Shown: in pieces, positions 1 to 34,651 of the stretch | Numbering within the stretch: the stretch's first letter is position 1 | Layout: the number at the start of each line of letters is the position of its first letter | Made by a program: the position numbers and the translations under genes | DNA from: an uncultured Pelagibacteraceae bacterium | GTDB lineage: Bacteria > Pseudomonadota > Alphaproteobacteria > Pelagibacterales > Pelagibacteraceae | NCBI GenBank assembly: GCA_902533775.1 | Contig: CACANA010000010.1 | Span: 1 to 34,651 of the forward strand | Reading direction: 5' to 3' | Length of the DNA: 34,651 nt | The notes under the pieces: model-generated | Told to the model about the DNA's origin: nothing | What the model saw: the letters and a program-made list of their open reading frames with translations, nothing else | Database searches by the model: none

Positions 1-362
1 CCAAATCTTAATCTTATTATTTCAATAATACTTTTGCCTTGCGGATAACTAGTTCTAAATTTTTTACCAAGATAAATTAAAATAAAAAGCGGAAATGCAG
101 TTCCTAGTGAATAGCCAATAACTGCACCAATTCCTCCCCATGTTGCTGCTGATGCGGGTCCAAATAAAATCCAAGCGCCAAGTGCTGAAGCAACAAGACT
201 TGTTGTTAAGGATAAAGTTCCAATCGAACGGTTTGCAACTAAATAATTATTAAGTCCTTTAAATTTTTTTGAAAAATAAATTCCAACAAAAACAAATATT
301 AAAGAAATTGAAATAATTAATATTATTGCTGATGATTGATTGATTATATTTAAATTATTCAT
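1..362 (-). CDS. thiV: Sodium:solute symporter (SSS family), N-terminal part, truncated by window edge; probable ThiV-like HMP/thiamine-precursor transporter
   Basis: Manual translation of the minus strand from ATG at 362: MNNLNIINQSSAIILIISISLIFVFVGIYFSKKFKGLNNYLVANRSIGTLSLTTSLVASALGAWILFGPASAATWGGIGAVIGYSLG..., typical SSS N-terminus. Directly downstream of a TPP aptamer. Confidence 0.72.
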   Translation of the reverse strand, partial: MNNLNIINQSSAIILIISISLIFVFVGIYFSKKFKGLNNYLVANRSIGTLSLTTSLVASALGAWILFGPASAATWGGIGAVIGYSLGTAFPLFILIYLGKKFRTSYPQGKSIIEIIRLRF

Positions 363-364
363 TT

Positions 365-421
365 TCCCTTTCTGAATTACCGGACAGGTTCTAAGGGTAT
401 TTCTCAGCCTTTTGGCACCCC
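365..421 (-). ncRNA. TPP (thi-box) riboswitch aptamer, compact form
   Basis: Minus-strand sequence GGGGTGCCAAAAGGCTGAGAAATACCCTTAGAACCTGTCCGGTAATTCAGAAAGGGA contains the conserved GGGGTGC, GGCTGAGA, ATACCC, GAACCTG, GGTAAT and AGGGA blocks of the TPP aptamer, with a minimal GCC-AAAA-GGC P3 stem. Confidence 0.9.
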
Positions 422-442
422 ATTTCCAATTTAATTCAAAGA

Positions 443-1186
443 TTAAATGAAATCAATTATTAACTTAGCGCTACTAACAAGAATTAAAGCGTAAATGATA
501 TTATAAAATAAATTTTCCTCAATTATTTTAAGTAATTTGTAACCTATAAAAATTCCAATAAGCGCTAGGGGGAAGAGAGTAACTGATTGATATAAAGTAT
601 CAAAATTCATCATAGATAAATAAACATACAGAGGAAGCTTAATTAGATTAACACAACTAAAAAAAATAATTCTTGTGCCAACATAAATTTCTTTTTTCAT
701 TCTTAGTGGAAGCAAATAAAGACTTGTTGGAGTTCCTCCCGCATGAACACAAAAACTTGAAAAACCAGCAATGGATGAACAAATAGCACCTTTAAAAAAG
801 TTTTTTTTTGCTGGAGTAGTTTTTTCTTTTTTAAATAAAAAATAATGACCAGAAAATAAAAAACCCATTATTCCAACTATTAACTTAAGCAAATCCTCAG
901 AAAAATAAGTAAATGTAAATGAGCCAATTATTATTCCAATAGCTGCAAATGGAACTATTAATTTAAGTGTTCCAAAATCAAACTCTCTTCTAAATCTATA
1001 AACTGCAATAATGTCTGAAAAAATTAATATTGGTAAAATAATTGCAAGTGCTTGATTTAATGGCATTACTACTGTCATTAACGGAACTGAAATTAATGAT
1101 ATTGATCCACCTAAGCCTGATTTAGCAATTCCATATAATACGATAGCTGGAACAACGCTAACAAAGAATAATAAATTTATCTCCAT
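443..1186 (-). CDS. TauE/SafE family membrane protein (putative sulfite/anion exporter)
   Basis: 247 aa polytopic membrane protein; N-terminal glycine-rich hydrophobic repeat (GIAKSGLGGSISLISVPL) and second repeat (GFSSFCVHAGGTPTSLYLLPLRM) typical of TauE/SafE. Confidence 0.8.
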   Translation of the reverse strand: MEINLLFFVSVVPAIVLYGIAKSGLGGSISLISVPLMTVVMPLNQALAIILPILIFSDIIAVYRFRREFDFGTLKLIVPFAAIGIIIGSFTFTYFSEDLLKLIVGIMGFLFSGHYFLFKKEKTTPAKKNFFKGAICSSIAGFSSFCVHAGGTPTSLYLLPLRMKKEIYVGTRIIFFSCVNLIKLPLYVYLSMMNFDTLYQSVTLFPLALIGIFIGYKLLKIIEENLFYNIIYALILVSSAKLIIDFI

Positions 1187-1192
1187 TATAAA

Positions 1193-1357
1193 TTAGAAAT
1201 ATAGTAATAAAGATAAAACCACTAATATTAAAACTAATATGATGACGGCTATGTAATTGAGTTTAATTTTAAATTTGCTTAATAAAAATTCATTAATTTT
1301 TTCCCAGAAAATAATAATTAAAATTAATAGTACTGCTGGAAGAATAAATTTAATCAT
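1193..1357 (-). CDS. Small two-TM membrane protein (54 aa)
   Basis: In-frame ATG at 1357 within the 74 aa ORF gives MIKFILPAVLLILIIIFWEKINEFLLSKFKIKLNYIAVIILVLILVVLSLLLYF. Start chosen because it follows the stop of the upstream small ORF. Confidence 0.55.
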   Translation of the reverse strand: MIKFILPAVLLILIIIFWEKINEFLLSKFKIKLNYIAVIILVLILVVLSLLLYF

Positions 1358-1365
1358 AAATCTAT

Positions 1366-1533
1366 TTACATCAAAAAATACATCAATCCAAATATAACAA
1401 GTATAATTATTATCCAAATTGAAAAATTAGATATCAATTGTTTAATATTTGAGTTTGATCTGAGAAAATTAGGTAGAACTAATATTAAGACTAATATTAA
1501 AAATATTGCTGGAATTATCTGGTCAACAGTCAA
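1366..1533 (-). CDS. Small two-TM membrane protein (55 aa), TTG start, not in the supplied ORF track
   Basis: Manual translation: LTVDQIIPAIFLILVLILVLPNFLRSNSNIKQLISNFSIWIIIILVIFGLMYFLM*; membrane-protein-like composition and fills the gap between flanking genes. Confidence 0.55.
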   Translation of the reverse strand: MTVDQIIPAIFLILVLILVLPNFLRSNSNIKQLISNFSIWIIIILVIFGLMYFLM

Positions 1534-1534
1534 A

Positions 1535-2302
1535 TTAATTTTTTATATTATAACCTTTTTTAAGTATAATTGAGACAAGAGTTACACATACAATTAAAAA
1601 TATAAACATTGTTGAAATACTTATCCAAATATCAAAATCAGAAACTCCATAAAATGCAAACCTCAGCCCATTAATTAAATATACAACAGGATTAAAATAA
1701 GTGACAGTTTGCCAGAAACTTGGGAGCATATCTAGCGAATACAAACTTCCACCTAAGAATACCATTGGTGTTATGACAATTGTTGGTATTATAGACATTT
1801 GCTCGAAATTTTTACTAAGAAGTCCAATTAAAAACCCAAACAAAGCAAAAGTAAAAGCAACTAGAATTAATAAGAAAATCATTAGTAAAGGAAACTTTAC
1901 ATTTACTTCTGCAAAAAAAAGTGAAGTGCAGAAAATTACTGCAGCAACAATTAAGGTTTTAGTTGCACCTGCACCAACATAAGCAATTACAATTTCTACA
2001 GTAGAAATTGGAGCTGCTAAAATTTCATAAATTGTTCCATTAAATTTAGGAAAAAAAATTCCAAAAGAAGTGTTACTGATAGATTGCGTTAATAATGTTA
2101 ACATCAATAATCCTGGAACTATATAAGAGCCATAACTAATGCCATCAATTTTTTGTACATAATCCCCGATTACCGAGCCGAATACTATAAAGTATAATGA
2201 AGTAGATAAAACTGGAGAAAGAAGAGATTGAATTAATGTTCTTCTAAATCTATCCATTTCATGAAAATAAATTGCTCTTAATGCGTAAAAATTAATTCTC
2301 AT
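1535..2302 (-). CDS. ABC-2 type transporter permease
   Basis: 255 aa, ABC-2 permease features ([44 protein letters not shown]-like C-terminal motif); overlaps and follows the cognate ATPase. Confidence 0.88.
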
Positions 2303-3236
2303 TATTTTCCTTTACCAATGTAACAAAAATCTTTTCAAGATTATTTTGCTCTGTTTTTAAATCTCTCATCCTCAAACCTGCATTTTTTAAATCTTGAAGC
2401 ATCTTTGTGATACCTGTTCTTTCAGCATGTAAGTTATAGTTGTAAATTAATGAATAATTATCATTAGATATTGATAGATTATATTCATTAAGTTCTGCTG
2501 GAATTTTTTCGACTTTATCTTGTAATTCAATGGTTAATTTTTTATGACCCATTTTTTTTAATAAATCTATTTTATTATCAACAACAATTATTTCTCCTTG
2601 ATTAATTACTGCAACTCGGTCTGCGATTGCCTCTGCTTCTTCAATATAGTGTGTTGTTAATATTATAGTTACTCCTGTTTTCCTTAATCCCTCTACAACT
2701 TTCCACATATCTTTTCTCAATTCTACATCAACGCCTGCTGTTGGCTCATCAAGAAATAATATCGAAGGTTCATGTGATAATGCTTTTGCTATCATTACAC
2801 GTCTTTTCATTCCTCCTGAAAGCTGATTTAACCTTAAATCTTTTTTGTCCCATAAACTGAAATCTTTAAGAACTTTTTCTATATGTTGAGGGTTCGGCTT
2901 TTTTCCATATAAACCTCTTGAATATGAAACATTGTTAAACACTGTTTCAAATTGTTCTAATGAAATTTCTTGGGGGACCAGTCCTATTCTTGATCTTGTT
3001 TCTCTATAATCTTTTATAATATCAAAACCATCTACTGTAATTACTCCTGAAGTTGGTTTAACTATACCGCATACAATACTTATCAGTGTAGTTTTGCCAG
3101 CTCCATTCGGTCCAAGCATAGCAATAATTTCACCTTGCTTTATATTTAAGTTAACAGTTTTTAAAGCATTAAATCCGTTGTCATATACCTTCGAAAGGTT
3201 ATCTATTGTTATTAAATCTTTAGTCATTATCCGCAA
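2292..3236 (-). CDS. ABC transporter ATP-binding protein (ABC-2 exporter partner)
   Basis: Walker [10 protein letters not shown], signature LSGGMKRR, Walker [14 protein letters not shown]-loop TTHY. Confidence 0.93.
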
Positions 3237-3260
3237 TCTTAAAATGATATAGAGGTGTTT

Positions 3261-3704
3261 TTAATGACAAGCAATATTATATTTTTTTAATCTCCAATAA
3301 TTGTATGGCCATGGAGTTAAAAAACCAACTAGTAGCATTATTGGAACTACCCACCAATTTAAAATAGCTCCACCTGTTAAGATTACATCGGTAAGGTTCA
3401 TGGCTATTTCCATACTGACCATAGATATAAAACTCATACCTAATGCAGTCTTAAATGCTTTTGAAAAATCAAGATTTTGTCTTAACAAAATAATAGTTTC
3501 TAAGATTATACTTGTTATCAAACCATTTATAATTGCTAGAATCATAATGCCTAGAACAGGAAAAGGTATTTTAGTTAATTGAAAAAATAAAATTGTTCCT
3601 AAATCTCCTATTGCACAACCTAATAAACACCAGGCAGTATTTTTTGCACTTCTTTTCCAAGTATGTTTGCACGACCAATTAAAATTTATTGTTTCTGAAC
3701 TCAT
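3261..3704 (-). CDS. DUF4396-like four-TM membrane protein
   Basis: 147 aa; NWSCKHTWKRSAKNTAWCLLGCAIGDLGTILFFQ and LTPWPYNYWRL pattern resembling DUF4396 proteins; overlaps the stop of the cytochrome c gene. Confidence 0.6.
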   Translation of the reverse strand: MSSETINFNWSCKHTWKRSAKNTAWCLLGCAIGDLGTILFFQLTKIPFPVLGIMILAIINGLITSIILETIILLRQNLDFSKAFKTALGMSFISMVSMEIAMNLTDVILTGGAILNWWVVPIMLLVGFLTPWPYNYWRLKKYNIACH

Positions 3705-4129
3705 TATTTGCTCATTTCCAAATGGTATTCATAGATATCGTCTTTCCAATAAGATTTAATATATGAAAGAATGTTATCAATACCTTCATCACTTATTTTG
3801 TCACCAAATCCCATCATTTTCCCTTCGTAATTTTTTATCAGTTTAACAAATCCATATTTTATCATTCTATGTAGTAATTCATCTGTGTGATGCCAAGTGT
3901 GACCAGTTCCATTTAAAGGTGGTGCTTTTCTGTGTCCATCCTCATCTAAACCTTGCCAGTTTGCGGCTCCTGCTAGATTTGGCTGATGACATGAGGCGCA
4001 ATATTGATTGTATAAAACCTTACCATTTTTAATAGCTTCTAAAGAGTCTCTAGTTATTGGATAGTGTGAATGGGCTAAACCTATATCTGCATAAAATAAA
4101 ACAAAAAAAATAAAAATATACTTTTTCAT
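3704..4129 (-). CDS. Secreted c-type cytochrome
   Basis: Signal peptide (MKKYIFIFFVLFYADIGLAHS), CASCH heme motif, Met ligand candidates (KMMGFGDKIS). Confidence 0.85.
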   Translation of the reverse strand: MKKYIFIFFVLFYADIGLAHSHYPITRDSLEAIKNGKVLYNQYCASCHQPNLAGAANWQGLDEDGHRKAPPLNGTGHTWHHTDELLHRMIKYGFVKLIKNYEGKMMGFGDKISDEGIDNILSYIKSYWKDDIYEYHLEMSK

Positions 4130-4132
4130 TAA

Positions 4133-4597
4133 TTAATGTGGAGCTCTATATCTACTATGACATGCTTTACAGCTTGACCACATATATTGTTTTAGAGCTG
4201 CTCTAAAATCGTCTTGGTCTTCAATAATTGATGCTAATTTTATCATTTGATCTGATGATTTTTTCATAAGAGCATCAAATTTATCTTTTTCTTCCCATAT
4301 TATAGGTAAGGCTTCTGTTCCGTGTCCCTCTTTTGTATTTTCAGGAAACAAAGTTAATAATTCCAAATAATTATCACTCATTCTTAACATTAGTTTTTTT
4401 GAATCCTCAATTTCAACTTCGTTAAGTAAAATACTAATTCTTTTTGCTAGTTTATAATTTTGACTGAATAAAGATTTTCTTTTCTTTATTATATCTTTTG
4501 CACTTTCTTCTGAAAAAGCATTAGAATTAAATGAAAAAGATAGCACTACAATAAACAACACTTTAAAAATATTATTAATTTTTATAAAATAGCTCAT
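4133..4597 (-). CDS. Cytochrome c'-like protein
   Basis: C-terminal CKACHSRYR heme motif typical of four-helix cytochrome c'; ATG at 4597 (MSYFIKINNIFKVLFIVVLSFSFNSNAFSEE...) gives a plausible signal peptide, unlike the track's 4654 start. Confidence 0.8.
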   Translation of the reverse strand: MSYFIKINNIFKVLFIVVLSFSFNSNAFSEESAKDIIKKRKSLFSQNYKLAKRISILLNEVEIEDSKKLMLRMSDNYLELLTLFPENTKEGHGTEALPIIWEEKDKFDALMKKSSDQMIKLASIIEDQDDFRAALKQYMWSSCKACHSRYRAPH

Positions 4598-5123
4598 GCC
4601 AAATGATATAACATTACGATATAGTTGGTTAGCTAAATTTTTCCATTGGTTCACTTTGTTCCTTCTAATTGCTCAAATACCAATGGGATTTATTTTAGTA
4701 AGATTGGATTTTTCAGATTTAAGAATAACTGTTGAAAATATACATGTGATAGTTGGAATATCTATATTTTACTTAACCTTATTTAGATTAATTTATAAAT
4801 TTTTTAGTAAATCTCCAAAATTAATTCCGGAGGCGTTTATAGGTCAGAATTTAATAGCAAAGGCAAATCATTTTGCTCTTTATGTCGCGCTATTAACAAT
4901 AACAACATCAGGAATTTTAAAAAAATTATTTAATGGCGAAAAATTAAATTTTTTTATTTTTAAATTAAGAATCGAAGATAATTTTGATTTAGCTGATCAA
5001 TTTTACAATATTCATGTTATTTCGAATTACACATTAATTGCATTAATAACATTGCATATATTTGCTGTTTTATTTCATCAAATATTTTTGAAAGAAAACA
5101 TCTTGAAAAGAATGACTAAATAA
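4596..5123 (+). CDS. Cytochrome b561 family protein
   Basis: RYSWLAKFFHWFTLFLLIAQIPMGF, HFALYVALLTITTSGI, HVISNYTLIALITLHIFAVLFHQ: four-TM b561 with conserved histidines. Confidence 0.85.
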   Translation: MPNDITLRYSWLAKFFHWFTLFLLIAQIPMGFILVRLDFSDLRITVENIHVIVGISIFYLTLFRLIYKFFSKSPKLIPEAFIGQNLIAKANHFALYVALLTITTSGILKKLFNGEKLNFFIFKLRIEDNFDLADQFYNIHVISNYTLIALITLHIFAVLFHQIFLKENILKRMTK

Positions 5124-5136
5124 TTAAATAGCTCTG

Positions 5137-5511
5137 ATGAAAAAATTATTTATATTTATTATTTTAATATTAATACCAAATGTTTCTTTAAGTTTTGAAA
5201 AAACTACAAATTTTGATTTAAAAAAATTATTTGAAATTCAAAAATCTGGTAAAACAATTGTTATTAATTCATGGAATAAATATTGTTCAACTTGTGCAGC
5301 TCAAACAAAAGTTTTCGATCAGGCTATGAAAGATTTTAAGGATGTAGAGTTTTTGTTTTACGAGCAAGATAAAAATAAAGATATAGCCAAAACTCTTGGG
5401 ATAAATTATTGGACTACAATTGTAGTTTTCAAAGGTCAAAATGAAGTTGGAAGAGAAATGGGCTTAACCGACAAAGATCAAATATACAATCTTATAAATA
5501 AAGGTATATAG
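5137..5511 (+). CDS. Thioredoxin-fold protein, secreted
   Basis: Signal peptide plus NSWNKYCSTCAAQTKVFDQ (CxxC) and cis-Pro-like region NYWTTIVVFKGQ. Confidence 0.78.
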   Translation: MKKLFIFIILILIPNVSLSFEKTTNFDLKKLFEIQKSGKTIVINSWNKYCSTCAAQTKVFDQAMKDFKDVEFLFYEQDKNKDIAKTLGINYWTTIVVFKGQNEVGREMGLTDKDQIYNLINKGI

Positions 5512-5519
5512 TTCCTTTT

Positions 5520-5541
5520 TACCTCCCCTTTCGAGGAGGTG
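5520..5541. terminator. Hairpin between convergent genes
   Basis: ACCTCC-CCTTTCGA-GGAGGT inverted repeat, flanked by T-run on the left and A-run (aacaaaaaa) on the right, so it could act for either strand. Confidence 0.45.
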
Positions 5542-5666
5542 AATTCAACAAAAAAGAGAGAAATAAATGAATGTTAAATTCAGGAATAATTTTTTAAATT
5601 ATGACTGCTATATAGAATTAATTTTTTTTTTGTCAATTTACGAAAAAGTAAGAGAAAATAGGGATT

Positions 5667-6785
5667 TTAGTTAAGCAAAGCTTTGTGAGCTGGTAAATAA
5701 TCATGGCCAAATACATCTGCTACAGCTTTATGAGTAACGCCTCCTTTAAATACATTTAATCCTGCTTGAAAATTTTGATCATCATTTAAAGCTTTTAAGT
5801 AACCATCTTTTGCTAATTTAGATAAAAAAGGAAGTGTTGCTTTGTTTAAGGCAATTGTTGATGTTCTAGGAACACCGCCAGGCATGTTTGCAACGCAATA
5901 ATGAATTATATCATCTATTATAAAAGTTGGTTCTGCAAAGGTAGTGGGTTTACTGGTTTCAACACATCCTCCTTGATCAATTGCAACATCTACAATCACT
6001 GATCCCCTTTTCATTTTTTTTAACATATTCTTTGTAACTAATTTTGGTGCCTCAGCACCCGGTATCAAAACTCCACCTACTAACAAATCACATTCAGAAA
6101 TTAATTTTTCTAAATCAGTTTTATCACTTAAATTAGGTATTATTTTATCTCCAAATATTTTGGAAAGTTCGTTTAATCTTTTTTCAGATTTATCTACAAT
6201 ATTAACCTTGGCTTTCATGCCTGTTGCAATTATAGCAGCATTTTCTCCTACTACTCCACCTCCAAGTATAACTACATTTCCAGGCTCTACACCAGGAGCT
6301 CCTCCTAACAAAAGACCACGGCCTTTTTGATTTTTTTCTAAACAATGTGCACCCGCTTGTACTGACATTCTTCCAGCTACTGCACTCATTGGTGCTAACA
6401 AAGGAAGTCTTCCGTTATTATCTGTGACTGTTTCATAAGCGATGCATATTGATTTGCTGTCTATTAAACCTTGTGTCAGTTCCTTGGCTGCAGCAAGATG
6501 AAGATACGTAAAGACAACTTGATTTTCTCTTATCATTCTTACTTCGCTAGATTGTGGCTCTTTGACTTTAACAATGATGTCGGAGTCGTTAAATATATCT
6601 TCAGCTGTATTAACTATTTTTGCTCCACTTGATACGTAATGATCGTTTTCAAATCCTGCTTCAAAACCTCCATTATTTTCAATTAAAACTTCGTGGCCAT
6701 TAGAAGTTAATGTCTTTACACTTTCGGGAGTGAGTCCAATTCTATTTTCTTGAGGCTTTATTTCTTTTGGAACCCCGATTTTCAT
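5667..6785 (-). CDS. ald: Alanine dehydrogenase
   Basis: MKIGVPKEIKPQENRIGLTPESV..., AAGRMSVQAGAHCLEK, GVEPGNVVILGGGVVGENAA, VANMPGGVPRTSTIALN. Confidence 0.96.
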   Translation of the reverse strand: MKIGVPKEIKPQENRIGLTPESVKTLTSNGHEVLIENNGGFEAGFENDHYVSSGAKIVNTAEDIFNDSDIIVKVKEPQSSEVRMIRENQVVFTYLHLAAAKELTQGLIDSKSICIAYETVTDNNGRLPLLAPMSAVAGRMSVQAGAHCLEKNQKGRGLLLGGAPGVEPGNVVILGGGVVGENAAIIATGMKAKVNIVDKSEKRLNELSKIFGDKIIPNLSDKTDLEKLISECDLLVGGVLIPGAEAPKLVTKNMLKKMKRGSVIVDVAIDQGGCVETSKPTTFAEPTFIIDDIIHYCVANMPGGVPRTSTIALNKATLPFLSKLAKDGYLKALNDDQNFQAGLNVFKGGVTHKAVADVFGHDYLPAHKALLN

Positions 6786-6794
6786 AGAATTAAA

Positions 6795-8138
6795 TTAATT
6801 TTTTTTGCTTTTTGAATAGTTTGTAATACCAGTTCTTAGTTTCTCGATTATTTCATCGATATGTTTTTTTTCACAGATAAACATTGGAGCAATAATTAAA
6901 CAATCTCCAGTCGCTTTAAAGTTAACTCCTGCATCATAACAGTGTTTGAAACATGTAAATCCTGCTGCGCCAGGTTTTTTATGCATTTTAATATCAATAC
7001 CACCCATCATTCCATAACCTCTTATGTTATCAACAACATCAATATCTTTTAAAGACATTAAACCTTCTTGGAAATATGGAGATAAATTTTTTGCTCTATT
7101 AAAGATATCATCTTTTTCAAAAATATCTTGAACCGCTAAGCCTGCAGCTACTGAGACAGGAATTCCAGAGTAAGTGTAACCATGAAATAATTCTATTGTT
7201 CCTTTTGGAGATCCATCCATAACTGTGTCATAAATTTCTTCTTTACACGCAACTGCACCTAAGGGACTTATTCCATTTGTTGTAGCTTTAGCCATTGTAA
7301 TAATATCTGGAGTAACACCGTATTCTTGCGATGCAAATGGTGAACCTGTCCTTCCCCATCCTGTGATAACTTCGTCAAAAACTAATAAAATACCATGCTT
7401 ATCGCAAATTTCTCTTAGTCTTTGTAAATATCCTTTTGGTGGAACTAATGTTCCTGTTGATCCAGCAATTGGCTCAACAATACAAGCTGCTATGTTCTCT
7501 GATCCAAAATTTGTACAAATTCTCTCAAGATCTTCTGCCATCTCTGCGCCTGTTTCAGGTTGACCTGAAACAAATTTATGTTCTGGTAAATGTGTATGTC
7601 TCATGTGAAGAACACCTGGCATCAAAACATTGGCAAATGTTTTCACGTTGTTAATCATTCCGCCAACAGAAGTAGCTCCGATATTCATTCCATGATAGCC
7701 TCTTTCTCTTCCAACAAACCTAAATCTATGTCCTTCACCTCTTGCTTTATGATATGCAACTGCAATTTTTATTGCAGTCTCAACAGCAGTAGATCCACAA
7801 ATTGTATAAAAAATTCTATTTAAATTTCCTGGTGTATGTTTTGAAATTTTTGTTGCAAGTTCAAATGAACCTCCAAAACCTTGTTGAAATGGTTGAGCAT
7901 AGTCTAATTTTTTTAATTGATTTGTAATTGCATTAATAATTTCTTCTCTTCCATGACCTAAAGGATTACAAAATAATCCCGAGCTTGCATCTATCTGAGT
8001 TTGACCTTGATGATTTTTTAAATAAACACCTTTTGCTTCTACAATCAATCTAGGAGACTCTTTAAAATCTCTATTAGATGTAAATGGCATCCAATGTTCA
8101 TTTAAAGAATTAGGTATTTGAGGTTTTTCTGAACTCAT
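6795..8138 (-). CDS. Class III PLP aminotransferase, probable taurine--pyruvate aminotransferase (or related omega-amino acid:pyruvate aminotransferase)
   Basis: LNEHWMPFTSNRDFKESPRLIVEAKGVYLKNHQG, VFDEVITGWGRTGSPFASQEYGVTPDIITMAKATTNGISPLGAV; adjacent to ald and tauABC. Confidence 0.85.
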   Translation of the reverse strand: MSSEKPQIPNSLNEHWMPFTSNRDFKESPRLIVEAKGVYLKNHQGQTQIDASSGLFCNPLGHGREEIINAITNQLKKLDYAQPFQQGFGGSFELATKISKHTPGNLNRIFYTICGSTAVETAIKIAVAYHKARGEGHRFRFVGRERGYHGMNIGATSVGGMINNVKTFANVLMPGVLHMRHTHLPEHKFVSGQPETGAEMAEDLERICTNFGSENIAACIVEPIAGSTGTLVPPKGYLQRLREICDKHGILLVFDEVITGWGRTGSPFASQEYGVTPDIITMAKATTNGISPLGAVACKEEIYDTVMDGSPKGTIELFHGYTYSGIPVSVAAGLAVQDIFEKDDIFNRAKNLSPYFQEGLMSLKDIDVVDNIRGYGMMGGIDIKMHKKPGAAGFTCFKHCYDAGVNFKATGDCLIIAPMFICEKKHIDEIIEKLRTGITNYSKSKKN

Positions 8139-8187
8139 AATTATGTTCGATTCATAGACTAATTATATAAATTAACCAGTAAATTTT

Positions 8188-8239
8188 AGTCATACTTGCT
8201 ATGTTAAATGACCGCAACTATAGGTTGTAACTTATGACT
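8188..8239. promoter_or_regulatory. Inverted-repeat element in the divergent aminotransferase/tauA promoter region
   Basis: AGTCATA (8188-8194) and TATGACT (8233-8239) are a perfect 7-bp inverted repeat; inner CAAC-TATAG-GTTG dyad. Confidence 0.3.
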
Positions 8240-8328
8240 TTTGAAGCCTGTGTAATTTATTCATCATTTACTTAAAAGAAAATTTAAACTTAAATATCGA
8301 TAATTAAATTTAATTAAGAGGAGATGAA

Positions 8329-9270
8329 ATGAAAAAAATAATTAGTTTCATTTTAGGAAGTTTATTTGCTCTAAACTTAACAATCACAGCAGCAAACTCT
8401 GCTGCGAACGAAGTTAGAGTTGCATACTTTCTAGAGTGGCCAAGTCCAAATTTAGAGGACATGCAAAAAAAGAATTTTGCTAAAGCCTTAGGAGTTCCAG
8501 TAAAATGGACAAACTTCACAAATGGTGGAGCAATGACAGATGCTATGTTAGCAGGAGATATTGATATTTCTTACTCACAAGGTTTAGTACCATTTATTAA
8601 TGCTGTAAAATCAAATGCACCTATCAAATTAGTTGATATTGCAATGGAGTACGGAATGGGTGGAACAACTTGTGTAACATCTAATGCTTCAGGAATAACA
8701 AAAGCAAATGCAACTGAATTAGAAGGTAAAAAAGTTGCTGTTCCGTTAGGTACTATGGCTGAGTACGTTTTCGACGAAAGTATGAAAGTTGTCGGCGCTG
8801 ACAGAAGCAAAATGGATATTATTCAAATGGACCCTGAAGAAGGTGCGGCTGCATTAGTAAGTGGAGATGTAGTAATGGCATGTCTATTTGGTGGTAATTC
8901 TATCAAAGCTGCAGTTGCTGTAGGATCAAGACTTTTAACTGTTCAAGAGGCAAGAGATGCAGGTATTTTAGGAATAGATATTACTTCTGTAACAGACAAG
9001 TTTATGAAGGAAAATCCTGGAATGTTGAGAACTTTTATTGAAGTAACTCATGAAGCAAATGAAAGATATAGAAATGGAAAAAGTGATATGAATTCTATGT
9101 CAAAAGCTTCGGAGATGAAAATTGCTGATATGAAAGAAACTTTAAGTGGTTTCAAATTCTTAACTCCAGAAGAAACTAAAAAATCTATGGAAAGCGGAAA
9201 CTTAGATGCATTCTTAAAAGGAATGGGAACTCCAGGTGGAGCAGTAGACACTAGTTTCTTACCTTTATAA
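8329..9270 (+). CDS. tauA: Taurine-type ABC transporter substrate-binding protein
   Basis: Signal peptide; VRVAYFLEWPSPNLEDMQKKNFAKALGVPVKWTNFTNGGAMTDAMLAGDIDISYSQGLVPFINAV; strong SD (gaggag) upstream; followed by tauBC. Confidence 0.88.
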   Translation: MKKIISFILGSLFALNLTITAANSAANEVRVAYFLEWPSPNLEDMQKKNFAKALGVPVKWTNFTNGGAMTDAMLAGDIDISYSQGLVPFINAVKSNAPIKLVDIAMEYGMGGTTCVTSNASGITKANATELEGKKVAVPLGTMAEYVFDESMKVVGADRSKMDIIQMDPEEGAAALVSGDVVMACLFGGNSIKAAVAVGSRLLTVQEARDAGILGIDITSVTDKFMKENPGMLRTFIEVTHEANERYRNGKSDMNSMSKASEMKIADMKETLSGFKFLTPEETKKSMESGNLDAFLKGMGTPGGAVDTSFLPL

Positions 9271-9290
9271 TTTAAAGATTAGAATAATTA

Positions 9291-9323
9291 AATAGGCGCC
9301 AATTTTATTGGTGCCTATTTTTT
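9291..9323 (+). terminator. Rho-independent-like terminator/attenuator between tauA and tauB
   Basis: AATAGGCGCCAAT-TTT-ATTGGTGCCTATT (13-bp stem with one G:U) followed by a run of T. Confidence 0.88.
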
Positions 9324-9352
9324 TAAGTAAATATTTTATATAAAGTCAGCTA

Positions 9353-10150
9353 ATGAGTGATTTGATATCTCAAAATCTAAACATGATTTTCAAAACTCCA
9401 AAAGGAGAGACTGTTCATGCTTTAAAAGATTTAAATTTCAAATTAAAAAAAGGAGAACTGTTAACTGTTCTTGGGCCCTCTGGTTGTGGAAAAACAACTT
9501 TATTAAATATTGCAGCTGGTTTCTTAAGACCAACATCTGGAAATATAACTTTGAACGGTAAAGAAATTGACGGGCCTGGAGTTGAAAGAGGCATGGTTTT
9601 TCAACAAGGTGCATTATTTGAATGGTTAACTGTTGCTGAAAACGTCAACTTTGGTCTTAGAATGAAAAAAAAAGATCCTATAGAAACTTCAAAAAAAGTT
9701 GATGATTGGCTGGAGATTGTTGGCTTAAAAGGATTTGGAAATACCCCAACATATCAATTATCTGGAGGAATGCAGCAAAGAGTAGCTCTTGCAAGGTGTT
9801 TAATTAATGATCCGGATTTGATTTTAATGGATGAACCTTTAGGTGCCCTTGATGCTCTAACAAGAGAAAAAATGCAATCATTAGTTTTGAAAATTTGGAA
9901 AGAAACTGGAAAAACAATTATTTTAATTACACATTCAGTTGAAGAAGCACTACTGCTTGGTGAAAGGTTGTACGTAATGGCACCAAGACCAGGTAGGATA
10001 CATAAAGAATATAATCTTCCATTTGCAGAGATGGGATTAAAAGAAGATTTAAGAGAAATAAAAAAAAATAAAGATTTTTCATCAAAAAGAGAAGAAATTT
10101 TATCCATGATTTGGAACATGGAGGAAGAAATTATGGGAAAAGAAAATTAA
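9353..10150 (+). CDS. tauB: Taurine/nitrate-type ABC transporter ATP-binding protein
   Basis: Walker A GPSGCGKTT, LSGGMQQRVALAR, LILMDEPLGALD, LITHSVEEALLLGERLYVMAPRPGRI. Confidence 0.93.
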   Translation: MSDLISQNLNMIFKTPKGETVHALKDLNFKLKKGELLTVLGPSGCGKTTLLNIAAGFLRPTSGNITLNGKEIDGPGVERGMVFQQGALFEWLTVAENVNFGLRMKKKDPIETSKKVDDWLEIVGLKGFGNTPTYQLSGGMQQRVALARCLINDPDLILMDEPLGALDALTREKMQSLVLKIWKETGKTIILITHSVEEALLLGERLYVMAPRPGRIHKEYNLPFAEMGLKEDLREIKKNKDFSSKREEILSMIWNMEEEIMGKEN

Positions 10151-12076
10151 ATGTTTACTCAAATAATAACAATATTAATTCTTGTATCAATTATCGGGTG
10201 CATACTTTATGGAAGACGTTTAATAAAAACTGAAAAAGTTGATGCAGTTTTTGGAAATCCAGAAAGAGCAAAAGGTGGAACTCATTGGATAATTGTTGGA
10301 AGCAGTGCAATATTGTTGGTCTGGCTTTATTATTCTTGGGATATTGCAAAAGGATTTTATCCAAAATCAGCAAATGAATTATGTCAGGTCGCAAAAATAA
10401 ATGAGTCTTTATTAGGATTAAAATATCAATTTCCAATTGAAGAAAGAGAATTCAAAAGTACTTCAATAATAAAAATAGAAAATAAAAATCTTAAAAAAAT
10501 AAGTTTAGAAATTCAAAATTCGTCAGATTTAAGCAACTTACAGAAAACTGCATTAGTTGGTTTTATTAATAAAACAAACAAATTAATTCCATTACTTACT
10601 AATGATAATCTAATGGAGATTAACACAAAAATTAAAATAGATGAGATGACTGATGAAATTAGATTGTTAAGCACTAATTTTCAAAAGAAAGATTATCCAT
10701 TTGAAACACCAGATCAAAAAAATGAAAGACTAAAGGCAATTGCTGAGCAAGGAAGCTGGGGCATAGTAACTGTAAGTGCCGGAACAGGATCAATAGAAAA
10801 TACTATTGAAGTGCCTTTAGTGCCTGAAACAGATAGAGGTTTAAAATTTCACGCTGCAGCTGAACAATTAAAAAAAATTAATGATAAATTTTTTAAATTA
10901 AGAAACCATAATCCTCAATTCAAAAATGCAATAAAAGAACTTAAATCAGAGATAAAATTATATAGAAAAAATTTAGATGACAATGAAGAAGTGGCATCTA
11001 CTTACGCAAAAAACATTGTAAAAATTGCAAGAAGAATTGAATTTGCAAGTATTTATCCACCAAATGCTCTTAATGAAATGCAAAATGCAATTATTGAATT
11101 TGATAATCTTCAAAAAACTGAGCAAGGGGGTTTAAGATTAATTGACATTCTTTTATTCCCTGCAGGAACTATAGTTGCAAGTGGTCCTAGTTGTTCTGAG
11201 CAAGGTTCAGGTAGATGGCTACCAAAACCCTCGGATACACTTAATAAATTTATTTTAATGTCTAAGCCAAGCGTAGGTTACAAAAATATTCCACTTCTTT
11301 GGATTGATATGATGGATGTAAGCCAAATAATTGGCTTTATGTTGCCAGATTGGATAGCTGATGTTTTGCCTGGAGAATATCCTGTTCACACTAAAGATGG
11401 TGTGGTTAAGCAAAATTTTAAAGGTAAAGTTTTAAAAATTGTTACAGGTGATTTTAAATTATTTAAAATTCCTGTTCCGTATGGTCATATTTGGGATTCA
11501 TTTTTAAGAGTTTTTCTAGGATTAGTTTTTGGAATATTGATTGGTGTACCATTAGGACTTTTTATGGGTTTAAATAGATTTGCTAAAGGTTTCTTTGATC
11601 CATTAATTGAACTGTATAGACCAGTACCCCCTCTTGCGTGGGCTCCTTTAATAATCTCGGTTTTAGGGATTGATAATACTGGAAAAGTATTTTTATTATT
11701 TATGGTTTCATTATCTATAATGATCATTTCAGCTAGAGCCGGAGCATCAGGTACACAGTTATCTAAAATACATGCAGCGCATTCTCTTGGTGCTTCTAAA
11801 AGACAGATACTTAGATATGTTATTTTTCCAAATTCTTTACCTGAAATTTTAACAGGTATTAGAGTGGCGGTTGGTATGTGTTGGGGAACTTTAGTTGCAG
11901 CAGAATTTTTAGCAGGTACAACTGGAATTGGATTTGTTGAAAATGTTGCCAAAAAGTATTTTCAATATGAAGTAATTTGGATCACAATTTTTATTATGGG
12001 TATGTTGGGTCTTCTATTTGACGTAACTTTGAGAAAAATTATAGATAAGACAATTCCTTGGAGAGGAAAAGGTTAA
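10151..12076 (+). CDS. tauC: Taurine-type ABC transporter permease with large N-terminal extension
   Basis: C-terminal approximately 220 aa is a canonical BPD_transp_1 permease (HIWDSFLRVFLGLVFGILIGVPLGLFMGLNRFAKGFFDPLIELYRPVPPLAWAPL...); N-terminal region has two TM segments and a long soluble segment. Confidence 0.9.
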   Translation: MFTQIITILILVSIIGCILYGRRLIKTEKVDAVFGNPERAKGGTHWIIVGSSAILLVWLYYSWDIAKGFYPKSANELCQVAKINESLLGLKYQFPIEEREFKSTSIIKIENKNLKKISLEIQNSSDLSNLQKTALVGFINKTNKLIPLLTNDNLMEINTKIKIDEMTDEIRLLSTNFQKKDYPFETPDQKNERLKAIAEQGSWGIVTVSAGTGSIENTIEVPLVPETDRGLKFHAAAEQLKKINDKFFKLRNHNPQFKNAIKELKSEIKLYRKNLDDNEEVASTYAKNIVKIARRIEFASIYPPNALNEMQNAIIEFDNLQKTEQGGLRLIDILLFPAGTIVASGPSCSEQGSGRWLPKPSDTLNKFILMSKPSVGYKNIPLLWIDMMDVSQIIGFMLPDWIADVLPGEYPVHTKDGVVKQNFKGKVLKIVTGDFKLFKIPVPYGHIWDSFLRVFLGLVFGILIGVPLGLFMGLNRFAKGFFDPLIELYRPVPPLAWAPLIISVLGIDNTGKVFLLFMVSLSIMIISARAGASGTQLSKIHAAHSLGASKRQILRYVIFPNSLPEILTGIRVAVGMCWGTLVAAEFLAGTTGIGFVENVAKKYFQYEVIWITIFIMGMLGLLFDVTLRKIIDKTIPWRGKG

Positions 12077-12079
12077 TCC

Positions 12080-13135
12080 TTAATCGTTAAGCAACCGTAA
12101 TTCTTTTTCGTCGAATTTTAAGTAAACGTTTTCTCCAACATTAAATATTTCATTGGTATCACTAGAAACTACGTAAATTTTACCGACCTTTGAATTAACT
12201 ATGTACTGATAACTATTTCCAACGAATGACGCGTTATTAACAGATGCATGTATTGAGTTTTCTTCAGGACTTTTTGAAATAGTTATTTTTTCTGGTCTTA
12301 AAGAGACAGAAACTGAACTTTCTAATTTTTGATCACTTTCTATATTAATTTTCATTTCTGCTAATTGAATCTCGTAAACATTATTATTTTGATTAATGAT
12401 TTCAGCTTTAACAACATTTGCATCTCCTATGAAGTTGGCTACAAATTTAGTTTTAGGAAAATTATACAATTCTTTTGGGCTACCTTGTTGAGCAATAATA
12501 GCATTGTTCATTACAATTACTTTGTCAGAAATTGCTAATGCTTCCTCTTGATCATGAGTTACATAAATTGTAGTTACTCCAAGTTTTTGTTGAATTTCTC
12601 TAATATCCTCTCTTACTTGTCTTCTTAATTTTGCATCTAAATTAGATAAAGGCTCGTCAAAGAGTAAAACTTTAGGTTTCAGCACAATTGCTCTTGCGAC
12701 AGCTACTCTTTGTTGCTGACCTCCAGATAATTCTGAAGGCATCCTATTTTCATATCCTTCTAAATTAACCAACTTAAGAGTTTCTAATGACTTTTCTGTA
12801 AATTCTTCTTTTGGAACATTAATCATCTTCAAACCATAAGATACATTTTCAAGTACACTCATGTGTGGAAACAATGCATAAGATTGAAATACCATAGATA
12901 CATCTCTATCGGTTGCTGGTAATAACGTTACATCTTCATTATCCACTAAAATTTTTCCACTTGTAGCTCTCTCTAAACCAGCAATAATTCTTAAAGAAGT
13001 AGTTTTTCCACATCCTGATGGACCTAATAGCGTAGTTAAAGTTCCTGCCTCAAAAGCACAACTGACATTATCCACAGCAATAGTCTCATTAAATTTTTTT
13101 GTAATATTTTCAAATTTTACTTCAGCTTTTTTCAT
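12080..13135 (-). CDS. ABC transporter ATP-binding protein (Fe3+/polyamine type, with TOBE-like C-terminus)
   Basis: GPSGCGKTTSLRIIAGLERATSG, LSGGQQQRVAVARAI, LLFDEPLSNLDAKLR, YVTHDQEEALAISD; C-terminal SLRPEKITI. Confidence 0.92.
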   Translation of the reverse strand: MKKAEVKFENITKKFNETIAVDNVSCAFEAGTLTTLLGPSGCGKTTSLRIIAGLERATSGKILVDNEDVTLLPATDRDVSMVFQSYALFPHMSVLENVSYGLKMINVPKEEFTEKSLETLKLVNLEGYENRMPSELSGGQQQRVAVARAIVLKPKVLLFDEPLSNLDAKLRRQVREDIREIQQKLGVTTIYVTHDQEEALAISDKVIVMNNAIIAQQGSPKELYNFPKTKFVANFIGDANVVKAEIINQNNNVYEIQLAEMKINIESDQKLESSVSVSLRPEKITISKSPEENSIHASVNNASFVGNSYQYIVNSKVGKIYVVSSDTNEIFNVGENVYLKFDEKELRLLND

Positions 13136-15333
13136 TATCCTAAATTTCCTTGTAGCATTCCTGCTGTTTGATCTCTTCTTCCTAATTTACGTTTACCTAT
13201 TATTAATTGCATTAATGTTATTGTAAATAACATTACAACTATTAATGCAGATGAATATACAATTGCTAGACCATAATCATTATTTTCTAGCCTTCCTAAT
13301 ATATATGAGACAGCCAAATCATAATTAGCGCTAACAAGAAATATAACAGCACTAATTGCTGTCATTGCTCTAACAAAACTAAAAACTAAAGAAGCAGTAA
13401 TTGCAGGTTTAAGTAATGGAAGAATTACATTTCTAAATGTTTGAGAGCTAGAGGCATTTAATGTTGAAGACGCCTCATCTAAATGAGGATCTAATTGGTT
13501 CATTGCAGCAATACCTGCCCTAACCCCGACTGGCATATTTCTAAATACAAATGCGATCACCAAAATAATTCCTGTGCCCGTAAGTTCAAGTGGCGGTACA
13601 TTGAATGCAAAAACGTAACTCACGCCAATAACACTTCCAGGTATAGCAAAACTTAACATTGTACCAAATTCAAAAGCATTTTTTCCTCTAAACTTGTGTC
13701 TTGTTAGAAGATATGCAGTTAAAATACCTATTGCGGCTGTCGGTAAAGAGGAGATTAATGCTATTGTAAAAGTAGTGTTGAAAGAATTCCATGCTGTACC
13801 AGTCCATAAAATTCCTCTTTCTTTCACCCAATCAACGCTAAATGCTTCAATGTAATGTCTCAATGTAAAGCTATGATCAACACCCCACATTTCTACAAAT
13901 CCACCAAACATTATCATTACATAAATTATAAATGTAAGTAGTGCCCAAGGTAAAACTGTTGAGTAAATTATCCATTTAGTTTTATTTGGTAATTCAGGGT
14001 GAACTCCGCTATCCCCTTTGCCAGAAATTGAAATATAAGATTTTTTTCCTAACCATTGGTTCTGAAGATAAAACACTACTAGAACAACAGTTAATAAAAT
14101 CATTGCTAGTATTGCGGCTTTTGTCTCATCATACTGTGCACCAACAATTGCAAAAAATATTTCTGTAGATAAAACGTCATATTCAGCACCTAAAACTAAT
14201 GGATTTCCAAAGTCGGCTAAGCTTTCAATAAACCCAAGTAAAAATGCATTTGCTATTCCAGGTCTCATTAAAGGTAATGTAACAGTTTTAAAAACTTGCC
14301 ATTTAGAAGCTCTCAATGTTTGTGAAGCCTCTTCCATTGCGGGACTTACACTTTCAACAACTCCTATTAAAACTAAAAATGCTATTGGTGTAAATGCAAG
14401 TGTTTGAGCAAACCATATTCCTGGTAAACCGTAAATCCATCTTGAGGGCTCAATCTCAAATGCCCATTCAAGAAAAGAACTTACGACACCTGTTCTACCA
14501 AATAAAATTATTATCGCTAAACCAATGACAAATGGAGGGGTTATTATTGGTAAGACAGATAAGACTCTAATCGTTTTTTTAAATTTAAAGCTTGTTCTTG
14601 CAATTAATAAAGCAAAACCTAAACCCAAAACTGTTGATGAGAAAGCTGTGAGCGTTCCCATAGTAACAGTGTTCCAAAAAACACCACATGCATAGTCACT
14701 ATATAGACAATCAAGACCCCAAATTCCTTTATTAAAAATTTTGGTTGAAAAGTTACTGATTTCATATCCTCCTTCCGTACCTTTAAAGGCAACAGCAAAC
14801 ATTCTAAAAATAGGAAAAAAAACAAAAGTTGAAACTAAAATAATAATACTTCCAATGCTTCCTACAATAAAATTATCTCCGTTTAGCCATCCACGTGAAG
14901 ATAAGCCATGAGTAATATAAAATATAAATGTACAGCATGTAAGAACTGCACCAGATCCTACACCAAATTGATTTTCTACATCACCAAAAATTGATTGAAA
15001 AATTTCAAAGTTCCATCCTCTTATGCCAATTGAAAACCCTTGAAGAATAAAATAAAAAATACCAAATAATCCGGAGTACAAGAAAATTTTGGAGTAAATG
15101 GGATTATTCTGATTTAATTTTAAAGTTGTTAAAGGAAAAAATAAAGGAACAATTAAAGGTAGAAGCCAATATTTTTTATTTATAAATACCTGTGGTAATA
15201 CAGAACCGTAATCTTCTAAAGAATATTCTAATATCCAGTTTATTGAGAAAAACCCGTCACCTGTTACATACCATGGAAATATTAGGAAACCCAATACTCC
15301 GATGAGCATCCAACAGATAACGAGCCCTCTCAT
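13135..15333 (-). CDS. ABC transporter permease, Fe3+ (FbpB/SfuB) type, fused two-domain
   Basis: 732 aa with two BPD_transp_1 domains (each with EAA-like loop: EEASQTLRASKWQVFKTVTLPLMRPGI and DEASSTLNASSSQTFRNVILPLLKPAI). Confidence 0.92.
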   Translation of the reverse strand: MRGLVICWMLIGVLGFLIFPWYVTGDGFFSINWILEYSLEDYGSVLPQVFINKKYWLLPLIVPLFFPLTTLKLNQNNPIYSKIFLYSGLFGIFYFILQGFSIGIRGWNFEIFQSIFGDVENQFGVGSGAVLTCCTFIFYITHGLSSRGWLNGDNFIVGSIGSIIILVSTFVFFPIFRMFAVAFKGTEGGYEISNFSTKIFNKGIWGLDCLYSDYACGVFWNTVTMGTLTAFSSTVLGLGFALLIARTSFKFKKTIRVLSVLPIITPPFVIGLAIIILFGRTGVVSSFLEWAFEIEPSRWIYGLPGIWFAQTLAFTPIAFLVLIGVVESVSPAMEEASQTLRASKWQVFKTVTLPLMRPGIANAFLLGFIESLADFGNPLVLGAEYDVLSTEIFFAIVGAQYDETKAAILAMILLTVVLVVFYLQNQWLGKKSYISISGKGDSGVHPELPNKTKWIIYSTVLPWALLTFIIYVMIMFGGFVEMWGVDHSFTLRHYIEAFSVDWVKERGILWTGTAWNSFNTTFTIALISSLPTAAIGILTAYLLTRHKFRGKNAFEFGTMLSFAIPGSVIGVSYVFAFNVPPLELTGTGIILVIAFVFRNMPVGVRAGIAAMNQLDPHLDEASSTLNASSSQTFRNVILPLLKPAITASLVFSFVRAMTAISAVIFLVSANYDLAVSYILGRLENNDYGLAIVYSSALIVVMLFTITLMQLIIGKRKLGRRDQTAGMLQGNLG

Positions 15334-15342
15334 TATAATTCC

Positions 15343-16380
15343 TTATCTAGGAATTACAGAAACATCGTTATCCCATTTGGATAACAAACTCGCTCTAGTA
15401 CTTTTATCTCCATAAACTTTAAAATTATAATCAATTAAGTTTATTGTTGATAAGTCTGGAGCATCAGGATCAGCTTTTGCTTTGGTATTAGATGGCACTT
15501 GCAAAGATTTTCCTGAAGTGAAGACCATAGTTTGAATAGCGGGACTTAAAGCCCAGTCATAAAACTTTTTAGCTTCCTTCATATTTCTTGCACCTGCAAT
15601 AATACTCATAGATCCAACTTCATATCCAGTTCCTTCAGCTGGAGAGACCGTAACAACCGGCAAACCTTTTTTTGTTTGTTTCACACCATCATGTTGGAAA
15701 CAAATACCAATTAAGTTTTCACCTCTACCAGTTGCCTTAATTGGTGCAGAACCAGATTTAGTATATGTATTTATGTTTGCATGAAGTTTTTTCATGTAAT
15801 CCCAACCTTTATCTTCTCCAAATATTTGAAGAATAGTAGCTAAGGTTGTGTAAGCAGTTCCAGATGAGTTTGGATTTGCTACTTGTATTTCGCCTTTATA
15901 TATCGGTTTTGTTAAATCCATCCATGATTTTGGAGCTGGAAGACCTTTTTTTGCTAAAAGATCTTTGTTGTATCCAAAACCTAATGCACCAACATAAATT
16001 CCTACTGATTTAAAATCAGCATTTTTTGCTTGGTTCTGAGCTGCAGGTAATAAATCATTAAAATGAACAGATTTATATTTCTCAGTTAAATTTTCTTGTG
16101 CTGCAGTTAAATGTGGATCACCTGTTCCACCAAACCAAACATCTCCTTTTGGATTTGATGCTTCTGCTTTTATTTTCGCAAAAGTTTCACCACTACTTGC
16201 TCTTGTCATAGCAACTTTTGTTCCAGTTTCTTTTTCATAAGCTTGTTCAAGCATTTCACAAACGTCTATTTCAACACTGCAATATAAAGTTAGTTTTGCA
16301 GCTGAAGCTTTATTTGTGATACCGAAAAGTGTTAATGAAAGAACTAGAGCCATAGAAGCTACTTTAAGTATATTTTTCAT
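15343..16380 (-). CDS. ABC transporter substrate-binding protein, Fe3+-type family
   Basis: Signal peptide; LTLYCSVEIDVCEMLEQAYEKETGTKVAMTRASSGETFAKIKAEASNPKGDVWFGGTGDPH; operon with the Fe3+-type permease and ATPase. Confidence 0.88.
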   Translation of the reverse strand: MKNILKVASMALVLSLTLFGITNKASAAKLTLYCSVEIDVCEMLEQAYEKETGTKVAMTRASSGETFAKIKAEASNPKGDVWFGGTGDPHLTAAQENLTEKYKSVHFNDLLPAAQNQAKNADFKSVGIYVGALGFGYNKDLLAKKGLPAPKSWMDLTKPIYKGEIQVANPNSSGTAYTTLATILQIFGEDKGWDYMKKLHANINTYTKSGSAPIKATGRGENLIGICFQHDGVKQTKKGLPVVTVSPAEGTGYEVGSMSIIAGARNMKEAKKFYDWALSPAIQTMVFTSGKSLQVPSNTKAKADPDAPDLSTINLIDYNFKVYGDKSTRASLLSKWDNDVSVIPR

Positions 16381-16401
16381 ATATCCCTCACTTTTTTATT
16401 A

Positions 16402-16420
16402 GTTAATGATAATAAATTTA
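16402..16420. promoter_or_regulatory. Fur-box-like site upstream of the Fe3+-type SBP
   Basis: gttaatgataataaattta matches the classical GATAATGATAATCATTATC 19-mer at 14 of 19 positions by hand alignment, about 20 bp upstream of the start codon at 16380. Confidence 0.4.
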
Positions 16421-16530
16421 AACAACTAATGTTAATCTTTTGTTACTTCAAATTTAAAGATAATTTTAATAAATAAAAAAAATATTCAATTTATAGTTTA
16501 ATTTTGAAATCAATTATGTTTACATAAATT

Positions 16531-17535
16531 ATGAATGAAAAAGAGCTTAAAAATCTAATAATTAAAATTTTTATTAATTTTAAATTAAGCAGAAAACATT
16601 CAGAAGTTTGTGCAAATGCAATTATCAATGCGGAACTTGTAGGTGCGCCTTCACATGGATTGTCTCGTTTAAAAATGTATTGTGAAAGAATCTCAAAAAA
16701 AGTCATTAATCCGAGACCTAAAATAACTGTAAAAAATATATCAAAATCTATATCAATAATTGATGCTGATAATTCTATTGGTTTTGTTGCAGCAGATGAA
16801 GCAATTAAAAAAACTATCCAAAATGCAAAAAAAACTGGGATTGGATTAGTTGCTGTAAAAAACAGCGGACATTATGGTCTATCTGGATACTACGTCGAAC
16901 AAGCTGTTAAAAAAAATTTAATAACATTCGCATTTACAAATGCTCCTCCAGCTATTGCGCCTTTTGGTGGAAAAAAATCAGTCTTTGGAACTAATCCGAT
17001 ATGTTTTGGAACTCAAACAAATAGTAAAGTTCCATTTATACTGGATACATCAATGTCAATGATTAATAGAGGTAAAATTAGGATTGCAGAAAAGTTAGGA
17101 AAAAAAATACCATATGGAGTTGCTTTAAACAAATTTGGTAAACCAACTACAAATGCAAAAGAAGCTCTTGCTGGGGTACAACTTCCAATAGCTGGATTTA
17201 GAGGATCTGGATTAGCCTGGATGGTAGATATTTTAACTGGAGTATTTGTTGGAAGTAATCATGGTGGCAAAGTAAAAGACCCATTTGATGATTTCTCTGG
17301 GCCACAAAATATCGGTCACTTATTTTTAGCATTTAAAGACAATCTATTTGTTAAAGATTATAAAAAAGAGATAAAAAAAAATATTAAAAGAATAAAAAAA
17401 ATACCTAATTTAAAAGGACAAAAAATCTTTTATCCTGGAGAGCAAAAGTTTTTAAGAACAAAAACAAACTCTGAAAAATCTATAAAAATTCCAAAAAATA
17501 TTAAAAAGGATTTAGATATTCTCTTAGCTAATTAA
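16531..17535 (+). CDS. Malate/L-lactate dehydrogenase (Ldh2) family oxidoreductase
   Basis: GAPSHGLSRLKMYCERI, IDADNSIGFVAADEAI, VKNSGHYGLSGYY, NAPPAIAPFGGKKSVFGTNPICFG. Confidence 0.93.
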   Translation: MNEKELKNLIIKIFINFKLSRKHSEVCANAIINAELVGAPSHGLSRLKMYCERISKKVINPRPKITVKNISKSISIIDADNSIGFVAADEAIKKTIQNAKKTGIGLVAVKNSGHYGLSGYYVEQAVKKNLITFAFTNAPPAIAPFGGKKSVFGTNPICFGTQTNSKVPFILDTSMSMINRGKIRIAEKLGKKIPYGVALNKFGKPTTNAKEALAGVQLPIAGFRGSGLAWMVDILTGVFVGSNHGGKVKDPFDDFSGPQNIGHLFLAFKDNLFVKDYKKEIKKNIKRIKKIPNLKGQKIFYPGEQKFLRTKTNSEKSIKIPKNIKKDLDILLAN

Positions 17536-17738
17536 CCTGCAAAATAACTTAGTATTCCAATAGATAAGCAGACTGAAAGTATTATTATTTTTGACTGAAG
17601 TGCCTCTTTTTTCTTTTCAGTGATTACTCGTTTCTTTAGAACATCTATATTTACTTTACGAGGGGACATTCGAATTACTCTCGATTTTTTTTCAGGTATT
17701 TCAATATTAGATGTTCTGTTTAAGCTTTCAGTACTCAT
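17532..17738 (-). CDS. Small basic protein with single C-terminal TM segment (tail-anchored-like)
   Basis: 68 aa; basic N-terminal two thirds (RVIRMSPRKVNIDVLKKRVITEKKKEALQSK) then hydrophobic IIILSVCLSIGILSYFAG. Confidence 0.55.
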   Translation of the reverse strand: MSTESLNRTSNIEIPEKKSRVIRMSPRKVNIDVLKKRVITEKKKEALQSKIIILSVCLSIGILSYFAG

Positions 17739-17782
17739 TAAATTATTAAATCATATAGTAAAAAAATTTTACAGAATTTAAC

Positions 17783-17829
17783 TGTTCAAAATGGGTTGAC
17801 TCAAGTTTTAAAATTGTTCAAATTGGGTT
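17783..17829 (+). repeat. Two direct repeats TGTTCAAA(A/T)TGGGTT in promoter region
   Basis: 17783-17797 TGTTCAAAATGGGTT and 17815-17829 TGTTCAAATTGGGTT, 14/15 identical, start-to-start spacing 32 bp. Confidence 0.8.
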
Positions 17830-17839
17830 TTGATACATT

Positions 17840-18802
17840 ATGAAGCAGCTACCAAGTGTAAATTCCGAACTAGATGATGAGCTGATCGATAAAATTTTCA
17901 AAAATCATTTTGATATTTTAAGTCCTTTTTTTTTAAAACTTATGTCTGAATGGACAATCGGTGCTTATAAAGTGTTTAAAGATATAGATACTTACACGAT
18001 TTTAATTTATTTGATTAGTAAGCAGTTTGATTTTTACAGGCGAAATAATTTAAATATTACTTTTAATAATTTTTATAAGGATAAAACATTAGAGATTGAG
18101 AAAATTAACCTTATAAGAATATCAAAGGATCTTCAAATACCAAAAGAAAGTGTCAGAAGAAAAGTTATATCCCTGGAAAAAAAGGGAATAATTAAAAAAA
18201 AGGGCAAGAAGATTACAATAGATAGAAGTGCTTACAATTCAACACAGCCAAATGATACATTAAAAAATATATGCACACTTTTATCTGTTTTTAGTCAAAT
18301 TTTAAAAGAAGAAAAAGTTATAAAAAACGAAATGACCAGTAATGAAATTAATAACTTAATAAAACATAATTTCTCATTTTGCTGGTATCAATTTTATAAA
18401 TTTTTATTCCCTTACTGCTTAAGGTGGAAAAATTATTTTGGTGATATGGAAATATTTACTATTTTAGCAACTATAATTTTGAATAATAATTCAAAAATTG
18501 GAAGGCAACTTAAAGGAGTTGATAGTTATTTAGATAAATGGAGAGATAAAATTATTAATAAAAAAATAAAAGGAATTAATGCAATGTCTATTTCTGAAAT
18601 AACAGGAATACCAAGACCAACAGTAGTAAGAAAAATCAAGAAATTAACTAAAAATAAATTTATTTCTTTAGATAAAAATAAATTGATAAATTTTGATGTC
18701 AGCAAACAAAATTTTAAAGATATGTCGATAATCCAAGATGAAAATTTAAAATCAATAAATGTTTTTATAAAAAGAACCTACAATCAAATAAATCTTAATT
18801 AG
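17840..18802 (+). CDS. Putative transcriptional regulator with two winged-helix/HTH segments
   Basis: RISKDLQIPKESVRRKVISLEKKGIIKKKGKKITID and SISEITGIPRPTVVRKIKKLTKNKFISLDKNKLINFD are two HTH-wing-like segments in one 320 aa chain. Confidence 0.7.
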   Translation: MKQLPSVNSELDDELIDKIFKNHFDILSPFFLKLMSEWTIGAYKVFKDIDTYTILIYLISKQFDFYRRNNLNITFNNFYKDKTLEIEKINLIRISKDLQIPKESVRRKVISLEKKGIIKKKGKKITIDRSAYNSTQPNDTLKNICTLLSVFSQILKEEKVIKNEMTSNEINNLIKHNFSFCWYQFYKFLFPYCLRWKNYFGDMEIFTILATIILNNNSKIGRQLKGVDSYLDKWRDKIINKKIKGINAMSISEITGIPRPTVVRKIKKLTKNKFISLDKNKLINFDVSKQNFKDMSIIQDENLKSINVFIKRTYNQINLN

Positions 18803-19643
18803 AATTTTTAAGAATATATATAAATATAAATCCAGTTATATACATAATTAATGCGTAAGCAGCTGTTGGAACCATATAAGCGACATCATTGAAAATTTGT
18901 GTTGCTACAAATACAGCTAAAGTTCCATTTTGTAATCCACATTCTAAAGAAATACATTTTCTCTGTGGTATTCCAGTTGCAAAACCTTTTGCAATGTAAA
19001 ATGCCAAAGTCATCATGACTACGTTTAATATTAAAACAGCTAAACCCGCTTGACCTAAGTATGATATAATATTTTCTCTTTCCTCAATCCATATTGCTGC
19101 AAATACAACAATAAATAAAATACCTGTAATTCTATTTACAATATTAATATTAGATGAAATAAAGTTTTCAGCGAATCTTCTAATTATCATTCCAAGAATT
19201 ACTGGCACAGTTACAACTAGTGCCATTTTAAGAGCAATACCAGTCATCGTAATATCTGAGGATAAATCAGTTACACCTAATAATTTTGCTGAAGAAAAAA
19301 CAATAAATGGAACAGAAAAAATACTAATTAAACTACCTACTGCTGTTAACGAAATAGATAATGCAACATCTCCATTTGCAAATTTTGTTAAGACATTGGA
19401 TGTTACTCCTCCAGGAGCAGCAGCAATAATCATTAATCCTAAAGCTAATTCAACTGGTAATCTTAATATTAAAAGTAAAATATAAGCGACGATTGGGAGA
19501 AGGATTAATTGACAAATTATTCCGACTGTAAAATCTTTTGGATTATTTATAACTCTTAAAAAATCTCTAGTTGATAAGCCCAATCCCAGACCTAACATTA
19601 TAAGTGCTAACGCTATAGGTGCAATTTTTGTAACTATCTCCAT
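18795..19643 (-). CDS. Bile acid:sodium symporter (BASS) family transporter
   Basis: LGLGLSTRDFLRVINNPKDFTVGIICQLILLPIVAY, AAPGGVTSNVLTKFANGDVALSISLTAVGSLISI, ECGLQNGTLAVFVA. Confidence 0.93.
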   Translation of the reverse strand: MEIVTKIAPIALALIMLGLGLGLSTRDFLRVINNPKDFTVGIICQLILLPIVAYILLLILRLPVELALGLMIIAAAPGGVTSNVLTKFANGDVALSISLTAVGSLISIFSVPFIVFSSAKLLGVTDLSSDITMTGIALKMALVVTVPVILGMIIRRFAENFISSNINIVNRITGILFIVVFAAIWIEERENIISYLGQAGLAVLILNVVMMTLAFYIAKGFATGIPQRKCISLECGLQNGTLAVFVATQIFNDVAYMVPTAAYALIMYITGFIFIYILKNSN

Positions 19644-19727
19644 CGTTTATTCAATTTTAAACTATTTTTATATCGAACGTAATAAAAAATATTGATATTT
19701 AGAACCATAACAAATATTTAAATTCAT

Positions 19728-20639
19728 ATGTTATCTGATAAATCTACAGTTTGCCCTGTTAATCTACTTAATATAGCCCATCAAAAAAGGGGAGTAAAAG
19801 CAGCCATTGTAAATGCAGGCAAAAAATTACCAATGATGTCGATAATGGATGCTGTCTCTGAAAAATTGATCACCCCAATATTAATAGGTGATAAACAAAA
19901 AATACAAGAATGCGCAGATGAGCTTAAATTTGATATATCAAATTTTGAAATAATTAATGAGCCAGTTGAAAATAATACAGCAAGTATTGCAACAAAACTT
20001 GCATCGGAAGATAAAGTAAAAATTATTGTGAAAGGACATATTCATACTGATATATTGATGAAAGAAGTTCTTAAAAGAGAATATAAATTAATTGGAAAAA
20101 CAAGACTAAGTCATATTTGGCATATGACATTACAAAAAGATGATAAACCATTAATTATAACCGATGGAGCATTAAATGTTTCTCCTAACCTAAAAACTAA
20201 AATGCATATTTTAAGAAATGTTATAGATTTTAGTCATAGAATTAATATTCCAAGACCAAAGATTTCTGTTCTTTCAGCAACAGAGGAAGTTATTGATAGT
20301 GTACAGAGTTCGGTTGAAGCTAAAGAATTAACTGAATTGGCAGGTAAAGAAAATTTTAATGCTGATATATTTGGACCCTTAGCATTTGACAATAGTATTT
20401 CAAAAAAATCTGCCTCTATTAAGGGAATTGAGAATATAGTTGCTGGAGAAGCTGATGTATTATTAGTTCCAAATGTTGAAACTGGAAATGCACTTGTAAA
20501 AATGATGATTTATTTTATGGGAGCATGTGCAGCAGGCGTAGTTGTTGGAGGTAAAGTGCCTGTTGTTATAACAAGTAGATCAGATGATGCGACAGCAAGA
20601 CTTGCTTCAATAGCTGCAGCTGTTGTTGCTTTAGATTAA
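19728..20639 (+). CDS. Phosphate acetyl/butyryltransferase family protein
   Basis: IVKGHIHTDILMKEVLKRE, TDGALNVSPNLKTKMHILRNVI, DVLLVPNVETGNALVKMMIYFMGACAAGVVVGGKVPVVITSRSD. Confidence 0.9.
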   Translation: MLSDKSTVCPVNLLNIAHQKRGVKAAIVNAGKKLPMMSIMDAVSEKLITPILIGDKQKIQECADELKFDISNFEIINEPVENNTASIATKLASEDKVKIIVKGHIHTDILMKEVLKREYKLIGKTRLSHIWHMTLQKDDKPLIITDGALNVSPNLKTKMHILRNVIDFSHRINIPRPKISVLSATEEVIDSVQSSVEAKELTELAGKENFNADIFGPLAFDNSISKKSASIKGIENIVAGEADVLLVPNVETGNALVKMMIYFMGACAAGVVVGGKVPVVITSRSDDATARLASIAAAVVALD

Positions 20640-20698
20640 ACTTCTGTTGAATAAACATCTTTTATAATTTAAACATTTATAAAATTAGAGGAAACACA

Positions 20699-21985
20699 AT
20701 GGCAATTACTTATATAAAAAAAGCTGAGAAAACTGCATTTACAGGTGAAGATGAAACAAGAACAAAAGTAAGTTCAATTTTAAAAGAATTAGAAAAAACA
20801 AAGGACCAAGGGGTTAAAGATATTTTAAAAAAATTTGATAATTATGAAGGTGATATAATTGTTAGCAAAGAAAAAATTGAAGAAATAAACAAAACTTTAG
20901 ATCAAAAAATTAAAGATGATATTCAGTTTTCTCATGAAAGAGTAAGAAAGTTTGCAGAACATCAACTAGAAAATCTTGGAAAAGACTCAGAAGTTGAATT
21001 ATCACCTGGTTTAATAGCAGGACAAAAATTAATACCTGTAAATACGGTTGGGTGTTACGTACCCGGTGGAAGATATAACAATATCGCCTCTGCTATAATG
21101 AGTGTAACGACTGCAAAAGTTGCCGGAGTAAAGAATGTAATTGCAACAAGTCCACCCAAAGATTCAAATGGTGCAAACCCAATTATAATTTATACGGCTA
21201 ACCTTTGTGGTGCAGATGTAATTATGAACATTGGTGGTATAGGGGCAATTGGTGCGCTTGCATATGGTTGCTTTGGTAATCCAGAGGTAGATATGATTGT
21301 TGGACCTGGAAATAAATTTGTAGCAGAGTCTAAAAGAATTTTATTTGGAAAAGTTGGAATTGATTTATTTGCTGGACCAACAGAAATAGGCATAATAGCT
21401 GATCATACAGCTGATAAAGAAATAATTGCTTATGATTTAGTTGGACAGGCTGAACATGGCCCTGATTCTCCAGCTTGGCTTTACACTACAGATAAATCTT
21501 TATGTGATTATGTGATGAAAAGAGTTCCGGAAATTATTCAAGAACTACCTGAACACAACAGAAATAATGCTGATGCTGCATGGAGAGATTATGGAGAAGT
21601 AATTATGTGTGATACCAAAGAAGAAATGTTAAAGGTTAGTGATGAATATGCTCCTGAACATTTAGAGGTTCAGGCTGAGAACTTAGATTGGTATTTAAAA
21701 AATTTAAAAAATTATGGTTCATTATTTTTAGGTGAGGAAACAACAGTTGCATATGGTGATAAATGTTCTGGACCAAATCATATTTTACCAACAAAGGGAG
21801 CAGGAAAATATACTGGCGGCTTATACGTTGGAAAATTTATAAAAACAGTTACTTACCAAAAAATGAACAAAGAATCTAATAAAGAAGTCGGTGCTGCTGC
21901 GGCTCGAATTTCAAGGTACGAGGGTATGGAAGCGCATGCTAGAACTGGTGATGTTAGACTTCGAAAATATGGTTTTTCAAACTAA
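20699..21985 (+). CDS. Histidinol dehydrogenase family protein, probably HpsN-like (sulfopropanediol 3-dehydrogenase type) rather than HisD
   Basis: HisD-fold motifs (VGCYVPGGRYNNIASAIMSVTTAKVAGV, VGPGNKFVAESKRILFG, GLDLFAGPTE-like, GQAEHGPDSPAWL) with HpsN-like signatures WRDYGEV, NYGSLFLGEETTVAYGDK, GPNHILPTKGAGKYTGGLYVGKFIKTVTYQ. Confidence 0.8.
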   Translation: MAITYIKKAEKTAFTGEDETRTKVSSILKELEKTKDQGVKDILKKFDNYEGDIIVSKEKIEEINKTLDQKIKDDIQFSHERVRKFAEHQLENLGKDSEVELSPGLIAGQKLIPVNTVGCYVPGGRYNNIASAIMSVTTAKVAGVKNVIATSPPKDSNGANPIIIYTANLCGADVIMNIGGIGAIGALAYGCFGNPEVDMIVGPGNKFVAESKRILFGKVGIDLFAGPTEIGIIADHTADKEIIAYDLVGQAEHGPDSPAWLYTTDKSLCDYVMKRVPEIIQELPEHNRNNADAAWRDYGEVIMCDTKEEMLKVSDEYAPEHLEVQAENLDWYLKNLKNYGSLFLGEETTVAYGDKCSGPNHILPTKGAGKYTGGLYVGKFIKTVTYQKMNKESNKEVGAAAARISRYEGMEAHARTGDVRLRKYGFSN

Positions 21986-22010
21986 AAGAATGATGTAGTC
22001 TTTCCTCTAT

Positions 22011-23552
22011 ATGAGTAAAGAAAAAACAGTAAAAAACTCATTCAAAGATTTTGCCAAACAAAACGGCGAATATTACAGTAAAGTTTTCAGTTTAATTCAA
22101 AGAAACCAATTAAAATTATATCATATAAACTATTCGGCTCTTTTAGGAGGTTTTTTTTGGTGTGCTCTAAGAGGGAACTGGTTTCTTTTTTTTCTAAGTT
22201 CATTTTTAGATTTAATAGCTGCAGTAAATATAACTTTATATTTTAGATATGGTGCAGGTATTAAACAAGCAATATTAGATAAAAAAGATTTTTTGGTTGA
22301 TAGATACTCAACCTGGCAAGATAGTTCTTTAATTTATGCAATTTTAACTATTATCTTAGGACGAATATTAATTGGTTGGTTAGCAGATAGAGTTTACATC
22401 AAACAATTTGATAAGTGGCAAATAAGTAAAAAAACATCATCAGGTTTTAACTTCTCAAGACTTATAAACGTTTTTTTAGTTTTAGCATTAATTTGGCCTT
22501 TAACATTATATAGATCATCACAATTCGCTCCTGATGAAAGAACTTGTATCAAACAACATAGAGCAATGGAAAAAGGTGCTGAGGTATCTTTTAAAAAAAG
22601 ATTTGATTGTTTCTTTATATCTGAATTTCCTATTTTAATTTGGATAGATAGACCTGTTAAAGTTAGCTATCCACGAAATGAGGATGGCACTAGATATGTA
22701 AAGAAAAAACCTCCTAGAGAAGGAATGCCTACAATTACTCTTAATAAATATGTTTCACAAAAAATTGAAGAAAAAGTTGGTTATTTAACCGCATTTCACG
22801 GATATGTTTTTGATGCTGCAACAGATGGAATAAGGTCATTGTTAAAAGGAATATCTGCTTTATTTGTTGGAACACCGTGGATAATCACGGGTGGAATATT
22901 TTTACTTGTAGCTCATAAGATTGCAGGATTTAGAGTTACCATGTTTGTGGCTTTTGCATTGATCTACCTCGCCTTGTTTGGTTTTTGGAATACAGCAATG
23001 GATACTATGGCTTTAGTATTAACCGCTACTTTAATTTGTTGTGCAATTGGACTGCCTTTGGGGGTTTTGGTTGGAAAATCAAATCGAGCTGAAACAATTA
23101 CAAGGCCTATTCTAGATGTTATGCAAACGATTCCTTCATTTGTATATTTGATACCAGCGGTTGCTTTTTTCTCTGTTGGAAAACCACCAGGAATTATTGC
23201 AACTGTAATATTTGCAATGCCCCCAATAGTAAGATTAACAGCTTTAGGAATTAGACAAGTTCCATCAGAAATTAAAGAAGCAGCTCTCGCTTTTGGTTCT
23301 ACAGAAAGACAACTATTGTATAGTGTTGAGTTACCACTCGCCCTTCCCTCTATAATGGCTGGTATAAATCAAGTAGTCATGATGTGTTTATCAATGGTTG
23401 TTATTGCTGCTTTAATTGGTGCCGGAGGAATGGGTCTAATAGTTGTTGAGGCTTTAGCGAACACAAAAATTGGAAGAGGAATTTTAGCAGGTCTTGCAAT
23501 TGCTTTTATAGCTATGATCATTGATAGAGTTGTACAGAAAGCCACAAAATAA
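22011..23552 (+). CDS. ProW/OpuAB-type ABC permease with long N-terminal membrane extension
   Basis: C-terminal BPD_transp_1 (LPLGVLVGKSNRAETITRPILDVMQTIPSFVYLIPAVAFFSVGKPPGIIATVIFAMPPIVRLT); N-terminal roughly 270 aa extra. Confidence 0.9.
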   Translation: MSKEKTVKNSFKDFAKQNGEYYSKVFSLIQRNQLKLYHINYSALLGGFFWCALRGNWFLFFLSSFLDLIAAVNITLYFRYGAGIKQAILDKKDFLVDRYSTWQDSSLIYAILTIILGRILIGWLADRVYIKQFDKWQISKKTSSGFNFSRLINVFLVLALIWPLTLYRSSQFAPDERTCIKQHRAMEKGAEVSFKKRFDCFFISEFPILIWIDRPVKVSYPRNEDGTRYVKKKPPREGMPTITLNKYVSQKIEEKVGYLTAFHGYVFDAATDGIRSLLKGISALFVGTPWIITGGIFLLVAHKIAGFRVTMFVAFALIYLALFGFWNTAMDTMALVLTATLICCAIGLPLGVLVGKSNRAETITRPILDVMQTIPSFVYLIPAVAFFSVGKPPGIIATVIFAMPPIVRLTALGIRQVPSEIKEAALAFGSTERQLLYSVELPLALPSIMAGINQVVMMCLSMVVIAALIGAGGMGLIVVEALANTKIGRGILAGLAIAFIAMIIDRVVQKATK

Positions 23553-23624
23553 TAGAAAAATAGTAATTGATTATAGTTTTTAAAAATTAGATAATTCTTT
23601 CATTAAATTACAAGAGAGGGAAAA

Positions 23625-24581
23625 ATGAAAAAACTAGTACTAGGTTTAATATTTTCTTCAATACTGCTTGTTACGACTTCAGCTAAAGCTGCAGGTGAGA
23701 AGGTAATGATCTCAGACTTAAGTTGGACTGGTGCAAAAGTTATTGGACACATTATTAAAGCTGTCATTAATGGACCTCTGAATTCTGAAGCAGAAATTGT
23801 TCAAGGATTATCAGATGGTAACTTGATAATGGCTGGAATGGACAAAGGTGATGGAAAAATTGATGTTTATACAGATTTGTGGATGCCGAATAGGCAAGGT
23901 ATTTGGGATCAATATATTGATGGAAACAAAACTGTAGCTGTCAACACACCTTATAAAGGAACTCAAGATATGTATGTTCCAGCATTTTTAAAAAGCAAAG
24001 TTCCAGATGTTGCAGCAATGAAAGATCCAAACGTTGCAGCGATGTTTGATACAGATGGCAATGGTAAAGGTGAATACTGGGCCGGTGATGCTGGATGGAA
24101 ATCTACAAAAATGTGGCAAGTTAAATTTAAAAGTTATGGTTTAACTGACCTTTGGGAACCAAATATTATTCCACAAGATACTTTTAAAGCACAATTAAAA
24201 GATGCAATTGATAATCAAAAGCCAATATTATTTTATTATTGGACACCAGAATGGTTACATGCAGCTTATGACTTACATGAAATTGGTGAGCCTGCTTACA
24301 CTGAAGGATGTGATTCAAATATGAACTTAGATGCTGAAGATTGGTTAGAAGTATCAGAGTTTCCTTGCAAAAGTAGACAAGCGACTATTTATGTAGCTTA
24401 TTCAAAATCTTTGGAAAAAAGAAATCCAAAAGCTGCTAAATTCTTAAGTCAAATGGCTATGGACCCTAAAGTAATCAACCAATGGATATTAAAAGTTGGA
24501 AGAGATGAAATGGATGCTGATGATATGGCAGAAGAATGGGTTAAAAATAATATGTCTACAGTTAATAAGTGGATTAACTAA
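23625..24581 (+). CDS. Glycine betaine/proline-type (OpuAC) substrate-binding protein
   Basis: Signal peptide; VMISDLSWTGAKVIGHIIKAVI, GDGKIDVYTDLWMPNRQGIWDQYI, ILFYYWTPEWLHAAYDL. Confidence 0.9.
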   Translation: MKKLVLGLIFSSILLVTTSAKAAGEKVMISDLSWTGAKVIGHIIKAVINGPLNSEAEIVQGLSDGNLIMAGMDKGDGKIDVYTDLWMPNRQGIWDQYIDGNKTVAVNTPYKGTQDMYVPAFLKSKVPDVAAMKDPNVAAMFDTDGNGKGEYWAGDAGWKSTKMWQVKFKSYGLTDLWEPNIIPQDTFKAQLKDAIDNQKPILFYYWTPEWLHAAYDLHEIGEPAYTEGCDSNMNLDAEDWLEVSEFPCKSRQATIYVAYSKSLEKRNPKAAKFLSQMAMDPKVINQWILKVGRDEMDADDMAEEWVKNNMSTVNKWIN

Positions 24582-24590
24582 AACATTTAC

Positions 24591-24616
24591 TATGGGGTCG
24601 TGAAAACGGCCTCATA
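24591..24616 (+). terminator. Hairpin with GAAA tetraloop 3' of the OpuAC-type SBP
   Basis: TATGGGGTCGT-GAAA-ACGGCCTCATA, 11-bp stem including two G:U pairs; no T-tract follows, so may be a 3' stabiliser rather than a terminator. Confidence 0.7.
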
Positions 24617-24620
24617 ACTT

Positions 24621-25709
24621 TCAATCATTTTTAATTTTTTCAAACACATCAATACCTATTTGCTTTAAAATATGGACTATATCGATAGGCACCCAGTTCT
24701 CTCTAATTAATCCTTCATCGTGATGATAAAAATCCATTACTCTCATAACAACATCTTGATTGTCAGCTGTATATCCAAGCCAATCATTTGATCCATACTT
24801 TGCCTTTAAACTATGCCATCCACCACATAAAGAAAATTTTCCGTCTCCAATTTCGCAATAATGTCCTAATTCCCAATAATTTCTCTCAGAAAATGATTTT
24901 CTAAAAGGTAACTGATGCATATCTACAAATCCTTCTAATGACCTCGATGTTCCAATTCCACAAGGACCGTACCAAATCATATCTTTGTGCCAAAACTCTT
25001 TTTGAGGATGAGTTATTAACCTTTGTCTTAATTCATCTTTAGAAATATTTTCTTTCTCAGGTTTAATATCTAAACTTCTATTCATGCTCAAAGCCTGTTG
25101 TAATGAATTTTTAGATTTACTCATGTCTTCTTCAAAAAAATTTACTCCATCTGTATTAAACGGAGGTAACCATGCTCCTTCGGATCCTCTTGATGGATTA
25201 ATAACCCATTTATCAGCTTGTCTTAAAAAATCCATCACATCAATTAAGATATGACTTTCAATAATTCTTTCATTTTTAATTTCATGAATTTCACAACATT
25301 TAAGATTAATCATTTTAAAATTTGGCTTTATACCTAACCAAGGCTTTAAAAAGAAACCTGATAAAGTAGAATAAGAACCAACTTGGACTTTGTCTCTAAA
25401 AGAGCCTCCAAGGATGATATTTTCTCTTCTTTCGATGTCTGGAAATGCATCAAATAAAGGATTCCAAAATTTTTCTATAAAATTATCTATGCCATTAAAT
25501 TCATTTAATGGTTCAAAACAATTAACTTTGATATCTTTATCAAATATATTTAGTAAATTTTTTTTAAGATTAATCTTTTTTAATCCATAAATATTTCTAA
25601 AATTCTTAATAACAAATTTTTTATTATTTAAGTTTTGGATAGGTGTAATTTCTACATCTTCAATGTTTTTCTTAATTTTAAGACCTGTATCAAATTGTTC
25701 TATTTGCAT
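24621..25709 (-). CDS. Double SnoaL/NTF2-like domain protein
   Basis: Start at ATG 25709 (MQIEQFDTGLKIKK...); two SnoaL-like segments: NEFNGIDNFIEKFWNPLFDAFPDIERRENIILGG and ...GTSRSLEGFVDMHQLPFRKSF...ENWVPIDIVHILKQIG. Confidence 0.72.
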   Translation of the reverse strand: MQIEQFDTGLKIKKNIEDVEITPIQNLNNKKFVIKNFRNIYGLKKINLKKNLLNIFDKDIKVNCFEPLNEFNGIDNFIEKFWNPLFDAFPDIERRENIILGGSFRDKVQVGSYSTLSGFFLKPWLGIKPNFKMINLKCCEIHEIKNERIIESHILIDVMDFLRQADKWVINPSRGSEGAWLPPFNTDGVNFFEEDMSKSKNSLQQALSMNRSLDIKPEKENISKDELRQRLITHPQKEFWHKDMIWYGPCGIGTSRSLEGFVDMHQLPFRKSFSERNYWELGHYCEIGDGKFSLCGGWHSLKAKYGSNDWLGYTADNQDVVMRVMDFYHHDEGLIRENWVPIDIVHILKQIGIDVFEKIKND

Positions 25710-25750
25710 AAATTGCAATTTATATTTAAATAGAGATAAATAACAAGAAT

Positions 25751-26689
25751 ATGATTGATAGATTGGCAAAATTTAATGAGCTCGTTCCGAGTAGCCTCCC
25801 TTTTGTAGAGGGTAGATTAGAAGGTCATAAAGAAAGAAAAAATTATACAATTATTGGACGTGGTGTCGCTGAAGACACCAAACAACTAATAAAAATACAG
25901 TCTTTACATGGGTATAATTTAGGAGCAGTGAGTGCTATGCCAAAAAATGGATCTGGTCTTCACAGTCATACTACGGCTGAAGTGTTTGTAATTTACTCAG
26001 GTAAATGGAGATTTTATTGGGGTGCTGATGGAAAACAAGAAACAATATTAGAAGCTGGCGATATAATTTCAATGCCTACAAATATGTTCAGAGCATTTGA
26101 AAATGTTGGAGATAAAGAAAGTTTGATGTTTGTTGTATTAGGCGGAGATGATCCTGGTATAATAACATGGGTTCCAGAAATTTTAAAAAGGGCAAAAGAG
26201 ACCGGTATGGCATTGCTTGATGATAATTCGTTAATAGATTTAAAAAAGGTAGAAGTGCCTAACGGTAGAAAGATGATAGAGCCTATCACTCAAGATGAAT
26301 TAGAAAGATTTGATAATTATTTGCCAGAAGAATTAGAAAAAAATATTTATAGAAATAAACAAAACAATATTAGCGATGAAGTTAATGGTATTAAATTATT
26401 TCAAGTATTAGGAAACAAATTTAATAAAAAAACTTATGAACCTTCAATCAAACAAGATACTGGATTTAATTTAACAACATTAAATTCTATATCTGGTGAA
26501 ATTAAAGGTATTGAATGTATAAAGCCTACCGTTCTTTTTGCTCAAGAAGGTAATTGGAAAATAGTAATAGGAAACTCAAATATAAAATTAGAAAAAGGAG
26601 ACACTTTTTCAGTTCCTTTGAGTAGCAAAATAGATATCTCTTGTAATAATTCAGAAAATAGTATTTTAAATTTTGTTAGTCAGATCTAA
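25751..26689 (+). CDS. Cupin domain-containing protein (probably two cupin domains)
   Basis: GSGLHSHTTAEVFVIYSGKWRFYWGADGKQETILEAGDIISMPTNMFRAFENVG is a clear cupin; C-terminal NWKIVIGNSNIKLEKGDTFSVPLSSKIDI resembles a second degenerate cupin. Confidence 0.82.
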   Translation: MIDRLAKFNELVPSSLPFVEGRLEGHKERKNYTIIGRGVAEDTKQLIKIQSLHGYNLGAVSAMPKNGSGLHSHTTAEVFVIYSGKWRFYWGADGKQETILEAGDIISMPTNMFRAFENVGDKESLMFVVLGGDDPGIITWVPEILKRAKETGMALLDDNSLIDLKKVEVPNGRKMIEPITQDELERFDNYLPEELEKNIYRNKQNNISDEVNGIKLFQVLGNKFNKKTYEPSIKQDTGFNLTTLNSISGEIKGIECIKPTVLFAQEGNWKIVIGNSNIKLEKGDTFSVPLSSKIDISCNNSENSILNFVSQI

Positions 26690-27648
26690 TGAAAGGATTT
26701 GATAGTAATTATAAAAATTTAACTGATTACATTTTAAAAATTACTAAACAAATTTGGGAAGGGAAAGATGTCGAGTCGATATCTAAATATTATTCAGAGA
26801 ATATCCCCGTAAGATCACCCTTTGGAATAACTTATGGTTTTAAACCTGTTATTGATGCAACTTATAAAACTTTAGACGAATTTCCAGACAGACAATTATT
26901 AGGTGAAGATGTAATTTGGAGTGGAAATGACGATGAAGGATATCATTCATCTCACAGAATTCTGAGCAAAGCTACACATTTAAATGACGGGTATTACGGA
27001 AAAAAAACAGGAAACAAAATTGTTTATAGAGTTATAGCTGACTGTGCATGTAAAAATAATCAGGTTTATGATGAGTGGATTGTAAGAGATCAAGGTGCAA
27101 TGGTTCGACAGCTAGGTTATACACCTGAGCAATTCGCAAGGCATTTAATTGATAAAGAAGGTGGGGCATCTAAAGCTATCAAAGTTTATAATAGATCTTC
27201 TGATAAAAAGTCAGAGTATACTCCAGTAAAAGTTGATGAAGATTCATCAGGTTATATATATTCAAATATTTTAAAGAAAATATTTAATAATGATTATGAT
27301 TTTGAAGATTATGATAGAGCAGCTAGTCTATTTTGGCCAAGTAATAAAGTTGGAAATGGCAGTGATGATATAATTAAATATTGGAGCTCTTTAAAAAATA
27401 TATTTTCTGAAATAAAGTTTACAATCGAACATGTTGCATCATTAGATGAAAAAAATAACAATCAAAAAGCTACAATCAGATGGTTTTTAAGTGGTATGCA
27501 TTCTAAAGACAGTGAAGAATTTGGGAAAAAGACTGACAAAGATTTATTTATAATGGGTATAAATCATGCAGAATTAAGAGATGATAAAATAATAAGAGAA
27601 TGGGTATTGTTTGATGAAGTGGCTATTTGGAAACAAATATTAATGTAA
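26689..27648 (+). CDS. Double SnoaL/NTF2-like domain protein
   Basis: YYSENIPVRSPFGITYGFKPVIDATYKTLDEFPDRQLLGEDVIW and second repeat ending GINHAELRDDKIIREWVLFDEVAIWKQI. Confidence 0.72.
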   Translation: MKGFDSNYKNLTDYILKITKQIWEGKDVESISKYYSENIPVRSPFGITYGFKPVIDATYKTLDEFPDRQLLGEDVIWSGNDDEGYHSSHRILSKATHLNDGYYGKKTGNKIVYRVIADCACKNNQVYDEWIVRDQGAMVRQLGYTPEQFARHLIDKEGGASKAIKVYNRSSDKKSEYTPVKVDEDSSGYIYSNILKKIFNNDYDFEDYDRAASLFWPSNKVGNGSDDIIKYWSSLKNIFSEIKFTIEHVASLDEKNNNQKATIRWFLSGMHSKDSEEFGKKTDKDLFIMGINHAELRDDKIIREWVLFDEVAIWKQILM

Positions 27649-27653
27649 AAACT

Positions 27654-28781
27654 ATGGATAAAATTAAAACCACACATGTTGGAAGTCTGCCAAGATCAAA
27701 AAAACTATCTGAAATACTTTTTAAAAAAGATAAAAATGAATTATTTAATCAAGGAGAACTTGATAAGATAATTGAAGAAGATGTAAACAAAATTGTAAAA
27801 AAACAAATTGATATCGGAATTGACATTGTAAGTGATGGTGAAATGTCAAAAATAAGTTACGCTACCTACGTCAAAGATCGATTACATGGCTTTAGTGGTG
27901 AAAGCGAAAGAAGAGCTCCTAAAGACTTAGATGATTTTCCATCATATAAAGAAAAAATTGCAAAATCAGGAGGCACACCTACTTATACAAGACCATGTTG
28001 TACTGCTGATTTAAAAATTAAAGATACTAAATCTTTAACTAAAGATATCAGTAATTTAAAATCTGCATTAAAAAAAAATAACCATTCTCAAGGATTTATA
28101 AACTCTGCATCACCAGGAGTAATTTCAAATTTCCTTCCAAACAAATTCTATAAAAATGACGATAAGTATTTAGAGGCATTATCAAAAATGATGAAAACTG
28201 AATATGATGAAATAACAAAAAATGATTTATTATTGCAAATTGATTGTCCAGATCTTGCACTTGCAAGACATATGACTTTTAAAAATGTATCAGATGAAGA
28301 ATTTTTAGTAAGAGCTGAAAAACAAATCGAATGTCTTAATGAAGCAATCAAAGATATCGATGCCTCTAAGTTGAGAATGCATATCTGCTGGGGAAATTAT
28401 GAAGGACCACATATTCACGATATTGGATTAGAAAAAATATTACCTATTGCTTTAAAAGCAAATATCCAAACTTATTTAATTGAAGCCTCGAACCCAAGAC
28501 ATGCTCATGAATGGCAGGTTTTTGAGAATATTAAACTTCCTAATGATAAAGTAATAGTTCCTGGTGTAATAGACTCAACCTCAAACTTCATAGAGCATGA
28601 AGAGTTAGTAAAAAATAGAATAATTCAGTATTCAAAAGTAATTGATAAAGATCAATTGATGGCTGGAAGTGATTGTGGATTTAGTACTTTTGCAGGCTTT
28701 GGAAATGTTGATGAAAATATTGTTTACAAGAAATTTGAATCTTTAGTCGCAGGTGCAGAGCTTGCGTCAAATGCGATTTAA
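27654..28781 (+). CDS. MetE C-terminal-like (cobalamin-independent methionine synthase II family) protein
   Basis: KTTHVGSLPRSKKLSEIL N-terminus; Zn-ligand-like HICWGNYEGPH and GSDCGFSTFAGFG. ATG at 27654 preferred over 27627 (avoids overlap). Confidence 0.85.
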   Translation: MDKIKTTHVGSLPRSKKLSEILFKKDKNELFNQGELDKIIEEDVNKIVKKQIDIGIDIVSDGEMSKISYATYVKDRLHGFSGESERRAPKDLDDFPSYKEKIAKSGGTPTYTRPCCTADLKIKDTKSLTKDISNLKSALKKNNHSQGFINSASPGVISNFLPNKFYKNDDKYLEALSKMMKTEYDEITKNDLLLQIDCPDLALARHMTFKNVSDEEFLVRAEKQIECLNEAIKDIDASKLRMHICWGNYEGPHIHDIGLEKILPIALKANIQTYLIEASNPRHAHEWQVFENIKLPNDKVIVPGVIDSTSNFIEHEELVKNRIIQYSKVIDKDQLMAGSDCGFSTFAGFGNVDENIVYKKFESLVAGAELASNAI

Positions 28782-28854
28782 AAACTACTTTTAAATTCCC
28801 TAAGGAATATATATCCTTTCATCCATAAATTTAAATTTAATGAGGGAAACAAAT

Positions 28855-30075
28855 ATGAAAAAAATATTAATATCTTTATTGTTTCTTCTTTTTGGAACTT
28901 CTGTTTACGCAGATTGTAACATTAAGAGTGGATCAATAAATATTTTAGCTAATGATTTTCCAGCTTTAAGAACTTTCGTGGAAACAGCTAAAGGATGTAA
29001 AGGAAGTGCGGATTTTAAAGTCACACATTCATCTGAGCACAATAAAATTGCTGTGCCAGCTCTAACTGCAAATCCATCGGAGTTTTCTGCAAGAATTGCA
29101 GCAAATAGCTCTATAGTTCCTTTGATGAACCAAGACTTAATTAGACCACTTGATGATCTTGTTAAGAAATATGGAAAAGGAATACAAGACTCTCAATTGA
29201 TAACAATTGATGGAAAAATAATGGCAGTTGCTTTTATGGCAAATACTCAGCACTTATATTACAGAGAAGATGTTTTAAAAGAATTGGGTATAGCTGTTCC
29301 TAAAACATATGAGGAAGTAGTTGCGGCATCAGAAAAAATAAGAGCATCTGGTAAAATGCAATATCCTTACGCAGCAGCATACAAAGCTGGTTGGAATTTA
29401 GCAGAAGAATTCGTTAACATGTACATTGGACATGGAGGAGAATTCTTTAAAGCAGGAACTGCTCAACCAAGCATTAACAATACAAAAGGTGTAGCAACAT
29501 TAAATATGCTAAAAAAATTAGCAGGTTTAAGTAACCCAGATTATTTAACTCACGATAGTGAAGCTATTAAAGTTGAATGGGAATCTGGAAATGTTGCATT
29601 AATGACCCTTTGGGCATCAAGATCAGGAACATTGCTTGATGATGATGGTGATGCAAAAATTACAGCTGCAACTAAATTAACTGGACCAGCAACAGTTGCT
29701 GGAGGAAACATACCAGCGGCGACTTTATGGTGGGACGGTTTCACATTAGCAAAAAATAGATCTGACGCTGATGCTGAAGCAACATTTAGAGCTTTGGCAC
29801 ACGCAGCTGCTAACAAAAAGATGGTTGCAGATGCAGCGGATCAAGCTGTTTGGTTAATTGAAGGTTTTAAACCTGGACCAAAATCAATTGGAGTTATCGA
29901 AGCTGTTAAAATGAAAGCTAAACCATATCCAATGTTACCACAAATGGGTTTAATGCATGGTGCATTAGGAAGTGAGATTGTTGAATTTTTACAAGGTAAA
30001 GAGTCAGCAGAACAAGCTTTAAAAGATGTGGAAGCAGCTTACATGAGTAAAGCAAAAGAACAAGGCTTTCTATAA
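28855..30075 (+). CDS. Carbohydrate-type (family 1) ABC transporter substrate-binding protein
   Basis: Signal peptide from ATG 28855 (MKKILISLLFLLFGTSVYADC) preceded by GAGGGA SD; YYREDVLKELGIAVPKTYEEVVAASEKI; precedes MalF/MalG-like permeases. Confidence 0.9.
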   Translation: MKKILISLLFLLFGTSVYADCNIKSGSINILANDFPALRTFVETAKGCKGSADFKVTHSSEHNKIAVPALTANPSEFSARIAANSSIVPLMNQDLIRPLDDLVKKYGKGIQDSQLITIDGKIMAVAFMANTQHLYYREDVLKELGIAVPKTYEEVVAASEKIRASGKMQYPYAAAYKAGWNLAEEFVNMYIGHGGEFFKAGTAQPSINNTKGVATLNMLKKLAGLSNPDYLTHDSEAIKVEWESGNVALMTLWASRSGTLLDDDGDAKITAATKLTGPATVAGGNIPAATLWWDGFTLAKNRSDADAEATFRALAHAAANKKMVADAADQAVWLIEGFKPGPKSIGVIEAVKMKAKPYPMLPQMGLMHGALGSEIVEFLQGKESAEQALKDVEAAYMSKAKEQGFL

Positions 30076-30087
30076 TCAATAAATTTT

Positions 30088-30111
30088 AAGTGGGGATGAA
30101 AATCCCCACTT
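30088..30111 (+). terminator. Hairpin with GAAA tetraloop 3' of the carbohydrate-type SBP
   Basis: AAGTGGGGAT-GAAA-ATCCCCACTT, perfect 10-bp stem, no following T-tract. Confidence 0.75.
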
Positions 30112-30120
30112 ATTACATTA

Positions 30121-31149
30121 ATGCCTAACAAAACTTTTTTTTGGTTTTTCTTGCCAACTGGATTGGCAATGATTTTATTTATAGGTCTTCCTATTATTTC
30201 AACAGGGATACAATCATTTTATGCGCAGCACGACCAAGTAGTTAAGGAAGTAAAAAAATGTGATCCTTTTGGATGTACAGTTTCTATAGTTGTTGACCAA
30301 GAAAAAACCTCAAAAATTCGAGAAGAAAAGCCTTTAGGAAAATTCAACGGATTTGGGACTTATGTAGATAGAAATCATCTTGCAATAGAAGAAATTGGAA
30401 AATTTTGGAATGAAACTAATAGTTTTGAGGAATTTGTAGATCAAGTTACCAACCTACCCTTTTACAAGGCTCTAATTTTTACTTTAACTTATTGTTTGTT
30501 TGTAACGCCTAACGTCTTACTTTTAGGTTTTATAATTGCATTAAGTCTTAATGCAGTAACTAGAAGAATTAGAGGGCCACTAATATTTGGAACCATATTG
30601 CCGATGATTGTTACTCCATTGGTGGGTTCTTTAGTTTTATTTTGGATGATAGATGCAGAAGGAATTATTGGCGCGAATTTGCAGATGTTAATGGATGACC
30701 CTTATTTATCGTTAAAATCCTCAAAAACTCTTACTTGGATAACTATAATAATTTATGGAATTTGGCACCATTCACCATTTGCTTTTGTAGTATTTTATGC
30801 AGCTTTACAAACTGTTCCCCAAGAACCTGTTGAAGCAGCTATTATTGATGGAGCATCAAGATGGCAGAGAGTAAGACATATTGTTTTGCCTCATATTTAT
30901 CCCGTAGTTACATTTGTTGCTCTTATTTCATTGATGGATAATTTTAGAGTTTTTGAGCCCATAATTGGTTTCAGTGCTGAAGGAAGCGCTCAGTCTTTGT
31001 CTTGGTTGATTTATGACAATCTCGTAAATGAGGAAGTAATATTATTTGGTTCAGCCGCTGCCACTTCAATGATGACAATTGTTGGTATAGCGATACTTTT
31101 AGCACCAGTTTTAATAAGAACTTGGAAAGAATTTAGGACAGCTAGATAA
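30121..31149 (+). CDS. MalF-type ABC sugar permease
   Basis: EAA-loop EPVEAAIIDGASRWQRVRHIVLPHIYPV; located between SBP and MalG-type permease. Confidence 0.9.
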   Translation: MPNKTFFWFFLPTGLAMILFIGLPIISTGIQSFYAQHDQVVKEVKKCDPFGCTVSIVVDQEKTSKIREEKPLGKFNGFGTYVDRNHLAIEEIGKFWNETNSFEEFVDQVTNLPFYKALIFTLTYCLFVTPNVLLLGFIIALSLNAVTRRIRGPLIFGTILPMIVTPLVGSLVLFWMIDAEGIIGANLQMLMDDPYLSLKSSKTLTWITIIIYGIWHHSPFAFVVFYAALQTVPQEPVEAAIIDGASRWQRVRHIVLPHIYPVVTFVALISLMDNFRVFEPIIGFSAEGSAQSLSWLIYDNLVNEEVILFGSAAATSMMTIVGIAILLAPVLIRTWKEFRTAR

Positions 31150-32031
31150 ATGGAATACGGACTTGATAAAAGATCGAATGCTTTAAAAATTTTTAATACA
31201 ACCTTTATAATAGTTTGGTTGTTGGTTGCATGCTTTCCATTTATTTGGACTTTCTGGGGATCATTTAAAGTAAGAGCTGATTTTTTTTCAAGAGCTGACT
31301 GGTGGTATGCTATTACAGCATTCAATACGTTGTTAGAAACTGGAGGAAAGTTTACAACAGATGCTTATAGTCAAGCATGGACAGAAGGAGAGTTTTGGAA
31401 AGCATCTAGAAATACAGTTATAGTTACATTTTTTGTTGTAACCATTTCATTGTTCCTCGGGACCTTAGGAGCTTACGCTTTATCTAGGTCTACAAGAAAT
31501 TACGCATTTTGGATTTTAATTGCTGCATTAATTTTTAGAGCAATGCCTCATATTACATTAGTCTCTGGTTATTTATTTCCTTTTTTTCAATTACAAATTT
31601 GGGGAATACTACCAACAACCATTGTTGTTCTTGTTGCAATAAATCAACCATTTACTTTGTGGTTATTGTATTCATTTTTTAAAACTGTTCCTAAAGAACT
31701 TGATGAAAGTGCTTTAATTGATGGCTGCTCTTATTTTCAAGCATTTAGACATATCATTATGCCAGTTATGTGGCCTGGAGTAATAACAGCTGGATTATTT
31801 AGTTTAATGCTTGCGTATAATGATTTTACAGTGACAGCTCTTTTATTAAATCAGGAAAATCATACTATGGTACCCAAAATCCAAAGTTATCTTGGAACAA
31901 ATCAACATGAAGGTAATTTGATGTGGGCTGTTTCAGCAGTTGTTTCAGCTACTGCTCCTTTATTTATGTTAGTTATGTTTTTCCAAAGACAAGTAATCAG
32001 TGGATTAACAGCTGGTGCTGTGAAGGGATAA
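31150..32031 (+). CDS. MalG-type ABC sugar permease
   Basis: WTFWGSFKVRADFF, TVIVTFFVVTISLFLGTLGAYALSR, KELDESALIDGCSYFQAFRHIIMPVMWPGVITAGLF. Confidence 0.92.
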   Translation: MEYGLDKRSNALKIFNTTFIIVWLLVACFPFIWTFWGSFKVRADFFSRADWWYAITAFNTLLETGGKFTTDAYSQAWTEGEFWKASRNTVIVTFFVVTISLFLGTLGAYALSRSTRNYAFWILIAALIFRAMPHITLVSGYLFPFFQLQIWGILPTTIVVLVAINQPFTLWLLYSFFKTVPKELDESALIDGCSYFQAFRHIIMPVMWPGVITAGLFSLMLAYNDFTVTALLLNQENHTMVPKIQSYLGTNQHEGNLMWAVSAVVSATAPLFMLVMFFQRQVISGLTAGAVKG

Positions 32032-32690
32032 TGAGTTACAAAGCTGTTTTATTTGGTTCTATTGGAACTTTAGCTGAGACTTCAGATCTTCAAAGAGATG
32101 CATTTAATGAAGCTTTTAAAATAAGTGGATTAGACTGGTTTTGGGATGAAGATATATACAGAAAACTATTGTCAAAATCAGGTGGAACTACGAGAATTAA
32201 TGATTACGCAAAAGATACTAGTGTTGAAATAGACGGAAAAAAAATAAGAAATTTAAAAACCAAAATTTTTAATGAATATTTAAACAAACACAAAGTTGAG
32301 CCTAGAGACGGTGTAAAAGAAATAATTCAATTTTGCAAAAAGAACAAAATTAAAATTGGGCTTGCTAGCTCAACAACAAGTAACAATATCAATTCTATAT
32401 TTAACTCGTTAAGAGGAAGAATTGAAAAAAAAGATTTTGATTTTATCGGCAATAATGAATTCATATTAAGAGAAAAACCATATCCCGATATTTATAATTA
32501 TGCTTTAAAATACTTGAATATTAACTCAGACGAATGTGTGGCAATTGAAGATACAGAAGAAAGTTTAAATTCTGCTTTAAGTGCAGATATAAAATGCATT
32601 GCGTTTCCTGGAAAATATCACACTCAATACGAATTTGATGGAAACTATTTAAAGGTTAATAAATTATCAAAAAAAATCTTTAATAAATAA
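32031..32690 (+). CDS. HAD-superfamily protein (CbbY/beta-phosphoglucomutase-like) lacking the motif I aspartates
   Basis: ATG at 32031 overlaps permease TAA; MSYKAVLFGSIGTLAETSDLQRDAFNEAF, ASSTTSNN (motif II), REKPYPDIY (motif III Lys), AIEDTEESL (motif IV). Motif I reads FGSIGTL rather than FDxDGTL. Confidence 0.85.
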   Translation: MSYKAVLFGSIGTLAETSDLQRDAFNEAFKISGLDWFWDEDIYRKLLSKSGGTTRINDYAKDTSVEIDGKKIRNLKTKIFNEYLNKHKVEPRDGVKEIIQFCKKNKIKIGLASSTTSNNINSIFNSLRGRIEKKDFDFIGNNEFILREKPYPDIYNYALKYLNINSDECVAIEDTEESLNSALSADIKCIAFPGKYHTQYEFDGNYLKVNKLSKKIFNK

Positions 32691-33294
32691 TATCTCTAAT
32701 AATGTAAAAAATTATAACTAACATAAATATTATAATAAAAATATTTATGTATTTCCAAAAGCTTCTGTTATTTAATTTGTTCGAAAAAATCTTAGATAAA
32801 TATCCTAAAGAAAAAAAAAATAAAAAAGAGGCTATTGAAGCACCTATTCCAAAGTAAATTTTGTTTTCAATATTAAAAGATTTTGAGAAATTTCCTAAAA
32901 AAAATACTGTATCAGAATATACGTGAGGATTTAAATATGTAAAACCTAAGGTCTTAATAAAAATATTAAATGAACTCTGTGCTATGACATTATTTTTAAA
33001 TTCTAAAGATTTAAATTTAAATATTTCTTTAATTTTTCCATAAATAAAAAAAGATAAAAAAATAATTAAAAGGATATTTAAAATCAGCTCCACTACATTA
33101 TTAAAATAATTAGAAAAATAATTAAATAAGAAGATACCTAAGAAAATTAAAATCAAATCAGATAATGCACAGACTAAGCAAACTAAAAATATATATTGTC
33201 TCTTTAGTCCTTGCTCTATTACAAAAACATTTTGTGGTCCTATTGCAAAAATTAATGTTAAACCCGTCAAAAAACCTAAAAAAAGAAAAGACAT
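32680..33294 (-). CDS. LysE family amino-acid exporter
   Basis: GFLTGLTLIFAIGPQNVFVIEQGLKRQYIFLVCLVCALSDLILI; FTYLNPHVYSDTVFFLG. Confidence 0.93.
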   Translation of the reverse strand: MSFLFLGFLTGLTLIFAIGPQNVFVIEQGLKRQYIFLVCLVCALSDLILIFLGIFLFNYFSNYFNNVVELILNILLIIFLSFFIYGKIKEIFKFKSLEFKNNVIAQSSFNIFIKTLGFTYLNPHVYSDTVFFLGNFSKSFNIENKIYFGIGASIASFLFFFSLGYLSKIFSNKLNNRSFWKYINIFIIIFMLVIIFYIIRDIIY

Positions 33295-33296
33295 GT

Positions 33297-34478
33297 TTAA
33301 GAAACTGATTTTTTATCAGCGACAAAACTTACTAAAATAATTAATATTAAAAAAGGAATACAAATAAGATTCATCATTTTCCATCCAATAGAATTTAGTA
33401 AAATTCCAGCCGATAAACTAGCCAAAGCCATAGTTGAAAAAACAATTAAATCATTTATCCCTTGTACTTTAAATTTTTCTTCTTTGTTATAAGTCAAAAC
33501 TACTAAGCTGGTACCTGATATAAACAAAAAATTCCAACCGAGACCTAAAAAAATTAATGAGAGCATATAATTAAGATATGTCTGTTCAAATAAACTTAAA
33601 AGAACAGTGATGAAAAAAAATAAAACTCCACCATAAATTATTGCACTGTGTCCAAATTTTTTTATTAAATTACCTGTTATTAGCGAAGGTAAAAACATTG
33701 CAACCACATGAAATTGTAAAACCAGACCAGTTTCTTTTAAGCTCATATTTTCCATAACATGCATACTTAAAGGAGTTGCTGTCATTAAAAATGACATTAC
33801 AGCATAAGCAAAAGCAGCTGCAGTAATTGCTTGTAAAAATCTTGGTTGTAATACGATAGATTTGAGATTTCTTATATTTCCTTCCTTTAGACTATCCTCC
33901 TGAACATTTTCTACATTTTTAAAAAAAAATAAAAAAACTCCAGGCATGAAAGAAAGGAAAGATAGCAAAAGATAAGAACCTACATACAATTGATCTTGGA
34001 TTAAATCTTTAGTGTAATTTGCAAGACTTATGCCTAAAAATGCTGACACAATCCCTGCCATTAGAAGAGTAGAAATTGCTTTTGGTATTTTGTCTTTTTC
34101 AACACTTTCAGCTGCTGCAAATCTATATTGATGATTAAATGCAGCTCCCATTCCAAGAATTAAGCAAGATAGACAAAATAAATTAAAACTTTTCTGACTG
34201 ATTGCAAAAGCAGCAAGTAGTGCAGAACATGAACTTCCTATAGCCGCAAATACAAAACCATTTCTCCTTCCAATTTTACTCATAATATTTGCCGCTAAGA
34301 CAGTAAAACTTGCAGTTCCAACTACAAATAAAGCAGTTGGTAAGGTTGACAAAGATTGATTTGAGCTAATTTGGGAACCAACTATTCCACTCAGAAATAC
34401 TGTTATTGTTGCTGTGGTGAAACCAAATATCTGACTTAAAGTAAGTAAAGATAAATTTCTATTCATAATTAGCGTCAA
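33297..34478 (-). CDS. Major facilitator superfamily transporter
   Basis: 393 aa, about 12 TM segments, NIMSKIGRRNGFVFAAIGSSCSALLAAF after TM2-like region. Confidence 0.85.
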   Translation of the reverse strand: MTLIMNRNLSLLTLSQIFGFTTATITVFLSGIVGSQISSNQSLSTLPTALFVVGTASFTVLAANIMSKIGRRNGFVFAAIGSSCSALLAAFAISQKSFNLFCLSCLILGMGAAFNHQYRFAAAESVEKDKIPKAISTLLMAGIVSAFLGISLANYTKDLIQDQLYVGSYLLLSFLSFMPGVFLFFFKNVENVQEDSLKEGNIRNLKSIVLQPRFLQAITAAAFAYAVMSFLMTATPLSMHVMENMSLKETGLVLQFHVVAMFLPSLITGNLIKKFGHSAIIYGGVLFFFITVLLSLFEQTYLNYMLSLIFLGLGWNFLFISGTSLVVLTYNKEEKFKVQGINDLIVFSTMALASLSAGILLNSIGWKMMNLICIPFLILIILVSFVADKKSVS

Positions 34479-34549
34479 TATATTTTTGCTGTTATTTAAA
34501 TATTTATATAGATGTTTTGAATTTTAATATAGAAGATATTATTTAAATT

Positions 34550-34651
34550 ATGATTGGTATATTAGGAGGTATGGGAACTCAAGCGGGCTTAGACTTTTGT
34601 GATAAGCTCGCAAAATTAAATAGAGGAAAATTAGATCAAAAATATCCAATG
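34550..34651 (+). CDS. Aspartate/glutamate racemase family protein, N-terminus only (truncated by window end)
   Basis: Manual translation MIGILGGMGTQAGLDFCDKLAKLNRGKLDQKYPM, typical (M)GILGGMGPxA start of the family. Confidence 0.75.
   Translation, partial: MIGILGGMGTQAGLDFCDKLAKLNRGKLDQKYPM

Follow-up and report, generated by a model that had tools for sequence, protein, structure and literature searches.

A SAR11 gene cluster with double-SnoaL, bicupin and MetE C-domain-like proteins: candidate short form of a marine operon for an O-methylated compound

Which compound is handled by a gene cluster that joins a sugar-type importer to two double-SnoaL proteins, a bicupin and a stand-alone MetE C-domain? 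The cluster occupies positions 24621–32690 of a 34,651-nucleotide stretch of DNA from an uncultured Pelagibacteraceae bacterium (contig CACANA010000010.1; hereafter the window), and a sequence-only reading had put it forward as an undescribed catabolic system. Judged from sequence, it may well be the version kept by SAR11 of an operon that is widespread among marine bacteria and serves to take up and degrade a hydroxylated, O-methylated small molecule.

Gene layout and encoded proteins

Eight genes make up the cluster: a divergent double-SnoaL gene (SnA), followed by those for a bicupin (CUP), a second double-SnoaL protein (SnB), a MetE-C enzyme (METE), a solute-binding protein (SBP), two permeases (PERM1 and PERM2) and a pseudo-HAD. 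Open reading frames, strands and junctions were re-found in the sequence as first described, including the TAATG overlaps of CUP with SnB (common A at 26689) and of PERM2 with the pseudo-HAD (common A at 32031). SnA (24621–25709, 362 aa) is on the reverse strand and all other genes are on the forward strand. Alignment of six SAR11 copies places the SnA start at an ATG common to the relatives (MQIEQFDTGLK); a longer alternative, TTG at 25769, would run into CUP. With this start, the gap to the CUP ATG at 25751 is exactly 41 bp (25710–25750), the size first estimated. This gap is probably a shared control region, and a promoter scan around it returned promoter-like matches at no more than chance level.

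SnA and SnB (26689–27648, 319 aa) each contain two SnoaL/SnoaL_2 regions above the Pfam gathering score (PF07366/PF12680; for SnA, SnoaL 60.8 bits and SnoaL_2 28.9 bits). PF13577 (SnoaL_4), the wrong family for both proteins, had no match in their own genome. The AlphaFold model of SnB consists of two SnoaL barrels (pLDDT 93.9), and its nearest solved folds by structure comparison are single-domain SnoaL-type cyclases/isomerases. CUP (25751–26689, 312 aa) has Cupin_2 and Cupin_1 domains over the Pfam cut-off; its AlphaFold model shows two cupin barrels (pLDDT 80.6), and its fold matches are bicupins, such as vicilins and oxalate decarboxylase. PDB sequence searches with the CUP and SnA profiles gave no match. 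In the N-terminal barrel of CUP, the HxHxxxE of motif 1 is present and invariant in alignments (H71-x-H73-xxx-E77), while the motif 2 His is replaced by Arg114 in every aligned sequence, leaving the four-ligand cupin set incomplete.

The importer is composed of SBP (28840–30075; SBP_bac_1, MalE/UgpB-like), the MalF/UgpA-like PERM1 (30121–31149) and the MalG/UgpE-like PERM2 (31150–32031). Both permeases are BPD_transp_1 proteins; UgpA is the best NCBIfam model for PERM1 and the GlcU/MalG models fit PERM2, in each case below cut-off. In the window sequence, an 11-bp stem with a 4-nt loop lies between SBP and PERM1 (30087–30112), and no Rfam element was found in the window. The combination of SBP_bac_1 with two BPD_transp_1 permeases is that of CUT1 sugar importers (MalEFGK, UgpABCE, SmoEFGH), and relatives carry a UgpC/MalK-type ATPase. 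Unlike those systems, the cluster has no kinase or glycosidase, and in the window clade it has no ATPase gene and does not encode a complete ABC importer. The nearest ATPase of the same genome (57% identity) is on another contig, and an ATPase gene adjoins SnA in most of the 64–71% identical SAR11 relatives. Distant solved relatives of SBP bind sugars, polyols and sulfoquinovosyl glycerol.

The pseudo-HAD (32031–32690, 219 aa; Pfam HAD_2) reads FGSIGT at motif I in all six aligned SAR11 copies, in place of the DxD of HAD phosphatases, so both catalytic Asp residues are lost. It sits between the cupin and MetE-C genes in SUP05 (locus L164) and Roseivivax (L173). This HAD-fold protein is conserved, and ordinary HAD phosphatase function is excluded for it.

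No curated NCBIfam model scored above cut-off for the SnoaL, cupin, MetE-C, SBP or permease proteins, and open-access full texts yielded no paper on this gene combination. On these searches the initial reading, which could name no known pathway with this combination, holds.

Conservation within SAR11 and the larger operon

All SAR11 relatives whose loci were mapped over a sufficient length share the eight-gene order (the L040 locus is cut off after SnB), with SnA at the same position in the mapped relatives. Because 4-fold degenerate sites between SAR11 clades are saturated (0.45–0.72 differing), this conservation of order exceeds chance. SBP is 92–94% identical between the same clades; recent transfer was rejected as the cause of such importer identity, given the saturated silent sites. 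Of 296 other genomes in the order, 54 have an SnB match, in a few cases only a fragmentary or weak one, and so do 29 of 385 genomes from a sample of the whole class. The cluster is thus conserved well outside this genome, as the sequence-only reading required. One weak SnB-like match, in genome G027, was set aside as a single 136-aa SnoaL protein in an unrelated neighbourhood.

Marine Rhodobacterales, Thioglobus/SUP05, Granulosicoccus and others carry orthologues of METE, the cupin and SnB as part of a larger, conserved operon. Its full order is importer–SnoaL–HisD–SnoaL–SDR–LacI–SnB–cupin–MetE-C–PcaD-like hydrolase–RraA-type aldolase. Named genomes contain 588 MetE-C relatives, and the loci of the best 80 of 588 were mapped. 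These are mostly from marine Rhodobacterales, as had been guessed, plus some Gammaproteobacteria. Among these best 80, a LacI of RbsR type is present in 71 loci, an RraA/aldolase family protein with the R-D motif in 57 and a PcaD-like hydrolase in 52. The operon HisD-like enzyme belongs to the HpsN superfamily, and its closest solved relative is HpsN, sulfopropanediol 3-dehydrogenase; it nevertheless forms a separate subfamily, at 47% to the HpsN encoded in the window. The cluster RraA is far from LigK (32% over 88 aa).

The earlier observation that no standard sugar-degrading enzyme is present holds for the window. Additional LacI, SDR, HisD-like, PcaD-like and RraA-type genes in the operon outside SAR11 support a catabolic role. 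No orthologue of the operon-type HisD was found in the SAR11 genomes tested, only outside SAR11 proper, and RraA was seen in a single SAR11 genome among those tested. The full route is thus not transferable to the window, and the best reading is that SAR11 carries a shortened version of the operon, mostly without HisD and RraA.

METE and its gene contexts

METE (27654–28781, 375 aa) is a predicted MetE C-domain-like Zn/thiol methyltransferase, best started at ATG 27654 rather than TTG 27627. PF01717 (Meth_synt_2) is its sole Pfam family over cut-off, and the N-terminal folate domain is absent. It falls outside the named methionine synthase families: the best NCBIfam score is 103.9 bits (PRK04326) against a cut-off of 406, and full-length MetE (TIGR01371) gives 42.7 against 929.95. 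Alignments, including those with solved chains, show an invariant zinc set (H243, C245, E277, C341), which fits the His, Cys, Glu/Asp, Cys pattern of the Mes group, and the Mes-group homocysteine set in S11, E63 and D197, equivalent to Ser433, Glu484 and Asp599 of MetE; the roles of these residues in core methionine synthases have been described (PMC7857596). Like MesA–MesD (Price et al. 2021, PMC7857596), METE is a MetE C-domain alone with the HCEC zinc and S/E/D homocysteine sets. The similarity is only distant, however (MesD structure 3RPD, E 1e-6), and the operon around METE looks catabolic rather than biosynthetic. No MesX neighbour was seen; MesX (DUF1852) had no match in 10 genomes, with the control genomes equally silent. 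In the six SAR11 genomes tested that carry the cluster, METE is the sole Meth_synt_2 protein, and it is absent from two without the cluster. METE may well be a core MetE of a type not described before.

In four sphingomonad-type contexts, METE homologues (42–47%) are found beside a DesA-type O-demethylase, MetF, and PurU and/or FolD; an IclR regulator is present as well, and so is a small SnoaL protein where this is annotated. DesA and LigK score above NCBIfam cut-offs in the Croceicoccus context. In Pseudomonas NGC7, a SnoaL protein has been proposed to act as a tautomerase of the syringate pathway (PMC12314914). The syringate/3-O-methylgallate pathway (DesA, LigM, LigAB, LigK and the SnoaL tautomerase MgaD) shares with the marine operon methyl-handling genes, a SnoaL-type protein and an RraA/LigK-type aldolase, and syringate-type clusters in sphingomonads contain METE homologues. 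The marine operon, in contrast, has no GcvT-type O-demethylase or aromatic ring dioxygenase and instead carries a sugar-type importer and LacI. Neither an H4folate O-demethylase nor an extradiol dioxygenase was found among the cluster genes, which sets the cluster apart from the syringate type. In the archaeon Halobellus, five SnoaL genes precede a METE homologue; the other haloarchaeal neighbourhoods had no common partners. Most homologues below ~58% identity are in unrelated neighbourhoods, and no clear function for METE emerges from the contexts in Sphingobium, Dietzia, Rhodococcus and Pantoea.

Proposed function and alternatives

From the gene set, its conservation, the residues and the gene contexts, we infer a catabolic role together with a substrate class, a reaction order and a methyl acceptor. 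The substrate that fits best would be a cyclitol- or sugar-like ring or polyol with at least one methoxy group and, as the full operon suggests, a CH2OH group. Uptake would proceed through the MalFG-type importer and SBP, with the ATPase supplied from elsewhere in the window clade. METE, as a Zn-thiolate enzyme that needs neither folate nor B12, would remove a methyl group from the substrate or one of its derivatives and most likely pass it to homocysteine (or a similar thiol), giving methionine. On the skeleton that is left, SnA, SnB and the bicupin may catalyse isomerisation, dehydration, hydrolysis or oxidative opening. The full operon would add oxidation of CH2OH to a carboxylate by the HisD-like enzyme, opening of a lactone or dione by the PcaD-like hydrolase, and cleavage of a 4-hydroxy-2-oxo acid to pyruvate and another acid by the RraA-type aldolase. 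SAR11, mostly without these last steps, may only harvest methyl and side groups. As a counterpoint, the methyl may derive from methyl-folate formed elsewhere, in which case METE would be no more than a sink.

Of the alternatives, a non-phosphorylative route for a sugar or uronate, ordinary or O-methylated, with METE only recycling methyl groups, is possible but unlikely. The SDR would oxidise the sugar, the hydrolase open the lactone, the SnoaL and cupin proteins dehydrate or isomerise, and an RraA/HpaI-type aldolase cleave a 2-keto-3-deoxy acid. The CUT1-type importer, the LacI/RbsR regulator, the KduD/gluconate-5-dehydrogenase-like SDR and a GarL/HpaI-like aldolase in two distant versions all suit this route, but there is no sugar kinase or classic dehydratase, and the constant METE, HisD and several SnoaL paralogues are left unexplained.

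More speculatively, the operon could be the missing bacterial route for mycosporine-like amino acids or gadusol, the sunscreen compounds of the ocean, of which route SAR11 would keep the front half for methyl groups and glycine/serine. HisD would oxidise the ring CH2OH to COOH, METE would form methionine by stripping off the enol-ether methyl, with no need of B12 or folate, the SnoaL proteins would free the amino acids, and the cupin would open the reductone to 4-carboxy-4-hydroxy-2-oxoadipate, which RraA would cleave to pyruvate and oxaloacetate. Mycosporine-like amino acids are candidate substrates compatible with the chemistry proposed here, and no pathway for their bacterial degradation was found in the open-access literature. 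The homarine pathway was rejected: no open-access paper links it to these genes, and its enzyme set presumably does not match that of the cluster.

We also doubt that METE is a Zn-dependent thiol-adding or lyase enzyme with an epoxide or thioether as its substrate. Epoxyalkane:CoM transferase, which is of the same fold family and similar size, offers a precedent, and QIDCPD stands in place of the MesD DEP motif, but METE keeps all three homocysteine-binding positions, and the four sphingomonad-type contexts indicate methyl/C1 chemistry.

Very unlikely is a role in the neighbouring sulfonate (taurine/DHPS) island, with the HpsN at 20699 and the cluster processing a C3 sulfonate or sulfo-sugar: taurine genes adjoin, the HpsN-like protein is genuine and SBP distantly resembles the sulfoquinovosyl-glycerol-binding SmoF, yet HpsN-type genes occur in the cluster-free SAR11 genomes G003 and G005 (that HpsN was for this reason also rejected as the pathway's HisD), the operon HisD is of its own subfamily, and full operons outside SAR11 lie as a rule away from sulfonate genes.

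The marine operon is strongly conserved in widespread marine bacteria. Since SBP and the importer are under very strong purifying selection and the operon is conserved, it probably handles a common dissolved compound, one so far missing from the map of ocean carbon turnover. METE would represent a further, testable family of folate-independent MetE-type enzymes linked to catabolism, and carriers among named strains of Ruegeria, Shimia, Phaeobacter italicus and Marinovum make genetics feasible.

Layout and conservation of the cluster in SAR11

The cluster lies on one of the 53 contigs of a 965-kb, 74% complete genome, which is probably SAR11 to judge by its size, its gene content and the other genomes of the order. 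ORF calls place the bicupin CUP (25751–26689), the double-SnoaL protein SnB (26689–27648), the MetE-C-like METE (27654–28781), a solute-binding protein (SBP, 28840–30075), the MalF/UgpA-like PERM1 (30121–31149), the MalG/UgpE-like PERM2 (31150–32031) and a pseudo-HAD (32031–32690) on the forward strand, with the double-SnoaL gene SnA (24621–25709) divergent on the reverse strand. This is the layout described by the sequence-only reading, whose TAATG overlaps (CUP/SnB and PERM2/HAD) and 41-bp gap between the SnA and CUP start codons are present in the sequence and whose domain assignments agree with Pfam. An 11-bp hairpin (30087–30112) separates the SBP and permease genes; such hairpins can increase the SBP transcript level. 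No importer ATPase gene lies within the cluster, and the nearest ATPase elsewhere in the genome is 57% identical.

Ahead of the cluster is a sulfonate-catabolism island (443–23552), in which a TauE-like exporter, alanine dehydrogenase, taurine-pyruvate-type aminotransferase, TauABC-like importer, SlcC-like dehydrogenase and Pta-like protein were named from reading translations. Its HpsN-like protein is genuine (512 bits to HpsN structure 8V35). At 22011–23552 is a 513-aa ProW-type permease; no permease model matches its first 240 residues. A ProX-like SBP gene follows, with no adjoining ProV ATPase gene.

Conservation beyond this genome, on which the claim of a catabolic system had depended, is borne out. 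Counting this one, 55 of 297 genomes from the order match SnB, mostly over its full length at 96–98% or 64–71% identity; a few matches are fragments at contig edges and one is weak. The order SnA–CUP–SnB–METE–SBP–PERM1–PERM2–HAD, SnA divergent, is kept in 18 of 19 mapped cluster loci, the remaining one reaching a contig edge after SnB. A MalK/UgpC-type ATPase gene comes next after SnA in most 64–71% relatives and is missing there from L022, one such relative, and from the clade of the window. In some SAR11 relatives a second importer follows this ATPase, which may therefore serve two importers; L021 (1–4481) also has a glucosylglycerate-hydrolase-like gene and is a candidate glucosylglycerate uptake system.

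Between SAR11 clades the importer proteins (SBP and both permeases, 28840–32031) are 91–95% identical, whereas the enzymes are 59–78% and HAD 50–56% identical. Differences at 4-fold sites (0.45–0.72) are about equally saturated across all cluster genes, which speaks for purifying selection, an unusually strong constraint on the importer, and against recent exchange as the source of its high identity.

A larger operon outside SAR11

Among 385 genomes sampled across the class, an SnB profile search found matches in 29 and a METE search (E ≤ 1e-90) in 69. A genome scan confirmed 588 METE relatives, the best 80 of which were mapped. These loci, together with plasmid sequences from Ruegeria, Marinovum and Octadecabacter, show a consistent order, SBP-PERM1-PERM2(-ATPase)-SnoaL-HisD-SnoaL-SDR-LacI-SnB-CUP-METE-hydrolase-RraA, HisD being an HpsN-superfamily dehydrogenase and the hydrolase PcaD-like. 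Counts in the best 80, loci cut off by contig ends included, were METE 80, cupin 74, SnB 72, LacI 71, SDR 69, SnoaL 69, HisD 67, RraA 57 (two labels merged, a reference first labelled UbiE having proved RraA-like), permeases 55 and 54, and hydrolase 52. The operon is carried mostly by marine Rhodobacterales and also by Thioglobus/SUP05, Granulosicoccus, and Porticoccaceae and Rhizobiaceae MAGs. An intermediate form occurs in small genomes of families f32 and f142 (L076–L078), where HisD directly follows SnA; in f32, RraA adjoins SnB. Among the SAR11-proper genomes tested, none has an operon-type HisD and all but one lack RraA.

Predicted roles of the enzymes

METE lacks a folate domain and falls far below all curated family cut-offs; among solved structures, 1YPX and 3RPD (MesD) are closest to it. 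Residues H243, C245, E277 and C341 (Zn ligands) and S11, E63 and D197 (homocysteine positions), with roles taken from PMC7857596, are invariant in alignments across the operon family. We take METE to represent an additional family within the core MetE-type methyltransferases. In the cluster-bearing SAR11 genomes that were tested, METE is the sole Meth_synt_2 protein; two SAR11 genomes without the cluster lack it. It need not exist for methionine supply, because other S-methyltransferase-family proteins (PF02574) are present in all of these genomes, with or without the cluster.

The main evidence that METE performs methyl-group chemistry comes from four contexts (Croceicoccus, Novosphingobium pentaromativorans and two further genomes) in which a 42–47% identical homologue occurs with an IclR regulator and is adjoined by an aminomethyltransferase-family O-demethylase and MetF, as well as PurU and/or FolD where the mapped stretch extends far enough. 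The Croceicoccus O-demethylase scores over the DesA cut-off and LigK is also present there; three of the four contexts include a small SnoaL protein. Separately, a plasmid of the haloarchaeon Halobellus limi (L109, 2750–9143) carries five consecutive SnoaL 'ester cyclase' genes, then a MetE-C gene (40% to METE). Dietzia/Rhodococcus plasmids (L075, 7992–12341; L108, 7989–12351) present another undescribed MetE-C context, the homologue being followed by a 2-oxoglutarate oxygenase, GPR1/FUN34 transporter, PhyH-like dioxygenase and HD-domain protein.

SnB is two fused SnoaL barrels in its AlphaFold model, as is SnA by Pfam, and in fold SnB comes closest to single-domain proteins of the polyketide cyclase/isomerase type. 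In the breakdown of syringate, a tautomerase role has been proposed for a SnoaL-type protein (PMC12314914). In alignments and model, the bicupin keeps HxHxxxE and has Arg at the second-motif His position, so that a metal site with three ligands is expected. HAD has FGSIGT instead of DxDGT in SAR11, L077 and SUP05, and GSIG is kept in L080 and Roseivivax (L173). Because of this replacement and its place within the operon in SUP05 and Roseivivax, HAD is, judged by motif and context, a conserved non-phosphatase, perhaps with a structural or ligand-sensing role. Relatives of the HAD gene were found in 29 of the 385 genomes sampled across the class; just some of these genomes carry the cluster.

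Proposed pathway and substrate

In the full operon, a polyol-like ligand would be imported under LacI control. HisD would oxidize CH2OH to COOH, by analogy with HpsN, METE would demethylate, SnoaL, cupin and SDR proteins would change the skeleton, the PcaD-like protein would hydrolyze, and the RraA-type aldolase (R-D motif) would perform the final aldol cleavage. Established RraA/LigK aldolase chemistry suggests that a 4-hydroxy-2-oxo diacid is an intermediate. Mycosporines and gadusol have a ring with methoxy, tertiary alcohol and CH2OH groups. As a paper exercise rather than a result, these steps would convert this ring to exactly 4-carboxy-4-hydroxy-2-oxoadipate; literature searches turned up no bacterial pathway for mycosporine breakdown. 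O-methylated sugars or inositols are close rivals as substrate.

The sequence-only reading could name no known pathway, and no documented one matching this gene combination was found in the literature searchable here, within which the cluster is undescribed. It is real and conserved, and consists of known protein families in a new combination.

Follow-up and report, generated by a model that had tools for sequence, protein, structure and literature searches.

Hydrolysis and phosphotransfer by proteins of the HAD superfamily run through an aspartyl-phosphate formed on the first aspartate of motif I. The stretch of DNA analyzed here (34,651 nt, hereafter the window), which comes from an uncultured Pelagibacteraceae (SAR11) bacterium, encodes a HAD protein that has neither this aspartate nor the second one of the motif, and this raises the question of what such a protein does. 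The ORF extends exactly from position 32031 to position 32690 (+ strand), from ATG to TAA, and encodes 219 amino acids (MSYKAVLFGSIGTLAETS). As the original prediction had stated, both motif I aspartates are replaced. The motif, which is FDxDGT in HAD phosphatases, reads FGSIGTL at 32052–32072, within the context A-V-L-F-G-S-I-G-T-L; Gly9 occupies the position of the nucleophile and Ile11 that of the acid/base Asp. The residues that catalytic HAD proteins have in motifs II and III, predicted to be intact, are indeed in place: Thr115 (A-S-S-T, 32373–32375) and Lys149 (REKPYPD, 32475–32477). The same prediction for motif IV stands for the acids Glu173-Asp174 (AIEDTEES, 32547–32552), but not for the Gly that follows them (EDSxxG) in 100% of the relatives with a DxD motif I, which is Ser178 here, so that motif IV is not wholly canonical.

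By sequence and by predicted fold (Pfam, AlphaFold, and Foldseek), the protein belongs to HAD subclass C1, with a Rossmannoid core and a helical cap. It matches Pfam HAD_2 (PF13419) with an E-value of 2.5e-22 and 80 bits (cut-off, 23.8), and its AlphaFold model, of mean pLDDT 96.7, has the fold of CbbY. The best Foldseek match in the PDB is 4uat, the D10N variant of CbbY with xylulose-1,5-bisphosphate (TM 0.84, 217 columns), and the nearest solved structure by sequence is likewise CbbY of Rhodobacter sphaeroides (E-value 1.1e-35). With this enzyme (PDB 4uar, 4uas, 4uat, and 4uau) the window protein has in common the cap signature W-W-Y...GGxxR and the Thr, Lys, and Glu-Asp residues of motifs II–IV; it differs in both motif I aspartates and in the Glu and His of DGTLAETExxHR, which are Ser18 and Gln21 (32082–32093). 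Fold and motifs II–IV are also those of beta-phosphoglucomutase and other C1 phosphatases, which, unlike the window protein, have the nucleophile and the acid/base Asp. Among curated models, only the broad HAD-IA model TIGR01509 scores above its cut-off. All the specific families tried remain below theirs, including the beta-phosphoglucomutase models TIGR01990 (67.9 against 189.4 bits) and TIGR02009 (76.7 against 153.35 bits, E-value 2.5e-21).

It was then relevant to know whether the altered motif could be an error or a sign of decay. A contig scan yielded 57 Pelagibacteraceae loci including motif I, from records of separate isolates, mostly named as single-cell genomes (AG- or AH-). FGSIG is kept in all 57, in 13 synonymous spellings, dN/dS is 0.09–0.15 within four groups of SAR11 orthologues, and neither frameshifts nor stops occur in the HAD gene among the compared sequences. 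The gene is thus under strong purifying selection. As the same motif is present in separate isolates, most of them single-cell genomes, error and decay both fail as explanations. A sequencing error in motif I and homologues retaining DxD in the same context had been named beforehand as the two findings that would speak against the original prediction; the independent single-cell genomes contradict the former, and no example of the latter was found. The full-length, non-decaying state of the gene and its translational coupling to the upstream permease gene had also been predicted, and both hold: the HAD start codon and the stop codon of the permease gene overlap in 57/57 SAR11 loci (TAATG in 45, TTGA in 12), and in the window the ATG shares one base with the TAA of permease B (TAATG).

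Homologues were searched for in the class, in the family of one Rhodobacteraceae genome, and in the order of one SAR116-like genome, the lineage labels of the searched genomes (Rhodobacteraceae, SAR116, and others) being inferred from gene content and genome size. The 62 sampled proteins with a G[SA][IV]G motif I (the GSIG clade) come from SAR11, SAR116-like bacteria, Rhodobacteraceae, and other alphaproteobacteria. All of them have Gly at the nucleophile position within GSIG, GAIG, or GSVG, whereas the 33 nearest relatives all read D[VI]DG, and no intermediates were found. In a maximum-likelihood tree of the 62 GSIG and 33 DxD proteins, every GSIG sequence lies on one side of a single branch (support 94/100 with all columns), and the split persists without the motif I columns (SH-aLRT 84). 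The window protein, whose motif I is of the G[SA][IV]G form and which also has ETSxxQR, therefore falls into this separate GSIG clade and not within the DxD CbbY clade. The GSIG clade has a single origin, from the xylulose-1,5-bisphosphate phosphatase family CbbY. DxD and GSIG paralogues occur together in two genomes, which shows that the GSIG protein is more than a degenerate version of a genome's sole CbbY; the genome of the window has no further close relative of its HAD protein. Outside the class, four matches of a phylum-wide search were fetched, two of which (G530 and G771) are DxD proteins and two of which could not be read by the motif pattern. A named member of the clade, encoded by a Roseobacter litoralis plasmid, is WP_187432052.1. 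Phage origin or carriage was rejected, as a scan of viral contigs revealed no GSIG gene. A role in the repair of Rubisco metabolites was rejected as well: GSIG genes were never seen in cbb operons, unlike a DxD relative which sits in the Rubisco operon of Mesorhizobium huakuii.

Comparison with the DxD group shows which positions changed along with motif I. In the clade D->G, V->S/A, and D->I/V are fixed within the motif, and so are E18S and H21Q, Ser and Gln being invariant in 62/62 members. Residues G12, E16, N26, W38, R55, R92, E173, and D174 are invariant, T115 (98%), K149 (97%), and K76 (92%, the remainder Arg) nearly so; there are about ten invariant positions among clade proteins of merely 30–40% likeness. 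Arg55, in the cap domain (32193–32195), is invariant in the DxD group too. The motif III Lys is also lost in one SAR11 subclade (L007, L060, L063, L079, L081–L083, and L085), where Asn replaces K149.

The gene context was established from ORFs and Pfam matches. The HAD gene follows, on the + strand, genes for a cupin protein (25751–26689), a double SnoaL-like protein (26689–27648; annotated in public records as ester cyclase or as NTF2 family), a MetE-like protein with the Meth_synt_2 domain only (27654–28781), an ABC substrate-binding protein (SBP_bac_1; 28840–30075), and the CUT1-type ABC permeases A (30121–31149) and B (31150–32031). A second double SnoaL-like protein is encoded divergently (24621–25769, − strand). 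This order, from the cupin gene to the HAD gene and with the divergent SnoaL pair, is that of SAR11. A HisD-like dehydrogenase is encoded at 20699–21985 (+ strand); in other genomes, its relatives are part of this locus. Elsewhere, the locus of the same importer includes up to four SnoaL-like genes, an ATPase, HisD-like and SDR dehydrogenases, a LacI regulator, a cupin, a MetE-like protein, and an RraA-like protein.

Several further observations concern this region. The locus comprising importer, SnoaL, HisD-like, SDR, LacI, cupin, MetE-like, and RraA-like genes recurs in SAR11, SAR116-like bacteria, and roseobacters (24621–32690 in the window; L219, L225, L237, and L270), and its importer and SnoaL genes are also present on a Vibrio pelagius plasmid. 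Relatives of the SnoaL-like protein at 26689–27648 (about 35–45% identity) are encoded by many plasmids, among them some recorded for Sinorhizobium, Phaeobacter, Ruegeria, and Deinococcus. The SAR11 importer (28840–32690) has no adjoining ATPase gene, the locus ATPase being present in other lineages; the nearest Pot/MalK-type ATPase of the window is encoded at 12080–13135 (− strand). Upstream, positions 5667–12076 hold a taurine-like set (alanine dehydrogenase, class III aminotransferase, substrate-binding protein, ATPase, and permease), and in lineage L118 relatives of its dehydrogenase and aminotransferase are found near the HAD gene, together with a sulfatase. Participation of the MetE-like neighbor in glycine betaine demethylation was considered and rejected: according to PMC12478193, SAR11 bacteria are without MetE and mtg genes, and a term search of that paper did not bring up the locus.

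We then analyzed how closely the HAD gene is tied to the importer. It lies within or beside the locus, or parts of it, in SAR11, in lineages L118 and L119, and, at distances within 12 kb, in 26 further SAR116-like or Rhodobacteraceae genomes; in most Rhodobacteraceae and in part of SAR116 it is unlinked from the importer. In many Rhodobacteraceae (L186, L188, L191, L194–L196, and L202), the GSIG gene adjoins carB or lies close to it, at a distance from the importer locus. With counts that ignore kinship, permease B was detected in 8/8 SAR11 genomes with the HAD gene and in 0/53 without it. In the other two sets, where motif I was read in the fetched loci only and the remaining genomes were assigned by score, the figures are 46/52 against 24/84 for the SAR116 order and 16/17 against 91/232 for Rhodobacteraceae (one genome per genus; p 7e-6). 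Four of these 16 Rhodobacteraceae hits fall into a more distant group of permeases, and if only strong permease hits are taken, 12/17 and 71/232 genomes remain (p 0.001). Two genomes have the HAD gene and no importer (G164 and G836, the latter 74% complete). As the 91 Rhodobacteraceae and 24 SAR116 genomes have the importer and no HAD gene, the protein is not essential to the locus. Ruegeria conchae has an otherwise complete copy of the locus without an adjoining HAD gene. The predicted tie to the importer is thus real, as shown by coupling in SAR11 and by co-occurrence, but it is not simply physical; the idea of a simple permease-associated protein is weakened by the lack of linkage in most Rhodobacteraceae.

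With Gly at the position of the nucleophile an aspartyl-phosphate cannot be formed, which excludes ordinary HAD phosphatase or mutase chemistry; cleavage of xylulose-1,5-bisphosphate is not to be expected, and the protein is very probably no phosphatase in the usual sense. Phosphate can still be held by what is left of the site, and the cap retains its recognition residues, which favors a pseudo-phosphatase that would bind a phosphorylated ligand and regulate or assist the importer-linked pathway. We assign to this reading a probability of about 0.5. The retained Thr115/Lys149 site, Arg55 and Lys76 of the cap, and the motif IV acids may bind a phosphorylated, sugar-like intermediate of the pathway, which would not be hydrolyzed, and the ligand-bound state would control or assist the importer or an enzyme. 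In SAR11 the protein, presumably produced along with the permeases, may serve in the cytosol as a sensor or partner, and in Rhodobacteraceae as an unlinked partner. As one SAR11 subclade lacks the motif III Lys, perhaps not every member binds phosphate at the canonical site. The original prediction, which had left the choice among a sensor, a ligand-binding pseudo-phosphatase, and an enzyme with altered chemistry, is supported in this wider form.

The third of these options is the main rival, as the invariant motif IV acids and the new S18/Q21 pair could likewise belong to a new active site. A non-hydrolytic enzyme of the SnoaL/HisD/SDR pathway (for instance an isomerase, a lyase, or a mutarotase) would dispense with a nucleophilic Asp and work with Glu173-Asp174, Ser18, Gln21, and the residues that bind phosphate. 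There would be little reason for the motif IV acids to be invariant if the fold alone mattered, Ser and Gln substitute Glu and His in every clade member, and the gene co-occurs with a metabolic locus. However, its absence from complete copies of the locus, such as that of Ruegeria conchae, and from many importer-bearing genomes means that the protein would not be an obligatory step of the pathway, and we know of no HAD protein with chemistry of this type; we regard this possibility as a serious one, though less likely than ligand binding. In its most specific form, which is rather unlikely, the GSIG proteins would make up a novel class of enzymes built on the HAD C1 scaffold, catalyzing a reaction without phosphoaspartate on a sugar-phosphate from that pathway of abundant marine bacteria; the site would consist of the old metal- and phosphate-binding residues Glu173-Asp174, Thr115, and Lys149 and the new, invariant Ser18 and Gln21.

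The protein might instead assist the importer or a SnoaL enzyme as a partner in structure or assembly, with no ligand role left for the old active site. This would agree with the coupling to permease B throughout the SAR11 loci and with the subclade devoid of the motif III Lys. It is improbable, since the pocket residues are the best-conserved part of the protein and since gene and importer are not linked in Rhodobacteraceae and some of SAR116. For an ordinary, active CbbY-type phosphatase whose motif was misread, for a sequencing error, or for a decaying pseudogene, there is hardly any room left: CbbY homology is clear, but the 57 SAR11 loci and the 62-member clade agree, dN/dS is about 0.1, and frameshifts and stops are absent.

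HAD pseudoenzymes with the fold and without the catalytic Asp are already known, TIM50-type domains among them. These and others are eukaryotic or otherwise unrelated, whereas the GSIG clade is bacterial, derived from CbbY, and tied to an importer locus. Searches of the open-access literature brought up no description of GSIG-type HAD pseudo-phosphatases, of the SAR11 SnoaL/cupin/HisD locus, or of the importer substrate, and, as far as searched, a class-wide pseudoenzyme of this kind is undescribed. As the nucleophile is missing throughout the clade, the annotation "HAD-IA family hydrolase", carried by WP_187432052.1, very likely gives the wrong function for all its members, which occur in some of the most abundant bacteria of the ocean. 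The clade is a clean natural example of a phosphatase whose conversion into a non-phosphatase took place a single time, in the distant past, while the rest of the pocket was kept, and its members provide a handle on an import-and-catabolism locus common to SAR11, SAR116-like, and roseobacter genomes.
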